This document shows, piece after piece, positions 1 to 64,000 of a stretch of DNA of 64,000 nucleotides. Positions within the stretch are counted from its first letter, which is position 1; every line of letters starts with the position of its first letter. The notes under the pieces were generated by a model. It was not told the DNA's origin, ran no database searches, and saw only the letters and a program-made list of their open reading frames with translations. The DNA is from Flavobacteriaceae bacterium (GTDB lineage: Bacteria > Bacteroidota > Bacteroidia > Flavobacteriales > Flavobacteriaceae). The translations under genes were made by a program, and so were the position numbers. The DNA lies in the NCBI GenBank assembly GCA_029243165.1, contig JAQWSN010000005.1:186001-250000 (forward strand), in the 5' to 3' direction.

Positions 1-309
1 AAATTGGATCAAAATCAAGAAATTTACATCTACGGTGCCTTTAATAATTTTGAACTAAATGATTTGAACAGAATGTATTTCAACCCTGCCCTTGATATTT
101 ATGAAGGGGTACTTTTAATGAAACAAGGATTTCACAATTACAAGTACGTTTTAAAGCAAAATGATACTTTATTTAAAAATGCATTGAGTGGCACTCATGC
201 ATTGACCGAAAACGATTATCTTATCTTGGTGTACTACAGGAACATAGGGGGTCAATACGATGCTTTAGTTGGTGTGGGATATGCAAATTCATTCGAATTG
301 CAAAATTAA
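1..309 (+). CDS. T9SS plug-like protein (DUF5103), C-terminal fragment
   Basis: The open frame runs in from the left edge (first codon AAA at base 1) and ends at TAA 307-309, so only about 102 C-terminal residues are present. The text resembles the C-terminus of DUF5103 proteins, now called type IX secretion system plug proteins: an IYGAFNN segment, then a YEGVLLMKQGFHNYKYVL segment, and an ENDYLILVYYR motif near the end. Family knowledge places these proteins at the outer membrane, where they close the secretion channel. The TTG at position 4 is not a credible start because the frame is open upstream. Identification rests on the tail only. Confidence 0.75.
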   Translation, partial: KLDQNQEIYIYGAFNNFELNDLNRMYFNPALDIYEGVLLMKQGFHNYKYVLKQNDTLFKNALSGTHALTENDYLILVYYRNIGGQYDALVGVGYANSFELQN

Positions 310-378
310 GTTCAAAATTTTGTTAACTCACTAATTTTTATTACATTTATTGATCATAACTGAGTCAAATTAGATAGT

Positions 379-765
379 GTGATACAACAAATTACAAAAG
401 GCATAAAAATCTCAGTTGAGACTAAATTTGAAGGAAGCTTTTTAAAAGATCAAATCCTTCATCATGCTTTTATGTATTACATCACAATTGAAAACCAGAG
501 TAAAGATGTGGTTCAATTGCTTTCACGCCACTGGAAAATCTTAGAATCCATCAGCAGACCTCAATACGTCAACGGTAACGGTGTTGTAGGTAAAAAACCT
601 GTCCTCAAGCCGGGCGAAAGTCACACTTACCAATCTGGAAGCCTCATTACCTCTCCATTGGGATCCATGACGGGTACGTACATTATGATCAATTTCTCGA
701 CTGCCAAAAAATTTAATGTTGATGTTCCGAGTTTTAAACTTAGCGTTCCTTACATACTAAATTAA
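379..765 (+). CDS. apaG: ApaG domain protein (DUF525)
   Basis: Encodes 128 residues from a GTG start. The ApaG/DUF525 fold is recognised by the run GNGVVGKKPVLKPGE at about residues 66-80, followed by TSPLGSMTGTYIM at about 91-103, the family's glycine/proline-rich signature. ApaG is a small beta-sandwich protein. In enterobacteria it has been linked to Co2+/Mg2+ efflux, but its biochemical role is unsettled. The length is normal. It lies between the T9SS plug gene and pruA, the three on one strand. No upstream ATG in frame offers a better start. Confidence 0.9.
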   Translation: MIQQITKGIKISVETKFEGSFLKDQILHHAFMYYITIENQSKDVVQLLSRHWKILESISRPQYVNGNGVVGKKPVLKPGESHTYQSGSLITSPLGSMTGTYIMINFSTAKKFNVDVPSFKLSVPYILN

Positions 766-826
766 GCCTCTTTTTTTTCTGTCTTTATTGAATTTAATCG
801 ATACTTTTGATTAAAAAAACAAAGGT

Positions 827-2452
827 ATGGCACATAGTATTTTCCAGGTCCCTTATCCAAGCAACGAACCCATTTTATCTTATGCCCCAGGGAGTAAAGA
901 AAAAAAGGAAGTTTTGGAAATGTATGCTAAATTGTACAATGCTAAAATGGACATTCCCATGCGCATTGGAAATCAAGATGTTCGTTCAGGGGATACGCAA
1001 CACATGCATCCTCCTCACGATCACAAGCACTCCTTAGGAATTTATCACAAAGCGGAAGTACAGCACGTAAAGGAAGCCATTGAAGCATCCCTTAATGCAA
1101 AAGCTGCTTGGTCCAAAATGCCATGGGAGTCTAGAGCATCAATATTTCTAAAAGCTGCGGAACTTGTCGCGGGTCCTTACCGATCAAAAATAAATGCTGC
1201 TACCATGTTGGCCCAATCCAAAACCATACACCAAGCAGAAATTGATGCAGCATGCGAATACATCGATTTTCTCAGATTTAACGTGTCCTTTATGCAGGAA
1301 ATCTACGAAAATCAACCTGAGAACAGCCCTGGAATTTGGAATCGGTTAAGCTACAGACCCTTAGAAGGGTTTGTTTATGCAGTCAGCCCATTTAACTTTA
1401 CAGCAATAGCAGGAAACCTATGTGCAAGTTCAGCCATGATGGGAAATACAATTGTATGGAAGCCCAGTGATCATCAAGTTTTTTCAGCGCAAGTTCTTAT
1501 GGAGGTTTTCCAAGAAGCAGGATTGCCTGACGGAGTGATCAATATGATTTTTGGAGATCCAGAAATGATTACCAACACCGTACTGGAAAGTCCAGATTTT
1601 GCAGGGATTCACTACACAGGATCAACAGATGTTTTCAGAGGAATTTGGGGTAAAATAGGCACTCAAATTGAACGCTACAAATCCTATCCCAGAATCGTTG
1701 GGGAAACGGGAGGTAAAGATTTTATCCTCGCGCATCCTTCAGCAAAACCAAAAGAGGTAGCCACTGGAATTGTAAGAGGAGCTTTTGAATTTCAAGGACA
1801 AAAATGTTCCGCTGCTTCGAGAGTGTATTTGCCCGAATCGATTGCTGAGGAAGTCATAAGTTTCCTTAAAACAGATTTGGATACCATTAAAATGGGATCC
1901 CCAGCAGATTTTGAAAACTTTGTTACTGCCGTGATTCACAAGGGAGCATTCGATCGATTGAAGAATGCCATAGAGCAAGTTCGAAAAGACAAGGAAGCAG
2001 AAATTATTGCAGGAGGAGGTTATGATGATAGTGAAGGTTATTTTATTCAACCTACCGTAGTTCGCACAACCAATCCAAAGTACACTACCATGACAAGGGA
2101 ACTTTTTGGACCGCTTGTGACTCTTTATGTTTATCCAGATAATTCATGGTCAGAAACTCTTGAATTAGTTGATACCACTTCTGAATATGCTCTTACAGGA
2201 GCTGTTTATTCTCAAGATCGTTATGCACTTGAAGAGGCATTAAATGCTTTAGAACAAAGTGCGGGAAACTTTTACATCAACGACAAACCTACGGGTGCAG
2301 TTGTGGGTCAGCAACCCTTTGGAGGTGCTAGAGGATCTGGAACCAATGATAAAGCAGGATCGGCTTCCAACTTACTCCGTTGGGTTTCTCCTCGCCTCAT
2401 TAAAGAAACTTTTGTCCCTGCAAAAGATTACCGCTATCCTTTTTTAGGTTGA
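827..2452 (+). CDS. pruA: 1-pyrroline-5-carboxylate dehydrogenase
   Basis: 541-residue aldehyde dehydrogenase of the L-glutamate gamma-semialdehyde dehydrogenase type. It oxidises P5C/glutamate semialdehyde to glutamate with NAD+, the second step of proline breakdown. The catalytic cysteine is C327 in GQKCSAASR and the general-base glutamate is E293 in VGETGGKD. The SPFNFTAIAGN segment (about 187-197) and the C-terminal QQPFGGARGSGTNDKAG segment are typical of the monofunctional PruA group. The ATG at 827 gives the usual MAHSIFQVPYP-type start of Bacteroidota homologues. A TACTTTTG -7 element at 802-809 lies just upstream, but no clear -33 partner was found. No proline dehydrogenase gene is adjacent. 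Confidence 0.97.
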   Translation: MAHSIFQVPYPSNEPILSYAPGSKEKKEVLEMYAKLYNAKMDIPMRIGNQDVRSGDTQHMHPPHDHKHSLGIYHKAEVQHVKEAIEASLNAKAAWSKMPWESRASIFLKAAELVAGPYRSKINAATMLAQSKTIHQAEIDAACEYIDFLRFNVSFMQEIYENQPENSPGIWNRLSYRPLEGFVYAVSPFNFTAIAGNLCASSAMMGNTIVWKPSDHQVFSAQVLMEVFQEAGLPDGVINMIFGDPEMITNTVLESPDFAGIHYTGSTDVFRGIWGKIGTQIERYKSYPRIVGETGGKDFILAHPSAKPKEVATGIVRGAFEFQGQKCSAASRVYLPESIAEEVISFLKTDLDTIKMGSPADFENFVTAVIHKGAFDRLKNAIEQVRKDKEAEIIAGGGYDDSEGYFIQPTVVRTTNPKYTTMTRELFGPLVTLYVYPDNSWSETLELVDTTSEYALTGAVYSQDRYALEEALNALEQSAGNFYINDKPTGAVVGQQPFGGARGSGTNDKAGSASNLLRWVSPRLIKETFVPAKDYRYPFLG

Positions 2453-2514
2453 ATTAATATGTAACATTTTTCTTCTTTTTTCGTCTATGCTTTAGAACCC
2501 AAATTCAAAAGCAA

Positions 2515-3036
2515 ATGAAAAAACCAACTCTTATTTTGTCCATATGCTTGAGTTTTGGTCTCCTTTTTGCCCAAAATCAAGAAGCAACTGACTTGGATTA
2601 TCGAGTGATTAAAGAATACGATGAAAATGGTAAAATGATTCGTTATGACTCCACCGAAATTACAAACACTCCTCATTCAAAACATTTTAAATTTAGATTT
2701 AAAATGGATTCCTTAGAAGCGTATCCTCACGCAAAACTACTTCCCCACTCATTTGACTTAGATTCTTTTCTCTTATCCTTTCCAAGCGACTCGATCTTTA
2801 AAAACAAGCTACATCATCTTAAAGGACGTGCAATTTATTTAGATTCAATGTTTAAAGGGAAAGATTTTTCCATGGAACATTTCAAGTGGTTTAAAAATAA
2901 AGACTCAGACTTTTTTTTAGATTTTCACGACTTGAAAGAGCGCATGGAATGTTTTGATTCTTTGATGGAAAAAAACTTGCATCGCTTTGAAAAATTATTT
3001 GAAAAACTCGAACATTCAGAAAAACAAAAAACTTAA
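2515..3036 (+). CDS. Secreted protein of unknown function
   Basis: 173 residues with a clear signal peptide: MKK, a hydrophobic stretch LILSICLSFGLLF, and a likely signal peptidase I site after AQ (about residue 20). The mature part is hydrophilic and rich in Lys, Asp, Phe and His, with repeated DSLxxxPH/FDSL-like motifs, and no enzyme motif I recognise. It probably sits in the periplasm or outside the cell. Its last four bases overlap the 3' end of convergent rsmG. Function unknown. Confidence 0.75.
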   Translation: MKKPTLILSICLSFGLLFAQNQEATDLDYRVIKEYDENGKMIRYDSTEITNTPHSKHFKFRFKMDSLEAYPHAKLLPHSFDLDSFLLSFPSDSIFKNKLHHLKGRAIYLDSMFKGKDFSMEHFKWFKNKDSDFFLDFHDLKERMECFDSLMEKNLHRFEKLFEKLEHSEKQKT

Positions 3037-3650
3037 AGCGGCAGGTGAACTACTTTTTTGGTTTCAAAAAAAAGGGTGTTGAAATAATCATTTAAATCAA
3101 AACAGATTGCCTTGGGGAAGTTTTTCAATTCTTCGTCAAGATCACCTCCTTTTAAATAAAGTACCCCATTTTTCAAATGGTGCCTTGACTCTGAACTTAT
3201 GTTACTTTTAATCCAAGGAACAAAAACATCCATTTTGGTCACTGCTCTACTGATCACAAAATCAACTTTTGGCTTAAAGTCTTCCGCCCGAAGTTGGGAA
3301 GCTTTTACATTTGTCATTCCTAAAGATTCTTGAACGGCGTTCACCACTTTTATTTTCTTACCAATAGAATCAATAAGGTAAAAATGTGATTTAGGGAATA
3401 AAATGGCCAGAGGGATTCCCGGGAATCCCCCTCCTGTTCCAACATCCAAAATGGTAGTTCCCTTTTTAAAACTTAGGATTTTGGAAATTCCCAACGCATG
3501 CAAAACATGGCGTTCATAAAAAGCATCCATATCCTTTCTTGAAATCACATTAATCTGTGCGTTCCAATAGGCATAAAGTTCCTTAAGCATCTCGAACTGC
3601 TTTTGCTGTGTTGCATCTAGGTTAGGAAAATAATACCGCAATTTATCCAT
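3033..3650 (-). CDS. rsmG: 16S rRNA (guanine527-N7)-methyltransferase
   Basis: 205-residue RsmG (GidB). It methylates N7 of G527 in 16S rRNA using SAM. The SAM-binding glycine motif is ILDVGTGGGFPGIPLAILFP at about residues 67-86, and the family-typical LLKELYAYWNAQINVISRKD-like stretch and the following H-ALG segment precede it. Length is standard. The gene is convergent with the secreted-protein gene and divergent from the desaturase gene 66 bp away. The ATG at 3648-3650 is the natural start. Confidence 0.96.
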   Translation of the reverse strand: MDKLRYYFPNLDATQQKQFEMLKELYAYWNAQINVISRKDMDAFYERHVLHALGISKILSFKKGTTILDVGTGGGFPGIPLAILFPKSHFYLIDSIGKKIKVVNAVQESLGMTNVKASQLRAEDFKPKVDFVISRAVTKMDVFVPWIKSNISSESRHHLKNGVLYLKGGDLDEELKNFPKAICFDLNDYFNTLFFETKKVVHLPL

Positions 3651-3716
3651 AGTGTTTTTTTAATAGGAGTGTAATTTTAAAATATTTTAAGTTATTTTTA
3701 CAATTCAAAATCATTT

Positions 3717-4811
3717 ATGCAAGCTACACAAAGACTCCGCTTTTCAAGAAAAGACTCAAAAGAATTTTTTAAAACACTAAATAAAAGGGTTAACCAATAT
3801 TTTAGAGAAAATAAAATCGAAAAAACAGGAAATTGGAAACTGTACCTTAAAACTTTTGTCATGTTTTCTTTATTGATTGCACCCTATGTTTTGGTATTAA
3901 CCCTAGGCATAAGCCTTTGGATTAAATTACTCCTCTGTGTGGTAATGGGTATTGGAATGGCTGGTGTAGGAATGAATGTTATGCATGATGGTAATCACGG
4001 CTCTTTTTCAAAAAGACCCTGGGTAAACACTTTTATGGGAAGTAGCATCTATTTTCTTGCAGGAAATGTTTTTAATTGGAAAATTCAACACAACCTACTC
4101 CACCACACATACACTAACATTCACGGTCACGATGAGGACCTTGAAGCTGGGCGGGTTCTTCGTTTTTCCAAACATGCCAAATGGATGCCTCACCACCGAT
4201 TTCAACATTTTTATTCCGTATTTTTGTACGGTCTTTTGACCTTAAATTGGGCTGTCTTTACCGATTTTCAGCAAATGAAACGATACACCAGAAGAAAACT
4301 ATCCTACCTCAACAGCAAGCGTCCAAGCATTCAGTGGACTGGACTTTTGCTAACCAAAATGATGTATTTTTTACTTTGGATTGTTTTACCCATATTCATT
4401 ATTGATGCTCCATGGTGGACTGTTTTGATCGGATTTGTAGTCATGCACTACACCGCAGGTTTGATTTTAAGTTTAGTTTTCCAATTGGCACATGTCATTG
4501 AAGATGCTGAAATGCCGGAACCTGATTCTTCTGGAACAATGAAAAATACTTGGGCTATTCATCAGCTACTTACTACAGTAAATTTTTCTACAAAAAACAA
4601 AATTGTAAACTGGTTTACAGGAGGTTTAAACCACCAAATTGAGCACCATATCTTCCCGCACATCAGCCATGTCCATTACACCAAGATTGGAGCAATAGTA
4701 AAAAAAACAGCCCAAGAATTCAATCTACCCTACAACGAATACAAAACAACACGAAGCGCCCTGTTTTCACATTTTAGATTTCTAAAGCAGATGGGAGTGC
4801 AACCCAGCTAA
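3717..4811 (+). CDS. Membrane fatty acid (acyl-CoA/acyl-lipid) desaturase
   Basis: 364-residue integral membrane desaturase. The three histidine boxes that bind the diiron centre are all present: HDGNH at 90-94, HNLLHH at 125-130 and HQIEHH at 306-311. The Q-x-x-HH form of the third box is typical of front-end (delta-5/delta-6-like, linoleoyl-CoA) desaturases; there is no cytochrome b5 domain. Hydrophobic segments lie near residues 45-85 and 215-260. It likely introduces double bonds for membrane fluidity. The aspartate-type aminotransferase begins 9 bp downstream on the same strand, so the two are probably cotranscribed. Regiospecificity cannot be told from sequence. Confidence 0.92.
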   Translation: MQATQRLRFSRKDSKEFFKTLNKRVNQYFRENKIEKTGNWKLYLKTFVMFSLLIAPYVLVLTLGISLWIKLLLCVVMGIGMAGVGMNVMHDGNHGSFSKRPWVNTFMGSSIYFLAGNVFNWKIQHNLLHHTYTNIHGHDEDLEAGRVLRFSKHAKWMPHHRFQHFYSVFLYGLLTLNWAVFTDFQQMKRYTRRKLSYLNSKRPSIQWTGLLLTKMMYFLLWIVLPIFIIDAPWWTVLIGFVVMHYTAGLILSLVFQLAHVIEDAEMPEPDSSGTMKNTWAIHQLLTTVNFSTKNKIVNWFTGGLNHQIEHHIFPHISHVHYTKIGAIVKKTAQEFNLPYNEYKTTRSALFSHFRFLKQMGVQPS

Positions 4812-4819
4812 ACATAAAA

Positions 4820-6004
4820 ATGGAAGTATTATCTCAACGAATAAATAGCTTACCCGTGTCGGCTACCCTTGCTATGGCAGCAAAGGCACGTGAATTGAAA
4901 AACCAAGGAATCGATATCATTGGACTCAGTCTAGGTGAACCCGATTTTAACACTCCTGACTTTATTAAAGAAGCAGCAGTACAGGCCGTAAATGACAATT
5001 GGAATTCCTATTCTCCTGTTGATGGTTATGCCGACCTTAAAGAAGCGATCTGTGATAAGTTCAAAAGAGACAATCAACTGACTTACACTCCTTCCCAAAT
5101 TGTAGTTTCTACTGGGGCCAAGCAGTCCATTGCAAATGTTTGTATGGTTCTCCTAGATCCAGGAGACGAAGTATTGCTTCCCGCACCCTATTGGGTAAGT
5201 TATTCTGCCATTGCTACTTTAGCTGAGGCAAAATCCACAATCATTCCTTCCAGCATTGAGACGGATTTCAAAATTACTCCAGATCAGTTGGAAAAAGCCA
5301 TAACCTCCAAGACCAAATTGGTCATGTTTAATTCTCCTAACAACCCCAGTGGAACCATTTACACAGAAGAGGAATACAGAGCATTAGGAAAAGTATTGGA
5401 AAAATACCCTGAGATTTACATTCTTTCAGACGAAATTTACGAACATATCAATTATGGTACTCCTCACTTCAGTATTGCTGCAATCCCTGAATTGTACGAT
5501 CGAACAATCACTGTAAATGGTGTGGCAAAAGCATTTGCAATGACCGGTTGGCGAATCGGCTACATCGGCGCACCCGAATGGATCGCAAAAGCCTGTAATA
5601 AAATGCAAGGACAAATAACCAGTGGAGCCAATTGTATTGCCCAAAGAGCTACTATTGCTGCTGTTTCAGCACCTGTAAGTGCAATTCAATACATGGTTGA
5701 CGAATTTGCATCACGTAGAGAAATCATCATAGAATTACTTACTGCAATTCCAGGGATTAAATTAAATCGGCCACAAGGTGCTTTTTATGTATTCCCAGAT
5801 GTGTCCTATTACTTTGGCAAAACCTTAAAAGGCAAACAAATTCAAAATGCAACAGACTTTGCACTTTTCCTTCTAGAAGAAGCTCATGTGGCAACCGTAA
5901 CTGGAGAAGCTTTTGGTAATAAAAACTGTATTCGAATATCTTATGCAGCTTCTGAAGAAAGTATTAGAACCGCTGTAAATCGTATTGAAAATGCATTAAA
6001 ATAG
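4820..6004 (+). CDS. Class I/II pyridoxal-phosphate aminotransferase (aspartate aminotransferase type)
   Basis: 394-residue fold-type I aminotransferase of the AspC/subgroup Ib kind. Hallmarks are GLSLGEPDFNTP at about 35-46, the substrate/PLP motif NSPNNPSGT (171-179), SDEIYEHINY (about 203-212) with the PLP-ring Asp, and the Schiff-base lysine K237 in VAKAFAMTGWRIGY. It most likely converts aspartate and 2-oxoglutarate to oxaloacetate and glutamate; other amino acids are possible. It follows the desaturase by 9 bp. Confidence 0.93.
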   Translation: MEVLSQRINSLPVSATLAMAAKARELKNQGIDIIGLSLGEPDFNTPDFIKEAAVQAVNDNWNSYSPVDGYADLKEAICDKFKRDNQLTYTPSQIVVSTGAKQSIANVCMVLLDPGDEVLLPAPYWVSYSAIATLAEAKSTIIPSSIETDFKITPDQLEKAITSKTKLVMFNSPNNPSGTIYTEEEYRALGKVLEKYPEIYILSDEIYEHINYGTPHFSIAAIPELYDRTITVNGVAKAFAMTGWRIGYIGAPEWIAKACNKMQGQITSGANCIAQRATIAAVSAPVSAIQYMVDEFASRREIIIELLTAIPGIKLNRPQGAFYVFPDVSYYFGKTLKGKQIQNATDFALFLLEEAHVATVTGEAFGNKNCIRISYAASEESIRTAVNRIENALK

Positions 6005-6176
6005 ATTCCTTGTATTTTCAATTTTTACTACCTTTGTTATTGAGAATTATCTACAAATCAATCCCAGATCAAATACTTCTATTGTAAACACTCAACGGCT
6101 AAAAAAGCTTGATGCTATGCATCATTAAATATTAAAACTGGACTGATTTTAAAGCTTATCAAAATAAGTTGACCCC

Positions 6177-7016
6177 ATGAAATTTACCCCAGATCATTTT
6201 AATGCTGTTCAAAAAAGAGCAGACCTGATTCGCATTGCTGAAGAAAATAATATTTCTTTAGAAAAACCACTCAACAAAATTAAATACGAAGTCGAGTTAC
6301 TAAAACTACAATCGGAATTTGTTAATCTCCAAAAGTGGATTTCAAATAAAAAAATGCGCGTTGCAGTCCTTTTTGAAGGAAGGGACGCCTCGGGAAAAGG
6401 GGGTTCAATTAAATGATTTAAAGAACATTTAAATTCAAGAGTTGTAGCCCTTACAAAACCTACTGATGTAGAACGCGGACAATGGTATTTTAGACGCTAC
6501 ATAAAAGAACTTCCAAATCCTGGGGAAATTGTTTTTTTTGACCGCAGCTGGTACAACCGCGCTGTGGTAGAACCAGTCATGGGATTTTGTACAAAAAAAG
6601 AATACAATCAATACATGGTTCAAGTTCCCGAATTTGAACACTTGTTGCATGAAGATAATTTAATCATCATCAAATTTTGGTTTTCCATTTCCAAGGAAGA
6701 ACAAAAAAAGCGATTTGACTCCCGGCTAAACAATCCATTAAAGCAATGGAAATTTAGCCCCGTAGATTTGAAAGGACAAGATTTATGGGATCAATACACC
6801 TATTACAAAGAGCAAATGTTTAGCAAAACACATACCGCATTTAGCCCTTGGATTATTGTCAAAACAAATAGTAAAAAACAGGCACGACTTGAAAGTATGC
6901 GTTACGTTCTATCCTATTTTGACTACAAAGAAAAGGGTGCGGCTAAAATTCCGCTTCTCCCCGACCCCAATGTTATCATAAGATACCACAGAAGCGCAAC
7001 ACAAATTGATATTTAA
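6177..7016 (+). pseudogene. ppk2: Polyphosphate kinase 2 gene interrupted by an in-frame TGA
   Basis: One reading frame from ATG 6177 to TAA 7014-7016 would give a 279-residue PPK2, but TGA at 6414-6416 splits it. Before the stop the protein reaches Walker A (FEGRDASGKGGSIK). After it, in the same frame, it continues FKEHLNSRVVAL, then PGEIVFFDRSWYNRAVVEPV (Walker B/lid region) and the normal C-terminus. The TGA stands where the family has Arg (IKRF), so a single base change (for example from CGA or AGA) explains it. No frameshift is needed. The 80-residue fragment would lack the lid and Walker B and be inactive. A TACCTTTG -7 element at 6029-6036 lies far upstream. An intact paralogue starts 10 bp downstream. 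A sequencing error or natural readthrough remain possible. Confidence 0.85.
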
Positions 7017-7025
7017 ACCTAAAAA

Positions 7026-7811
7026 ATGATTTTAAAAAAAATGTTTACCCAAGAAGAAATTGATTTACTCAATTCAGATTTAGGTCTTTACACCCTACTT
7101 CAGAACAAAAAAATCAATACCGAAAAAGCACTCGAAGAAATCCGTTATCTCAGTGAATTAAAAAACAAACAGAGGGAACTTATTAAGTTGCAAAATTGGG
7201 TAATCGAAAACGATCAAAAAGTTGTGGTTCTTTTTGAAGGGAGAGACGCCGCAGGAAAAAGTGGGGCAATTAGAAGAATAACAGAATACATTAATCCAAG
7301 ACATTTCAAAACTTTTGCACTAAAAATTCCCACACCAGACGAAAGAAAGCAATGGTTTTTTCAGCGCTACATAAATCGCTTGCCCAAGCCTGGTGAAATT
7401 GTCTTTTTTGACAGAAGCTGGTACAACAGAGCCGTGGTGGAACCCGTAAATAAATTCTGTACCAATAGTGAATACGAATTATTTTTATCTCAAGTCAACG
7501 ACTTTGAACAAATGCTGGTGCAGTCCAACACCTTTCTTATCAAATTGTACTTTTCGATTTCGAAAGAAGAACAAGCCAAACGATTTAATGAAATTCAAAA
7601 CGATCCCTTGAAACGCTGGAAAATGACCCCACTAGATCAAAAAGCACAAGAATTATGGGAAGAGTACACCAAGTATAAACAAAAAATGTTTGAGACTACC
7701 CATACTAAAATAGCGCATTGGTTAATCATTGATGCAGATAAAAAATCAACCGCACGCCTGATGGCTATCACCCATATTTTAGAAACAATCCCTTACAAAA
7801 AAAAGGTTTAA
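7026..7811 (+). CDS. ppk2: Polyphosphate kinase 2
   Basis: 261-residue PPK2 family enzyme that transfers phosphate between polyphosphate and nucleotides. Walker A is GRDAAGKSG at 72-80. PGEIVFFDRSWYNRAVVEPV carries the Walker B Asp and lid arginines, and KLYFSISKEEQAKRF is the usual core strand and helix. Length fits a single-domain PPK2. It lies 10 bp after the broken paralogue and resembles it closely across the core, which suggests tandem duplication. ATG 7026 is used, though an ATG at 7041 (MFTQEEID) is also plausible. Nucleotide preference (ADP, GDP or AMP) is not evident. It ends overlapping the convergent DUF975-like gene by 4 bp. Confidence 0.93.
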   Translation: MILKKMFTQEEIDLLNSDLGLYTLLQNKKINTEKALEEIRYLSELKNKQRELIKLQNWVIENDQKVVVLFEGRDAAGKSGAIRRITEYINPRHFKTFALKIPTPDERKQWFFQRYINRLPKPGEIVFFDRSWYNRAVVEPVNKFCTNSEYELFLSQVNDFEQMLVQSNTFLIKLYFSISKEEQAKRFNEIQNDPLKRWKMTPLDQKAQELWEEYTKYKQKMFETTHTKIAHWLIIDADKKSTARLMAITHILETIPYKKKV

Positions 7812-8401
7812 ACCTCTTGTGTTTTGTGCTGTTGTCCTTTTAAGTAATCGTAATAATTGGCAACGGTTAAATAATGCCAAGGCATCACAACAAAAATTCC
7901 CACAACAAGGCAAATAACTCCTAAAATGTACCACGGAATAAAACGGAGGTGTAACTCAAAAAGCTCCCATTTGTAACCGTCTGTAAGTGCCCAACTCTCT
8001 TTGAGTGCATCCTCAACGGATAACTCAGGATTTTCAGCAATAAGATAAAAGGTCATGGAAAAGCCTAAAGCAATAATAAATCCTGGAATAATTAAAAGAA
8101 TAAGCCCTAGTATGGTGGCAACTGAAATTATCAAATAAATCAACAATATCTTTACTAGGGGTTTAAATCCTTCGGCTAGATTTCCAATTGTGACCGGACG
8201 ATCATACAAAATATTTAAAAAATAAATACACATCCCCAACTGAAGAGGTCCTGCTAATAAAAAGGAGAGAAGTTCTCCAAAAACATTTAATTCAGAAGGC
8301 ACCCCAACAAGTAGTCCGTAAATCACACACGCCAGTGAAGCAAAAACCCAATGAGGTTGGAGTTTCTCTCTAGATTTTCGCATTAAATTAAGTAAGTCCA
8401 T
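7808..8401 (-). CDS. DUF975-like integral membrane protein
   Basis: 197 residues with about four to five hydrophobic segments (near 20-60, 90-130 and 155-175). The motif ALKESWALTDGYKWELFELHLRFIPW is the sort of amphipathic 'ES...G.KW.LF.L.L.F..W' block seen in DUF975 proteins of bacterial membranes. A polar C-terminus ends in a QQHKTQEV-type tail. Role unknown; DUF975 proteins have no agreed function. The gene converges on ppk2. Confidence 0.65.
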   Translation of the reverse strand: MDLLNLMRKSREKLQPHWVFASLACVIYGLLVGVPSELNVFGELLSFLLAGPLQLGMCIYFLNILYDRPVTIGNLAEGFKPLVKILLIYLIISVATILGLILLIIPGFIIALGFSMTFYLIAENPELSVEDALKESWALTDGYKWELFELHLRFIPWYILGVICLVVGIFVVMPWHYLTVANYYDYLKGQQHKTQEV

Positions 8402-8439
8402 AGTGTAAAGATTGGTACAACAAAATTAAGACATTTTAC

Positions 8440-9522
8440 CTAAGCATTGAGGATTTTTTCCTGCTTGTTAATGGATTCTTGATGAATGGCCTTGAATACA
8501 CGGAGAATAAATTCTTCAGAAAGTTCACGTTCTTGCCCTTCTAAGATCATCTTGCCCAAAATTTCATTCCACCTTTTGTTTTGGAGTACTGCAACATTAT
8601 TAGACTTTTTTAGTGTTCCAATTTCAGATGCCGCCAACATGCGTTTCCCTAGTGTGTCCAATAAAGTTTGATCAATCACATCAATCTGTGCTCTTAAAGT
8701 ATTTAGAGCAAATTGATAAGCTTCTTCATCCGTGGTCTTTTTACGAACAGTTAAATCGTGCATAATTTCTACCAAACGCGAAGGAGTAACTTGTTGTGCA
8801 GCATCACTCCATGCGTTATCAGGATCCCAGTGTGTTTCTATCATCAAACCATCAAAATTAAGATCCAGAGCAGCCTGAGAAATATCAAAAATCAGATCTC
8901 GTCTTCCTGCAATATGCGAAGGATCACAAATCATTGGAAGGTCAGGAAATCTATTTTTTACTTCAATAGCGATCTGCCATTCTGGGATGTTTCGGTACTT
9001 AGTTTTTTCATAAGTAGAAAACCCACGGTGGATTAATCCTAACTTTTTAATGTTGGCAGAATAAAGTCGTTCCACCCCTCCAAGCCAAAGTGCTAAATCA
9101 GGATTTACAGGATTTTTTACTAAAACAATTTTATCGGTACCCTCCAAAGCATCAGCAATTTCTTGCATAATAAAAGGACTAACCGTAGAACGTGCTCCTA
9201 TCCAAAGAATATCCACATCGTTTTCCAAAGCCAATTTAACATGATCTTTATTTGCTACCTCAGTAGCTGTCAACAAACCGGTTTCTTCTTTTACTTTTTT
9301 TAACCATCCCAGACCGATAGCACCCACCCCTTCAAACATTCCAGGTCGAGTTCTCGGCTTCCAAATTCCTGCTCGGTAAACCGTTACGTCAGTATCTTTT
9401 AGTTCGTGAGCAATTTTCAAAACTTGTTCTTCCGTTTCAGCGCTACAAGGTCCTCCAATCACTAAGGGATGATCCAATCCAAAATTGTCTAACCATTGAC
9501 GCATTTCCTTTTTATTTTCCAT
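8440..9522 (-). CDS. Bifunctional DAHP synthase / chorismate mutase
   Basis: 360 residues from ATG 9522 (a longer frame to 9585 would run into tyrA and lacks a better start). The N-terminal domain (about 1-265) is a KDPG-aldolase-like DAHP synthase: VIGGPCSAETEEQ, YRAGIWKPRTRPGMFEGVG and CDPSHIAGRRDLIFD are its signature motifs. It condenses PEP and erythrose-4-phosphate. The C-terminal 90 residues (RAQIDVIDQTLLDTLGKRM...) form an AroQ-type chorismate mutase helix bundle making prephenate. The fusion is common in Bacteroidota and allows feedback control by prephenate or end products. It is the last gene of the minus-strand pheA-aminotransferase-tyrA operon, so first and branch-point steps are made together under one attenuator. 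Confidence 0.95.
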   Translation of the reverse strand: MENKKEMRQWLDNFGLDHPLVIGGPCSAETEEQVLKIAHELKDTDVTVYRAGIWKPRTRPGMFEGVGAIGLGWLKKVKEETGLLTATEVANKDHVKLALENDVDILWIGARSTVSPFIMQEIADALEGTDKIVLVKNPVNPDLALWLGGVERLYSANIKKLGLIHRGFSTYEKTKYRNIPEWQIAIEVKNRFPDLPMICDPSHIAGRRDLIFDISQAALDLNFDGLMIETHWDPDNAWSDAAQQVTPSRLVEIMHDLTVRKKTTDEEAYQFALNTLRAQIDVIDQTLLDTLGKRMLAASEIGTLKKSNNVAVLQNKRWNEILGKMILEGQERELSEEFILRVFKAIHQESINKQEKILNA

Positions 9523-9544
9523 TGTATTAAGTATTAATTCGTAA

Positions 9545-10417
9545 TTAGTTTTTATTGTTATTTTTTCCTTCTGGTATTCCTTCAAGTATTGTCCTTATCG
9601 CATTAATCTCTTTCATTTGATCGTGCATCAAAGACCAATCATCATTTTCTAACAGTTTTTTAAACTGATCTAAGTTGGCAATGTATTCTTTTAAAACCTC
9701 AAGAATATTGTCTTTATTCTGTTTAAATATTGGAGTCCACATTTCTGGAGAGCTTTTTGCCAATCGAACGGTAGAAGCAAATCCACTACCTGCCATATCA
9801 AAAATTGCTCTTTCGTCCTGCTCCTTTTCCATAACGGTTTTTCCAAGCATAAACGATGAAATATGGGAAATATGTGATACATATGCAATGTGTTGATCGT
9901 GTTCTCCAGGATCCATTTCCTCTAGGTGCATTTCCATAGAACGAAAAAATTGCATCGCCCATTCCAATAAATCGGGACGGGTCTTTTGTGTTTCACACAG
10001 TATTTGTGTTTGATTAAAATAGAGCTCAGAGAAAGCTGCAGAAGGACCAGAAAATTCTGTACCCGCAATGGGGTGTGTTGCCAAAAATTGATTTCGCTTT
10101 GGGTGTAATGCCACTTTTTTACAAATCAAAGCTTTAGTGGAACCCGCATCAAAAAGCAATGCATTGTCATTAATTTGATCCAATAGATCCAAAATCAAGG
10201 CAGAAGCTGAATCTACAGGAATAGCAAGGATTAAGACATCCATATTTGCATAGTCTGAGTTTTTCAATTCCTGATCAATAATTCCTCTCTGTAGAGCATC
10301 TTTAAGGTGCTCAGGATTATTGTCTGCACCGAATAGGGTTACCTCTTCAAGATGCTTTTTGGCAGCAAGTGCAAAAGATCCTCCAATCAATCCCAAACCG
10401 ATTACTCCTATTTTCAT
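9545..10417 (-). CDS. tyrA: Prephenate dehydrogenase
   Basis: 290 residues. The Rossmann NAD(P) motif GVIGLGLIGGSFALAAKKH is at the N-terminus, followed by ATHPIAGTEFSGP (about 115-127), the substrate-binding histidine region. It oxidatively decarboxylates prephenate to 4-hydroxyphenylpyruvate for tyrosine. It overlaps the upstream aminotransferase by 4 bp and ends 22 bp before the DAHP synthase start, so it is the third gene of the operon. No ACT domain is present at the C-terminus, so tyrosine feedback would have to act elsewhere. Confidence 0.95.
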   Translation of the reverse strand: MKIGVIGLGLIGGSFALAAKKHLEEVTLFGADNNPEHLKDALQRGIIDQELKNSDYANMDVLILAIPVDSASALILDLLDQINDNALLFDAGSTKALICKKVALHPKRNQFLATHPIAGTEFSGPSAAFSELYFNQTQILCETQKTRPDLLEWAMQFFRSMEMHLEEMDPGEHDQHIAYVSHISHISSFMLGKTVMEKEQDERAIFDMAGSGFASTVRLAKSSPEMWTPIFKQNKDNILEVLKEYIANLDQFKKLLENDDWSLMHDQMKEINAIRTILEGIPEGKNNNKN

Positions 10418-11565
10418 GATTCAAATCGCTTTAAAACTTCATGTATGGTTTCTTCTGGAACACAAAGAGAGAATCGAATGTATCCTTGACCTTGACTTCC
10501 AAAAATTGTCCCTGGCGTGATGAAAAGGTGTTTTTCATTTAAAATAGAATCAATGTAAGCCTCAGAATCTGAAATACCTTTAGGCAATTTAGCCCATACG
10601 AACAGCCCCACACTTTTAGAATTAAATTGAGCCCCTAAGCGGGTCGCTAATTCCTCAACCAAAGCTCTTCGTTTACTGTAAATCTGATTTAAATCTGCAA
10701 ACCAAGATTGTTCCATTTTCAAAGCTGCAATAGCCCCTTGCTGAATACCATAAAACATCCCAGAGTCCATATTGCTTTTTACTTTTAAAACTGCTTGGAT
10801 ACAATCCGCTTTCCCACTGAGCATTCCAACTCGCCATCCTGCCATGTTAAACGATTTGCTGAGTGAGTTTAACTCCAACACAACCTCTTTGGCTTTAGGG
10901 CGTGATAAAATACTCTGAGGGGTGTCGGTCAAGACAAAACTGTACGGATTGTCATTGACTAATAAAATATCGCGTTGTATTGCCCAATCTATTAGACGAT
11001 CAAAAGTCTGGGCATTGGCATCTGTTCCTGTAGGCATATGCGGATAATTTATCCACATAATTTTTATCTTTTTGGTATCTAGTTCTTCCAGCGCATCAAA
11101 ATCGGGCTGCCATCCGTTGGCTTCAGCTAATTCATAAAAAACGGGTTCAGCCTCCATCAAACGTGTGACAGAAGCATAGGTAGGATATCCTGGATTGGGA
11201 ATAAGAACTTGATCACCCGGATTGAGAAAAGCCATTGAGATATGCATGATCCCCTCTTTGGATCCCATTAAAGGAAGAACTTCTGAATTTGGATTTAAAT
11301 CCACATTGTAATGCAACTTGTAGAAATCACACATTCCTTCTCGCAGTTCAGGAAGCCCCTGATAACTTTGATACATATGTGCTTTGGGATGGGTTAATGC
11401 ATTTTGAAGTGCATTGATTACGGAGGGATGAGCTGGCAAGTCTGGACTCCCAATCCCCATATTAATAATTGGCTGACCCTGCTTAATCCGCTCGGCGACT
11501 TCTCGCAACTTTCTGGAAAAGTAGTATTCCTGAACACTTTCTAAACGTCTTGCTGTTGTCTTCAT
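10414..11565 (-). CDS. Class I/II aminotransferase of the aromatic operon
   Basis: 383-residue fold-type I PLP enzyme. It begins VQEYYFSRKLREVAERI and has NMGIGSPDLPAHP, the PNPGYPTYASV motif, NYPHMPTGT, the Schiff-base lysine in ELNSLSKSFNMAGWRVGM, and an RFSLCVPE C-terminal arginine motif. It resembles the LL-diaminopimelate/aromatic aminotransferase group. Its place between pheA and tyrA (4-bp overlaps on both sides) implies it transaminates phenylpyruvate and 4-hydroxyphenylpyruvate as the last step of Phe and Tyr synthesis. That substrate call is from context, not from a residue signature. Confidence 0.9.
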   Translation of the reverse strand: MKTTARRLESVQEYYFSRKLREVAERIKQGQPIINMGIGSPDLPAHPSVINALQNALTHPKAHMYQSYQGLPELREGMCDFYKLHYNVDLNPNSEVLPLMGSKEGIMHISMAFLNPGDQVLIPNPGYPTYASVTRLMEAEPVFYELAEANGWQPDFDALEELDTKKIKIMWINYPHMPTGTDANAQTFDRLIDWAIQRDILLVNDNPYSFVLTDTPQSILSRPKAKEVVLELNSLSKSFNMAGWRVGMLSGKADCIQAVLKVKSNMDSGMFYGIQQGAIAALKMEQSWFADLNQIYSKRRALVEELATRLGAQFNSKSVGLFVWAKLPKGISDSEAYIDSILNEKHLFITPGTIFGSQGQGYIRFSLCVPEETIHEVLKRFES

Positions 11566-12395
11566 CTTTGGTGTTGGGCGTACTCGCCTAAAATTTTAAA
11601 TTCGGAAGCCATAATAGCAATTAGTTTTCGAGCTTTTTCATAATGAGTAAAATCATCGAAAGTAACATCAACAAAAAATGCGTATTTCCCAGGAGTCTGG
11701 ATTACAGGAAGGGATTGGATTTTAGTCAAATTCAACTGACAATCACTCATCACATTGAGTACCGCTGCCAAACTTCCACGCTGGTGATCTAAAATAAATT
11801 TTAGAGCGGCTTTATTGATTTGTTTTTCTGCGATCAATTGCCCTTTGCTTTGGATAATTACAAATCGAGTTACGTTATTTTTTATCGTCTGAATCGAAGC
11901 GGCTAAAATCTCCATACCGTACAAATCTGCTGCCTCTTGGCTGGCAATCGCTCCCAAACCCTGTAGTTGATCCTCCGAAATACGCCGTGCTTCATCGGCT
12001 GTATCTTCTGCTTCGACCAGTCGAATATGGGGGTTTTGATGGAAAAAATCTTTACACTGCAACAATGCCATAGGATGGGAATGGACTTCTTTAATATCTT
12101 CAATTTTTTGTCCAGAGAGTGCCATTAATTGGTGGTGAATACTCAAGCTGTATTCTCCTACAATCTGCAGATCGTTTCGATCGATCAAAGCGTAGTTTGG
12201 AATGATGGATCCAGCAATGGAATTTTCAATAGCCATGATCGCTTGGTCAGCATCACCTTTGAGAACCGCTTTTACGGTGTCGTCAAAAGTCTCACATACC
12301 ACAAGTGTAAAGTCATCTTTAAAGCATTTTTTTGCTACGACATGATGAAACGAACCTTGATTTCCTTGAATGGCTATTTTTTGTTTGTGCTCCAT
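11562..12395 (-). CDS. pheA: Prephenate dehydratase with ACT domain
   Basis: 277 residues from ATG 12395. The catalytic domain (about 1-180) has the IAIQGNQGSFHHVVA start, an IENSIAGSI motif and NNVTRFVIIQ, the family's T-R-F signature. A C-terminal ACT domain (about 195-275) includes QRGSLAAVLNVMSDCQLNLTKIQSLP, the phenylalanine-sensing region, so allosteric inhibition by Phe is expected. The monofunctional form lacks chorismate mutase, which is fused to DAHP synthase at the operon's end. The start is fixed by the attenuator: the terminator U-run (A9 on the plus strand, 12403-12411) lies 8 bp before the ATG. Confidence 0.95.
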   Translation of the reverse strand: MEHKQKIAIQGNQGSFHHVVAKKCFKDDFTLVVCETFDDTVKAVLKGDADQAIMAIENSIAGSIIPNYALIDRNDLQIVGEYSLSIHHQLMALSGQKIEDIKEVHSHPMALLQCKDFFHQNPHIRLVEAEDTADEARRISEDQLQGLGAIASQEAADLYGMEILAASIQTIKNNVTRFVIIQSKGQLIAEKQINKAALKFILDHQRGSLAAVLNVMSDCQLNLTKIQSLPVIQTPGKYAFFVDVTFDDFTHYEKARKLIAIMASEFKILGEYAQHQR

Positions 12396-12402
12396 TGTAT
12401 TC

Positions 12403-12437
12403 AAAAAAAAAGTCCCGAAAAAATCAGGACTCTTTAT
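12403..12437 (-). terminator. Attenuator terminator of the phe/tyr operon
   Basis: On the minus strand AGTCCTGA-loop-TCGGGACT forms an 8-bp stem (one U-G pair) followed by nine U residues, ending just before the pheA start codon. It lies after the Phe/Tyr-rich leader peptide. An alternative partner for its 5' arm (GGGACT inside the end of the leader ORF, about 12461-12467) can form a competing antiterminator. This is the layout of a translation-coupled attenuator. Confidence 0.88.
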
Positions 12438-12456
12438 TTATGTTGTAATAATCTTA

Positions 12457-12525
12457 CTACAAAGTCCCACCTGCTTCGTTAAAGAAGTAATAGAAAGCGT
12501 TGTAATAAGAAAATTTGTTTTTCAT
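12457..12525 (-). CDS. Phe/Tyr-rich attenuation leader peptide
   Basis: A 22-codon ORF (ATG 12525 to TAG 12457-12459) begins MKNKFSYYNAFYYFF and ends NEAGGTL. Eight of its 22 residues are Phe (5, 11, 14, 15) or Tyr (7, 8, 12, 13). It lies 60 bp before the terminator in the pheA leader. Shortage of charged tRNA-Phe or tRNA-Tyr would stall ribosomes at codons 5-15. That leaves the following GGGACTTTGTAGTAA segment free to pair with downstream TTATTACAA and AGTCC, blocking the terminator hairpin. Complete translation would cover GGGACT and let the terminator form. Too short to be found by size filters; the aromatic-codon cluster plus terminator is the evidence. Confidence 0.9.
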   Translation of the reverse strand: MKNKFSYYNAFYYFFNEAGGTL

Positions 12526-12693
12526 GATATTTTAATCGCCCACAAATGTAGCATTGCTTTTTAAAAAAACAAACACTTCACTCTTTTTTTTAGTTTTTTA
12601 GCCTGAAAACAAGTAAATAACAAGAAATTAAATTGAAAAAACTATCTTACTGATTCTAAAATTCACCTAATAACAGTACTACACTGATTTGAA

Positions 12694-13560
12694 ATGAAAA
12701 ATAATTACCGCCATTTCATACTGTTAAATATTGCCATGTTATGTATTTCCACTTCTGGAGCCCTAGGGCGTTTTATCAGTTTACCCCCTCCTTTAACGAT
12801 TTGGTCTCGTTCGGTTGTCGCTTTTATGTTGCTATTAGCTTATGCAGTTTGGAAAAAAAAGAGAATTCAAATCAACTTGGAAAAAGAAGGAGGAGCCGCA
12901 TTGCTCAGTGGTATTTTAATGGCGGGACATTGGATTACTTATTTTTTTGCGTTGCAGTGGAGCTCTGTAGCTATTGGTATGCTCTCTTTGTTTACCTATC
13001 CCATGATTACCGTATTACTCGAACCTTTTTTCTTCGATACTCGTTATCAAAAAAGGCATTTAATTCTCGGTTTCATGATCTTGACAGGAGTCTATTTATT
13101 ATCCCCAAATTTTGAATTGGACAACAGTCTCACCCAAGGAGTTTTGATGGGGTTGCTTTCCTCAATTTGTTATTCCCTCAGAAATATTTTAATGAAACAA
13201 AAAATTGCCACGGTGGACGGATCCGTTCTCATGCTCTATCAAATGGGGGTTACTGTAATAATACTCATCCCTTCCCTTTATTTTTTTGAACCGAATTCCT
13301 ATCAAAAAAACCTCCCTTACATCCTTATTTTGGGAATCCTTACAACTGCGGTGGGGCATACCCTCTTTTTGAATAGCTTTAAAAAATTCTCAATAGGAAC
13401 CGTAAGCATTATGAGTGGAATTCAACCCATTTACGGTATTCTTTTGGGAATTCTTTTTTTAAGTGAGATCCCTTCCTACAGAAGTATTCTAGGCGGAATA
13501 TTAATAATTCTTACCGTATTGATAGAACAAAAAAGCAATCAAACAACTGCAGATAAATAA
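12694..13560 (+). CDS. EamA/DMT-family transporter
   Basis: 288 residues, highly hydrophobic, with about ten transmembrane segments arranged as two EamA repeats (roughly 5-135 and 150-285). The second repeat ends IMSGIQPIYGILLGILFLSEIPSYRSILGGILII, a typical EamA 'P...G...GE' helix-turn pattern. Such proteins export or import small metabolites such as amino acids, but substrates are rarely predictable. It is divergent from the phe operon and precedes gldA by 19 bp. Confidence 0.88.
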   Translation: MKNNYRHFILLNIAMLCISTSGALGRFISLPPPLTIWSRSVVAFMLLLAYAVWKKKRIQINLEKEGGAALLSGILMAGHWITYFFALQWSSVAIGMLSLFTYPMITVLLEPFFFDTRYQKRHLILGFMILTGVYLLSPNFELDNSLTQGVLMGLLSSICYSLRNILMKQKIATVDGSVLMLYQMGVTVIILIPSLYFFEPNSYQKNLPYILILGILTTAVGHTLFLNSFKKFSIGTVSIMSGIQPIYGILLGILFLSEIPSYRSILGGILIILTVLIEQKSNQTTADK

Positions 13561-13579
13561 GTATCTTTAAAACAAAAAA

Positions 13580-14473
13580 ATGGGTTTAGTCATTGAACAT
13601 GTGACCAAAAACTACGGAAAATTAAAAGCTCTAAAAGGTATTAGCATGGAGCTTAAAAAAGGGGAAGTTGTGGGATTGTTGGGCCCTAACGGAGCAGGTA
13701 AATCTACCCTAATGAAAATATTGACGGGTGCCTTTACCCAATGGGAGGGACAAATTCATTTTTTTAAACAAAACCTGCGCACCGAACTTCAACAGATTCA
13801 AAAAAAAACAGGTTATCTCCCTGAAAACAATCCACTTTATCCTGAAATGTTTGTAGCTGAATATTTGAAATACAGCGCCGATTTGTATCAAGTTTCCGAC
13901 CCCCCTTTGGAAGACATCATGGTAAAAACAGGTTTAAAAGATCATGCAAGGAGTAAAATCAATACCCTTTCCAAGGGATACAAACAACGCGTAGGACTTG
14001 CCGCAGCCTTAGTACACAACCCTGAGGTAGTGATTTTGGATGAGCCTACTACTGGACTGGATCCCAATCAACTCATCGAAATTAGGAAGCTGATAAGAGA
14101 ATTGGGGAAAGATAAAACCGTTATTTTATCTACCCATGTTCTTCAAGAAGTGGATGCGATTTGTGACCGAGTGATCATCATAAATAAAGGGGCTATCGTT
14201 TTAGACCAACCTTTAGAAAGCTTGAGAAAAAACCAACAACAAATCATCGAAGTCAGTTTTGACTATCGAGTGGAAACCGAAGCATTGGCTCGACTAGATC
14301 AAGTGGAAAAAGTCAAAAACACCCATGACTTTCAATACGAAATCTATCTCAAAGGATCCGAAGATCAACGCCCAGCTGTCTTTGATTTTGCACATGACAA
14401 CGGACTAAAAATACTTTCCCTTCAATTAAAAAATGAAAGTCTTGAAAAGCTTTTTAATGAGTTGACATCCTGA
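13580..14473 (+). CDS. gldA: GldA-type ABC transporter ATP-binding protein
   Basis: 297-residue ABC ATPase. Walker A is GPNGAGKST (35-43), the signature is LSKGYKQRVGLAAALVH, Walker B is VVILDEPTTGLDP, and the switch histidine is in STHVLQEV. The C-terminal ~70 residues form a DUF4162-like tail. It matches the GldA group of Bacteroidota, partner of GldF/GldG in the transporter required for gliding motility and T9SS in several flavobacteria. No gldF/gldG lies next to it, which is common in this phylum. The specific GldA name is likely but rests on general resemblance. Confidence 0.82.
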   Translation: MGLVIEHVTKNYGKLKALKGISMELKKGEVVGLLGPNGAGKSTLMKILTGAFTQWEGQIHFFKQNLRTELQQIQKKTGYLPENNPLYPEMFVAEYLKYSADLYQVSDPPLEDIMVKTGLKDHARSKINTLSKGYKQRVGLAAALVHNPEVVILDEPTTGLDPNQLIEIRKLIRELGKDKTVILSTHVLQEVDAICDRVIIINKGAIVLDQPLESLRKNQQQIIEVSFDYRVETEALARLDQVEKVKNTHDFQYEIYLKGSEDQRPAVFDFAHDNGLKILSLQLKNESLEKLFNELTS

Positions 14474-14560
14474 TCGCCTAAGATGCTTTGATGAAAATAA
14501 AAAAAAAGTTAATATCAGTTTTTAAACCAACCATCCTCCGGGTTCTAGCCACTAAGCTCT

Positions 14561-15517
14561 TTAAAACACCTGCTTGGCAATTGCCTTAATATTGTCGGAT
14601 TTACTCATGGAATAGTAATGTAAAAAAGGAACACCAGAGTCTTTTAGTTCTTTACTTTGAGCGATACACCACTCCACTCCTACTTGTCTTACGGCTTTGT
14701 TGTCTTTACATTTAATCACTTCTTTAACCAAAGCTTCGGGAAGGTCCACATGAAAACGGTGGGGTATCATATTAAGTTGTTTCAACGTAGATAGGGGTTT
14801 TAATCCAGGTATGATAGGAACTTCAATACCCTCTGCCCGTGCTTTAGCTACGAAGTCAAAAAACTTCTGATTGTCAAAAAACATTTGGGTAACAACATAT
14901 TCTGCCCCTGCCTTAATTTTTTTCTTTAAAAAATGAAGATCACTCTCTAGACTGGGCGCCTCCATATGCTTTTCTGGATAACCTGAAACACCAATACAAA
15001 AATCAGTAGCTTGTGAATTGAGTAACTCTTCGTCAAGGTAAATTCCTTTGTTCAAATCAGCAATTTGACTCACCAATTCATTGGCGTATTGATGACCGTC
15101 TGGGGTCGCATTAAAATACGTTTCTGTTTTTAGGGCATCTCCTCGAAGGGCAACTACATTATCAATTTCTAAAAAATCCAAATCGATTAAAAAATTCTCC
15201 GTATCCTCTTTAGAAAAACCTCCACAAAGAATATGAGGAATGGCGTCGATCTTGTATTTTCCTTGAATGGCAGCACAAATCCCAACTGTTCCAGGTCGCT
15301 TCTTAACCACTTTCATTTCCAAAAGTCCATTTCCAGCGTCTTTGTAAACATGCTCCTCTCGATGATAGGTCACATCAATAAAAGGAGGTTTAAATTCCAT
15401 GAGTTCATCAATAACGTTAAAAAGCGATTTGATACTTTGCCCTTTTAGCGGGGGTAGAATCTCAAAAGTAAATTGAGTGGCTCCGTCTGATTGGGCGATA
15501 TGTTCTGTAATTTTCAT
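14561..15517 (-). CDS. metF: Methylenetetrahydrofolate reductase
   Basis: 318-residue MetF TIM-barrel flavoenzyme reducing 5,10-methylene-THF to 5-methyl-THF. FTFEILPP at about 16-23 carries the catalytic Glu and VVALRGD (about 119-125) the FAD/folate Asp. YVVTQMFFDNQKFFDFV and PIIPGLKPLS are further family motifs. It is the last gene of the minus-strand methionine operon and starts 20 bp after metH, supplying its methyl donor. Confidence 0.97.
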   Translation of the reverse strand: MKITEHIAQSDGATQFTFEILPPLKGQSIKSLFNVIDELMEFKPPFIDVTYHREEHVYKDAGNGLLEMKVVKKRPGTVGICAAIQGKYKIDAIPHILCGGFSKEDTENFLIDLDFLEIDNVVALRGDALKTETYFNATPDGHQYANELVSQIADLNKGIYLDEELLNSQATDFCIGVSGYPEKHMEAPSLESDLHFLKKKIKAGAEYVVTQMFFDNQKFFDFVAKARAEGIEVPIIPGLKPLSTLKQLNMIPHRFHVDLPEALVKEVIKCKDNKAVRQVGVEWCIAQSKELKDSGVPFLHYYSMSKSDNIKAIAKQVF

Positions 15518-15537
15518 TCGTATTTCTTTAGAATAGT

Positions 15538-18222
15538 TTATTCAGCAAGGTTAGGGTTGAGCCATTTCCTTGCTTCCTCTAAGGGTATTTTTTTTCTTTC
15601 ACTGTATTCAATCAACTGATCTTCTTTGATTTTCCCCAAACCAAAATAGCGCGACTGAGGATGTCCAAAATAATAGCCCGAAACGGAAGAAGCTGGCCAC
15701 ATGGCCAAGCTCTCGGTAAGACTAACACCTATGGTCTCTTCAACTTCGAGCAATTCCCACAAGGTTTTTTTCTCAAGATGATCTGGACAAGCTGGATAGC
15801 CGGGTGCAGGTCGAATTCCTTGATACTTTTCCATGATCAATTCTTCGTTTGAAAGTCCTTCCTTTTGGGCATAACCCCAGTGGTTTACCCGAATTTGATG
15901 ATGCAAATATTCTGCAAAAGCCTCAGCCAATCGATCCGATAGTGCTTTGACCATAATTGCGCTGTAATCGTCGTTTTGATTTTCAAAAAATTTAGCTTTT
16001 TCCTCCGTACCAAAACCTGTAGTTACACAAAACGCTCCCATGTAGTCAATCTTATTGGCTGCTTTGGGTGCAATAAAATCCGACAAAGCAATATTGGGTT
16101 GTTCTTTTGATTTTTTTAATTGTTGCCTAAGGGTGATCCACTTCCCTAAAGTAGCTGTTCGCTTTTCATCTGAATAAATCTCAATATCATCCCCTACGGC
16201 ATTAACGGGAAACAATCCAAAACGAGCCTTGGCGGTCAGCCACTTTTCCTCGATAATTTTAGTCATCATGGATTGGGCATCCTGAAACAATACGCTTGCT
16301 TGTTCTCCTACTACCGCATCTTGAAGGATGTTAGGATATTTACCGTGAAGATCCCAAGATCTGAAAAATGGGGTCCAATCAATAAACGGTAAAAGCAATT
16401 CCAAATTCAATGACGTTAACGTTTGCATTCCTAGTTCCTTGGGTTTTTTAGGAATGAAATTTTGCCAGTCAATTTGAAAGGGATTTTTTTGGGCTTGAGT
16501 GTAAGTCACATATTCTTTTTCGGTGCCACGTGCCAAAAATCGGGCTTTAAAAGATTCGTATTCTTCTCTTATTTTAAGAGTGTAAGCTTCCTTTTTTCCC
16601 TTTTGTAAGAGATTACTAACCACACCCACAGCACGAGAAGCGTCATTAACATGAATCACAGGAGCCTTTGAAACAGGTGCAATTTTTACAGCTGTATGCG
16701 CTTTAGAAGTTGTAGCCCCCCCAATGAGAACAGGAATATCGATATTCAAACGATTGAGCTCTTTAGTCACATAAACCATCTCGTCTAAAGAAGGTGTAAT
16801 CAAACCTGAAAGTCCAATAACGTCAACCTGTTCTTCTACGGCTCGTTGGATAATAACTTCAGGGGGTACCATGACCCCAAGGTCAATAATTTCATAATTA
16901 TTACAGGCCAAAACAACACTTACAATATTTTTACCGATATCGTGAACGTCACCTTTTACTGTGGCAATCAATACCTTGCCTGCATTTTTTTTATCCTCTG
17001 TTTTTTGAGCTTCAATGAAGGGTTGCAGATAAGCCACTGCTTTTTTCATTACTCGAGCCGACTTAACGACTTGCGGTAAAAACATTTTTCCTTCCCCAAA
17101 CAAATCTCCAACAATATTCATTCCTTCCATCAAAGGACCTTCAATTACCTCAATAGGCTGGTCTGCCTTTTGTCGGGCTTCTTCTGCATCTTCTTCTATG
17201 AAACCATCAATTCCTTTGATCAGGGCATGTGTTATTCTACTTTTTAAATCTTTTTTTCGCCAAAGATCGTCTTGTTTTTTCCGAGTCTTAGTTGTTGATA
17301 CCAGTTGTTCAGCATAATCCAATAATCGTTCCGTTGCATCCGCTCTTCGATCCAATAAAACATCTTCCACATACTCCATCAATTCCTTGGGCACTTCATC
17401 ATAAACCTCAAGTAAGGTAGGATTTACAATTCCCATATTCATCCCATTTTTAATGGCATGGTAAAGGAATGAAGCGTGCATGGCTTCTCGTACAGTGTTA
17501 TTTCCACGAAATGAAAAAGAGACATTGCTCACTCCTCCACTGACACTAGCATGAGGGAGATGGGTTCGAATCCACTTAGTGGCATTAAAAAAATCCAAAG
17601 CGTTTTTTCGATGCTCCTCCATTCCCGTTGCAACGGGGAAAATGTTTGGGTCGAAAATGATGTCTTCTGGGGCAAAGTCAATTGTATTGACCAACAAGTC
17701 GTAAGAACGTTTACAAATTTCGATTCGCCGATCTAAATCATCTGCCTGTCCTTTTTCATCAAATGCCATGACAATAACTGCTGCTCCATACTTTTTAATT
17801 GTAGCAGCTTGGTCTAAAAAATTGGCTTCTCCTTCTTTAAGACTGATGGAATTGACCACAGATTTCCCCTGAACAACTTTAAGCCCTGCTTCAATGATTT
17901 CCCATTTAGAACTATCGATCATAATTGGAACTCGAGCAATGTCGGGTTCTGCAGCGATTAAATTTAAGAAGGTGGTCATGGCAGTTACTCCGTCAATCAT
18001 CCCTTCGTCCATATTTATGTCGATAATTTGTGCGCCGCCTAAAACTTGGTCACGAGCTATCTCAAGAGCTTCATTAAAGTTTTGATTTTCTATCAATCGC
18101 AAAAACTTTCTCGAACCCGTAACATTGGTGCGTTCACCAATATTCACAAAATTGGTTCTCTCGTCAATAACAAGTGGTTCCAATCCGGATAACAACAAGG
18201 GTTTTTTCTGTGCCTCACTCAT
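15538..18222 (-). CDS. metH: Methionine synthase, folate/cobalamin/activation half of split MetH
   Basis: 894 residues from ATG 18222. Order of parts: pterin-binding TIM barrel (about 15-300; [14 protein letters not shown] start), cobalamin cap helices (about 330-420), the B12-binding domain with the axial histidine in [11 protein letters not shown] (near 440), and the C-terminal AdoMet-activation domain (about 580-894; includes [14 protein letters not shown] and [17 protein letters not shown]). It transfers the methyl group from methyl-THF through cobalamin to homocysteine. The homocysteine-binding domain is a separate upstream gene overlapping by 8 bp. Split MetH is usual in flavobacteria. 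No B12 riboswitch was seen inside the operon. Confidence 0.96.
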
Positions 18223-19228
18223 GCTTGTCCATATTAGGGATTCTAGGGCTGTATTTTTTGGCAACTTCAGCAATCAAACGAATATGCTCTGGTGTAGTGC
18301 CGCAACATCCTCCAAGAATATTAACCACATTTTGTTTTAGGTATTCCTCGATCAAGTCCCGCATTTGTTCTGGACTTTGATCGTATTCACCAAATGCGTT
18401 GGGAAGTCCAGCATTTGGGTGTGCAGAGATGAATTGATCGCTTTGATTGGAAAGCCTTTTTACGTAAGGCAATAACTGATCGGCTCCCAAAGCACAATTA
18501 AAGCCTATGCTTAAAACGGGGATATGACTCAATGAAATTCGAAAAGCCTCCACGGTTTGTCCGGAGAGTGTTCTTCCACTAGCATCCGTAATGGTTCCGC
18601 TAATCATTATGGGAATCAAGGATTCTTTCTCTTTCTTAACCTCTTCAATGGCAAAAAGTGCTGCCTTGGCATTCAAGGTATCAAAAATAGTCTCTACTAA
18701 AAGCAAATCAGCGCCCCCATCAATAAGTCCTTCTACCTGTTCGCGATAAGAAGTCACCAATGCATCAAAAGTAATCGCACGAAAACCTGGATCGTTAACA
18801 TCAGGAGACATACTCGCCGTCCTGTTTGTGGGGCCAATAGATCCGGCAACATAGCGGGGTTGATTTGGGGTTGTTTTTACAAACTCAAGCGCTACTTCCT
18901 TGGCAATTTTTGCACTTTCAAAATTGAGTTCATAAGCCAAATCCTCCATTTGATAGTCTGCCATACCAATAGAAGTAGATGAAAATGTGTTGGTTTCTAC
19001 AATATCTGCTCCTGCTTCAAAATAGGCACGGTGAATGGACTTAATAATGTTCGGTTGTGTAATAGAAAGCAAATCATTGTTCCCTTTTAAAGGTGAAGGA
19101 TGATTTTGAAAACGGGAAGATCGAAAATCGGCTTCCTCCAGAGGATGCTGCTGAATCATCGTTCCCATGGCACCGTCTAAGACCAGTATTCTTTTTTTCA
19201 GTTGTTTTGCTATGTCAAACTCATGCAT
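18215..19228 (-). CDS. metH: Methionine synthase, homocysteine S-methyltransferase half of split MetH
   Basis: 337 residues equivalent to the N-terminal domain of Met[15 protein letters not shown] is the start motif. The zinc/homocysteine ligands are the Cys in [16 protein letters not shown] and the pair in [11 protein letters not shown] near the C-terminus. It binds and activates homocysteine for methylation by the downstream protein. The stop codon overlaps the downstream start by 8 bp, implying translational coupling and equal amounts of both halves. It overlaps metZ by 8 bp at its 5' end. Confidence 0.95.
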
Positions 19229-20402
19229 CTAAAGCCTCTTTTAAATCGTTCCAAATATCTTCGTGGTGTTCCAAGCCTACTGAGAGTCGAATCATTCCTG
19301 GAGTGATTCCCACTTCTGATTGTTCTTCTTGGGAAAGCTTGCTATGAGTGGTAGAAGAAGGGTGGGTAATGATGGATCTAGAATCTCCTAAATTTGCCGA
19401 GAGCGAACACAATTGAGTTGCATCGATAAATTTTCTACCTGCCTCCAAACCGCCTTTTACTTCAAAGGAAATGATATTTCCTCCTTTTTTCATTTGCTTT
19501 AGGGCAAGTTGATGTTGTGGATGTGAGTTTAGAAAAGGATATTTTACCCCATTTATCCTAGGGTGCTTTTCTAGTTTTTTAGCAATTTCTAAAGCACTAT
19601 CACAATGTCGATCTACACGAATAGCGAGGGTTTCCAAACTTTTTGATAATACCCAGGCATTGAAGGGAGAAAGAGATGCACCCGTATTTCTTGCAAAAAG
19701 ATAAAGAGCTCTAATAAGCTCTTTTTTTCCCACAGTAATTCCTCCCAATACACGACCCTGTCCGTCCATAAGTTTTGTTGCAGAGTGAATTACCAAATCC
19801 GCACCATAATGAATGGGTTGTTGTAAATATGGAGTGGCAAAGCAATTGTCCACGATAAATAACAAATTGTGCTTTTTTGCTAATTTCCCAAGGGCTTCTA
19901 AATCCAAAATTTCTACCCCTGGATTCGTTGGAGATTCTACATAAATACATCGTGTATTGGGTTGGATCAAATTTTCCAAATGATCAATGGCCTCCGTTGC
20001 TGAAAAATAAGTGGTTTCAATATTCCATTTGGGAAAAAATTTGGTAAACAAAGCATGTGTTGATCCAAAAACTGCCCTTGCGGAAAGTATGTGATCCCCT
20101 GCATTTAAAAAAGTGGAAAATGTTGCAAATACTGCCCCCATACCACTAGCAAAAGCAACACCATCTTCAGCATCCTCCATTTGCACAACTTTTTGCACAA
20201 ATTCAGAGGTATTCGGATTGGAAAATCGGCTGTAAATAGCTCGCTGCTTTTCTTCAGCAAAAGATGCTCTCATTTCTTCTGCATCCTCAAAAACAAAACT
20301 TGAGGTCAGATGTAACGCAGAAGAATGTTCCGAATATGAGGAACGTTCCATCTGTGTTCTGATCGCTTGTGTTTCAAAATGCTGGTTAGGCTTCTTGTCC
20401 AT
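19221..20402 (-). CDS. metZ: O-succinylhomoserine sulfhydrylase-like PLP enzyme
   Basis: 393-residue Cys/Met-metabolism PLP enzyme. The Schiff-base lysine lies in [18 protein letters not shown], the PLP-stacking tyrosine in [12 protein letters not shown], and the C-terminal [10 protein letters not shown] motif is family-typical. The YSRFSNP form and [10 protein letters not shown] active site resemble MetZ. It would make homocysteine directly from an activated homoserine and sulfide. A second sulfhydrylase (metY) lies upstream in the same operon, so division of labour is unclear. Cystathionine synthase or lyase activity cannot be excluded. Confidence 0.85.
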
Positions 20403-20814
20403 TTAAAATTACTTTATGACGGATTTCGGCTGTGGGTTCCAATGTTTTTGAAACAGAGCAATACTTTTCGTAAGAAAGCTGTGCTGCACGTTTCGCTTTT
20501 TCTGGTGAAAAATCACCTTCTAAATAAATTAGAATGTCAATTTGATAAAATAAGGAAGGGACTGCATTGTCATGTCGGTGTCCTTTAACTTCCATTTTTA
20601 AAACTTTTGGATCAATTTTCTGCTTATTTAAAATTGCGACAATATCTATTGCACTACAACCGGCCACTCCCATCAGGAGAAGTTCCATTGGACTAACTCC
20701 CTGAACCACTCCATTGGTCTTGGATTTGTTGTCCAGTAGGACTTTATGTCCATTGCTGTTGGTTACTTCAAATAAATAGTCTTTGTTAATTCGTTCTAAG
20801 GATACTTCCATCAT
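20386..20814 (-). CDS. OsmC family protein
   Basis: 142 residues of the OsmC/Ohr fold: the GVSPMELLLMGVAGCSAIDIVAIL helix with one conserved cysteine and a second cysteine in YEKYCSVSKTLEP, the usual peroxidatic/resolving pair positions. OsmC proteins reduce organic peroxides or handle sulfur species. It overlaps metX by 1 bp and metZ by 17 bp inside the methionine operon. It may protect sulfide-using enzymes or act on persulfides; that is inference from position. Two ATGs (20814, 20811) are possible starts. Confidence 0.88.
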   Translation of the reverse strand: MMEVSLERINKDYLFEVTNSNGHKVLLDNKSKTNGVVQGVSPMELLLMGVAGCSAIDIVAILNKQKIDPKVLKMEVKGHRHDNAVPSLFYQIDILIYLEGDFSPEKAKRAAQLSYEKYCSVSKTLEPTAEIRHKVILNGQEA

Positions 20815-21788
20815 TATTTGTTTTTAAAAAGGGGGGTTAAAATTTGTTCCATTGCATCGTTTTCGATCAAAAAAGCATCATGCCCATGGATGGATTTGAG
20901 TTCATGATAGAAAATAGAATCTTTATTAGGTTTTATCATAGCAAATGTTTGTTGATCTTCTTCTGGGGTAAAAAACAAATCACTATCCACTGCGATTAAA
21001 TGAATTTCAGCTTCAATTTTACTTATCAATTCAGAAGCCGTTTTTCCATCACGTTCAATATTAATGGATGCCAATAAATGATTTACTAAAACATAAGAAT
21101 CTAGATGAAAGCGTTCTGCTAATTTCCTTCCATGATGCAACAACCAACTCTCAATATTAAATATTCCGAGTTCTTCGTTTCTGCTTCGCCCAAAGCGGTG
21201 GTCAAAAGACTTTGGTGTTCGATAGGTCAACATCGCGTGAATTCGGGCATCTTCTAGAGGGTTGCTAGAATTTTCCAAAATACGTTTTTGCAGAAAGGTA
21301 TTCGCAAGAATCCAATCATTTGCTTTCCAGTCAGCAGCTATTGGAATTAGATATTTGGTCAACTTAGTTGCAAGTACTGCCATTTCCCAAGCAATTCCGC
21401 CTCCAATAGAACCACCCACAAGTGCGTAAAGGTTTGAAATTCCTAAAAGCTCAAGACCTTTTAAAAAAAAATCGGCAATGTCGCCCGTATGAAAGTCTTC
21501 AGGGTTGGGTAAGGTTTGTCCTTCAATCCCATTACCCGGTATGTTAAATGCTAAAATAGCATATCGATTCGTATCGATAGTTTTTTCAGGACCGACAAGT
21601 TCTTTCCACCATCCCTTGTGACCGGCAACATCGGAGTCGCCAGTCAAGGAATGGTTAATTAAAACTACGGGGGCCTCATCTAGTGGCAGACCAAAATGTT
21701 GATAATACAAATCGAGGTTAGCAAAAGAAGCACCCGTGTGCGTTTTTATTTCAGAAATAGAAAGACATTGAATCGGGTTCATTAGCAT
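20814..21788 (-). CDS. metX: Homoserine O-acyltransferase-type alpha/beta hydrolase
   Basis: 324-residue alpha/beta-hydrolase-fold protein of the MetX group. Evidence is NHSLTGDSDVAGHKGWW near residues 45-61, the nucleophile elbow GGSIGGGIAWEMA, and the C-terminal HGHDAFLIE catalytic histidine. It likely acetylates homoserine with acetyl-CoA, giving the substrate for MetY. It is slightly shorter than many MetX proteins (about 350-380). It sits directly after metY (adjacent bases) and before the osmC-like gene. Confidence 0.88.
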   Translation of the reverse strand: MLMNPIQCLSISEIKTHTGASFANLDLYYQHFGLPLDEAPVVLINHSLTGDSDVAGHKGWWKELVGPEKTIDTNRYAILAFNIPGNGIEGQTLPNPEDFHTGDIADFFLKGLELLGISNLYALVGGSIGGGIAWEMAVLATKLTKYLIPIAADWKANDWILANTFLQKRILENSSNPLEDARIHAMLTYRTPKSFDHRFGRSRNEELGIFNIESWLLHHGRKLAERFHLDSYVLVNHLLASINIERDGKTASELISKIEAEIHLIAVDSDLFFTPEEDQQTFAMIKPNKDSIFYHELKSIHGHDAFLIENDAMEQILTPLFKNK

Positions 21789-23060
21789 CTACAATAATGC
21801 AAAAGCATTTTCCAAATCTTCAATCAGATCATTAACATCTTCCAAACCAACGGATAATCGAATTAAATCCGGTGTTACTCCCGTAGCTTTTTGTGCCTCT
21901 TCATCTAACTGTTGATGTGTGGTGCTTGCGGGATGAATGATTAAGGATTTCGTATCTCCAATATTGGCCAGTAGTGCAAACAGCTTGGTTTCATCTGCAA
22001 CAATTTTCCCTCCTTCAAAGCCTTTTTTTAGTCCAAAGGTTACAATTCCACTCTGTCCTTTAGTTAGGTATTTCTGAGCGAGTTGGTTGTATTTAGAGGT
22101 TTGAAGCCCTGGATAATTGACCCATGCAACTTCCTGTTTTGTGGAAAGCCATGCCGCTAATTTCAATGCATTCTCAGAGTGTTTCTTCATTCGAATATCC
22201 AAAGTCTCGATTCCTTGAATGGTTTGAAAACTATTGAATGGACTGGGTGCACTTCCCAAATCTCGTAATCCCTCAATCCTAACCTTAGCAATAAAAGCAA
22301 TTGCTCCTAGTGCTTCATGATAGTTCAGCCCGTGATAACTTGGATTGGGTTCAGTAAATTCTGGAAAGTTCCCGTTACCCCAGTCAAAGGTTCCGGCATC
22401 AATAATCACTCCACCCAATGAAGTTCCGTTACCCGTCAAGTATTTTGTCAAAGAATGAATAACAATATTTGCTCCGTGTTCAATTGGATTTAATAAGGCG
22501 GGAGAGGCCACTGTATTGTCAACTACAAATGGAACTTTAGCCCCTTTGGCTTGATCTGAAATCGCTTTAAGGTCTAACACATCCAGTTTAGGATTACCCA
22601 ACGACTCTGCAAAAAAGAGTCGTGTATTGGATTGGGTTGCTTTAGAAAAATTTTCAGCATCGTCAGGGTCAACAAAAGTGGTTGTGATTCCAAACCGAGG
22701 TAAGGTATTCGACAACAAGTTATAGGTTCCGCCATAAAGGCTGTTTGAAGCTACTATGTGGTCTCCGGCTTTAAGAATCACCATTAGGGTAGTTGCAATG
22801 GCAGCAGTCCCAGATGCAGTTGCTACAGCAGCAACGCCCCCTTCCATGGAAGCAAGTCGTTGTTCCAACACATCATTAGTTGGATTGTTTAGTCGTGTGT
22901 AAATGTATCCAGATTCTGCCAAGGAAAAAAGATTGGCAGCGTGGTCTGAATTATCGAAAACATACGAAGTTGTTTGATAAATGGGAACGGCTTGCGTTCC
23001 TTTTGAATTTGAAGCGTCATGCCCTGCATGAAGTGCTTGAGTTGCGAGTTGATTACTCAT
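21789..23060 (-). CDS. metY: O-acetylhomoserine sulfhydrylase
   Basis: 423-residue Cys/Met-metabolism PLP enzyme, longer than MetZ as expected for MetY. Motifs: [22 protein letters not shown], the catalytic lysine in [20 protein letters not shown], the Tyr-rich insertion [14 protein letters not shown] characteristic of O-acetylhomoserine sulfhydrylases, and [10 protein letters not shown]. It makes homocysteine from O-acetylhomoserine and sulfide. It overlaps metK by 4 bp and is the second gene of the SAM-regulated operon. Confidence 0.95.
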
Positions 23061-24313
23061 AATTTAAATGTGTTTTTTATAGTTTCTAAATAATCTAATT
23101 GTTCCCAGGTGAAAAGCGCTACTTCCTTCGACACTTTTCCGTTATACGGGGATTCAAACGTTTTGGTTACTGTACGAGGCGTACGCCCCATATGACCGTA
23201 AGAGGCCGTCTCAGAGTACATTGGGTTTCTGAGTTTGAGTCGTTGCTCGATTGCATAGGGTCTCAAATCAAAAATGCTCTTTGCTTTCTCAGCAATTTCT
23301 ACGTCGGTCAAACCAAGTTTTGAAGTTCCGTAAGAGTTAATGTAAATGGAAGTAGGCTCTACCACTCCAATGGCATAACTAAGCTGAACTAAAATTTCAT
23401 CTGCCACACCTGCAGCCACTAGATTTTTAGCCATATGTCTTGCTGCATAGGCAGCACTTCGATCTACCTTACTAGGATCTTTTCCGCTAAAAGCTCCGCC
23501 GCCGTGACCTCCTTTTCCGCCATAGGTGTCAACAATAATTTTCCTACCGGTAAGTCCTGTATCTCCGTGCGGACCTCCGATGACAAATTTGCCAGTCGGG
23601 TTTACATGATAGGTAATGTCAGAGCCAAAAAGTTTTTGCACTCGAGGCTCGCATTTGGCTAATACACGTGGGATCAAGATGGAAATAATATCTGCTTTTA
23701 TCTTGTTCAACATTTTAACTTCATCAGAATCAAAATCATCGTGTTGCGTTGAAACCACAATAGTGTCGATACGCACGGGTTGATTTTGGTCATTGTATTC
23801 AATAGTCACCTGTGATTTTGCATCGGGGCGTAAATAGTTTACGGTGTCTTTTTCTCTTCTTAAAGCAGCGAGCTCAATCAAAATTTTATGCGAAAGATCC
23901 AACGCCAAAGGAATGTAATTATCCGTTTCTTTTGAAGCATAACCAAACATGATTCCCTGATCTCCTGCACCCTGAGCCTCCTTTTCTTCACGATCTATTC
24001 CTCGGTTAATATCCTGAGATTGCTCATGAATTAATGAAATAACCCCACAAGAGTCTCCACTAAATTGATACGCTCCTTCCGTGTAACCAATTGTATTAAT
24101 TGTTTCTCGTGCAATGGTTTGAACGTCTAAATAAGTTTTGCTTTTAACTTCTCCTGCTAAGATAACTTGACCAGTGGTTACTAATGTTTCACAAGCCACT
24201 TTGCTTTCAGGATCAAAAGCTAGAAAATTATCTAGTAACGCATCACTAATCTGATCTGCAATTTTATCGGGATGACCTTCACTAACCGACTCTGAAGTAA
24301 AAAAATATGACAT
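23057..24313 (-). CDS. metK: S-adenosylmethionine synthetase
   Basis: 418 residues. N-terminal [21 protein letters not shown] (ATP/methionine-binding His and metal Asp), the [10 protein letters not shown] hexapeptide region and [23 protein letters not shown]-loop-like motif are all intact. It makes SAM from methionine and ATP. It is the first gene of an eight-gene operon. The ATG follows the riboswitch expression platform directly (CTTTTAAATG), so SAM, its own product, should shut down the operon. Confidence 0.98.
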
Positions 24314-24315
24314 TT

Positions 24316-24416
24316 AAAAGTTGCTTTTACGGAAGGATTCAAACGGTGCGTTTAAAAAAGCAACACTGCTTTAGCATTTTTTTTTCGAGGTTGCAATCAG
24401 TCAAATCCTTCCTCGT
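24316..24416 (-). promoter_or_regulatory. SAM-II/SAM-V type riboswitch leader of the met operon
   Basis: Reading the minus strand, P1 is CGAGG (24415-24411) pairing with CCTCG (24390-24386). Its loop holds GATTTGACTGATTGCAACC and the 3' segment TGCTAAAGCAGT (about 24376-24365) can fold back on the loop (ACTG with CAGT) as an H-type pseudoknot. GATTTG, TTGCARCC and GCTAAAG are the conserved SAM-II core words as I remember them. Expression platform: GGAAGGATT in the aptamer (24412-24404) is perfectly complementary to AATCCTTCC (24339-24331). GTTGCTTTT (24364-24356) pairs with AAAAGCAAC (24328-24320), followed by TTTT before the metK ATG. The two foldings are mutually competitive. SAM-V shares the core, so the class is not settled. 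Confidence 0.85.
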
Positions 24417-24425
24417 TTAATTGTT

Positions 24426-24455
24426 CAAAATTACATTTTTTTTTTAAATCACAAA
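24426..24455 (-). promoter_or_regulatory. Promoter of the met operon
   Basis: On the minus strand TTTG (24455-24452), 18 nt, then TAATTTTG (24433-24426) match the Bacteroidota -33/-7 consensus TTTG and TAnnTTTG perfectly. Transcription should start near 24420, a few bases before riboswitch stem P1. Confidence 0.8.
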
Positions 24456-24558
24456 GTTTGAGTAAAAAAAATTATGTTTCCGCTTTTTTAAAAAGGAGAT
24501 TTCTTTTTTGTTCTCAAAAAAGCAACTAATTTGCAAAAACACTATTACAGAAAAATCG

Positions 24559-25176
24559 ATGCATATTGCAATTGCTGGAAATATAGGTGCAGGAAAAACA
24601 AGTTTAACTGAACTTATTGCAAAACACTACAACTGGGAAGCTCATTATGAAGACGTAATTGACAATCCTTATCTCGACGACTTTTACAACCATATGGAGC
24701 GTTGGTCTTTTAATCTACAAGTCTATTTCCTAAGAAGTAGATTCCAACAGTTACTCTCGTTCAAAAACAATAAAAAAACTATTGTTCAGGATCGAACGAT
24801 TTATGAAGATGCATACATTTTTGCACCCAACCTAAATGCCATGGGACTCATGAATCAACGTGATTTTAAAAATTACCAGGCGTTATTTGATTTAATGGAA
24901 TCCTTAATTGACGGTCCAGACCTTTTAATCTATCTGCGAAGCAGTATTCCTAATCTGGTTAATAAAATTCACAAAAGAGGGAGACAATACGAAAACAGTA
25001 TCAGCATTGATTATCTAAGCAGGCTTAACGAACGCTACGAAGCTTGGATCAGTACTTATGATAAAAATAAGATGATAATCATTGATGTAGACGGTTTAGA
25101 TTTCGTAGAAAATAAAGAAGATCTCGATGCTATTCTAAAGGAGATCGATAAGGGATTATCCATAATAGGAAAATAA
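24559..25176 (+). CDS. Deoxynucleoside kinase
   Basis: 205 residues from ATG 24559. P-loop IAIAGNIGAGKTSL lies at the N-terminus. The FNLQVYFLRSRF helix, the QDRTIYEDAYIFA motif (catalytic DR) and IYLRSSIPNLVNKIHKRGRQYE lid arginines define the dNK/dCK/dGK family. It phosphorylates deoxynucleosides for nucleotide salvage. The frame is open back to 24508 but only from a TTG; ATG 24559 puts the P-loop at the usual place. It is divergent from metK and ends in a strong terminator shared with convergent hppA. Confidence 0.94.
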   Translation: MHIAIAGNIGAGKTSLTELIAKHYNWEAHYEDVIDNPYLDDFYNHMERWSFNLQVYFLRSRFQQLLSFKNNKKTIVQDRTIYEDAYIFAPNLNAMGLMNQRDFKNYQALFDLMESLIDGPDLLIYLRSSIPNLVNKIHKRGRQYENSISIDYLSRLNERYEAWISTYDKNKMIIIDVDGLDFVENKEDLDAILKEIDKGLSIIGK

Positions 25177-25207
25177 AAAAGGCGGGTTTTAAACCCGCCT
25201 TTTTTAT
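25175..25207. terminator. Bidirectional intrinsic terminator
   Basis: A-run, GGCGGGTTT, short loop, AAACCCGCC, T-run. The stem is near perfect and flanked by A/T tracts on both sides, so it can end the kinase transcript (plus) and the pyrophosphatase transcript (minus). Confidence 0.95.
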
Positions 25208-25231
25208 TAGTAAAAGAAGCTCTGCTCTCCT

Positions 25232-27556
25232 TTATTCTTTAAGATCCACTTCTTCTGAATTCTTTTGAGACTCTTTCGTTGTGTTCATTTCGGTTGAGAC
25301 TTTAACTGTCATTTCCTTGTCCTTCTCAGTTGTAAGAGTAACTTGTACAACCTCCTCGCCTTCTTCGTCAGAAGCAACAACAAGCTCAATCGTTTGATCT
25401 TTGTTTATTTGATCGTCAAGATAAGCAGCAACTTTATCGTTATCGATTGCGATACTTGGAGCAATAACTAAGGCAACTACAGACATTAATTTGAGTAAGA
25501 TATTTAAGGAAGGTCCTGAAGTATCTTTAAAAGGATCTCCTACAGTATCACCAACAACAGCAGCCTTGTGAGCATCGGTACCTTTTCTACCTTGTTCTTC
25601 GATCATTTTTTTAGCATTATCCCAAGCTCCTCCAGCATTCGATTGGAAGATTGCCATCAAGACTCCGCATGTAGTTACTCCTGCTAGTAAGCCTCCAAGC
25701 ATTTCAGCTCCCCCAATAAAACCAACAGCAACAGGAACGACTATTGCAAGTACACCTGGAAGAACCATTTCTTTAATAGATGCAGTTGTAGAAATCTCCA
25801 CACATTTGTCGTATTCTGCAATTCCATCAGCAGCATCGAAAATTTTTCTATCTGCTTCAGACGCTTTGGACATATCTGAATCGTATTTAATCATTACATC
25901 TAGTGCAGCTCTTAAGGCCGGAATGTCTCTAAACTGACGTCGAACTTCCTCAATCATTGCCATGGCAGCTCTTCCTACTGCATTCATCGATAATGCAGAG
26001 AATACGAAAGGTAACATTCCCCCTACCAGCAATCCTGCCATTATTTTAGGTTGTGACACGTCGATCGCACTGACCCCTGCAGTTTTCATAAAAGCCGCAA
26101 ATAAAGCCAAAGCCGTTAAAGCTGCTGAGGCAATTGCAAATCCTTTTCCTATGGCTGCAGTGGTATTTCCCACAGCATCTAACTTATCTGTTCTTTCACG
26201 AACTTCGCTTGGCAATTCAGCCATTTCAGCAATTCCACCCGCATTATCCGAGATGGGCCCGTAAGCGTCTACTGCCAATTGGATTCCCGTATTGGCTAAC
26301 ATTCCTACCGCTGCAATTGCAATACCATACAATCCTGCAAAATAGTGTGAAACAAGAATGGCCGCAGCGATTAAGAGAATTGGAACTGCAGTTGACATCA
26401 TTCCTACACCTAAACCAGCAATAATATTTGTTGCGGCTCCTGTTTCGGATTGTTTTACGATTGAGTTTACAGGTTTTGTTCCAGTTCCTGTGTAATATTC
26501 TGTTACTTTTCCTACAGCTAATCCAGCTACTAAACCAGCGATTGTTGCGTAGAAAACTCCCATGGCACCGAAAGGTAATCCTTCAACTGCTTCTGGGATA
26601 AATGCGTTAATTAAAAAGTAAGAAGCGACTAGCATTAACCCGGCAGAACCAAACTCTCCAAAGTTTAATGCGGCATGAGGTGAACCTCCCTCTTTAACTC
26701 TCACAAAAAATGTTCCAATAATTGACATCACAATTCCTGCTGCAGCTAAAGCTAAAGGAAGATAAACAGCTCCAAGTCCATCAAAACCTGAAGTAGTAAT
26801 CAAAGCTCCTAAAACCATAGTCCCTATGATAGATCCTACATAGGATTCAAAAAGATCTGCTCCCATTCCTGCTACATCCCCTACGTTATCACCAACATTA
26901 TCCGCAATTGTTGCAGGGTTTAGTGGATGGTCTTCTGGGATTCCTGCTTCAACTTTTCCAACAAGGTCAGCACCTACGTCGGCAGCTTTCGTGTAAATCC
27001 CTCCTCCAACACGAGCAAACAAAGCTATGGAAGAGGCTCCTAATGAAAATCCAGATAATACGTTAAGTATTTCTGTAATTTCCCAACCTTGATTACTGTA
27101 AATTGCAAATAATCCACTCAAGCCCAAGACACCCAAGCCAACTACTCCAAGACCCATAACAGCTCCTCCAGCAAAAGCAACTTCTAAGGCTTTACCTAAT
27201 GAGTTTCGAGCTGCATTGGTGGTTCTAACGTTTGCTTTCGTTGCAACTTTCATTCCAATAAATCCGGCAAGACCCGAACAAATAGCTCCTACAATAAAGG
27301 ATACAGCTACCATCCCGTTAGATCCTTCTTCGGCTTGACCTTTGAAAAACAATAAGATTGCAACAGCAACAACAAATATTGCTAAAATTTTATACTCCGC
27401 TTTCAAAAAAGACATAGCTCCATCTGCAATGTTTTTTGCAATACGAGCCATTTTCTCATTCCCTACCTCTTGCTTTGATACCCAACTGTTTTTAAAGAAT
27501 ACAAAGAGAAGCGCTAAAACTCCAAAAGCAGGTAAAAATTTAATGATTAGTTCCAT
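25232..27556 (-). CDS. hppA: Membrane-bound ion-pumping pyrophosphatase, K+-dependent type
   Basis: 774 residues, about 16 hydrophobic segments. Catalytic motifs: [34 protein letters not shown] and the third acidic motif in [15 protein letters not shown]. The segment [24 protein letters not shown] has Ala where K+-independent enzymes have Lys (GNTTKA), which indicates a K+-dependent enzyme. It couples PPi hydrolysis to H+ and/or Na+ export. The C-terminus carries about 55 extra polar residues rich in Glu, Thr and Lys after the last membrane helix, not part of the usual core. The ATG at 27556 is standard. Transcription ends at the hairpin at 25175-25207. Confidence 0.96.
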
Positions 27557-27679
27557 GGTGATTTATTCTAATTAGTTTTTGTTAATTCGTCGGTAAAAGT
27601 AGTAAAACAATGCTGAATTCAAAACCTCATCTAATGTTCAATTTAGCAAGGGTAAAAACAGGCATTTTAAAACCTTTTA

Positions 27680-28657
27680 TTATTTGTAAAGTACTTTTTT
27701 TATTGATTTTACCACATCCTCTGCATTTGGCAACCATTCTTTTAAAAGAACAGGAGAGTAAGGCGCAGGAGTATCTGCAGTGTTAATTTTTTCAACTGGG
27801 GCATCTAAGAAATCAAAAATCTCACTTTGCACCTGATACGTAATCTCGGTAGCAATATTTCCAAAAGGCCAAGATTCCTCAAGTATGACTAGGCGATTCG
27901 TTTTTTTGACGGACTCAAATATTGTTTGATAATCTAATGGTCTGATGGTTCTCAGGTCAATGACCTCACAATCAATATTTTCTTCTGCCAAAATTTCAGC
28001 AGCTTTCAAAGCCTCTTTTAAAATTTTTCCAAATGAGACCAATGTCACATCCTTACCAGGACGCTTTATGTCTGCAACACCGATGGGTAGGGTGTATTCT
28101 CCTTCTGGGACTTCCCCTTTATCACCATACATTTGCTCTGATTCCATAAAAATAACGGGGTCGTCATCTCGTATTGCAGATTTTAGAAGACCCTTGGCAT
28201 CGTATGGATTTGATGGGACTATTACTTTGAGTCCTGGACAATTGGCGTACCAGCTTTCAAAAGCTTGAGAGTGGGTTGCAGCAAGCTGCCCTGCTGAACC
28301 TGTAGGGCCCCTAAACACGATAGGACATGGAAATTGCCCTCCAGACATTTGTCTAATTTTTGCTGCATTATTGATGAATTGATCAATTCCAACCAAAGCA
28401 AAATTGAAGGTCATGAACTCAATTATTGGTCGGTTACCCGTCATGGTAGAACCCACACCAATACCTGAAAAACCCAATTCAGAAATGGGGGTGTCAATTA
28501 CCCTTTTCTCTCCAAACTCATCGAGCATTCCTTTCGAAGCTTTGTACGCTCCGTTGTATTCTGCTACCTCTTCACCCATCAAGTAGATGGATTCATCCCT
28601 CCTCATTTCTTCACTCATTGCCTCGGCAATGGCTTGTCTAAATTGTATGGTTTTCAT
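27680..28657 (-). CDS. pdhB: Pyruvate dehydrogenase E1 component, beta subunit
   Basis: 325 residues from ATG 28657 (MKTIQFRQAIAEAMSEEM). Transketolase-fold beta subunit: LMGEEVAEYNGAYKASKGM, the GVGSTMTGNRPIIEFMTFNF segment, FRGPTGSAGQLAATHSQ, and ESEQMYGDKGEVPEGEY are typical E1-beta text. With E1-alpha it decarboxylates pyruvate with thiamine diphosphate. No pdhA or pdhC is next to it, an arrangement common in flavobacteria. It could serve another branched or 2-oxoacid complex, but the ThDP-pocket sequence favours PDH. Confidence 0.92.
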   Translation of the reverse strand: MKTIQFRQAIAEAMSEEMRRDESIYLMGEEVAEYNGAYKASKGMLDEFGEKRVIDTPISELGFSGIGVGSTMTGNRPIIEFMTFNFALVGIDQFINNAAKIRQMSGGQFPCPIVFRGPTGSAGQLAATHSQAFESWYANCPGLKVIVPSNPYDAKGLLKSAIRDDDPVIFMESEQMYGDKGEVPEGEYTLPIGVADIKRPGKDVTLVSFGKILKEALKAAEILAEENIDCEVIDLRTIRPLDYQTIFESVKKTNRLVILEESWPFGNIATEITYQVQSEIFDFLDAPVEKINTADTPAPYSPVLLKEWLPNAEDVVKSIKKVLYK

Positions 28658-28796
28658 ATGATTGTTCTCATTGAGGCGCAAATTTAATCAATAATTATCT
28701 ATTTACTTAACTCAATAAAGAAGGAAAATTTACGTTTGTATGAAATAGTCATTAATTTTCCTTAGATCAGGGATCAAAACATCTAAATTTGTCTTT

Positions 28797-29411
28797 ATGA
28801 AATTAATTCAAATGACAGTGAAAGGCATCTCTTACAGTGAGACACAAACAAGTGCCTATGCTTTAATTTTGAGCGAGAGTGAAGGAGACAGAAAACTTCC
28901 TGTAATTATTGGTGGGTTTGAGGCTCAATCCATTGCTATTGCACTAGAACAAGAGGTAAAACCCAGCAGACCACTGACCCACGATCTTTTTAAAAGCTTC
29001 GGTGAACGCTTCGAAATCGTCGTAAAACAAGTCATTATTCACAAACTTGTTGATGGTATCTTCTATGCTAGTTTGATTTGTGAACGAGATAAAATTGAAG
29101 AAATAATCGACTCTCGGACTTCAGATGCCATTGCACTAGCACTTCGTTACAATGCGCCTATTTACACCTACGATTCAATTTTGAAAAAGGCCGGTTTTAC
29201 TGCTGCTGTTTCCTCGGGAGAAAAAAAGCTCTCTGAAGACAATTGGATTCAAAACTTTGTAACCGAACAGAGTAAAAAAACCAATCTTAATGAGGATCTT
29301 ACTGAGCTTTCAGTAAAAAAATTAAAAGATCTTTTAAGCACTCTAGTACTTCAAGAAAACTACGAAAAGGCTGCTCGAGTTCGCGATGAACTCTCAAAGA
29401 GAAAAAGTTAA
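28797..29411 (+). CDS. Bifunctional nuclease (DUF151) with C-terminal UVR motif
   Basis: 204 residues. The N-terminal ~150 are a DUF151/BFN domain (LILSESEGDRKLPVIIGGFEAQSIAIALE and SRTSDAIALALRYNAPIYT). The last ~35 (LKDLLSTLVLQENYEKAARVRDELSKR) form a UvrB/UvrC helical-hairpin motif. BFN proteins have reported RNase/DNase activity. The UVR tail suggests interaction with repair or protein-quality partners. The fusion is usual in Bacteroidota. A TAAATTTG -7-like word lies at 28784-28791 immediately before the ATG. Confidence 0.88.
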   Translation: MKLIQMTVKGISYSETQTSAYALILSESEGDRKLPVIIGGFEAQSIAIALEQEVKPSRPLTHDLFKSFGERFEIVVKQVIIHKLVDGIFYASLICERDKIEEIIDSRTSDAIALALRYNAPIYTYDSILKKAGFTAAVSSGEKKLSEDNWIQNFVTEQSKKTNLNEDLTELSVKKLKDLLSTLVLQENYEKAARVRDELSKRKS

Positions 29412-29562
29412 ATCACTTTGTTAATTTTTTTTGAACAATTTTTTTAGACGACCGTCTATCATTTGTCCAATTGCACCTATTTTTGGAACGTATTCTTGAT
29501 AACTCCTATTCAAGTAGCGAGCAAATCTAAGATTGAAATATCAACAAGCTAGAGCAAAACGA

Positions 29563-30387
29563 ATGAAACAATATTTAGACTTATTAGAACATATCAATAG
29601 TCAAGGGACCGTTAAAACAGATCGAACAGGCACGGGTACAAAAAGTGTTTTTGGATACCAAATGCGATTTGACCTTTCCGAGGGTTTCCCGTTAGTAACT
29701 ACAAAAAAAATACACGTAAAGTCAGTCATTCACGAATTGCTTTGGTTTTTAAAGGGATCCACTAATGTTGATTATTTGCAAGAGAACGGTGTTCGGATTT
29801 GGAATGAATGGGCTGATGAAAATGGGAACCTTGGACCCGTTTATGGACATCAGTGGCGCAATTGGAACAGTGAAGGAATTGATCAGATACAAGGTGTTAT
29901 TGAGACACTCAAGTCCAATCCTGATAGCCGCAGAATGTTGGTCTCTGCTTGGAATCCTAGCGTGCTCCCCGATACTAGAATTTCTTTTTCTGAAAATGTA
30001 AAAAATAACAAAGCGGCATTACCTCCTTGTCATGCCTTTTTTCAGTTTTACGTAGCTGATAATAAACTTTCCTGTCAACTCTACCAACGAAGTGCAGATG
30101 TATTTCTAGGAGTCCCCTTTAACATTGGTTCTTATGCTCTTTTAACTCTGATGATGGCTCAAGTTTGTGGTTACCAAGCGGGTGATTTTATTCATACTTT
30201 TGGAGATGTTCACATTTACTCTAATCATCAAGAACAAGTAAAAGAACAACTTTCAAGAATCCCTAAGCCGCTTCCAACAATGAAACTAAATCCTAATATC
30301 AAAAATATTTTTGATTTTACTTACGAAGACTTTGAACTTGTAAATTATGATCCACACCCTTTAATCAAGGGAAAAGTTGCCATTTAA
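29563..30387 (+). CDS. thyA: Thymidylate synthase
   Basis: 274 residues from ATG 29563 ([15 protein letters not shown]); the frame opens earlier only from TTG. Motifs: [20 protein letters not shown], the folate/dUMP arginine loop [11 protein letters not shown], the nucleophile in [12 protein letters not shown], and [14 protein letters not shown]. It methylates dUMP to dTMP using methylene-THF and releases DHF, which nearby folA regenerates. A ~35-residue insertion before PPCHAF is not seen; length is near normal. The 3' end overlaps the convergent PLP gene by 27 bp. Confidence 0.97.
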
Positions 30388-31425
30388 ATTTTTGAATTCT
30401 TGTAGTGCTTTAAGCAAATGTTCGAGGTCTTTTTCAGTATTGTAAAAATGAAAAGAAATTCGAACACCTGAACCTCGAACTACAGTTCTAATATTTTTCC
30501 TTTGAAGAAATTCGAATAAAATCTCATCTCCCTTGATATTAAAAATTGAGCTGTGATTTGGACGTTCTTCCACCCAGCCTGATAAAAACCCAGAATCAGT
30601 CAGCTGAACTTTTGCCTCCTGGCTTAAGGTCGCTTTTTTTCTCATCAACCCTTGAAAATTTTGCTTATCCAATTGTTCGATTGCGAAATTTAAACTTGCC
30701 AATCCGAGAATATTAAAATGCCCTTGAAAGAATCGATCCCTGATTTTGTTTTTACTTAAACCCGTTTTGTTTACAAAGGTTTCCGATAACATCACGAGAC
30801 CATTTCCAAAACCCGCCAACAACCATTTGTAACCGCTCCCTGAAACCAAATCGAAAGGAGATTCGTCAAAATGAAATTCATGAGCTCCTAAAAACTGAGT
30901 ACCGTCACCCACTAGAATCAGATGGGGATATTCTTTTTTAATACGCTTTAAAAAATTTTGATCAATTAGCAATCCTGAAGTGTACTGTACGATACTCAAT
31001 GCTAAAACATCCACAGATTCTGTTTTCAACTTTTCTTCAATTGCTTCTTCCAATCGGACTTGCATCGGTATGCTCGTATGAAAAAAATTCTGTTCTTCAA
31101 TGGCATTAGACAAAGAGGGATAATCCTCGTCAATTAATAAAACTTTCAAATTTTTGGGTAACAATGAAAGTGCCGTTCGAATCCCTGAAGAGAAATTGGC
31201 AGTCCCAAAAAATCGATCAGGAGATAAACCAAAGAATGATGCAACATTTTGTTGCATGGGCCCCAAAGCTTCATAAGCTTCTATTTTATATTGATCTCCA
31301 CCGTTTTGAACAAATGACTCTTCATGTCTTCTTCTGAACTCTGCCAGTTGGGTTGACATCAAGCCCACATAGGCAGTGTTGAGATAGGTGGTATTTGTTA
31401 ATAACGGATAAAGCTCTTTGATCAT
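30361..31425 (-). CDS. Class V aminotransferase / cysteine desulfurase-like PLP enzyme
   Basis: 354 residues from ATG 31425 (MIKELYPLL). The fold-type I class V family is shown by [12 protein letters not shown] near the N-terminus, [18 protein letters not shown] (PLP Asp), and the Schiff-base lysine in [15 protein letters not shown]. Relatives include cysteine desulfurases, selenocysteine lyases and kynureninases; I cannot assign a substrate. It is divergent from folA, 48 bp away. Confidence 0.83.
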
Positions 31426-31473
31426 AACAAGGGAAGAAAATGTATTTTTGCTCAAAAATAATCTTTTAGTGGG

Positions 31474-31986
31474 ATGAACAAATCAGAATCTTCAAAAGAA
31501 ATTACTCTAATTGCTGCGGCATCTGAAAACAATGCCTTAGGAAAGGACAATCAACTGATCTGGCATCTCTCAGAAGACTTAAAACGTTTTAAAAGACTCA
31601 CTCAAGGACATGCAATCATCATGGGGAGAAAAACTTTTGAGTCCATGCCCAGGGCACTTCCCAATAGAAAAAACATCATCCTTACCCGCAACAAAGACTA
31701 CAATGCCAAAGATGCTTGGGTCACGCACACTATCGATGAAGCATTAAAACTTACCGAAGGAGACTTACTACCTTTTGTTATTGGGGGTGGGGAAATTTAT
31801 TCTCTTTTTCTACCCATTGCAGACCGTGTCGAACTTACACGAGTGCACAGTAGCTTTGAAGCCGATGCTTTTTTTCCCGAAATTGATCCCCAACAATGGA
31901 AGCTCGTAGAGGAAGAAAAACATTTTAGTTCACCCGATCAACCTTACGATTATTCGTATTTGACTTATAAAAAAAATAAGATATGA
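31474..31986 (+). CDS. folA: Dihydrofolate reductase
   Basis: 170 residues. ITLIAAASENNALGKDNQLIWHLSEDLKRFKRLT has the catalytic acid after LIWHL. HAIIMGRKTFESMPRALPNRKNIILTR is the NADPH-binding segment and FVIGGGEIYSLFLP the glycine motif. It reduces DHF to THF, recycling the ThyA product. It overlaps fabD by 4 bp. A TATTTTTG -7 element at 31442-31449 lies upstream. Confidence 0.97.
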   Translation: MNKSESSKEITLIAAASENNALGKDNQLIWHLSEDLKRFKRLTQGHAIIMGRKTFESMPRALPNRKNIILTRNKDYNAKDAWVTHTIDEALKLTEGDLLPFVIGGGEIYSLFLPIADRVELTRVHSSFEADAFFPEIDPQQWKLVEEEKHFSSPDQPYDYSYLTYKKNKI

Positions 31987-32861
31987 AAGCATTTGTATTC
32001 CCGGGACAAGGTGCCCAATTTCCTGGAATGGGAAAAGAACTTTTCGAAAATAGTCCCGTTGCAAAAACAAGATTCGAACAAGCCAATGAAATTTTGGGTT
32101 TTAAGATTACCGAAATTATGTTTGGCGAAGATGCTGAAGCCTTGAAAGAGACCCAAGTGACTCAGCCTGCTATTTTTTTACATGCCACCATTTTAAGTGA
32201 AGTCATGGGTTCCCGTTTTCATCCTAAAATGGTAGCTGGACATTCTCTTGGTGAATTTTCTGCTCTGGTTGCGGCTGGTGTTTTAGGCTTTGAACAAGGG
32301 CTTTCACTTGTAAGTGAAAGAGCACTAGCAATGCAAGCTGCTTGCAACGAACAACCGGGAACCATGGCCGCCATTTTAGGACTAGAAGACAGTCAAGTTG
32401 AGTCTATTTGTGAAGCAATTCCAGGTGTCGTTATCCCAGCCAATTACAATTGTCCAGGACAATTAGTGATCTCAGGTGCAGTAGATGCAGTTCAAAATGC
32501 CTGTGAAGCTTTTAAAGAGGCTGGAGCACGAAGAGCTTTATTGCTACCCGTTGGAGGAGCTTTTCATTCTCCCCTTATGGAACCTGCAAAAGAACGTTTG
32601 GCAAAGGCTATTGAAAATACGAGTTTCAGTGCTCCTAATTGTCCTGTTTATCAAAATGTTTCAGCCAAAGGAACCATTGATCCCGATGAAATTAAATCAA
32701 ATTTAGTCGCACAACTAACTGCAGCGGTTCGCTGGACTCAAAGCGTTCAACAAATGATTGCGGACGGCGCTACCCATTTTACAGAAGTGGGACCTGGGAA
32801 AGTACTTCAAGGATTAGTCAAAAAAATTGACCGAAGCATGGAAACTGCCTCTGGAGTTTAA
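31983..32861 (+). CDS. fabD: Malonyl-CoA:ACP transacylase
   Basis: 292 residues. FVFPGQGAQFPGMGKEL at the N-terminus, the nucleophile elbow GHSLGEFSALVAAG with Ser near residue 91, the GAFHSPLM histidine motif and TEVGPGKVLQGLVKKI are all intact. It loads malonyl groups on ACP for fatty acid synthesis. The ATG overlaps the folA stop by 4 bp, so translation is probably coupled. Confidence 0.97.
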   Translation: MKAFVFPGQGAQFPGMGKELFENSPVAKTRFEQANEILGFKITEIMFGEDAEALKETQVTQPAIFLHATILSEVMGSRFHPKMVAGHSLGEFSALVAAGVLGFEQGLSLVSERALAMQAACNEQPGTMAAILGLEDSQVESICEAIPGVVIPANYNCPGQLVISGAVDAVQNACEAFKEAGARRALLLPVGGAFHSPLMEPAKERLAKAIENTSFSAPNCPVYQNVSAKGTIDPDEIKSNLVAQLTAAVRWTQSVQQMIADGATHFTEVGPGKVLQGLVKKIDRSMETASGV

Positions 32862-32864
32862 AAA

Positions 32865-34142
32865 CTAATTTTTATAAACAACTCCGTCTTTCATTACAAA
32901 AGTGACATTTGTTAAGGTTGAAATATTTTTATTTGGGCTTTCGTCAGTCGCAATAATATCAGCCAAATAACCCGGTTTTAATTGACCCAATTGGTCTGAT
33001 TGATCCAATAAATCCGCATTTTTGAGAGTTGCTAATTGCAGTGCTTCCTCTACTGGCATTCCCATTTCGTTCATGTAAATGAACTCTTTGGCGTTTTCCC
33101 CATGAGGAAATACACCAGCATCGGTCCCAAAAGCGATGGGTACACCAAATTCGTATGCTTTTTTAAATGTCTGTTGAATTTGAGCTCCAATAGCAATGGC
33201 CTTAGGGACAATAATCGCAGGATAAGAACCGGGGATTTTAGCCTGTTCAGCGACAAACTTCCCTGCTGTTATGGTAGGCACTAAAAAAGCATTTTTTGTT
33301 TTCATTAGTTCCATGGTACGTTCTTCAATTAAAGTTCCATGTTCTATGGTTTTTACTCCATTTGCTACGGCTCGATACATCCCTTCATCTCCATGAGCAT
33401 GGGCAGCTACTTTGAAACCGTAATCCGATGCTGTTTTTGTGATTGCTGCAAGTTCTTCATTAGTAAATTGTGGATTTTGACCACTTTTCGCAACGCTAAG
33501 TACTCCTCCAGTAGCGGTGATCTTAATCCAATCCGCTCCATTTTTGTAGCGTTGACGTATTGCTTTTTTAGCATCATCCACCGAATTGATCACACCCTCT
33601 TTGGGTCCTGGATCCCCTTGAAAATCATTTTTAAAACCGTTAGTTGGATCAGCATGTCCTCCTGTGGTACCAATGGCTTTTCCCGCTGTAAAAATTCTAG
33701 GTCCCGGCACTTTTCCTTTGTTTATTGCATTCCTCAAGGAAATATTGACTCCACTTCCTCCCATATCACGAACTGTAGTAAAGCCAGCCATCAGTGTCCG
33801 ATTAGCGATTTCAGCAGCTTCGTAGGCCGTATCAGCGGGATTGTTCTGAAATACTTTTAAATAGCGATCTGGACTGTACTCGCCCTCTATGTGAACATGC
33901 ATATCGATCAATCCTGGGTAAACCGTTTTTAATTTAAGATCAATTACTTTTGCATTTTTCTCAGTAGGATTTTGATATCCTTTAACTAAAGACTTGATTT
34001 GATTTCCTTCAATCACTATGGTGTGTGGACCTAAAAACTTCCCTTTTTCAGCATTAAATAATTTGCCGCAATGCAAATAAGTGCTTTGAGCCAGTAAAAA
34101 ACTGGATACTAGGGCGAGGCATAAGTTAAAAAAAGTCTTCAT
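32865..34142 (-). CDS. Secreted metal-dependent amidohydrolase
   Basis: 425 residues from ATG 34142, starting with a signal peptide (MKTFFNLCLALVSSFLLAQS). Amidohydrolase-superfamily metal ligands: GLIDMHVHIEGEY (HxH), AAHAHGDEGM, IEHGTLI and IAFGTDAGVFPHG. Resembles the Xaa-Pro dipeptidase/imidazolonepropionase-like periplasmic group. It probably hydrolyses a peptide or cyclic amide in the periplasm, but the substrate is not predictable. It starts 14 bp after the DegT gene on the same strand. Confidence 0.88.
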   Translation of the reverse strand: MKTFFNLCLALVSSFLLAQSTYLHCGKLFNAEKGKFLGPHTIVIEGNQIKSLVKGYQNPTEKNAKVIDLKLKTVYPGLIDMHVHIEGEYSPDRYLKVFQNNPADTAYEAAEIANRTLMAGFTTVRDMGGSGVNISLRNAINKGKVPGPRIFTAGKAIGTTGGHADPTNGFKNDFQGDPGPKEGVINSVDDAKKAIRQRYKNGADWIKITATGGVLSVAKSGQNPQFTNEELAAITKTASDYGFKVAAHAHGDEGMYRAVANGVKTIEHGTLIEERTMELMKTKNAFLVPTITAGKFVAEQAKIPGSYPAIIVPKAIAIGAQIQQTFKKAYEFGVPIAFGTDAGVFPHGENAKEFIYMNEMGMPVEEALQLATLKNADLLDQSDQLGQLKPGYLADIIATDESPNKNISTLTNVTFVMKDGVVYKN

Positions 34143-34155
34143 TTTGAAAAAAAGT

Positions 34156-35286
34156 TTAATTAAAGAATTGTAAAAGTGTGGTTGCAATGTAATCAATTTG
34201 ATCGTGAGTCAATTCGGAATGCATGGGCAATGAAATAACTTCTTTGACCAATTGGTTGGTTATTGGGAAATTTCTTGAATCGACTTGATCGTCTGCATAA
34301 GCTTTTTGAGCATGAAGAGGAACCGGATAATAAACCCCACAAGGAATATTATTTTTGTTTAAATGCACCACCAACGCATCGCGATCAGAGTTTAGAACCC
34401 TTAAGGTGTATTGATGAAAGACATGCGAGTCACAGTCTGCGGCTCGGTGAGGTATTATTAGATTAGCATGGTTTTTAAAATACTGATCGTATCGATTCGC
34501 TGCTTCTTTTCTACGTTCATTGTAAAAATCTAAATATTGTAATTTCACTTTTAACACTGCAGCCTGAAGGGCATCCAATCGAGAATTTACCCCCACCACA
34601 TCATGATAATATCGCTGGTACATACCGTGGTTCACAATTCCTCTAATAAAATGTGCTAATGCATCATCGTTAGTGAAAATGGCCCCTCCATCCCCATAGG
34701 CTCCTAAGTTCTTAGAGGGAAAAAAGGATGTTGCTGAAACGTGTCCTAGGGTTCCTGTTTTAGCTTTTTTGCCATCAGAAAAAGTATGGGTTGCTCCTAT
34801 TCCCTGGGCGTTATCTTCTACTACATACAAGTTGTGTTTGTTAGCTATCTCCAGAATAGAATCCATGGCAGCAGATTGCCCAAAAAGGTGCACCGGAATG
34901 ATGGCTTTAGTTTTGGGAGTGATCGCTTTTTCAATGGCAAGGGGGTCAATGTTAAATGTCTGAGGATCGACATCCACTAGAACGGGTTTTAGTTTTAGAA
35001 GAGAAATAACTTCAACCGTTGCTGCGAATGTAAAATCTGAGGTAATGACCTCATCGCCAGGAACCAACTTAAGCCCCATCAAGGCAATTTGTAAAGCATC
35101 TGTGCCATTGGCACAGGGAATGACGTGTTTTACATTGAGGTAAGCTTCCATGTCGGCTTGAAACGCTTGTACCATAGGTCCGTTAATAAATGCGGAAGTC
35201 TCAAAGACTTGGGACATGTTTTCGGTTACTTCTTTTTCAATAAAGTCGTATTGACTTTTTAAATCCACCATTTGGATTTTTTTCAT
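34156..35286 (-). CDS. DegT/DnrJ/EryC1 family sugar aminotransferase
   Basis: 376-residue PLP aminotransferase acting on nucleotide-linked keto sugars. PCANGTDALQIALMGLKLVPGDEVI, VVEDNAQGIGAT and the PLP-lysine segment SFFPSKNLGAYGDGGAI are the DegT hallmarks; GVNSRLDALQAAVL follows as usual. It should make an amino sugar for surface glycans. It lies downstream of the glycosyltransferase and Stealth genes on the same strand, supporting that role. Confidence 0.93.
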   Translation of the reverse strand: MKKIQMVDLKSQYDFIEKEVTENMSQVFETSAFINGPMVQAFQADMEAYLNVKHVIPCANGTDALQIALMGLKLVPGDEVITSDFTFAATVEVISLLKLKPVLVDVDPQTFNIDPLAIEKAITPKTKAIIPVHLFGQSAAMDSILEIANKHNLYVVEDNAQGIGATHTFSDGKKAKTGTLGHVSATSFFPSKNLGAYGDGGAIFTNDDALAHFIRGIVNHGMYQRYYHDVVGVNSRLDALQAAVLKVKLQYLDFYNERRKEAANRYDQYFKNHANLIIPHRAADCDSHVFHQYTLRVLNSDRDALVVHLNKNNIPCGVYYPVPLHAQKAYADDQVDSRNFPITNQLVKEVISLPMHSELTHDQIDYIATTLLQFFN

Positions 35287-35333
35287 GACGGCATTTTTTA
35301 CAAATTAACTAAAAAATTGAAAGGGAAACCTTA

Positions 35334-36176
35334 TTAAACCAAAGTTTCAAACCGTTTAGGAATTCGCACTAAAGCATTCTTTTTCAATGGGGAGGGTTTG
35401 TTCCAGGCATACCACTTTCTATTTCTGGAAAAATACCGTCTTGCGTAATCAAAAAACAAATCACCTTCTTGAGCATTTTGCTTTTTTAATACTTCATACA
35501 ATAGAAATCTTCTGTTAAAATGCGCTTTCCATCCCGAAGCAATCAGCTGTTGGTTTTGAGAATTCTCATCAGCCTTTTTGTAATCCACTAAACCAAAATG
35601 AAAGAGATACAAATGAGGGTCGATGGTGAAATTTTTCCCTTTTACCCGATGAAATCCTGAACCCCATTCAATAGGTTTTAATCCAACCACGGGTTTGGTG
35701 TATCGATCTGAGACCTGTGCATAACCTCTTTGTGAAAGAAAAGGCATGCTCAGGTCAATGGACTGTTCCAAAGTGGGGTGCTGACCTACGTCAAGCCCCA
35801 AAGCACTTAACGAAGAAGTTGTAAAGTCTTTTGCTAAATAATCGGCTAAAGAAATGTTTTGGTTCGGATCAATTACGAGGAACTCGTCGATATCCATTGC
35901 CAAAACTACATGGTGTCTTTCAAATAAAGTTTGTGCATATTTTGAAATACGCTGCGCTCGTTTTCGATCCCCTTTAGCACGACTGTATGCAACATGAGGC
36001 ACTTGAAAACAGTTTATTTTTTCTGCCAAATTTGGAAGTTTCTGATCCATGCCATCTACAAACAAGTAAATATTTTCAAATCCAAAATGACTTCCATAAT
36101 AAGCGATCCATTTATCAGCAAAAAAGGTATCGTTTCGAACCATTGAAATTACCGCTATGGATTTTTGCTTTATCAT
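35334..36176 (-). CDS. Glycosyltransferase, family 2/92-like
   Basis: 280 residues. It begins IAVISMVRNDTFFADKWIAYYG and has VLAMDIDEFLVID, a DxD-type metal/nucleotide-sugar motif used by GT-A enzymes. This resembles the GT92/'glycosyltransferase family 2' group with conserved DEF. No transmembrane segment is evident. It overlaps the Stealth gene by 4 bp, so both probably act on the same capsule or exopolysaccharide. Confidence 0.8.
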   Translation of the reverse strand: MIKQKSIAVISMVRNDTFFADKWIAYYGSHFGFENIYLFVDGMDQKLPNLAEKINCFQVPHVAYSRAKGDRKRAQRISKYAQTLFERHHVVLAMDIDEFLVIDPNQNISLADYLAKDFTTSSLSALGLDVGQHPTLEQSIDLSMPFLSQRGYAQVSDRYTKPVVGLKPIEWGSGFHRVKGKNFTIDPHLYLFHFGLVDYKKADENSQNQQLIASGWKAHFNRRFLLYEVLKKQNAQEGDLFFDYARRYFSRNRKWYAWNKPSPLKKNALVRIPKRFETLV

Positions 36177-37180
36177 AAAACCTCCAAGTCAAGTATTGAT
36201 TTCATTTTTTGAATTACTTTTTCCTGATCTTTTTTACGAGCCAGATCCAAACTTTGGACACAGATAAAAAGTAGATCATCGTTAATTTGAGCACGTTTGA
36301 ATTTCCGATCCACATAGAGTTCATCACGATTGTGTGGTTGCATGTAAATCGCCTGTGAATCTTTAAAATTCTTATTTCCAGAAAGAATTTCCAAATGATT
36401 GGCAAGGGCCACTGTATTGAATTGATTGTAATTCCTAAAACGGTGGGCTATATTATTTTCTAAACGCTCGGGATAGGTCTTAAAATATGTCGCTAAGATA
36501 TTTTTTCTCATTGCTAAAGGAGTGTGTCCAGACCTAAAATATCGCCAACGAAATCCCAGTTTTTTTGGAGCATTCCACTGATTTACTTGAAAAGATGCAG
36601 CGCGCTCATTCTTTTCTTTTGAAGAAAAAATCAGTTGTAATTTTTCCTTCATTTCATCCCAGAACAACCTCTCGTATGGGGGAAACCTCCACTTGCCTCT
36701 AAGTATGGGTTTGCCATCAATAAACCAGTCGGATGGGGATACCTCTCTCAATAAAAAAATATCGTCATTGAAATAAACAAACTGATCTGATAACCCTTTG
36801 ATCCTCCAGAGCATATTGCTAATACAAATACTATTAAAAGTTGGTAGATACTTTTCGTAGCCTTCAAAAATTTCGGTATGATCAACAATTCGAATATCTT
36901 TTAATCGTTGAGGGAAATAACGCTTAACCGCTTGATCAATTTTAGGGTCTTGCTGATCTGTAACAATGAAAATATTTCGAATAAAGGAAGCAAATTTTAA
37001 GATCGAAAGGACACAATATTCTACTTCATTTAATGAGTGAAAACGAGTTTGAGCTGCACCTGGATGGGTTACCGATTTATTGGAATCCAAAAAACGCAAT
37101 CGTTTTTGCCGTAGGGCGGGATCTGATCCATCAACCCATGCAACAACAATATCAATCGGATTTTGTGTTCTTTTTTTCAC
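36173..37180 (-). CDS. Stealth-family sugar-phosphate transferase
   Basis: 335 residues of the Stealth family, which includes bacterial capsule polymerases and eukaryotic GlcNAc-1-phosphotransferase. CR1 is IDIVVAWVDGSDP near residues 9-21. CR2 spans RFHSLNEVEYCVLSILKFASFIRNIFIVTDQQ and continues to the FVYFNDDIFL Asp pair. The arginine/asparagine-rich CR3/CR4 region (AHRFRNYNQF) is present. It likely transfers hexose-1-phosphate in surface polysaccharide synthesis. Confidence 0.92.
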   Translation of the reverse strand: MKKRTQNPIDIVVAWVDGSDPALRQKRLRFLDSNKSVTHPGAAQTRFHSLNEVEYCVLSILKFASFIRNIFIVTDQQDPKIDQAVKRYFPQRLKDIRIVDHTEIFEGYEKYLPTFNSICISNMLWRIKGLSDQFVYFNDDIFLLREVSPSDWFIDGKPILRGKWRFPPYERLFWDEMKEKLQLIFSSKEKNERAASFQVNQWNAPKKLGFRWRYFRSGHTPLAMRKNILATYFKTYPERLENNIAHRFRNYNQFNTVALANHLEILSGNKNFKDSQAIYMQPHNRDELYVDRKFKRAQINDDLLFICVQSLDLARKKDQEKVIQKMKSILDLEVL

Positions 37181-37302
37181 CTTAATAATTACCCCATAAA
37201 GGTACTACATGTTATTGGGAATAAAACGAAGAACTTAGAATTGAATTTTACTTATTAAAGCAAAGGAATTGTATATTTGAATGATCTTTATGTATTAAAA
37301 AA

Positions 37303-38352
37303 ATGAAAAAAACAATTCTTTTTTCCCTGTTAGCTGGTATCTTATTCTGTCAAGCTCAGGAAAATCCGCCAAATATTATTTTGATGATTGGCGATGGTAT
37401 GGGTCTTACCCAAATTAGTTCAGGTATGTATGCCAATAACAACCAAACAATTTTAGAACAGTTCCCATTTATTGGACTATCCAAAACACATGCAACAAAC
37501 AAACTCGTTACAGACTCTGCAGCCAGTGGAACAGCAATGGCTACAGGGGTAAAAACATACAATGGTGTAGTTGGGATTGACAGTGAAAATGTATCTCAAA
37601 AGAGTATTTTAGAAATTTGCAAAGAAAAAGGATACACTGCCGGTCTCATAGCCACCTCAAGTATTGTCCATGCAACTCCAGCCTCGTTTTATGCAAATGT
37701 AAACTCCAGAAGGCAATACGAAGACATCGCATTACAACTTAGCGAACATAACATTGACCTTTTTGTAGGAGGAGGATCAAAATATTTCAATCAAAGAAAG
37801 GATGGACGTAATTTAATCAAGGAAATGAGTACTTATCAATTTGTGAATAGTCTTAAAGAATTTAAAAAAAGTTCTGCTCAGAAAATTGGTTTTTTAACGC
37901 ATGAGTCAGAACCACCTTCTTTAATGTTGGGAAGAAAACCAGCTCTAAATCAAATAACCAAGCTCAGTTTAGAGAAAATGAATGCAGCTGGCAAACCCTT
38001 CTTTATGATGGTAGAGTCGTCTCAAATTGATTGGGGAGGTCATGCCAACGAACTTAAATATGTGGTTTCAGAATTCATAGAATTTGATGAGGCCATCAAA
38101 GAAGTGTTAGAGTTTGCAAAAGCGGATGGAAACACACTTGTTATCGTAACTGCGGATCATGAAACCGGAGGGCTAAGCCTTCTCGATGGGAATCTTAAAA
38201 AAGGAAAAGTTGAAGGTAAATTTGGTACCACTAGTCATTCAGCAGCCATGGTTCCCGTATTTAGTTTCGGTCCCAAGGCTGAATTGTTCTCTGGAATTTA
38301 CGAAAACACAGCCCTCTTCGATAAGATGTTAGAAATTGTAGAAGAAAAATAA
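37303..38352 (+). CDS. Alkaline phosphatase
   Basis: 349 residues with signal peptide (MKKTILFSLLAGILFCQAQ). PhoA superfamily: NIILMIGDGMGLTQ holds the first metal Asp, LVTDSAASGTAMATG the nucleophile Ser, VESSQIDWGGHANE the second metal site and IVTADHETGGL the Asp-His ligands. It is a periplasmic or secreted phosphomonoesterase. Shorter than E. coli PhoA, as many marine Bacteroidota enzymes are. A TATATTTG -7 element is at 37272-37279. Confidence 0.95.
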   Translation: MKKTILFSLLAGILFCQAQENPPNIILMIGDGMGLTQISSGMYANNNQTILEQFPFIGLSKTHATNKLVTDSAASGTAMATGVKTYNGVVGIDSENVSQKSILEICKEKGYTAGLIATSSIVHATPASFYANVNSRRQYEDIALQLSEHNIDLFVGGGSKYFNQRKDGRNLIKEMSTYQFVNSLKEFKKSSAQKIGFLTHESEPPSLMLGRKPALNQITKLSLEKMNAAGKPFFMMVESSQIDWGGHANELKYVVSEFIEFDEAIKEVLEFAKADGNTLVIVTADHETGGLSLLDGNLKKGKVEGKFGTTSHSAAMVPVFSFGPKAELFSGIYENTALFDKMLEIVEEK

Positions 38353-38353
38353 T

Positions 38354-39373
38354 TTATTTGGTTCGGGCAACAGCTACTATGACTTTTTCAAACTTATCGT
38401 CATTCTCTAAAACTTCATAAAAAGTACCCATAAAATCAAACATGTTTTGATATTCTTTTGGATCTGAAAATTCGCTCTCATAAGATGCTACCATTTGCAT
38501 CAATGACTCTTTTTGATCTAAAAATTGACTTCTGACTTGATCAAAATATTGTTGCTCACGCTTAAAACCGCGATACTTCCGATCTTGAACTGAGTTGATT
38601 CCCAATGTTGTGTTTACAGTTGCGTAACTCGGATTGACCCATCCAGTCATATCGAAATCATAGGGTAAAGGAATAATCTCCTTATCTACGTAAAGTAATT
38701 TGCCGTTATGCTGATAGGCTACCGAAAAATCTGTATTTCCGATCAAATACTGGAAAAAAGCATTTTGAACTGAAGTAACATGTTGCATTGCCATGGGATG
38801 AATAAAACGCTCCATAACCTTTCCTTCGTGACGTTTCGCTACCCTTTTATCATCTTCAATTAAAAATCCTTTCAATTCGAACTCTTTAATTTTTTTACCT
38901 TTTGGCTCCGAAAACTTAATATTTACTCTTCTTGTTTTAAAGTGAAAAGGTGAAATTTTTTCATAAATTTTGTAGGCTATGAATTCTTGCAAAACATTGT
39001 CATTTTTTTCACTTTCTATTTTACAAGGAAGCACCAATTTCATTGTCTTATTTCCATCGAAAAGCGTTCCAGAATATTGGTTTTTTTTAATTTTCATTTT
39101 CACTGGAGGGAAATAACATTCATTTCTTCGGAAGTTTCCTCTAGCTCTTAGGTTCACTTCGATATCAGCCCATTTGTTTTCGTGATAATAAGAAAGGGTT
39201 GTTGTAATGAAGGTTGAATCATCTGTATTTCTATTTAACTCTTTATTGGAATAGCCCAATTTGATTTCAAGAGGTGTTTGATCTTCATAGAGTTTATCTG
39301 ATTTCAGAGCATTCTGCGCAGACAGTACGCCTGTAAACAGCAAAATGAATGAACATAACGTTTGTTTATTCAT
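38354..39373 (-). CDS. Secreted CotH-like protein
   Basis: 339 residues from ATG 39373 with a signal peptide (MNKQTLCSFILLFTGVLSAQ). Two features recall the CotH kinase-like fold: a basic strand LRARGNFRRNECYFPPVKMKIKK and a late LPYDFDMTGWVN acidic motif at the position of the metal-binding D-x-D. The resemblance is by eye and moderate. It might phosphorylate an extracellular protein or be a binding protein only. Head-to-head with the next gene (43 bp between starts). Confidence 0.5.
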   Translation of the reverse strand: MNKQTLCSFILLFTGVLSAQNALKSDKLYEDQTPLEIKLGYSNKELNRNTDDSTFITTTLSYYHENKWADIEVNLRARGNFRRNECYFPPVKMKIKKNQYSGTLFDGNKTMKLVLPCKIESEKNDNVLQEFIAYKIYEKISPFHFKTRRVNIKFSEPKGKKIKEFELKGFLIEDDKRVAKRHEGKVMERFIHPMAMQHVTSVQNAFFQYLIGNTDFSVAYQHNGKLLYVDKEIIPLPYDFDMTGWVNPSYATVNTTLGINSVQDRKYRGFKREQQYFDQVRSQFLDQKESLMQMVASYESEFSDPKEYQNMFDFMGTFYEVLENDDKFEKVIVAVARTK

Positions 39374-39416
39374 AATATAGTTAATAAATTCACTCAAATA
39401 TAATAAATGTTTTTTT

Positions 39417-40157
39417 ATGTCTAGATACCTCAGTATTATCAATTACCGTACATTAATAACCCTGGCCTTGTCGCTGATTGTTCCTCTTGTTGCCTATCAA
39501 TTTAAGGTCGTTTACAATATTGATCTCACCCTAATGAGTATTGCGATCATTTTTCCTTTGGTATTCACCATTAGAGGTGCATTTAGAAGAAGAGAAAAAG
39601 CATTAGAACATTTAAGTTTATTTAGAGCGGGGCTAAAAACAATTGATAATTTGATTCAATTCTCACCCAAGATTAGTGACGCGGATAAACTTGAAGGACA
39701 AGAAAAAATAAATGCCCTAAACAACGCACTGTACAACCACCTAACAACTAAGGATGAAGATCCTACTGCATTTGATATCGAATATGAAAACTTCTTAAGT
39801 TACATAAGAGCTAAAAATGAAACGATAACAGGGGGTACTAGAGAAAAAATATTTCGGTTTTTAAAAGATGTTTTGGATAGCGCTGACAACCTAATTGCAA
39901 TCCACTCACATCGAACACCTATTAGTTTAAAAGCCTACTGCCTGATTTTTATTTACATTTTCCCAGTAATCTACACACCTACGATTATAAATAAAATTGG
40001 TTTTGACAACCCGAGCTGGTTAACATTTTTCATTGTCATTCTCAGTGAGTTTATTCTTATTTCACTTTACAATATTCAAGATCAAATGGAACATCCTTTT
40101 GATGACGATGGATTGGATGATATTAAACTAAAAATATTCAGTGTAAATAGAAACTGA
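39417..40157 (+). CDS. Bestrophin-like membrane protein
   Basis: 246 residues, with hydrophobic segments near 10-50 and 165-225 separated by a polar region of about 110 residues. The C-terminal stretch IQDQMEHPFDDDGLDDIKL recalls the acidic 'E-x-PF...D-D' box of bestrophins/UPF0187 chloride channels. The rest is too diverged to be sure. It may be an anion channel; function is unproven. Confidence 0.5.
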   Translation: MSRYLSIINYRTLITLALSLIVPLVAYQFKVVYNIDLTLMSIAIIFPLVFTIRGAFRRREKALEHLSLFRAGLKTIDNLIQFSPKISDADKLEGQEKINALNNALYNHLTTKDEDPTAFDIEYENFLSYIRAKNETITGGTREKIFRFLKDVLDSADNLIAIHSHRTPISLKAYCLIFIYIFPVIYTPTIINKIGFDNPSWLTFFIVILSEFILISLYNIQDQMEHPFDDDGLDDIKLKIFSVNRN

Positions 40158-40258
40158 TTTCAAAATTCGTTTTCAAATTGTACATTGCTGTTAATTAAGC
40201 CATTCAATTAATTTTTGGAATCACCCAGAACGAGGTATTAACATAAAACCATTTCAAA

Positions 40259-41971
40259 ATGAAAACCATACTTCTTACAGCAACTTTAATCTTTTTAATC
40301 AGTTGCAATGGAATTGCACCCGATCAAGAACTCAAAACATTAATTGAAGACTACCAAAATTTCAAAAAGCAGAACGACTCAAATTATCCCCTAGGAGATT
40401 TTAGAGAATCTACTATTGAAAAAAGAGCTTCTTATTGTAAAGAGCTTCTTGCCCAATTAAAAAAAATTGATCCCAGTTCATTTGATGAAGAGGATACAAT
40501 CTCCTATTCGCTACTCGAATTTGTGTTAAATGAAGTTGTTACCAAATACGAATTTAAGACCCATTGGAATCCCATCTTATCAGATGCAGGATTTCATTCC
40601 AGTCTGACTTACCGAGTAAATCCGATAACCAGTAAGCAGGGTGCGTTGGAGTATCTGAACCTACTAAAAGCCATTCCCGAATACATTGATCAACAAACCC
40701 AACTCATCCGAAAAGGACTGGAAGCAGGAATGGGGCAACCCTTAATAATTTTTAAAGGTTATGAATCAACTTATGAGCAACATATCACCCTCACTGCAGA
40801 AGAAAACTTTTACTTTAGTCCTTTCTTAAAACTTCCTAAACCTTTGTCAAAGTCAGAAAAAGACTCTCTTCAACTTGCAGCAAAAGAAGTGATTTTAGAA
40901 GCGGTGATCCCATCTTTTAAATCGGTAAAAACTTTTTTTGAAAAAGAGTATTATCCAAATACACGCCAAAGCATTGGAGTATCTGAAACTCCAAACGGAA
41001 ATGCCTATTATCAAAGCCGTATTGATTTTTACACTACCCTCGATTTAACACCTGAGGAAATTCATCAAAAAGGACTTGAAGAAGTGGACCGTATCAAAGC
41101 CCAAATGGAGGAAATTGTAAAAGAAGTTGACTTTAAAGGTTCCATTAAAGAATTCATTCAATTTCTTAGAACCGATCCTCAGTTTTACGCAAAGACTCCT
41201 GAAGAGCTTTTAAAACATGCTCGTAATATCGCTAAAAAACTGGACGAACAACTCCCCCGCTTTTTTAAATCACTACCCAGAAAACCCTATGGAGTTGCAC
41301 CTGTCCCAGATGCAATTGCACCCAAATATACCGCAGGTCGTTACATCGGTACTTCGCCTAACAGCACCGACCCCGGTTATTATTGGGTGAATACTTATGA
41401 TCTACCCAGTAGACCGTTATTCCTAATTCCTGCTCTAACGGCTCACGAGGCTGTTCCTGGGCATCATTTACAAGGAGCTTTAAATCAAGAACTCCCCGAA
41501 AGCATCCCCCAATTTAGAAGAAATCTTTACCTATCTGCCTACGGTGAAGGCTGGGGATTGTACACAGAATTTTTAGCAAATGAAATGGGTATTTACACCA
41601 GCCCTTATGAACATTTTGGAAAATTGACCTATGAAATGTGGCGTGCCTGTAGACTGGTCGTGGATACAGGAATGCATGTCTTTGGTTGGTCTAGGCAGAA
41701 AGCAGTTGATTTTATGGCAGAAAATACCGCACTGTCTTTTCATGAAATCAATACCGAAATTGATCGCTACATTTCATGGCCTGGACAAGCACTCGCTTAC
41801 AAAATCGGAGAATTAAAAATCAGGGAACTACGATCACGAGCTGAAAAAGAATTAGGAAGCCAATTTGATATCCGTGAATTTCACGAACAAATCCTTGCAA
41901 AAGGAACACTTACCTTGCCCTTGTTGGAACTCAAGATTTTAGCCTTCATTGAACAAAAGAAAAAAAACTGA
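40259..41971 (+). CDS. DUF885 lipoprotein, probable metallopeptidase
   Basis: 570 residues. The N-terminus MKTILLTATLIFLISC is a lipoprotein signal (LISC lipobox), anchoring it in a membrane facing the periplasm. DUF885 is identified by LTAHEAVPGHHLQGAL, an HExxxGHH-like zinc motif near residue 400, and AYGEGWGLYTEFLANEMG downstream with the third ligand. Such proteins are putative peptidases. Confidence 0.88.
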   Translation: MKTILLTATLIFLISCNGIAPDQELKTLIEDYQNFKKQNDSNYPLGDFRESTIEKRASYCKELLAQLKKIDPSSFDEEDTISYSLLEFVLNEVVTKYEFKTHWNPILSDAGFHSSLTYRVNPITSKQGALEYLNLLKAIPEYIDQQTQLIRKGLEAGMGQPLIIFKGYESTYEQHITLTAEENFYFSPFLKLPKPLSKSEKDSLQLAAKEVILEAVIPSFKSVKTFFEKEYYPNTRQSIGVSETPNGNAYYQSRIDFYTTLDLTPEEIHQKGLEEVDRIKAQMEEIVKEVDFKGSIKEFIQFLRTDPQFYAKTPEELLKHARNIAKKLDEQLPRFFKSLPRKPYGVAPVPDAIAPKYTAGRYIGTSPNSTDPGYYWVNTYDLPSRPLFLIPALTAHEAVPGHHLQGALNQELPESIPQFRRNLYLSAYGEGWGLYTEFLANEMGIYTSPYEHFGKLTYEMWRACRLVVDTGMHVFGWSRQKAVDFMAENTALSFHEINTEIDRYISWPGQALAYKIGELKIRELRSRAEKELGSQFDIREFHEQILAKGTLTLPLLELKILAFIEQKKKN

Positions 41972-42093
41972 ACTTAACTGCTTTGTAATCAGATTATTTA
42001 CTGTTAAAATAAATTTTTAATACTTTTTTAAAAATCATTTTTTCCTATCTTTAGTAAGATAATTTAATACGGTCAAACTTATACTTTAAAAAA

Positions 42094-42549
42094 ATGGCAC
42101 AATTTCAACTCAATGTAAATGGAAAAACACACGAGCTAAATGTGGATCCTACTACCCCTATTTTGTGGATACTTCGAGACCATTTAAATCTTGTGGGAAC
42201 TAAATACGGTTGTGGTATTGCACAATGTGGAGCCTGTACTGTTCATTTAAATGGAATTGCAGTTCGCTCCTGCCAACTGCCAATATCTTCTGTAGGAAGC
42301 AATAAATTGACAACCATTGAAGGACTTTCAGAAAACGGGGAACACCCTGTACAAAAAGCATGGCTGGAACACGACGTCCCTCAATGCGGATATTGCCAAT
42401 CTGGACAAATCATGAGCGCTTCAGCTTTGCTGGAAGCCAACGCAAATCCTACCGAAGAAGAAATTGAAGCAGCCATGCATGGAAATATTTGCAGATGTGG
42501 TACGTACACTCGAATAAAAGCGGCTATTAAAACAGCCTCTAATTCTTAA
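42094..42549 (+). CDS. iorA: Molybdenum hydroxylase [2Fe-2S] subunit (IorA type)
   Basis: 151 residues. A plant-type [2Fe-2S] ferredoxin domain has [17 protein letters not shown] at about 41-57. A second all-helical [2Fe-2S] domain has [10 protein letters not shown] and [13 protein letters not shown]. It passes electrons from the molybdenum subunit encoded 10 bp downstream. Named after isoquinoline 1-oxidoreductase, the closest characterised type; the true substrate is unknown. Confidence 0.92.
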
Positions 42550-42559
42550 ATTATATTTT

Positions 42560-44809
42560 ATGAAAACGATAAAAACATCAATTGGAAGACGGTCTTTTAT
42601 AAAAAGAAGTACACTAGCCGGTGGAGGAATTATGCTAAGTTTTAATTGGCTGACCTCTTGTGATATGTCACCCAAACAAGTAAAAGCACTCCCAAAGGAA
42701 TGGTTTAAAATTAATGGGTTCTTGAAAATTGGAGAAAATGGTTTGGTAACCATCATGTCGCCCAATCCTGAAATTGGTCAAAATGTTAAAACATCAATGC
42801 CCATGATAGTTGCAGAGGAATTGGACGTTGACTGGAACGATGTAATTGTAGAACAAGCCCCTCTTAACACCAGCTTGTTTAAAAGACAATTGGCGGGAGG
42901 AAGTCAATCCATTCGTCAAGGTTGGAATAGTTTAAGAATGGCAGGTGCCACCGCACGAAACATGTTGGCTCAAGCAGCTGCTCAAACTTGGGGAGTTGAG
43001 GTTAATGAAATTATTACCCAGAAAGGGTATTTAATTCACGAAGCTTCTGGTAATAAAACAGGCTTTGGCTCCATGGCTTCATTAGCTGCTGAAATGGAGA
43101 TCCCTGAAGAAGTCCCTTTAAAAGATCTCGCTGATTTTAAAATCATTGGAACTTCTAGGAAGAACGTTGATGGAACTAAAATTGTAACAGGAAAACCACT
43201 TTATGGTTTAGATTATTCCGCCGAAAATATGCTCATCGCAATGCTCGTCCATCCACCTGCTTTTGGTATGCAACTCAAATCAGTTGACGCTAGTAAAGCC
43301 GCTAGTATGCCCGGAGTAAAAAAGATTTTTCCAATTAAAACCCACCTAGAGGATTACAGCCTCGGTGCATTAGACAATGATGCTTTTAATGAAGTAGCTG
43401 TTATTGTTGGTGATTCTACCTGGGAAGTAATGAAGGCAAAAGAGGTCTTAAAAACAGAATGGGAATTAGCTCCAGCTAAAAAAGAAGAACTCAGCTTCTT
43501 CGGTCGGACAGTGACTGTAGAAACTCCAGCTGGATTAGAAAGCAGTAAAGACCACCGTCAAGTATTTGATAAAATGTCAAAGAAAAAAGGAAACGTAGTA
43601 AGAAAGGACGGCGATCCTGAGAAAATGTTTAAAAAGGCTGCAAAAATTATTGAGCGAACTTACACCTGTCCTTTTTTAGCGCATAATACCATGGAACCCA
43701 TGAACTTTTTTGCCGATGTAACTTCGGAGCGTGCCAATTTAGTTGGTCCAATTCAGACTCCAGAAATCATGGAAGAAAGCATCTCCAAACGATTGGGAAT
43801 GGACAAAGAAAAAATTGATATTCAAATGACACGTATGGGAGGTGGATTTGGAAGACGTCTTTACGGTCACTTTATGACTGAAGCAGCTGTTATTTCAAAA
43901 GAAATGGGCCAACCTGTCAAGCTCATCTATTCTAGAGAAGACGACATGACCCAGGGTACCTACCGTCCTGCATATCACGCACTCTATCGGGCTGCATTTG
44001 ATGAAAACAATAAACTCATCGCTTTTCATGTCAGAGCAGGAGGGATTCCAGAGAGCCCTCTCGTAGCTAACCGTTTTCCTGCCGGAGCTGTAGACCATTA
44101 CTTAGCAGAAGAGTGGTCTGAGAAAAGTAATATTACCGTGGGTGCTTTCAGAGCTCCCCGTTCTAACTTTATCGCCGGAGCAGAGCAAGCTTTCCTAGAC
44201 GAAGTAGCAGAAACTATGGGCAAAGATCCCATAGACTTTAGACTTGAATTATTGAGAAAAGCAGAAAAAAATCCTGTAGGTGAAAACAACGATTATGAAG
44301 CCTCACGATATGCTGGCGTTCTTGAATTGGTGAAGGAAAAGTCAAACTGGACTGATTCCGATCAAAATGTTCATCGAGGAACAGCAGCTTATTTTTGTCA
44401 TAATTCTTATGTGGCAAACGTACTTGACCTTGAGGTGAAAAATGGAAATCCAATCGTCAAAAAAGTTTATTGTGCCATTGATTGTGGTATTGTTGTAAAT
44501 CCAGATGCCGCCACGAACCTGGCTGAAGGAGGTGTAGTAGACGGTATTGGACATGCAATGTACAGTGCCATGACCTTCAAGGATGGAGTGCCAGAACAAA
44601 ATAATTTCGACACCTACCGCTTGATCCGTCACGGTGAGGCGCCTAAAGAAATTGAAGTACATTTTCTGGACAACCAAATTGACCCTACTGGTTTGGGTGA
44701 GCCTCCATTCCCTCCCATTATGGGTGCAATGGCAAACGCTCTTTACAAAGCAACGGGGGTTCGTCATTACAACCAACCCTTCATCACTGACAAACCACTA
44801 GCCGGATAA
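42560..44809 (+). CDS. iorB: Molybdenum hydroxylase large subunit (IorB type)
   Basis: 749 residues of the xanthine-dehydrogenase/aldehyde-oxidase superfamily, single-chain IorB type. N-terminal GRRSFIKRSTLAGGGIML is a twin-arginine-like signal, so the folded holoenzyme is probably exported. Moco-binding text includes RMGGGFGRRLYGHF and GAFRAPRSNFIAGAEQAFLDE. GLGEPPFPPIMGA near the C-terminus carries the catalytic Glu. It hydroxylates N-heterocycles or aldehydes with water-derived oxygen. It ends in an intrinsic terminator and is followed by the whole cofactor pathway. Confidence 0.93.
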   Translation: MKTIKTSIGRRSFIKRSTLAGGGIMLSFNWLTSCDMSPKQVKALPKEWFKINGFLKIGENGLVTIMSPNPEIGQNVKTSMPMIVAEELDVDWNDVIVEQAPLNTSLFKRQLAGGSQSIRQGWNSLRMAGATARNMLAQAAAQTWGVEVNEIITQKGYLIHEASGNKTGFGSMASLAAEMEIPEEVPLKDLADFKIIGTSRKNVDGTKIVTGKPLYGLDYSAENMLIAMLVHPPAFGMQLKSVDASKAASMPGVKKIFPIKTHLEDYSLGALDNDAFNEVAVIVGDSTWEVMKAKEVLKTEWELAPAKKEELSFFGRTVTVETPAGLESSKDHRQVFDKMSKKKGNVVRKDGDPEKMFKKAAKIIERTYTCPFLAHNTMEPMNFFADVTSERANLVGPIQTPEIMEESISKRLGMDKEKIDIQMTRMGGGFGRRLYGHFMTEAAVISKEMGQPVKLIYSREDDMTQGTYRPAYHALYRAAFDENNKLIAFHVRAGGIPESPLVANRFPAGAVDHYLAEEWSEKSNITVGAFRAPRSNFIAGAEQAFLDEVAETMGKDPIDFRLELLRKAEKNPVGENNDYEASRYAGVLELVKEKSNWTDSDQNVHRGTAAYFCHNSYVANVLDLEVKNGNPIVKKVYCAIDCGIVVNPDAATNLAEGGVVDGIGHAMYSAMTFKDGVPEQNNFDTYRLIRHGEAPKEIEVHFLDNQIDPTGLGEPPFPPIMGAMANALYKATGVRHYNQPFITDKPLAG

Positions 44810-44833
44810 AACACTTATTCGATTTAAAATACC

Positions 44834-44878
44834 AACAGGAGTTTGCTTTAATTTAAAGTAAATTCCTGTTTTATTTAT
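44834..44878 (+). terminator. Intrinsic terminator after iorB
   Basis: AACAGGA...TTTGCTTT, loop, AAAGTAAA...TCCTGTT forms a stem of about 16 bp with one G-U and a mismatch, followed by TTATTTATT. It separates iorAB from moeA. Confidence 0.85.
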
Positions 44879-44885
44879 TCAATTC

Positions 44886-46076
44886 ATGATCTCCGTAGAA
44901 GAAGCACTTGCTTTGGTTTTTAAAAACAGTTTCGCAATAACAAAAACTGAGAAACTACCTCTAGCTCAATGTTTGAATAAAATTTTAGCAAATTCTATTG
45001 AAGCACCCCTAAACCTTCCCTCATACAAATTATCTTCGATGGACGGTTATGCATTGAATCTCCATGATGCTCATGAATATTCAATCGTTGGTGAAGTAAA
45101 AGCTGGAGACTCAATTAATCCAAAATTAGAGATCGGAGAATGTGTACGTATCTTTACAGGGGCGGTAGTCCCGGACAGTGCAAATGCGGTTGTTATGCAA
45201 GAAAAAACGACCACAGATGGAAATCGCATCAAAATTGATACTGTGATCAAATCAGGTGATAATATTCGTCCTGTTGGATCGCAAGTGAAAAAAGGAAGCT
45301 TTCCTCTCAAAAAAGGACAGGTACTCCAAGCCTCTGGAATGGCTTTTTTACAAAGTCTAGGTATTCAACAAGTGGAAGTTTTTAAAGCTCCAAAAGTAAC
45401 TCTCGTCTTAACTGGAAATGAGTTAATTTCATCCCATGAAAAGCTTACAAGAGGAAAAATCTACGAAAGCAATAGTATTTTACTCGAAGCTGCATTGCAC
45501 CAACAAGGAATTGAGACCCAACGCATCTCTTTTACAGAAGACACACTTAAAGGCACAATTGAAGTTCTCAAAAAGGCTTTTTTATCTTCTGATGTAGTCC
45601 TCGTTTCTGGAGGAATCTCAGTTGGAGATTATGACTTTGTAAAACAAGCTCTTGAAGCACTTAAAGTTAAAGAGGTTTTTTACAAAGTAAGACAACGTCC
45701 AGGAAAACCTCTTTTTTTTGGAAAAAAAGAAAACCGTTTTGTTTTTGCTCTTCCAGGAAATCCTGCTTCAACACTCAGCTGTTTTTATGTTTACGTACTT
45801 CCCTTACTTGCAAGATTAAGAGGAAGTCAAAGCCAAGGATTGATTCGAGTTTCTATGCCCTTGACTCATGATTTCCATTCTAAAGAGCCTAGAGCGCTCT
45901 TTTTAAAAGCTCATGTAGAAAATAAAACTGTTACCGTTTTAGATGGTCAACACTCGTCCATGTTAGTCAGCTTTGCTCGAGCCAATGCATTGGTTTACAT
46001 ACCAGAAAACGGTGTTTCCCTAAAAAAAGGAGCCTCAGTAGAAGTACTGTTATTACCCAACATCATTCTGACCTAA
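44886..46076 (+). CDS. moeA: Molybdopterin molybdenumtransferase
   Basis: 396-residue MoeA. LSSMDGYALN near residues 50-59, FTGAVVPDSANAVVMQE, the VSGGISVGDYDFVKQAL molybdopterin-binding segment and FALPGNPASTLSCF are characteristic. It inserts molybdate into adenylylated molybdopterin. First gene of the moeA-tauE-moaD-moeB-moaE-moaCB-moaA run, with gaps of 2-10 bp or short overlaps. Confidence 0.96.
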   Translation: MISVEEALALVFKNSFAITKTEKLPLAQCLNKILANSIEAPLNLPSYKLSSMDGYALNLHDAHEYSIVGEVKAGDSINPKLEIGECVRIFTGAVVPDSANAVVMQEKTTTDGNRIKIDTVIKSGDNIRPVGSQVKKGSFPLKKGQVLQASGMAFLQSLGIQQVEVFKAPKVTLVLTGNELISSHEKLTRGKIYESNSILLEAALHQQGIETQRISFTEDTLKGTIEVLKKAFLSSDVVLVSGGISVGDYDFVKQALEALKVKEVFYKVRQRPGKPLFFGKKENRFVFALPGNPASTLSCFYVYVLPLLARLRGSQSQGLIRVSMPLTHDFHSKEPRALFLKAHVENKTVTVLDGQHSSMLVSFARANALVYIPENGVSLKKGASVEVLLLPNIILT

Positions 46077-46085
46077 ACCAAAAAA

Positions 46086-46820
46086 ATGACTTTCGAAAAT
46101 CTGATGTTTTATGTTCTTATTCCCCTTGTGGCTTTTTTGTACTCCAGTGTTGGGCATGGAGGTGCAAGTGGTTATTTAGCCTTGATGGCCGTCTTTTCCT
46201 TTCCTAGTGATACAATGAAGCAAACTGCTCTACTTCTCAATTTATTTGTCGCAGGGATTGCCTTTTATCATTATTACAAAGCAGGACATTTCAATAAAAA
46301 ACTTTTTATTTTTTTTGCTTTAGGTTCAGTACCCGCAGCATTTATCGGGGGGCTATTTTCTCTTGACCCATGGATTTACAAAAAAATCCTTGGATTCCTT
46401 TTATTTTTTGCCGTTGCAAGAATGCTTTTCGTCCAAGAGAATCGTAATTCAAAAAATAATGAATTGCCTATTCTAATGGCTCTTTGCATAGGAGCCAGTA
46501 TTGGCTTTTTTTCTGGACTCATTGGAATCGGTGGTGGTATTATTTTAACGCCACTGATTTTGTTGTTTCATTGGGGCAATATGAAACAAGCTGCTGCAGT
46601 ATCTGCCTTGTTCATTTGGGTAAATTCTGCTTCAGGACTTCTCGGTCAATTCAGCAGTGGAGTCACTCTGAACATAAATGCTTTTTTTATGATTGGTCTT
46701 GCTCTTGTAGGGGGGCTTTTTGGAAGCTACTATGGAAGTCAGCGTTGGAACCCTAGGCGACTGGAATATTTTTTAGCTCTGGTATTGACCTCAGCAGGAA
46801 TAAAGCTTATCTTGTTTTGA
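46086..46820 (+). CDS. TauE/SafE family membrane transporter
   Basis: 244 residues, about eight transmembrane segments. The two glycine-rich repeats typical of TauE/SafE are SVGHGGASGYLALMAV and SGLIGIGGGIILTPLI. Such proteins are thought to export sulfite or other sulfur anions. Its position inside the molybdenum-cofactor operon is repeated in other Bacteroidota as far as I recall and may link to sulfur handling in dithiolene synthesis; direction and substrate are unknown. Confidence 0.88.
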   Translation: MTFENLMFYVLIPLVAFLYSSVGHGGASGYLALMAVFSFPSDTMKQTALLLNLFVAGIAFYHYYKAGHFNKKLFIFFALGSVPAAFIGGLFSLDPWIYKKILGFLLFFAVARMLFVQENRNSKNNELPILMALCIGASIGFFSGLIGIGGGIILTPLILLFHWGNMKQAAAVSALFIWVNSASGLLGQFSSGVTLNINAFFMIGLALVGGLFGSYYGSQRWNPRRLEYFLALVLTSAGIKLILF

Positions 46821-46821
46821 T

Positions 46822-47055
46822 ATGAAAATTAAAGTGCGCTATTTTGGTCAAATAAAAGAAATCACAGGTAAAAGTGATGAATACCTTGTTGAACAATTTG
46901 AAACTGTACAGAGTTTGAAGTCGTTTCTCAAAAAACGCTATCCAGAATTAAATGCATTGAATTTTAAAATTGCGCAAGACAACAAAATCGATGAGGATTC
47001 AAGTCATTTGCATGGAACGCTCATCGATTTATTGCCCCCTTTTTCAGGAGGTTAA
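46822..47055 (+). CDS. moaD: Molybdopterin synthase small subunit
   Basis: 77 residues, ubiquitin-like fold. It starts IKVRYFGQIKEITGKSDEY and ends LLPPFSGG; the terminal Gly-Gly is the thiocarboxylation site. It donates sulfur to cyclic pyranopterin with MoaE. It lies 1 bp after the TauE gene and 2 bp before moeB. Confidence 0.95.
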   Translation: MKIKVRYFGQIKEITGKSDEYLVEQFETVQSLKSFLKKRYPELNALNFKIAQDNKIDEDSSHLHGTLIDLLPPFSGG

Positions 47056-47057
47056 TT

Positions 47058-48125
47058 ATGGAAAATCGTTATCAAAGACATATTCAATTAACCGAAATAG
47101 GTACAGAAGGACAACAAAAAATTAAAAAGTCTAAGGTTCTTGTTGTGGGTGCAGGAGGTTTGGGCTGTCCTGCACTTCAATATTTAACAGCAGCTGGTGT
47201 AGGAACTCTTGGCATAATGGATGCTGACGTAGTTACCGCATCAAACCTTCAGCGACAAATCCTTTTTAATGAAAATGATTTAGGGAAAAATAAGGCAGTT
47301 GTAGCTCAAGAACGATTGCGCCAATTAAATTCAGAAATCACAATCAAATCCTATCCTTTTGCATTAACCCATGAGAATGTAGCCGATTTCATAAACCTTT
47401 TCGAGATTATTATTGATGGAACCGATAACTTTTACACCCGCTATCTAATTAATGATCAATGCATTTTATCAAAGAAAGTGATGATTTACGGAGCTTTATT
47501 CAAATTTGAAGGACAAGTATCCGTATTCAATCATAAAGACGGACCCAGCTACAGATGTCTTTTTCCATCACCTCCAAAAGTTGGGGAAATTCCAAATTGC
47601 AGTGAGGTTGGTGTCTTGGGAGTTGTCCCCGGGATAATTGGAATGTATCAGGCAACTGAAGCTTTAAAAATTATTTTAGGCTTTGAAGATGTTCTTAGTG
47701 GCAAACTTCTTTGTGTAAATTTACTGAACCACTCCAACACCCTTTTTAATTTTGAAAAAAGAGATACAGAGATCAAAAAAATTAAGAAACTAAAAAGAGT
47801 AATTCCTATCGAGAATAAGGATTGCTTCGTAGATTTTGAAGTATCTTTAACTCAGCTATCATCAAATGAAAAGATAATGTGGATCGATGTTCGAGAAAAA
47901 GATGAAGCCCCGCGTATTACTCATCTAGAAATACAGGAATATCCTCTGAGTCGCTCTATTACATCAAACTCCATTGTCCAGGGTGAGGCTAAAATTATTG
48001 CGTTTTGTCAAACTGGATTGAGGAGTAAAGCCTTTGTTCAAAAAATGAAAAACAAAGGGATAAAAAATTGCTTTAGCCTTAAAGAAGGGGCGTCAGAACT
48101 AAACGATTGGGGACGTAAGATTTAA
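47058..48125 (+). CDS. moeB: MoaD-adenylyltransferase/sulfurtransferase (MoeB with rhodanese domain)
   Basis: 355 residues. ThiF/MoeB domain: VLVVGAGGLGCPALQYL nucleotide motif, NLQRQILF arginine motif and DGTDNFYTRYLIND. The C-terminal rhodanese-like domain has IDVREKDE and AFCQTGLRSKAF, whose Cys sits in the active loop. The typical zinc CxxC motifs are incomplete (one Cys at YRCLFPSPP; a second at IPNCSEVGVLG). It activates the MoaD C-terminus with ATP; the rhodanese part supplies sulfur. Confidence 0.92.
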   Translation: MENRYQRHIQLTEIGTEGQQKIKKSKVLVVGAGGLGCPALQYLTAAGVGTLGIMDADVVTASNLQRQILFNENDLGKNKAVVAQERLRQLNSEITIKSYPFALTHENVADFINLFEIIIDGTDNFYTRYLINDQCILSKKVMIYGALFKFEGQVSVFNHKDGPSYRCLFPSPPKVGEIPNCSEVGVLGVVPGIIGMYQATEALKIILGFEDVLSGKLLCVNLLNHSNTLFNFEKRDTEIKKIKKLKRVIPIENKDCFVDFEVSLTQLSSNEKIMWIDVREKDEAPRITHLEIQEYPLSRSITSNSIVQGEAKIIAFCQTGLRSKAFVQKMKNKGIKNCFSLKEGASELNDWGRKI

Positions 48126-48129
48126 AATA

Positions 48130-48570
48130 ATGAAACAAAAAATCAAAAACATATTTGTAGAGGGGGCCATTCCTCCTTCAAAAATTGCAGCATCTATTGC
48201 GCATCACCAAGAAAAAACAAAGATCGGGGCCCACAATATTTTTTTGGGTCAAGTGAGAGCTGATCAAATTGAAGGCAAAACAGTAAGTGCAATTGAATAC
48301 TCAGCTCAAACCGAAATAGCCAATCAAGTATGCCACGAAATAAGAGAAGCTACCTTTTCAAAATACGATCTCAGCTGTATGCATATTTATCATAGTCTAG
48401 GTAAAGTAAAAGCTGGAGAAATCTGTTTTTTTGTTTTTGTTTCAAGTGCACACAGAAAACCTGTTTTCGACAGTCTAGCTGAACTAGTGAACGACATTAA
48501 AGAAAAACTTCCCATATTCGGGAAAGAAGTATTTGAAGATCAGTCCCATCAATGGAAAGTTAATCAATAA
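48130..48570 (+). CDS. moaE: Molybdopterin synthase catalytic subunit
   Basis: 146 residues. GAHNIFLGQVRAD near residues 34-46, the YHSLGKVKAGEICFFVFVSSAHRKPVFDS segment with the catalytic lysine, and a WKVNQ end identify MoaE. It converts cPMP to molybdopterin with MoaD. It lies 4 bp after moeB and 2 bp before moaCB. Confidence 0.95.
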   Translation: MKQKIKNIFVEGAIPPSKIAASIAHHQEKTKIGAHNIFLGQVRADQIEGKTVSAIEYSAQTEIANQVCHEIREATFSKYDLSCMHIYHSLGKVKAGEICFFVFVSSAHRKPVFDSLAELVNDIKEKLPIFGKEVFEDQSHQWKVNQ

Positions 48571-48572
48571 TC

Positions 48573-49478
48573 ATGGTTGATATTACACATAAAAAAAATA
48601 CCCTACGTATCGCAAGGGCAGAAGCGATTTTAAAAGTCAGTAGTCAAGCTACAATTGAAGCAATTGAAAACCAAAAAGTCCCAAAAGGAGATGTCTTTGA
48701 AATGAGTCGAGCCGCAGGGCTTTTGGGCGTAAAAAAAACACCCGAACTACTTCCTGACTGCCACCCGCTACCCATTGAATACGCCGGATTTGATTTTGAA
48801 ATAAACGGTTTAACAATAAAAATTTCATGTACTTTAAAAACAATTTACAAAACAGGGGTGGAAGTTGAAGCTATGCACGGAGCCAGTATTGTGGCTTTAA
48901 ATATGTATGATATGCTCAAGCCACTTGACCAAGGGGTTGAAATCGCATCCATCAAACTTGTTTCTAAAAAAGGAGGGAAAAGCGATCGGCATCGGCTTAA
49001 ATCTGAGTTAGGGAGTGCCGTCATTGTTTGTTCTGACAGTATTTCAAATGGGCAAAAACAAGATAGAGCTGGGAAAAAAGTAATTGAATGTCTTGAAAAC
49101 TGGAAGGTTAAAGTCTTGGATTACAAAGTGATTCCCGATGAAATAGACCAAATCCAGTCATTGCTAAGAAAACAGATAAAAGAAGGTGCCTCCATCATTC
49201 TTTTTATTGGTGGAACAGGACTTTCTCCAAGGGATCAAACCCCAGAAGCCATTACCCCTTTACTAGAAAAACGAATTCCTGGAATGGAAGAAGCAATTCG
49301 TAAATACGGACAAGACAGAACCCCTTACGCTGCTTTATCACGGAGTGTTGTTGGGATGATTGGATCCTCTTTGGTCATGGCATTACCAGGATCTACTAAA
49401 GGTGCTGTGGAATCGGTAAATGCAGTTTTCCCTGAAGCTTTCCATCTTTTTGACATCATCGAAGGAGCACAACATTGA
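48573..49478 (+). CDS. moaCB: Bifunctional MoaC/MoaB protein
   Basis: 301 residues, two fused domains. Residues 1 to ~140 are MoaC (VDITHKKNTLRIARAEA, LLPDCHPLPIEYAGF, TGVEVEAMHGASIVALNMYDM), forming cPMP from the MoaA product. Residues ~145-301 are MoaB/MogA (GSAVIVCSDSISNGQKQDRAG, FIGGTGLSPRDQTPEAI, ALPGSTKGAVESV), adenylylating molybdopterin for MoeA. The fusion is common in Bacteroidota. Overlaps the TTG-start alternative of moaA by 4 bp. Confidence 0.94.
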   Translation: MVDITHKKNTLRIARAEAILKVSSQATIEAIENQKVPKGDVFEMSRAAGLLGVKKTPELLPDCHPLPIEYAGFDFEINGLTIKISCTLKTIYKTGVEVEAMHGASIVALNMYDMLKPLDQGVEIASIKLVSKKGGKSDRHRLKSELGSAVIVCSDSISNGQKQDRAGKKVIECLENWKVKVLDYKVIPDEIDQIQSLLRKQIKEGASIILFIGGTGLSPRDQTPEAITPLLEKRIPGMEEAIRKYGQDRTPYAALSRSVVGMIGSSLVMALPGSTKGAVESVNAVFPEAFHLFDIIEGAQH

Positions 49479-49480
49479 GT

Positions 49481-50488
49481 ATGGATCAATCAAATTCCAC
49501 TTTAACAGACCGTTTTGGCAGGCATCACAACTACCTCAGAATTTCACTTACTGAACGGTGTAATCTACGATGTAATTATTGCATGCCGATTGACGGAGTC
49601 AAATTGAGTCCCCCCGAGCATTTAATGAATGCAGAAGAAATTTTCAAAATTGCTAAAAGTTTTGTGAAATTTGGAGTTACAAAAATTCGACTCACAGGAG
49701 GCGAGCCCTTAGTCCGAAAAGATTTTCCTAAAATTTTAAAATCACTCTCAACACTTAATGTTGAATTATCTCTTACTAGTAATGCGGTTTCCATTGATCG
49801 TCATATTGAACTCCTTAAAACTGCAGGAGTAAAAACCGTAAACATAAGCTTAGATACTTTGAAAGCGGAACGCTTTCAAAAAATCACTTTTAGGGATTAT
49901 TTTGACAGGGTGTACCAAAATATCTTAAAACTGATCGACGAAGGCTTTCAAGTAAAAATTAATGCTGTTTTAATGCGGGGTATCAACGATGATGAACTTT
50001 TGGATTTTGTAGCCTTTACGAAAAGCCATCCTGTTGTTTTCCGATTCATTGAATTTATGCCTTTTGATGGCAACCAATGGAAACGAGAAAAAACGATTTC
50101 ATATCAAGAAATCATGGATCAAATTCAGAATACCTATTCAGAAAAACAAATCATTCGACTCCAAGATGCTCCAAACGATACGTCTAAAAATTATTGTATT
50201 CAGGGACATCAAGGTTCTTTTGCCATTATCAGTACTGTAACCCATCCATTTTGTGATCAATGCAACCGCATTCGATTGACTGCCAATGGACAATTAAAAA
50301 ATTGTTTGTTTTCTCAAAAAGAAAATGACCTACTCACCGCACTTAGAAACCAACAGGATATTGAGCCCATTATTCGTCAGAGTATCTCGAGTAAGTTTGC
50401 CATTCGATCAGGAATGAATGCTCCAGATCAGTTTGAAGATCCTGAACAACACCGGCAAAACAGAAGCATGATTACCATTGGGGGCTAA
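49481..50488 (+). CDS. moaA: GTP 3',8-cyclase
   Basis: 335 residues from ATG 49481; TTG 49475 overlapping moaCB by 4 bp is an alternative. N-terminal radical-SAM cluster is CNLRCNYCMP. The C-terminal cluster starts FCDQCNRIRLTANGQLKNCLF and the protein ends with Gly-Gly needed for activity. It starts molybdenum-cofactor synthesis from GTP. Convergent overlap of 17 bp with mocA. Confidence 0.96.
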   Translation: MDQSNSTLTDRFGRHHNYLRISLTERCNLRCNYCMPIDGVKLSPPEHLMNAEEIFKIAKSFVKFGVTKIRLTGGEPLVRKDFPKILKSLSTLNVELSLTSNAVSIDRHIELLKTAGVKTVNISLDTLKAERFQKITFRDYFDRVYQNILKLIDEGFQVKINAVLMRGINDDELLDFVAFTKSHPVVFRFIEFMPFDGNQWKREKTISYQEIMDQIQNTYSEKQIIRLQDAPNDTSKNYCIQGHQGSFAIISTVTHPFCDQCNRIRLTANGQLKNCLFSQKENDLLTALRNQQDIEPIIRQSISSKFAIRSGMNAPDQFEDPEQHRQNRSMITIGG

Positions 50489-51077
50489 ATTCATTATGTA
50501 GTTTTCGATACATTTCAGGGGTATCCATATCCACAAGGGTTTTTCCTGCTTTGACTAAGGTTGTGTTTTTGCTGTACTTTTTTATCATTTTTTTTGCCCC
50601 TTCTTCTCCACTCAGAGATTGCAGTTCCTCAAAATAATGTGCATCAAATAAAACAGGGACACCAAGCCACCCAAGGTCTGATTCGGATACAATAATCTGC
50701 TTTTTTCCCTTTTCAAAAACAGCTCTCATCTTCAAATAATGTGAAGTCGTTACTAGAGGCTGATCTATTAAAGATATCAAAACTCCATCGGTTATTCTGT
50801 TGGATTGTAGAATTTGTTGAATACTAAATGCTAAAGAATTACCCATTCCATTTTCCCAATACTCATTTCGAATCACTTCTGCATTACTGCTTTTTAAAAG
50901 AGGTTCAATCAAATCGGCATAAGCTCCCAAAGTCACATAAAACTGGTCTGAAGTAGGCGCAATAGTATCCATTTGAAATTGAATAAGACTCTTATTTCCC
51001 CAGCGTAAAAGTTGTTTGGGTTCTCCCATTCTTTTTGAGGTTCCTGCTGCCAAAAGTAGATGTGGAATATTATTCAT
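50472..51077 (-). CDS. mocA: Molybdenum cofactor nucleotidyltransferase-like protein
   Basis: 201 residues from ATG 51077. The GT-A-like nucleotidyltransferase motif LLAAGTSKRMGEPKQLLRW lies at the N-terminus and ISLIDQPLVTTSHY carries the metal Asp. Homologues (MocA) add CMP to Moco for xanthine-oxidase-type enzymes such as IorB. Overlaps xdhC by 8 bp; the pair suits maturation of IorAB. Confidence 0.88.
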   Translation of the reverse strand: MNNIPHLLLAAGTSKRMGEPKQLLRWGNKSLIQFQMDTIAPTSDQFYVTLGAYADLIEPLLKSSNAEVIRNEYWENGMGNSLAFSIQQILQSNRITDGVLISLIDQPLVTTSHYLKMRAVFEKGKKQIIVSESDLGWLGVPVLFDAHYFEELQSLSGEEGAKKMIKKYSKNTTLVKAGKTLVDMDTPEMYRKLHNEFSPQW

Positions 51078-52104
51078 GAATACTCCCCTTTTTTTCCTTA
51101 AGCTGCATTGGATTTTGTTTACGCACAACAGCCAAAATTTCTGCCAAAATGGAAATTGCAATTTCTTGAGCACTTTCAGCTCCAATATTTATTCCTGCTG
51201 GTCCGTGCAGTCGCTCCAGAAAATCAATAGATAATTCTGAGTTGAAATCCAAGGCTTTTTCTATCACTCGCTCACGTCGGTGCTTAGGTCCCAAAATACC
51301 AAAATAGGCCGATCGGGTATTGGCTAGGGCTAGTAAATATTGAACGTCCTTTTTAAAACTATGAGTCATCAAAAGTATGGCTGTTTGAGAATCTACTGCG
51401 CTAACATCTAAGGAGTCGATTGTAGTACTGATAAATTGATGCGCTCCCTCAAAAAAAGATATGGTTTTTGCCTCATCTGCGGATGCTACTACTGTGACTT
51501 GCCATCCCAAATCTGAAGCAGTTTTGCATAAGCAAACTGTATCGTGTTCTGCTCCAAAGAGATACAGCTGAAATAAAGGCTCGAAGGTTTGCCTAAAACA
51601 ACTCATTTTTTCTGATGGAGCCTCAAAATTATCGCGTAGTGAAAAGGAATTTCCTGAAAAAAGAAACTGTGTCCCAAAGGCAATATTGCTTTGCTCCTCT
51701 CTAGTGAAAAAGGTTTCGGAGTGAAAATCAATTCGTTTTTTTAGAACCGTTTCAAATTGAATCTTGAGCTCCTCAGATAATTTTACAGGTTCAATAAGAA
51801 TGAAGATAATTCCTTCACATCCCAGCCGATACCTTCCGTCATAGGTCATTATTTTAGGAACATCAGACTCCAAAACAGACTGGGCTTGAAGCACTACTTC
51901 CTTTTCCACACAACCGCCGCTTACAGCTCCAAAAGTTTTGCCATTTTCTTGAATCAACATCCGCACCCCGGGTCTGCGATAGGAAGAGCCTTCTAATGCT
52001 ACAACCGTTGCCAAAACCGATTTTAGATTTTGTTGCTGGGCAGTCCAGATGTGTTCAATCAGATTTTTAATTTCGTGCGTCATGAATAATTGTCTATTAA
52101 TCAT
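51070..52104 (-). CDS. xdhC: XdhC/CoxI family molybdenum-enzyme maturation factor
   Basis: 344 residues (ATG 52104, or 52083 giving MTHEIKN). XdhC N-terminal domain: VVALEGSSYRRPGVRMLIQENG and VSGGCVEKEV. The C-terminal Rossmann domain includes LYLFGAEHDTVCLCKTASDLGWQVTVV, and IGAESAQEIAISILAEIL ends it. It binds and hands over sulfurated Moco to hydroxylases such as IorB. Located after tRNA-Leu on the same strand with a terminator between. Confidence 0.93.
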   Translation of the reverse strand: MINRQLFMTHEIKNLIEHIWTAQQQNLKSVLATVVALEGSSYRRPGVRMLIQENGKTFGAVSGGCVEKEVVLQAQSVLESDVPKIMTYDGRYRLGCEGIIFILIEPVKLSEELKIQFETVLKKRIDFHSETFFTREEQSNIAFGTQFLFSGNSFSLRDNFEAPSEKMSCFRQTFEPLFQLYLFGAEHDTVCLCKTASDLGWQVTVVASADEAKTISFFEGAHQFISTTIDSLDVSAVDSQTAILLMTHSFKKDVQYLLALANTRSAYFGILGPKHRRERVIEKALDFNSELSIDFLERLHGPAGINIGAESAQEIAISILAEILAVVRKQNPMQLKEKKGSIHE

Positions 52105-52176
52105 AAAGATATTGATTTGTAAAGGTTTTTAAAAAAAGTGCGATCATTTACCCCCTCTACAACCAAAATCATTTTT

Positions 52177-52206
52177 AAAAAAAAAACCTCTGTGGACTCA
52201 CAGAGG
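52177..52206 (-). terminator. Intrinsic terminator after tRNA-Leu
   Basis: On the minus strand CCTCTGTG-AGTC-CACAGAGG is a perfect 8-bp stem with a 4-nt loop, followed by ten U residues. It lies 11 bp past the 3' end of the tRNA gene. Confidence 0.95.
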
Positions 52207-52216
52207 CTTAAAGAAG

Positions 52217-52298
52217 TGCGGGTGAAGGGACTCGAACCCCCACGCCGTGAAGCACTAGATCCTAAATCTAGCGTGTCTACCAATTTCACCACACCCGC
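52217..52298 (-). tRNA. tRNA-Leu (anticodon UAG)
   Basis: 82 nt. Acceptor arms GCGGGTG and CACCCGC pair with a discriminator A. The anticodon stem CTAGA/TCTAG encloses TTTAGGA, giving anticodon TAG (codon CUA). The long variable arm (GTGCTTCACGGCGTG) and GGTTCGAGTCC T-arm are typical of tRNA-Leu. CCA is not encoded. Confidence 0.96.
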
Positions 52299-52392
52299 AT
52301 TTGGGAGGACAAATATAACTAAGTTTTCGTATAAAATTTCTACTTCTAAAAAAAATACATTGGTTAGCTTTGTGTGTTTAAAAAGAAACGAT

Positions 52393-53778
52393 ATGATGAC
52401 ACTGACTACCGACCAAAAACGTTACCTAGATGAATGGATGTCCTTCTTAAAAATTCCCTCGGTAAGTGCGGATCCGAATTTTAATTCAGAGGTTGCTGCT
52501 GCTGCTGCATGGGTCAAAGATGCACTTGATAAAGTTGGTTGTTCTCACACCGAAATCATCCCTACAGCTGGACATCCTATTGTTTATGGCGAACATCTAA
52601 TTGATCCCAAATTACCTACCGTATTGGTTTATGGACACTACGATGTTCAACCACCAGATCCTGTAGACTTGTGGGACAGTCCTCCGTTTGAACCAGTAAT
52701 TAAAACCACTCCTCTCCATCCTGAAGGGGCTGTATTTGCTCGAGGTGCCTGCGATGATAAGGGACAGATGTTTATGCACATTAAAGCTTTTGAGGTCATG
52801 AAAAAAGAAGGATTGTTAGGCTGCAATATCAAATTTATGATCGAAGGGGAAGAAGAAGTTGGTAGTGATCATCTAGAAGATTTTGTAAAAAATAATAAAA
52901 CTAAATTGGCATGTGATGTAATTCTTATTTCTGATACAGGAATGATTTCTAGAGAGCAACCCTCAATCTCTACTGGCTTAAGAGGATTGAGTTACATGGA
53001 AGTGACCGTTACAGGGCCCAATCGTGATTTACATTCAGGACTTTACGGAGGAGCAGTTGCAAATCCAATTAACGTTTTATGTGAAATGATCTCTAAAATG
53101 CACGACGATCAAAAACGAATTACCATTCCTGGTTTCTACGACAAGGTAGAGGAACTCACACACAACGAAAGAAAAGCTATGGCTGAAGCCCCTTTTAATT
53201 TGTCCGAATTTAAAGATTCAATCGGTATCAAAGGAATTTGTGGAGAAGAAGGCTACACAAATGAAGAGCGCCGAACCATTCGCCCAACCTTAGATGTCAA
53301 TGGTATTTGGGGAGGTTACACAGGCGAAGGTGCAAAAACTGTGATTCCGAGTAAAGCCCACGCTAAAATTTCAATGCGATTGGTACCCAATCAAGATTGG
53401 AATGACATCAGTGAATTGTTTAGTAACTATTTTCAATCGATTGCTCCCCAGGGGGTCACGGTTGAAGTTCAAACCCATCATGGTGGATATGCATACGTAA
53501 CCCCTACAAATAATCTTGCCTATCAAGCCGCACATCAGGCCTACCTTGACACCTTCGGAATTGCACCCATACCAAGTCGAGGAGGTGGAAGCATTCCCAT
53601 TGTTCCCATGTTTGAAAATGAACTGGGAGTAAAATCAATTTTAATGGGCTTTGGATTGGATTCAGATGCTATTCATTCCCCAAATGAACACTACGGTCTG
53701 TTTAACTTTTTTAAGGGGATTGAAACCCTTCCTAAATTTTACAAACATTACATTGAACTCCAAAATAAAGATTCCTAG
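52393..53778 (+). CDS. M20-family dipeptidase
   Basis: 461 residues from ATG 52393. Zinc peptidase M20: LVYGHYDVQPPDP (first metal His, Asp), ARGACDDKGQM (bridging Asp), IEGEEEVGSDHLEDF (catalytic and metal Glu), DTGMISREQPSISTGLRG and a terminal His motif IHSPNEHYGLFNF. It likely hydrolyses dipeptides in the cytoplasm. An upstream open frame passes antisense through tRNA-Leu and is not used. TAGCTTTG at 52365-52372 is a good -7 element. Confidence 0.94.
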   Translation: MMTLTTDQKRYLDEWMSFLKIPSVSADPNFNSEVAAAAAWVKDALDKVGCSHTEIIPTAGHPIVYGEHLIDPKLPTVLVYGHYDVQPPDPVDLWDSPPFEPVIKTTPLHPEGAVFARGACDDKGQMFMHIKAFEVMKKEGLLGCNIKFMIEGEEEVGSDHLEDFVKNNKTKLACDVILISDTGMISREQPSISTGLRGLSYMEVTVTGPNRDLHSGLYGGAVANPINVLCEMISKMHDDQKRITIPGFYDKVEELTHNERKAMAEAPFNLSEFKDSIGIKGICGEEGYTNEERRTIRPTLDVNGIWGGYTGEGAKTVIPSKAHAKISMRLVPNQDWNDISELFSNYFQSIAPQGVTVEVQTHHGGYAYVTPTNNLAYQAAHQAYLDTFGIAPIPSRGGGSIPIVPMFENELGVKSILMGFGLDSDAIHSPNEHYGLFNFFKGIETLPKFYKHYIELQNKDS

Positions 53779-54899
53779 ACCCTAAACAAATCTGCAGCCA
53801 AACCATCCGTTAAAAATTTTGCGCTTTGGCTAATTTTTAAATGATCGCCATCCCAATAAAAAAAGTGCTCTGCCAAATGACGCTCAGCTTGCTCTTCCAA
53901 ATAAAGTGCATATCGCTGTCCAAAATGCTTTTTAACATGGTCTAAAGAAACTCCTTCTAAGGTTCTTAAACCAGTCATTAGATATTCATTGTATCGATCC
54001 TTTAGGGTAAGTTCTTCTTTTTCAAAGGACAGTTCACCGTCTTTCAAAGACTTAAGATAGCTGTGGTTGTTGGAAACATTCCATTTTCGAATGCGTTCTC
54101 CATCGTAACTGTGGGCCGAAGGTCCAATACCCAAATAGGGTTTTCCTTCCCAATAATTCTGATTGTTTACCGAAAAATAATTGGGTTTTCCAAAATTTGA
54201 AAATTCATAATTGACATAGCCGAATTCTTCCATTTTATAAATTAAAAACTGGTATTGCTTTGCAACCTCCTCTTCGGGGAGGGGCAAAACTATTCCTTTC
54301 TCAATTTGGTGATGTAAAGCTGTTTTCTCTTCAACAGTTAATGCATAGGAAGATAAATGAGGAGGATTAAAACTCAGAGCCGTATTTATGTTTTCTTCCC
54401 ATTCGCCTAGAGTCGAATAAGGCATTCCATAGATTAAATCAAGTGTGTAATTATTGAAAATTTTTCCAATTAATTCCAATGATTTTAGAGCCTGATTTCG
54501 ATCATGAGCTCTATTCATAAGTTCAAGATCTCGGTTAGAAAATGACTGTACTCCGAGACTTAATCTATTAATTCCTGCTGCTTTTATTCCGCTTAAATAC
54601 TCTGCAGATACATCGTCTGGATTGACCTCCAAGGTCACCTCTACATTAGGGATTAATTTGAATTTTTTAGTGATAAAATCAATTAGATTTCCAATTTCCT
54701 GAGGGCTTAAAAGCGAGGGGGAGCCTCCACCAAAATAAATACTCTCTAAAGGAAGATTGATTTCATTGGTTCGTATCGTTAATTCTTTTTTCATAGCCTC
54801 CCCCATGGCGTTTTTATGTTTTAGGGAAGTAGAAAAATGAAAATTACAATAATGACAAGCTTGTTTGCAAAACGGATAATGGAAATAGAGATTTGACAT
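53775..54899 (-). CDS. hemW: Radical-SAM coproporphyrinogen oxidase-like protein HemW
   Basis: 374 residues from ATG 54899. The radical-SAM cluster is CKQACHYCNFHF (CxxxCxxC followed by Phe as in HemW). IYFGGGSPSLLSP, EVNPDDVS and GINRLSLGVQSF are conserved. HemW is a heme chaperone rather than the oxygen-independent CPO itself. Overlaps the dipeptidase 3' end by 4 bp, convergent. Confidence 0.93.
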   Translation of the reverse strand: MSNLYFHYPFCKQACHYCNFHFSTSLKHKNAMGEAMKKELTIRTNEINLPLESIYFGGGSPSLLSPQEIGNLIDFITKKFKLIPNVEVTLEVNPDDVSAEYLSGIKAAGINRLSLGVQSFSNRDLELMNRAHDRNQALKSLELIGKIFNNYTLDLIYGMPYSTLGEWEENINTALSFNPPHLSSYALTVEEKTALHHQIEKGIVLPLPEEEVAKQYQFLIYKMEEFGYVNYEFSNFGKPNYFSVNNQNYWEGKPYLGIGPSAHSYDGERIRKWNVSNNHSYLKSLKDGELSFEKEELTLKDRYNEYLMTGLRTLEGVSLDHVKKHFGQRYALYLEEQAERHLAEHFFYWDGDHLKISQSAKFLTDGLAADLFRV

Positions 54900-54914
54900 T
54901 TTCAAAAAACCCGT

Positions 54915-55469
54915 TTAGGGTTTTATTTTTTTTGGGTTTTGATTCACATATGCACTCCAACCAGAATAATTTTTCCCTTGGCTTTCTTTGCCTCTGTTGT
55001 AGTAATGGCAAACAGCTGCTGCCAGACCATCGGTAGCATCTAAATTTTTTGGCAGTGTTTTGATTTTAAGTAACTGTTGAAGCATTTTGGCTACTTGTTC
55101 TTTAGAGGCATTGCCATTGCCAGTAATTGCCATTTTAATTTTTTTTGGTGAATATTCTGTAATGGAAAGCTCCCTAGACAAACCTGCAGCCATGGCTACA
55201 CCTTGTGCCCTGCCTAACTTTAGCATGGACTGTACATTTTTCCCAAAAAAAGGAGCTTCTAGTGCCATTTCATCAGGATGATATTCATCAATCAACTCAA
55301 TAGTTCTTTTGAAAATATGATGTAGTTTTAAAAAGTGATTGTCGTATTTTTTTAGATGTAATTCGTGCATTTGAATCATCTGCATCGAATTTTTACTGAC
55401 TTCAATTAACCCAAAACCCATGATCGTTGTTCCTGGATCAACGCCTAAAATAATTTGTGTCTCTTGCAT
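54915..55469 (-). CDS. ruvC: Holliday junction endodeoxyribonuclease RuvC
   Basis: 184 residues. LGVDPGTTIMGFGLIE has the first catalytic Asp, MALEAPFFGKNVQSMLKLGRAQG the Glu, and LDATDGLAAAVCHYY the C-terminal acidic pair. It resolves Holliday junctions with RuvAB. Overlaps the upstream lipoprotein gene by 1 bp; hemW follows by 15 bp. Confidence 0.96.
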   Translation of the reverse strand: MQETQIILGVDPGTTIMGFGLIEVSKNSMQMIQMHELHLKKYDNHFLKLHHIFKRTIELIDEYHPDEMALEAPFFGKNVQSMLKLGRAQGVAMAAGLSRELSITEYSPKKIKMAITGNGNASKEQVAKMLQQLLKIKTLPKNLDATDGLAAAVCHYYNRGKESQGKNYSGWSAYVNQNPKKIKP

Positions 55470-55966
55470 TATTTTGATTCCAGAGCAATAATACGAACAG
55501 GAAGCTGAAACTCAGTGGAAACATAAGTTCCAACATTGGATTTGATTGCGGGAATTGCCTGTGGAAGCTGAAGAATTGCATCGGTTAAAATTTGTTCTAA
55601 ATCAGGAATTGCATCTCTAAGGGCATTAGATAAATCTACTTTATCTAAAGAGATAAAGCCCTCTTCATCTACCCTAAGCGACAAGAATAATTCTTCTTCT
55701 ATGGTTTGATTTGCCTCTGACAAATTATCGAATAGATATTCGCTAATTGAAGTTGAAATCGTGTTTTTAAAACAAGTAGTGGCTTCACTTCCTTCAAGAC
55801 CATCACAAGCATTAAAGCTTGGACCTATGTCGTTCGCTGACCATTTTGAGGCCTTGGCTATTTCTTGTTTTGAAACTTTCGTAGATTCAAATAAATGACA
55901 TGCGGTAAATTGCATTGAAACCAATCCGATTAAAAAAAATGAGCGGTATTTTTTTAAAGAATACAT
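55469..55966 (-). CDS. Lipoprotein of unknown function
   Basis: 165 residues. The N-terminus is positively charged, then FFLIGLVSMQFTAC, a lipobox ending in Cys about residue 23. The mature part contains two cysteines (NACDGLEGSEATTCF) that could form a disulfide and a C-terminal half resembling the TonB-C/energy-transducer-like beta layout seen in some flavobacterial proteins. No clear family. It precedes ruvC with 1-bp overlap. Confidence 0.75.
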   Translation of the reverse strand: MYSLKKYRSFFLIGLVSMQFTACHLFESTKVSKQEIAKASKWSANDIGPSFNACDGLEGSEATTCFKNTISTSISEYLFDNLSEANQTIEEELFLSLRVDEEGFISLDKVDLSNALRDAIPDLEQILTDAILQLPQAIPAIKSNVGTYVSTEFQLPVRIIALESK

Positions 55967-56058
55967 TCTGTTTAAAATTTCAAAATAAAGTTACAATTTT
56001 TATTTATTTTCGAACTGATAATGCTCCAATTTACTCTTCAAATAAGATATGTTTGCCT

Positions 56059-56559
56059 ATGGACCTTCTTTTAATTTGTATCGCTGGATTTTTTATTTTA
56101 TTGGGGCTAGTTGGTAGTTTTTTACCCGTTATTCCAGGACCGCTTACCTCTTGGATTGGTTTTTTAGTATTGAGTTTTATCCCTGAAATTTCCATTTCGA
56201 CAACTTTTCTACTAATCAGTTTTTCTATTGCACTATTTATTTTCTTATTGGATTTTATCATTCCTATTATCGGAGTAAAAAAATATGGGGGTGGAAAAGG
56301 CAGCACTTATGGTGCATCAATTGGGCTGATTTTAGGCATCCTATTCTTAGGTCCTTTAGGCATTTTAATGGGTCCTTTTTTAGGAGCGTTTTTTGGAGAA
56401 CTAATTGTAAATAAAAGCAATAATAAAGGAGCACTAAGAGCTGCATTTGGCGCGCTTATTGGTTTCTTGTCAGGTGTTTTCCTAAAGTTTATTATTGGGA
56501 TTGCATACGGATTCTATTTTATCCGCTTTGTCTGGAATGCTAGAGATCTAGTTTTCTAA
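56059..56559 (+). CDS. DUF456 integral membrane protein
   Basis: 166 residues from ATG 56059. About four hydrophobic segments; LGLVGSFLPVIPGPLTSWIG near residue 14 and the glycine-rich KKYGGGKGSTYGASIGLILGILFLGPLGILMGPFLGAFFGEL are the DUF456 signature. Function unknown. The frame continues upstream to 55915 but into the divergent lipoprotein gene; ATG 56059 gives the usual start. Confidence 0.9.
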   Translation: MDLLLICIAGFFILLGLVGSFLPVIPGPLTSWIGFLVLSFIPEISISTTFLLISFSIALFIFLLDFIIPIIGVKKYGGGKGSTYGASIGLILGILFLGPLGILMGPFLGAFFGELIVNKSNNKGALRAAFGALIGFLSGVFLKFIIGIAYGFYFIRFVWNARDLVF

Positions 56560-56562
56560 TAA

Positions 56563-56707
56563 TCATAAAGCAACTCCTTTCCCGAAAAATTCAATCAAAC
56601 CACAACACTATATTTATTTAATGAATGTTGTTGTATGCCATCAGCACATATTAATGCTTTTCTACTTTTTTTGTAGGGCGTTCTCGGGTAAGGAGTTTAC
56701 TTCATGA
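56563..56707. repeat. Long imperfect inverted repeat framing the crRNA-like element
   Basis: Left arm 56563-56585 and right arm 56684-56707 are inverted copies. The core AACTCCTTTCCCGA (56572-56585) matches the reverse complement of 56684-56697 at 13 of 14 positions. The outer part extends it by about 9 bases with one gap and few mismatches. The right arm includes the stop codon of the cas9-like gene. As RNA it would close a ~145-nt hairpin around the guide/repeat element. No following U-run on either strand, so it is not a classical terminator. Confidence 0.85.
56571..56640 (-). ncRNA. Putative single crRNA-like unit (guide plus repeat) for the Cas9-like protein
   Basis: On the minus strand a 36-nt repeat-like stretch (56606 to 56571) begins GTTGTGGTTTGATTGAAT, the look of Bacteroidota type II-C repeats. 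Its first 18 nt pair with the tracrRNA anti-repeat at 60153-60170: 14 Watson-Crick pairs, 2 G-U pairs and one UU/UU internal bulge. The 20 nt directly 5' would be the guide: ATTCATTAAATAAATATAGT. No second repeat copy is upstream, so this is a lone unit, not an array. It lies right after the cas9-like stop codon on the same strand and may be processed from that mRNA; I found no promoter of its own. Guide length and 5' end are unknown. Confidence 0.65.
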
Positions 56708-59700
56708 ATAACTTTTTATTGATTTTTTAAATTCTAACGTTTCATCTTTTATTGATAATTTTCCGATAGCGTTCAAACTTACCTTGATAGGGTTGTGTGT
56801 CTGCCAACCGGTCTTGCGATGACCAAAATTATTGATACGTACATAATAAGGGGATTCCGTAATGGAAGTATCATTGTGATGTACCAAACGAAATTCATAA
56901 AACTTACTGGAAAGCTTTTGGACCCTGTAAAGGTGTTTTGCTAAAAAACTCTTCGACTCATTTTCAATAGTCAACTGTGTTTCCTCTATGTCGAGTAAAA
57001 ATAAATCGTTTATCTGTAATGTAGTTACAAATTCAACTCCATCCTCTGGAAGTTGAAAAACAGGCTCACCAAAACGAAATCTACGAACAGCCTCCCAAAA
57101 AGTAACAACATGCTCACAATATTCATGGGATTGATTTAGATAGATCAATACATGATGATTGTTTCTCAAATTTACATACTGATTCTCACCATTCTTCACT
57201 TGAACAACTCCACTTAACATCTCCCTTATTCTGACTTTCTTTATGGGAACATTGTCTCCTTTTGTATTGGTCATAAATACTTTTGGAATAGAGTACCCTT
57301 CATCATTTTTGCTAAAAAATGCTTTATTAGGAATGCTATCTGCTGAAAATCCTCCAGCAGCTTCAATAGCATCTATCACAACTTTTCTTACTTCTACATC
57401 TACAATTTTAGAAACTTGTTTTTTCGTTTTGATTTGACTTAAATTTTTTCGAATATGATAGGCCTCCTGTTGATCTTCTGGAGATTTTCTCTTACCTAGT
57501 AAGGTTTCTTTATGTAATGAGCCTCTAACCGATAAACAAAAATTTTCATAGTGCCGATCACCGTTTCTTGTTCTGTGTTTTCTACTTGAAATTAACTTGT
57601 TTACTTTTTTATGTGAAACCAATACCGAGTTAATATGACACTCCAAATCGTCTTGAAAACCTTTGTATGGTTCGGGAAACTCTATTCTATTTCCTGATGG
57701 ATGATATTTGTTTTCATTTGCTAACAGTTCAATGTATTCTTTTGATCGATTTGCATTAATGTAGGCCAAAAGAATATTGTAGCGATAATCGAGTTGAGAG
57801 GATTCATAAATTTCCGGACTGAAAATTTGATGTAACCTCCACTTTTCAATAAACATGAGTGTAGACTGTCCTGGTGAAATGCTAACTTTTTCAACCCCTT
57901 GAGACAAATAATTTTTAAGATTTCGGCTTAAAATATTCGCATCCATTAACTGATGCTTAAGAGGATCTCTATGGTTATGTTTTTTTACAAAACGTTTAAA
58001 TTTTCTGAAACTTGAAGGAAAGGATTTATTGTTAGAAAACAACCTTGCGGCTCTTTTTACAACGGTACTCCATTCTTCTGAATTGTAGGTGTTAAAATAT
58101 TCGTAAGGGCTAAAGTCTAAAATATTTTTTGAGAAGGATTTTATGCAAAGTGCTTTGTTCCAATGACTGTCGTTTAGAGAATATTTCCATGGTTGAATGT
58201 AAACAACTTTTACTGCTTCGGTAAATAATTCCGTAATTGGGATATGAGCTCCTGTGTAGGGGCAGGTTTGCTTACATTCTTCCCATAATTCGTATTTAGT
58301 TAGATTCATTGGGGTAATGTTTTCTGCACGTTCACCGAGAAGCTCAATATATCTTGCCCTTAAGGCTTCTCTTCTTTTTTGGTCTAATTTATTCAGATAG
58401 CGCTGAAATTTATTGAGTTTAATATTTGCACTTAGTTCCGCTTGAATCTCATGGATTGTACCAAATTCTTTGATAAGTTCATTCAGGATTTTTCTCAACT
58501 GAAAAGTTGTGTTTACTAAATGAGGGTTTTTAAAATCTCTAATTTGCTTGTCGTCTTCTTTACTTACAGGAAATTTTGAAAGCCGCTTAATTTGTTTTTC
58601 CTCAGTTTCTACTCCGTAAAGTTTGGAAACATTGAGGTCTAACAATGCCATTTCCTCCTCCAGAAAATCCTTTAATTTGGGTATAAATTCTCCATTTTTA
58701 TTGTCTTTATACAGATTTGAAACCGTCTTTATCACATAGCTTACATCTCTATCGTCAATGGTTTTCCATCTCTCACCCAAACAATTTTTTACACCTGCAA
58801 GAATTACTGCAAGATCATAAACTACCCCTCGTTTTAAAAAATACAAAATCCCTCGAGCTGCCTTCTTACTGATAGGGGCATAATTTTTATCCAATTGGAT
58901 GGAGGAGATTTTTTTAGCTTGAAAATCATCAAATCCCCATTGATTTATGAAGTATGTCTTTAGCAGAGATACATTATTAAAAAAATACAGATTATGCCAA
59001 ATATCTTCTCTATCCTTTTCACTCATCTCAAACCAGGAGGCACCAAAAAGTTGAGGATGAGATAGTGTTGCATTAACGAAGGATCCCTTAATTAATTCGT
59101 CTTCTTTGATATTGTAATGGCCCTCTCTGTTTTCAAAATGATTTACAACTCTATTGAAATCAAATCGTTTATGAGTCAAAAAGAAATCCTTGGCGATTCT
59201 GCGATCTCTTGGAGATAAATAAATTCCATTTCTTTTAAGAGAATTTGCCCGGCGGTAGGCAAGCACTTCTTGAAAAGTTAAACTCGATACACAGCATTTT
59301 GGTTTTTTAGGCTCATAATGACAACGTCCAATTCTGAATTTTTGAGACTTTAAAGGTCGCTGGAAAAATATGGCTCCTTTTTCAATTGAAGTTTGGACCT
59401 GATTTCCAATGAGATCAATTTTTAATTCCTCTGTAAGCCCTTTGTGAAATTGCTTTTGATAATTCCAGATTTGCAGCAATTCTTCCTGAAACATTTCTCT
59501 AGTCAAATACCGATTTCGCAATCGTTCATTTGTGTAACGATACGTTTGATTTTCTTTAGGTAGAACAGTATTCAAATAACTCCCAAGTGTCTTTTCTTTG
59601 AGGTTTTTAAGGGTATGATTGATTCCTATCCGGTCTTGCATTGGAGAGCCATAGTACATGGTGGTCTCTTTTTTACCTCTATTTCTTTCAGATACTGGAA

Positions 59701-60127
59701 ATCCTCTTCTGAGAGTAATTTGATAGAAAATACGTCCCAATTCTTTTAAATCCAAAGGCTCTTTCAACGCTTTTGCTCGAAGTTCATAAGGGTTGAGTCT
59801 AAACCAAGACTTCAATTCTAAATCTGGAAAGGCTTTTTGTTTTTTATAATTAATAAGCCCCTCTTCAGTTAATTGACACATTAAATTTTTAACCAAAAGA
59901 TTTAAAACTTTTATTTTTCTTTTTCTTCTTCTTTGATATCTTAAACGAGTGGTTCTTTTTCCTCTTTTAAATGCTCTTTTCGAAAGCTCTCTTTTTCCGG
60001 ATCCATAATTTTCAGAGGCAATAGGAAAAATGCGACTACCTACAGAAATGATTTTCTTACTATCAGAATCTAACAATACCCAACCTATCGCATTTACATC
60101 AATGGAAAGTCCTAGTAGATTTGGCAT
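56702..60127 (-). CDS. Naturally nuclease-dead type II-C Cas9 homologue
   Basis: 1141 residues with the Cas9 order: RuvC-I (1-40), Arg-rich bridge helix (about 50-72), YELRAKALKEPL and LRRGF (114-143, II-C hallmark), REC region (to ~540), RuvC-II (555-600), HNH (610-680), RuvC-III (721-840), then C-terminal wedge/PAM domain (VRGSLHKETLLG at 867-878). Active sites are changed: GLDIG is GLSID (S8), HNH DH-I-x-P is V642-Y643-I-Q-P, the HNH Asn position is S666, and DHRHHAIDA-type RuvC-III is DYRYNILLA (N784 and L787 for His and Asp). Only RuvC-II E564 remains. The scaffold, including GNNHH-like RNNHHVLIY text, is kept, so binding of RNA and DNA without cutting is expected. cas1 and cas2 are absent. 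A LuxR-type gene ends 68 bp upstream. Confidence 0.93.
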   Translation of the reverse strand: MPNLLGLSIDVNAIGWVLLDSDSKKIISVGSRIFPIASENYGSGKRELSKRAFKRGKRTTRLRYQRRRKRKIKVLNLLVKNLMCQLTEEGLINYKKQKAFPDLELKSWFRLNPYELRAKALKEPLDLKELGRIFYQITLRRGFPVSERNRGKKETTMYYGSPMQDRIGINHTLKNLKEKTLGSYLNTVLPKENQTYRYTNERLRNRYLTREMFQEELLQIWNYQKQFHKGLTEELKIDLIGNQVQTSIEKGAIFFQRPLKSQKFRIGRCHYEPKKPKCCVSSLTFQEVLAYRRANSLKRNGIYLSPRDRRIAKDFFLTHKRFDFNRVVNHFENREGHYNIKEDELIKGSFVNATLSHPQLFGASWFEMSEKDREDIWHNLYFFNNVSLLKTYFINQWGFDDFQAKKISSIQLDKNYAPISKKAARGILYFLKRGVVYDLAVILAGVKNCLGERWKTIDDRDVSYVIKTVSNLYKDNKNGEFIPKLKDFLEEEMALLDLNVSKLYGVETEEKQIKRLSKFPVSKEDDKQIRDFKNPHLVNTTFQLRKILNELIKEFGTIHEIQAELSANIKLNKFQRYLNKLDQKRREALRARYIELLGERAENITPMNLTKYELWEECKQTCPYTGAHIPITELFTEAVKVVYIQPWKYSLNDSHWNKALCIKSFSKNILDFSPYEYFNTYNSEEWSTVVKRAARLFSNNKSFPSSFRKFKRFVKKHNHRDPLKHQLMDANILSRNLKNYLSQGVEKVSISPGQSTLMFIEKWRLHQIFSPEIYESSQLDYRYNILLAYINANRSKEYIELLANENKYHPSGNRIEFPEPYKGFQDDLECHINSVLVSHKKVNKLISSRKHRTRNGDRHYENFCLSVRGSLHKETLLGKRKSPEDQQEAYHIRKNLSQIKTKKQVSKIVDVEVRKVVIDAIEAAGGFSADSIPNKAFFSKNDEGYSIPKVFMTNTKGDNVPIKKVRIREMLSGVVQVKNGENQYVNLRNNHHVLIYLNQSHEYCEHVVTFWEAVRRFRFGEPVFQLPEDGVEFVTTLQINDLFLLDIEETQLTIENESKSFLAKHLYRVQKLSSKFYEFRLVHHNDTSITESPYYVRINNFGHRKTGWQTHNPIKVSLNAIGKLSIKDETLEFKKSIKSYS

Positions 60128-60150
60128 ATTGAATTATTTTTATAGCTTTG
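60120..60150 (+). promoter_or_regulatory. Promoter of the tracrRNA
   Basis: TTTG at 60120-60123, 19 nt, TAGCTTTG at 60143-60150: exact match to the Bacteroidota -33/-7 consensus. It points away from the cas9-like gene and overlaps its start codon (60125-60127). Transcription should begin near 60155, at the first bases of the anti-repeat. Confidence 0.85.
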
Positions 60151-60152
60151 TC

Positions 60153-60222
60153 ATTCAATCTTATCACAATAAGGCTAAATGCCGTAGATGAATTCTTAAA
60201 TCCCGCTTTGGTGGGATTTTTT
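60153..60222 (+). ncRNA. Compact tracrRNA
   Basis: About 70 nt. Order: anti-repeat ATTCAATCTTATCACAAT (60153-60170); nexus AAGGC-TAAAT-GCCG (60171-60184), which with the preceding ACAAT recalls the ACAAUAAGGC...GCCG nexus of the Neisseria II-C tracrRNA; a short linker; then the terminator hairpin 60198-60219 with a U-run to 60222. A perfect promoter precedes it. It is antisense to the leader of the cas9-like gene and to the last codons of the LuxR-type gene. The anti-repeat pairs with the lone repeat at 56589-56606. Confidence 0.87.
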
Positions 60223-60630
60223 ATTTAATATAGTTGACATGAAACTTGATTCTACATTAGAATAAAACTCAAGTAACATTTCATAAAGTTCCCAAATAGT
60301 TTTTTTTGAATCTTCTTTACTTGATTTGAAATGCTCTTCATACTCATGTGCAAATTTCAAAGCAAAACCTTTTACCTTTTCAGGTGTAAATTCCTTAGAT
60401 TTTAAAATGTTGACCTGGTAGGCTGTCTGAACAGCAGCATATGCATTACAAACATCCAGTTTTTGAAATAAATTTTGGCAATGTTTTTCGTAGGTCTCTT
60501 TTGAAATTTCAAGGAGGTCTCTAATAGTATCACAACTTAAACCCAGAGCAATCGATTTTAAAATGATAAGCTCTGAGTTAGAGAGTGATTTTTGCATTCG
60601 GGATTGGGGTATTTTAACTTTCTTGTTCAC
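60196..60630 (-). CDS. LuxR-type helix-turn-helix protein
   Basis: 144 residues. Residues 16-72 match the LuxR/FixJ C-terminal HTH pattern: LSNSELIILKSIALGLSCDTIRDLL, EISKETYEKHCQNLFQKLDV, then N-x-x-AAVQTA. There is no receiver or ligand domain before it. A ~70-residue charged, helical tail follows, with no family I recognise. Its last codons overlap the tracrRNA terminator on the other strand. It ends 68 bp before the cas9-like gene in the same direction, so both may share a transcript. It is a candidate regulator or partner of that system. No clear promoter identified upstream. Confidence 0.85.
   Translation of the reverse strand: MNKKVKIPQSRMQKSLSNSELIILKSIALGLSCDTIRDLLEISKETYEKHCQNLFQKLDVCNAYAAVQTAYQVNILKSKEFTPEKVKGFALKFAHEYEEHFKSSKEDSKKTIWELYEMLLEFYSNVESSFMSTILNKKSHQSGI
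60198..60222 (+). terminator. Intrinsic terminator of the tracrRNA
   Basis: AAATCCCGC-TTTG-GTGGGATTT forms a 9-bp stem (one G-U) followed by TTTTTT on the plus strand. On the minus strand no U-run follows, so it acts in the tracrRNA direction only. Confidence 0.9.
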
Positions 60631-60863
60631 AGATAAATTAGTATTAAAAGCAACATTAGGTTTGCTAAATCCAAAAGTGCTAATAATTGTTTATTCATTT
60701 GAACAACCCTAATCAAAGGCTTGATTTATGTAATTTTCGGTAAATATTGTGTAGTAATTGGATTTTTATTGATCAATTGGTTTGTAAGTATTTTCTTACA
60801 ATGCGCTTTTGCTTCATGAGATATCAATAAAGATTAGTATTTTTGTGTATCAATTTCAAATCC

Positions 60864-61070
60864 ATGGAATTATTTTTAATCACTTTCGTACTATTGTTTC
60901 TAGCTTTTGCCGGGATTTCCATAAAGATTTGGGGCAAAAAAAATGGTGAGTTTTCAGGTACTTGTGCCAGTCAGAGTCCATTTTTAAATAAAGACAACCA
61001 GCCTTGTGGTATGTGCGGTAAAATGCCCGAGGAGTCTGACTGCAAAAACACTGTATCGTTCAACAACTAA
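60864..61070 (+). CDS. Small Cys-rich membrane protein, NqrM/DUF539-like
   Basis: 68 residues from ATG 60864. One N-terminal membrane helix (MELFLITFVLLFLAFAGISIKIW), a GKKNGEFSGTCAS segment, then CGMCGKMPEESDC; four cysteines are arranged as in small NqrM-like (DUF539) proteins that help deliver iron to Na+-NQR. The match is by pattern only and the spacing differs. TATTTTTG at 60839-60846 is a fitting -7 element that fixes the ATG start over an upstream TTG. Confidence 0.65.
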   Translation: MELFLITFVLLFLAFAGISIKIWGKKNGEFSGTCASQSPFLNKDNQPCGMCGKMPEESDCKNTVSFNN

Positions 61071-61087
61071 ATTAGTACGTAGGTCTG

Positions 61088-61636
61088 ATGTTTCTGGAAA
61101 AAGAAGTGATAGAAAAAGCCAAGGCAAATAACCAACTTGCCTTCAACAGACTATTCAATAAATATTGGGATCCCGTATTTTCTTTTCTTATTTCTAGAAC
61201 TGGCGACCCAAACCGTGCTGAGGAATTAGCAATAGAAACCTTTTCAAAAGCATTTGATCGAATTGAGGGTTTTGACAATTCGCTTGCCTTTCATTCTTGG
61301 ATCATGACTATTGCGAAAAATCATCATATCGATAACTTTAGAAGTTCTAAAAAAAAATCTGCACGTACTCATCAAGTATCAGACTTAAGTACACAAGAAA
61401 TCTGCAGCAGTGAGCCCTCCCCTGAAGAGCTTTTAATTTCCAATCAGAACTTGGATCATGTATTGATTCAAATAAAATCTTTGAAGAAAGAATATCGCAA
61501 CATTCTCAAACTTCGCTATTTTGATAATCTTTCTTTAAAACAGATTGAAGGGGTATTAAATGAACCAGCCACTACTATTAGAGTCAAGCTTTTTAGAGCA
61601 AAAAAAATGTTAGCCAATAAGTTAGATCGTGAGTAA
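61088..61636 (+). CDS. ECF-family RNA polymerase sigma factor
   Basis: 182 residues. Region sigma2 (about 10-85) includes NRAEELAIETFSKAFDRIEGF and FHSWIMTIAKNHHIDNFRSSKK. Region sigma4 (about 125-180) includes LKKEYRNILKLRYFDNLSLKQIEGVLNEPATTIRVKLFRAKKML. No anti-sigma gene is adjacent. It overlaps the Nramp-like gene by 8 bp. It lies about 1 kb from the dead Cas9 gene with one gene between and in the other direction. The sigma-Nramp-lipA order may be a conserved chromosomal set, so a link to Cas9 is only a possibility. Confidence 0.93.
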   Translation: MFLEKEVIEKAKANNQLAFNRLFNKYWDPVFSFLISRTGDPNRAEELAIETFSKAFDRIEGFDNSLAFHSWIMTIAKNHHIDNFRSSKKKSARTHQVSDLSTQEICSSEPSPEELLISNQNLDHVLIQIKSLKKEYRNILKLRYFDNLSLKQIEGVLNEPATTIRVKLFRAKKMLANKLDRE

Positions 61637-62840
61637 ATTTAAATTTTCAAAATTAGGTCCAGGACTTTTATTTGCTGGAGCAGCCATTGGTGTATCACAC
61701 TTAGTTCAATCTACTCGAGCAGGTGCTGACTTTGGTTGGGGATTGGTTTGGGCACTGTTATTAATCAATCTCTTTAAATATCCTTTTTTTCAATACGGTC
61801 CCCGCTACGCTCAAGCCACTGGCGAAACCTTATTAGATGGATACTTTAAAATGGGGAAAGGATATCTATGGGCTTATTTTATTCTCAACATTGCCACAAT
61901 GTTTACTATTCAAAGTGCCGTTACCATAGTAACAGCTGGATTAGCATCTACTTTATTTGGATTAACATCAAACTTAGTGACTTGGAGTATTGTAATTACA
62001 CTTTCTTGTAGTGTAATTCTGGTGCTTGGAAAATATCAATGGCTGGACAAACTGATCAAAGTCATCATGGTTACTTTAGCTTTGAGTAGTATTTTGGCCG
62101 TTAGTGTTGCTTTTATTAAAAACGACACGCCACTTTCATTTCAACAGATTTTTCCAGAATCATCCGGATTGCTTTTTCTCATCGCTTTTTTAGGATGGAT
62201 GCCCGCTCCACTCGATATTTCAATTTGGCATTCTATTTGGACACTTGAAAAAAACAAAATGCAATCAAAAAACTCGCTTAAAGACAGTTTGTTTGATTTT
62301 AATGTAGGTTATGTAGCCACAATAATTCTTGCATTATGCTTTTTAGGACTTGGAGCATTAGTCATGTTTGGTACGGGCTCACAGTTTTCCAATCAGGGAG
62401 GTGCTTTTGCTCAACAATTAATCCAACTGTACACTACTAACTTAGGTCAAGCTGCTTACGGAATTATTGGTGTCGCAGCTTTTACTACTATGCTGAGTAC
62501 CACACTAACCACACTGGATGCCTCTCCAAGGGCAATGTCTAAAACGGTCCAGCTCTTATTTCATAAAGAAAAAAATTATTACCTCCATTGGATGGTCATT
62601 TTAACTTTAGGAACTGCTGCAATTTTTCTATTTCTTTTATCAGAAATGGGACAATTAGTTCAAATAGCAACAGTACTCTCTTTTATGACTGCTCCTTTGT
62701 ATTCTTTCTTAAACTACAGATTGGTGATAAGTGATGCAATGCCAAAAGAATTTCAACCCAAAAAGGGATTGAAAATCTTGAGTGTATTGGGGATTATTTT
62801 CCTGACAAGTTTTACGCTCTATTATCTTTTGAGTCTCTAA
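61629..62840 (+). CDS. Nramp-family divalent metal transporter-like protein
   Basis: 403 residues from GTG 61629, about eleven transmembrane segments. The opening [32 protein letters not shown] is the Nramp TM1 region, but the metal-binding DPGN motif of canonical Nramps is replaced by AIGVSH. The TM6 segment [18 protein letters not shown] resembles the second half of the site (MPxP). Substrate may therefore not be Mn2+/Fe2+. Overlap of 8 bp with the sigma gene suggests coupling. Confidence 0.82.
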
Positions 62841-62859
62841 TCAAGAGTTTGTATCTTTG
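62828..62859 (+). promoter_or_regulatory. Promoter of lipA
   Basis: TTTG at 62828-62831, 20 nt, TATCTTTG at 62852-62859: exact consensus. Start of transcription near 62865 gives a very short leader before the ATGs at 62869-62877. Confidence 0.75.
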
Positions 62860-62868
62860 TACAAAAGA

Positions 62869-63744
62869 ATGATGATGGAGGTACAAGAAAAAGAAATAAA
62901 ACATCAAAAAAAACCAGATTGGATTCGTGTAAAGCTCCCAACAGGTAAAAAATACACTGAACTCAGAGGTTTGGTAGATAAGTACAAACTCAACACCATA
63001 TGTACCTCGGGTAGTTGTCCTAATATGGGCGAATGTTGGGCTGAAGGAACCGCAACTTTCATGATCTTAGGAAATATTTGTACCCGTTCTTGTGGTTTTT
63101 GTGGTGTGCAAACTGGCAGGCCCAGTGCCGTTGATTGGGCAGAACCTGAAAAAGTGGCTAATTCCATTAAAATCATGAATATCAAACACGCAGTAATTAC
63201 TTCTGTGGATCGTGATGATTTAAAAGATATGGGATCCATCATTTGGGCTGAAACTGTAAATGCAGTGAGAAGAATCAGTCCGCAAACTACAATGGAAACA
63301 CTTATTCCAGATTTTCAAGGAAACACTAGAAATATCGATCGAATCGTCAAGGTTGCCCCTGAAGTAGTCTCTCATAATATTGAAACTGTTAGAAGGCTTA
63401 CACGTAAAGTACGTGTACAAGCCAAATACGATACCAGCTTAGAAGTTCTTCGTTATTTAAAAGAGAGTGGCATAGAAAGAACCAAGTCAGGGATTATGTT
63501 GGGGCTAGGAGAAAAAGAAGAAGAAGTGATGGAAGCCCTTCACGACTTAAGAAAAGTAAATGTAGATGTAGTAACCCTTGGACAATACCTCCAACCAAGC
63601 AAAAAACACCTACCTGTTCAGCAGTTTATCACACCCGATGTTTTTAAAAAATTAGAGGTTTTTGCTCTCGATTTAGGTTTTAGACATGTAGAAAGTGGTC
63701 CGCTTGTTCGTTCTTCTTACAAGGCTCACAAACACATTGCTTAA
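62869..63744 (+). CDS. lipA: Lipoyl synthase
   Basis: 291 residues from the first of three consecutive ATGs (62869, 62872, 62875). The auxiliary cluster is [13 protein letters not shown] and the radical-SAM cluster [38 protein letters not shown], and the C-terminal RSSYKAHKH serine motif are conserved. It inserts sulfur atoms into octanoyl-protein to make lipoate for pyruvate and 2-oxoacid dehydrogenases. A TTG 12 bp upstream lies within the promoter and is not a start. Confidence 0.97.
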
Positions 63745-64000
63745 TTAGTGATCCTTCTTTACAAGGAGTGAATCAAATTGTGTTTTCATGGTTTGAGTAA
63801 GAAACTCCATTTCTATGGGAAGAAAAAATAGATTTTCATCTTTCATAAGGGGTTCCAGTCGGGTGAAGTCCTTTTCTGTGGTTAAAATAACTCTTCCCTT
63901 TTGCATTTTCTTGATTGTCTGAATATCTTTTAAAGAAAAAAAATGATGATCTGGAAAAGTAAGATGGTCAAATTTCAACTGAACTGACATCAAATATTCT
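63745..64000 (-). CDS. lpxK: Tetraacyldisaccharide 4'-kinase, C-terminal fragment
   Basis: The gene enters from the right edge; only about 85 C-terminal residues are visible. FDHLTFPDHHFFSLKDIQTI followed by GRVILTTEKDFTRLEPL is the typical LpxK tail (F-x-DHH-x-F, TTEKD). LpxK phosphorylates the lipid A precursor. It is convergent with lipA, ending at the adjacent base. Confidence 0.88.
   Translation of the reverse strand, partial: EYLMSVQLKFDHLTFPDHHFFSLKDIQTIKKMQKGRVILTTEKDFTRLEPLMKDENLFFLPIEMEFLTQTMKTQFDSLLVKKDH

What the first reader, a model, noticed from the sequence alone, without database searches (positions are those of the whole stretch)
56702..60127. A type II-C Cas9 homologue with nearly every nuclease residue replaced
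The protein aligns end to end with II-C Cas9 motifs. Against the catalytic positions it has S8 (RuvC-I Asp), V642/Y643 (HNH Asp-His), S666 (HNH Asn), N784 (RuvC-III His) and L787 (RuvC-III Asp); only E564 is kept. Both nuclease centres are lost independently while the reading frame, bridge helix, REC, HNH scaffold and C-terminal domain are intact. That pattern indicates selection for binding, not decay. Cas1/Cas2 and an array are absent. The natural analogue of engineered dCas9 is, to my knowledge, little or not described.
Basis: partly seen in the sequence, partly recalled or inferred. Interest (0 to 1): 0.97.

Follow-up and report, generated by a model that had tools for sequence, protein, structure and literature searches.

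The report
Natural dead Cas9 with fixed guide
A group of Flavobacteriaceae bacteria carries a Cas9 protein that has lost both of its DNA-cutting centres but has kept its helper RNA and one built-in guide, so it looks like nature's own version of the laboratory tool 'dCas9', although the DNA it binds is still unknown.

Summary
Window 56702-60127 (minus strand) encodes an intact 1141-aa Cas9 homologue with a II-C Cas9 fold and no complete nuclease centre. It is not a one-off: dead Cas9s of nine genomes (three partial) form one fully supported clade against 18 active rows, under strong purifying selection since inactivation. In six full-length members RuvC-I Asp, HNH His, HNH Asn and RuvC-III Asp are lost 6/6. 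RuvC-III is relaxed, while the C-terminal part is relatively more conserved than in active sisters.

The pairing segment changed on both partners relative to the sisters. No Cas1 and no array with this repeat were found in the genome.

Best reading: Cas9 exapted as a dedicated RNA-guided DNA-binding regulator (natural CRISPRi). The target was sought in several ways and not found, so the regulatory step is inferred. Many relatives have since lost the gene. I judge it a new variant of a known kind.

The parts
56702..60127 (-). dcas9: 1141-aa nuclease-dead II-C-type Cas9 homologue (S8, Y643, S666, N784, L787; E564 kept)
   Evidence: ORF; TIGR01865 345 bits; fold Z 31.6 to Nme1Cas9; catalytic columns against 14 active sisters
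60153..60222 (+). tracrRNA (ends estimated): anti-repeat ATTCAATCTTATCACAA, nexus, terminator hairpin AATCCCGCTTTGGTGGGATT plus T run; antisense to the HTH-dcas9 junction
   Evidence: aligned with 7 other loci of the dead clade and 5 active sisters, A3; seen first upstream of sister cas9 genes
60120..60150 (+). predicted tracrRNA promoter of Bacteroidetes type, TTTG-N19-TAGCTTTG, spanning the dcas9 start codon
   Evidence: read from sequence; consensus TTTG/TAnnTTTG recalled; a TAnnTTTG box also stands before the anti-repeat in G676, G678, G684, G671 and G165
56607..56627 (-). guide of the single crRNA-like unit, 5'-CATTCATTAAATAAATATAGT-3' (may extend a few nt further 5')
   Evidence: AATAAATATAGT invariant in 12 of 12 aligned loci from four genera and also present in G099
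56589..56606 (-). repeat part of the crRNA-like unit, 5'-GTTGTGGTTTGATTGAAT-3', can pair with the tracrRNA anti-repeat
   Evidence: first 14 nt identical to the CRISPR repeat of active sisters; only exact copy in the genome
56681..56708 (-). 5' arm of the long outer stem, around and after the dcas9 stop codon
   Evidence: duplex -34.0 kcal/mol, z -6.1 against 200 shuffled arm pairs
56563..56588 (-). 3' arm of the outer stem, up to the end of the convergent DUF456 gene
   Evidence: fold of the whole unit
60196..60630 (-). 144-aa GerE/LuxR-type HTH protein just upstream of dcas9; its last codons are the antisense of the tracrRNA terminator
   Evidence: PF00196 3.1e-8; homologues upstream of dcas9 in G676, G678, G684, G020, G185; absent beside dcas9 in G043 and G165

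Best explanation
A type II-C Cas9 was exapted in Flavobacteriaceae as a dedicated RNA-guided DNA-binding protein. Shown from sequence: both nuclease centres are lost, the Cas9 scaffold is intact and under purifying selection, the tracrRNA gene is kept with a predicted promoter and a terminator hairpin, and one crRNA-like unit sits in the dcas9 3' UTR inside a long stem. Inferred: the dcas9 messenger carries the crRNA; tracrRNA pairs with its repeat part; RNase III trims the duplex and perhaps the outer stem; the dual RNA loads dCas9; and the complex binds, without cutting, a chromosomal or mobile-element site that matches the seed ...AATAAATATAGT next to a PAM, blocking or tuning transcription there. 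The HTH protein encoded upstream may act with it in one lineage but is not essential.
For: One dead clade, 100/100 support, 9 of 9 dead rows apart from 18 active rows. Catalytic columns in six full-length dead members: D8 kept 0/6, H643 0/6, N666 0/6, D787 0/6, H784 2/6, E564 3/6; in 14 active sisters all 14/14. Purifying selection: window against G682, 502 codons, pS 0.79, pN 0.13; against G676, 1140 codons, pS 0.77, pN 0.29. Relative conservation of the C-terminal part 1.29 in dead against 0.89 in active, RuvC-III 0.69 against 1.07. tracrRNA in dead loci aligned with the sisters'. Anti-repeat and repeat part share GATTGA in 6 of 6 loci of the window's lineage that hold dcas9 and where both could be read (G000, G676, G678, G684, G020, G185; GATTGAAT in G000, G684, G185), where the five sisters read have GATTAAAGATTAG on both. 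crRNA-like unit: invariant 27-nt core in 12 of 12 aligned loci. Outer stem z -2.5 to -6.1 in those 12 loci, and more stable on the dcas9-sense strand in 11 of 13 loci that hold dcas9 or a piece of it. After loss of the gene the parts degrade: genus genomes with any dcas9 piece keep a 32-nt core perfect (9 of 9), the four with the core but no dcas9 match have 1-2 mismatches; the stem is lost in G099 and in three of those four; tracrRNA anti-repeat and terminator are decayed in G671.
Against: No target was found: the 12-nt seed has no shared second site in nine genomes; seed plus NNNNNTAAA gave no site shared by five genomes (30 of 47 sites were read in context, among them all of G000 and G676); seed plus the flank inferred from two sister protospacers gave none shared at the locus. 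G666 keeps the outer stem (z -4.9) without dcas9. In the second lineage (G043, G264, G165) the repeat parts match their tracrRNAs over a shorter and less clear stretch. The bridge helix, an RNA-binding part, is relatively less conserved than in active sisters. Many relatives lack the gene. No expression or binding data. The PAM of this clade is unknown.
Confidence: 0.68

Rival explanations
1. A CRISPR relic in slow decay: Cas9 lost its nuclease after adaptation genes and array were lost, and the protein persists by inertia.
For: Frameshifts in G684, large deletions in G682, G137, G671, G674, G677, G099, G139; 29 of 38 genus genomes without a match. No target found.
Against: Saturated synonymous change with low non-synonymous change among dead members; no stop in the six full-length members of five genera, at 36-57% identity to the window protein; RNA parts conserved with the protein and mostly degraded after its loss.
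Confidence: 0.12
2. A binding-only defence: the fixed guide silences a recurrent phage, plasmid or transposon rather than a host gene.
For: One 13-nt seed match in the own genome ends 9 nt before the start of a 125-aa ORF near the edge of a contig; viral contigs with seed matches of 15 nt or more exist.
Against: The 30 viral matches fall into about a dozen sequence groups, many contigs repeating one another; no chance expectation was computed and nothing ties them to this host. The guide is conserved across genera, unlike immune spacers.
Confidence: 0.12
3. The conserved unit is not a guide: dCas9-tracrRNA acts on its own operon or on RNA (tracrRNA antisense to the HTH-dcas9 junction), and the 3' UTR stem serves messenger stability or termination.
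For: No target found; tracrRNA overlaps the operon; the reverse complement of the seed resembles a -7 promoter box (consensus recalled); one genome keeps the stem without dcas9 (G666).
Against: Exact match of the repeat part to the sister CRISPR repeat and co-change with the anti-repeat; the strictly invariant stretch of the guide lies at its repeat-proximal end, as expected for a seed.
Confidence: 0.06
4. A residual nickase or an otherwise active nuclease using shifted residues.
For: E564 is kept and an Asp lies at position 10.
Against: RuvC-I Asp, HNH His, HNH Asn and RuvC-III Asp are absent in 6 of 6 full-length members; D10 is absent in two of these six.
Confidence: 0.02

Closest known systems
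Type II-C CRISPR-Cas9 of Flavobacterium and relatives (active sisters found here, about 1120-1150 aa)
   Same: Same protein family and length (37-42% identity), same tracrRNA architecture and position, same first 14 nt of the CRISPR repeat
   Different: The 14 sisters aligned keep all six catalytic residues and 12 of those 14 show an array within the fetched stretch (the other two contigs end near cas9); here nuclease dead, no array with this repeat, one fixed crRNA-like unit
TldR, nuclease-dead TnpB transcription factors (PMC13418256, passages read)
   Same: Exapted nuclease-dead RNA-guided protein with its own guide; short guides suffice there
   Different: Derived from TnpB, phage-encoded, with a known flagellin target; here derived from Cas9, uses tracrRNA plus crRNA, chromosomal, target unknown
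scaRNA-directed repression by Francisella Cas9 (described in PMC8730458 and PMC6199352, passages read)
   Same: Repeat-like segment outside an array, in repeat orientation, pairs with tracrRNA and carries a short guide
   Different: That Cas9 is an active nuclease that also does immunity; here the protein should be able only to bind
tracr-L autoregulation in type II-A (PMC11417352, search listing only; details recalled)
   Same: Cas9 used as a repressor by a special guide RNA
   Different: Active Cas9 in a working immune locus; guide is a long tracrRNA form
dCas12f with sigma factor (recalled; searches did not list such a paper)
   Same: Nuclease-dead CRISPR effector in regulation
   Different: Type V protein; the ECF sigma gene near dcas9 here belongs to the conserved chromosomal neighbourhood, is kept after dcas9 loss and is absent beside dcas9 in G185

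Membership tests
Cas9 protein family | Score above the curated cut-off of TIGR01865 over the whole length | tested here: met
   345.3 bits, cut-off 100, residues 5-1103
Cas9 protein family | Cas9 fold end to end | tested here: met
   Nme1Cas9 6je4_A Z 31.6, model 1-1135; model pLDDT 70.6, pTM 0.49
Cas9 RNA-guided endonuclease | RuvC and HNH catalytic residues | tested here: not met
   Window protein keeps 1 of 6 (E564); clade-wide loss
Type II CRISPR-Cas immune system | Cas1 for adaptation | tested here: not met
   PF01867 none in own genome, 94% complete; Cas2 not searched
Type II CRISPR-Cas immune system | CRISPR array with this repeat | tested here: not met
   One exact copy of the 14-nt repeat start per genome in 5 of 5 genomes searched; one-mismatch sites scattered, 0-7 per genome
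Type II CRISPR-Cas immune system | tracrRNA with anti-repeat | tested here: met
   (by sequence; transcription not tested)
scaRNA-type Cas9 regulation | Repeat-like RNA outside an array that can pair with tracrRNA | tested here: met
   Single unit at 56589-56627, complementary to the anti-repeat; transcription not tested
scaRNA-type Cas9 regulation | Guide complementary to a chromosomal target next to a PAM | tested here: inconclusive
   No conserved site found
TldR | Descent from TnpB | tested here: not met
   Protein is a Cas9 homologue throughout
RNA-guided transcription factor (function) | Guided DNA binding that changes transcription | not testable with these tools
   Needs RNA-seq, ChIP-seq and reporter assays

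The most novel reading that the evidence does not exclude
A vertically inherited natural CRISPRi system: a dead Cas9 lineage that releases its only crRNA from its own messenger's 3' UTR and serves as a dedicated RNA-guided transcription regulator of Flavobacteriaceae, with a second lineage carrying two fixed guides (G043, G264, G165) and with later miniaturised derivatives in which the upstream HTH protein is joined in frame to the Cas9 C-terminal domain (G137, G139).
Probability: 0.45. Interest if true: 0.93.

Novelty: new variant of a known kind. Interest (0 to 1): 0.86.

Why it matters
Engineered dCas9 founded CRISPR interference; a natural, selected counterpart descended from a type II-C Cas9, with tracrRNA and a fixed guide, would show that evolution took with Cas9 the same step that is known for TnpB. 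It would give a natural model of Cas9 binding without cutting, and a set of six full-length dead proteins to map which parts serve binding and which serve cleavage. Ortholog surveys can miss such proteins by design: one survey kept only proteins with the catalytic residues (PMC7606464, passage). The question is directly testable because protein, tracrRNA and guide are all defined here.

Tried and rejected
Target search. (a) The 17-nt guide end with up to 2 mismatches in the own genome: only itself plus one 2-mismatch site. (b) Exact 12-nt seed in nine genomes: extra sites in five of them (G000 2, G020 1, G099 1, G185 4, G676 1), not shared (context read for eight of the nine). (c) Seed plus NNNNNTAAA, the PAM reported for F. 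columnare II-C (PMC8092290, passages), at the locus and in five genomes: 47 sites, of which 30 came as loci and were read in context, among them all of G000 and G676, which share none; one orthologous pair (G684 L159, G020 L160) lies inside a conserved gene. (d) The low count of such sites in the own genome looked like off-target avoidance; rejected, because that genome avoids the tetramer TATA as a whole. (e) A GLPGLI-type gene (name recalled, from no call) lay near 12-nt seed matches in both the own genome and G185; rejected, as strand and position differ and the homologues in six other genomes have at best 5-10 nt of seed match in the stretch fetched (10 nt in G684, at another place). (f) AAATATAGT in two genomes: many sites look like the reverse complement of a general -7 box before genes; one orthologous promoter (acyl-CoA dehydrogenase by reading, L240/L235) is shared but beyond the 9 nt the match to the guide stops at once. 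(g) Viral contigs: 5 and 25 matches, no coherent link. (h) PAM from sister spacers: nine arrays against phages in ten searches gave two credible protospacers (FL-1 with two mismatches, FCV-3 perfect) that share the flank NNNNACAT, unlike NNNNNTAAA; two points are too few. Seed plus that flank gave nothing shared at the locus.

ECF sigma factor as partner: rejected as specific, since it stays in place after dcas9 loss (G099, G139, G137) and is missing beside dcas9 in G185.

dN/dS as a ratio: synonymous sites are saturated, so pS and pN are given; the one ratio the script printed (0.13, window against G020) rests on dS 3.6 and is not used.

A formal covariation count of the outer stem was not made, because the arms did not align well in A2; z-scores against shuffled arms are used instead. 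One translation (HTH of G676) was in a wrong frame and was not used.
Full report
What is there. The interval 56702-60127 holds, on the minus strand, one open frame of 1141 codons. It scores 345 bits against the NCBI Cas9 model (cut-off 100) along residues 5-1103. An AlphaFold2 model built from 21 sequences of the window and fetched loci (mean pLDDT 70.6, pTM 0.49) matches II-C Cas9 structures from end to end, best Nme1Cas9 (Z 31.6, 812 residues, rmsd 13.1). By sequence, GeoCas9 is the closest solved protein (chain named).

Catalytic residues. In an alignment with 14 active sisters RuvC-I Asp, RuvC-II Glu, HNH His, HNH Asn, RuvC-III His and RuvC-III Asp are present in 14 of 14 sisters. The window protein has S8, E564, Y643, S666, N784 and L787 there. 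Six full-length dead homologues (window, G676, G020, G043, G185, G165) keep D8 0/6, E564 3/6, H643 0/6, N666 0/6, H784 2/6, D787 0/6. Partial dead homologues G678 and G684 agree where they can be read. The residues kept differ between members, so some were lost at different times.

A clade, not an accident. Homologues were sought in 299 genomes of the family (66 matched at 1e-5), 395 of the order (16 at 1e-40), 38 of the genus (9 at 1e-5) and GTDB contigs (23 loci). In a tree of 27 rows the 9 dead rows are one side of a branch with 100/100 support. Left out of the tree: short remnants and many of the active or distant loci. Three dead rows were partial (G678, G682, G684). The root is not inferred, and several branches are long.

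Selection. Window against G682: 502 shared codons, pS 0.79, pN 0.13. Against G676: 1140 codons, pS 0.77, pN 0.29. Against G020: 1139 codons, pS 0.74, pN 0.35. Synonymous change is saturated while the protein is held; as S8 and Y643 are shared by window, G676 and G020, this constraint followed inactivation. By region, relative identity (region over whole) in dead and active groups is 1.29 and 0.89 for the C-terminal part, 1.18 and 1.11 for RuvC-I, 0.69 and 1.07 for RuvC-III, but 0.99 and 1.16 for the bridge helix, 1.00 and 1.07 for HNH, 0.96 and 1.01 for REC. The groups differ in depth (mean identity 0.40 and 0.79), so the ratios are a guide only.

The RNAs. Active sisters carry arrays with the repeat GTTGTGGTTTGATTAAAGATTAGAAAACACGATATT and an antisense tracrRNA just upstream of cas9. 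The window keeps that tracrRNA at about 60153-60222 (+), with a Bacteroidetes-type promoter (consensus recalled) and a terminator. Downstream of dcas9, in its sense, lies one copy of the first 14 nt of the sister repeat, preceded by a guide-like stretch. In 12 aligned loci from four genera a 27-nt core, AATAAATATAGT plus GTTGTGGTTTGATTG, is invariant, although the full-length proteins among them are down to 37% identical to the window's. The segment that pairs with the anti-repeat shares GATTGA on both partners in G000, G676, G678, G684, G020 and G185 (GATTGAAT in G000, G684, G185), where five sisters have GATTAAAGATTAG on both. In G043, G264 and G165 the match is shorter and less clear. In Fp2Cas9, a larger Flavobacterium II-C nuclease, a UUU bulge in the crRNA is essential and spacers of 24-26 nt work best (PMC12609912, passages); the unit here has an unpaired GTTT at the like place.

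The outer stem. The guide unit is framed by a stem that starts around the dcas9 stop codon. Energies against 200 shuffled arm pairs give z -6.1 in the window and -2.5 to -6.1 in the 12 loci, although arm sequences differ; the dcas9-sense strand is the more stable in 11 of 13 loci with dcas9 or a piece of it (exceptions G139, G099). This suggests a crRNA carried by the dcas9 messenger; processing is inferred.

Coupling and loss. In the genus, 9 of 38 genomes match dcas9: window and G676 full and open, G678 open on two contigs, G684 frameshifted, G682 only residues 640-1140, and short pieces in G137, G677, G674, G671. A 32-nt core is present in 13 of 38: perfect in those 9, with 1-2 mismatches in 4 genomes without a dcas9 match, not found within 3 mismatches in 25. 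Only 7 of the 38 genomes are at least 90% complete and at most 5% contaminated, so absences are soft. The stem is gone in three of the four genomes without dcas9 (kept in G666) and in G099, which holds a C-terminal remnant; in G671, with dcas9 reduced to 41 plus 36 matching codons, anti-repeat and terminator have decayed. The RNA parts thus largely follow the protein. Retention of the perfect core in genomes with only remnants could be recent loss or a separate role.

Surroundings. The locus is a fixed chromosomal site: on one side DUF456, an ORF without a Pfam match, and RuvC-like, HemW-like and dipeptidase-like genes; on the other HTH, a 75-aa ORF, ECF sigma, Nramp and a LipA-like gene. The '-like' names come from reading the sequences, not from a family call. 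The HTH protein accompanies dcas9 in one lineage and is absent beside it in G043 and G165. There, two crRNA-like units occur, with guide ends GTTAAAATTT and ATAGT. In G137 and G139 a single frame joins HTH to the Cas9 C-terminus.

The missing piece. No target was found (see Tried and rejected). In TldR guides of 6 nt suffice (PMC13418256, passages), so a short seed with an unknown PAM could escape every search made here.

Print. Searches for natural, inactive or degenerate Cas9 in the held PMC library listed no paper that describes one, as far as the listings show; two searches for dCas12f with sigma factors likewise. Listings were capped and most subscription papers are not held, so priority is not established.

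Verdict. A natural dead Cas9 under selection with its own two RNAs is well supported; that it regulates transcription is the best inference and remains unproven.

Noticed in passing
window (whole) and loci L176-L179 of the same genome: The genome strongly avoids the tetramer TATA (for example TATAG 18 observed against 173 expected on both strands of a 132-kb sample); in samples of four related genomes it is not among the most avoided words. Perhaps a restriction or modification trait.
   Followed up: partly
window 24361-24420 (-): SAM-II riboswitch, 80.3 bits.
   Followed up: no
L036 11965-12060, and the stretches shown of L034, L046, L047, L050: Active sisters carry an inverted half-repeat ending in AAACCACAAC right before the first repeat of the array, in several with a hairpin-forming stretch between; possibly a leader structure or a long tracr-like guide.
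   Followed up: no
L062 8714-9292 (G137), L061 7367-7885 (G139): Single frames of 192 and 172 aa that join a GerE HTH domain (weak Pfam scores) to 80-106 residues of the dead Cas9 C-terminus, in two genera: deletion remnants or new small regulators.
   Followed up: partly
L123 10308-11813 (G682): An open 502-codon half Cas9 (residues 640-1141 at 80% identity) without its N-terminal half, HTH or tracrRNA.
   Followed up: partly
L055 12100-12230 (G043), L057 5410-5490 (G165), L058 17570-17680 (G264): Two crRNA-like units 52-88 nt apart downstream of the Cas9 frame instead of one; G264 shows only C-terminal Cas9 pieces at contig ends.
   Followed up: partly
L033, L035 HNH region: Two Flavobacterium sisters have Val at the HNH Glu/Asp position (IVHIHP, with ENILKG), the other catalytic residues intact.
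   Followed up: no
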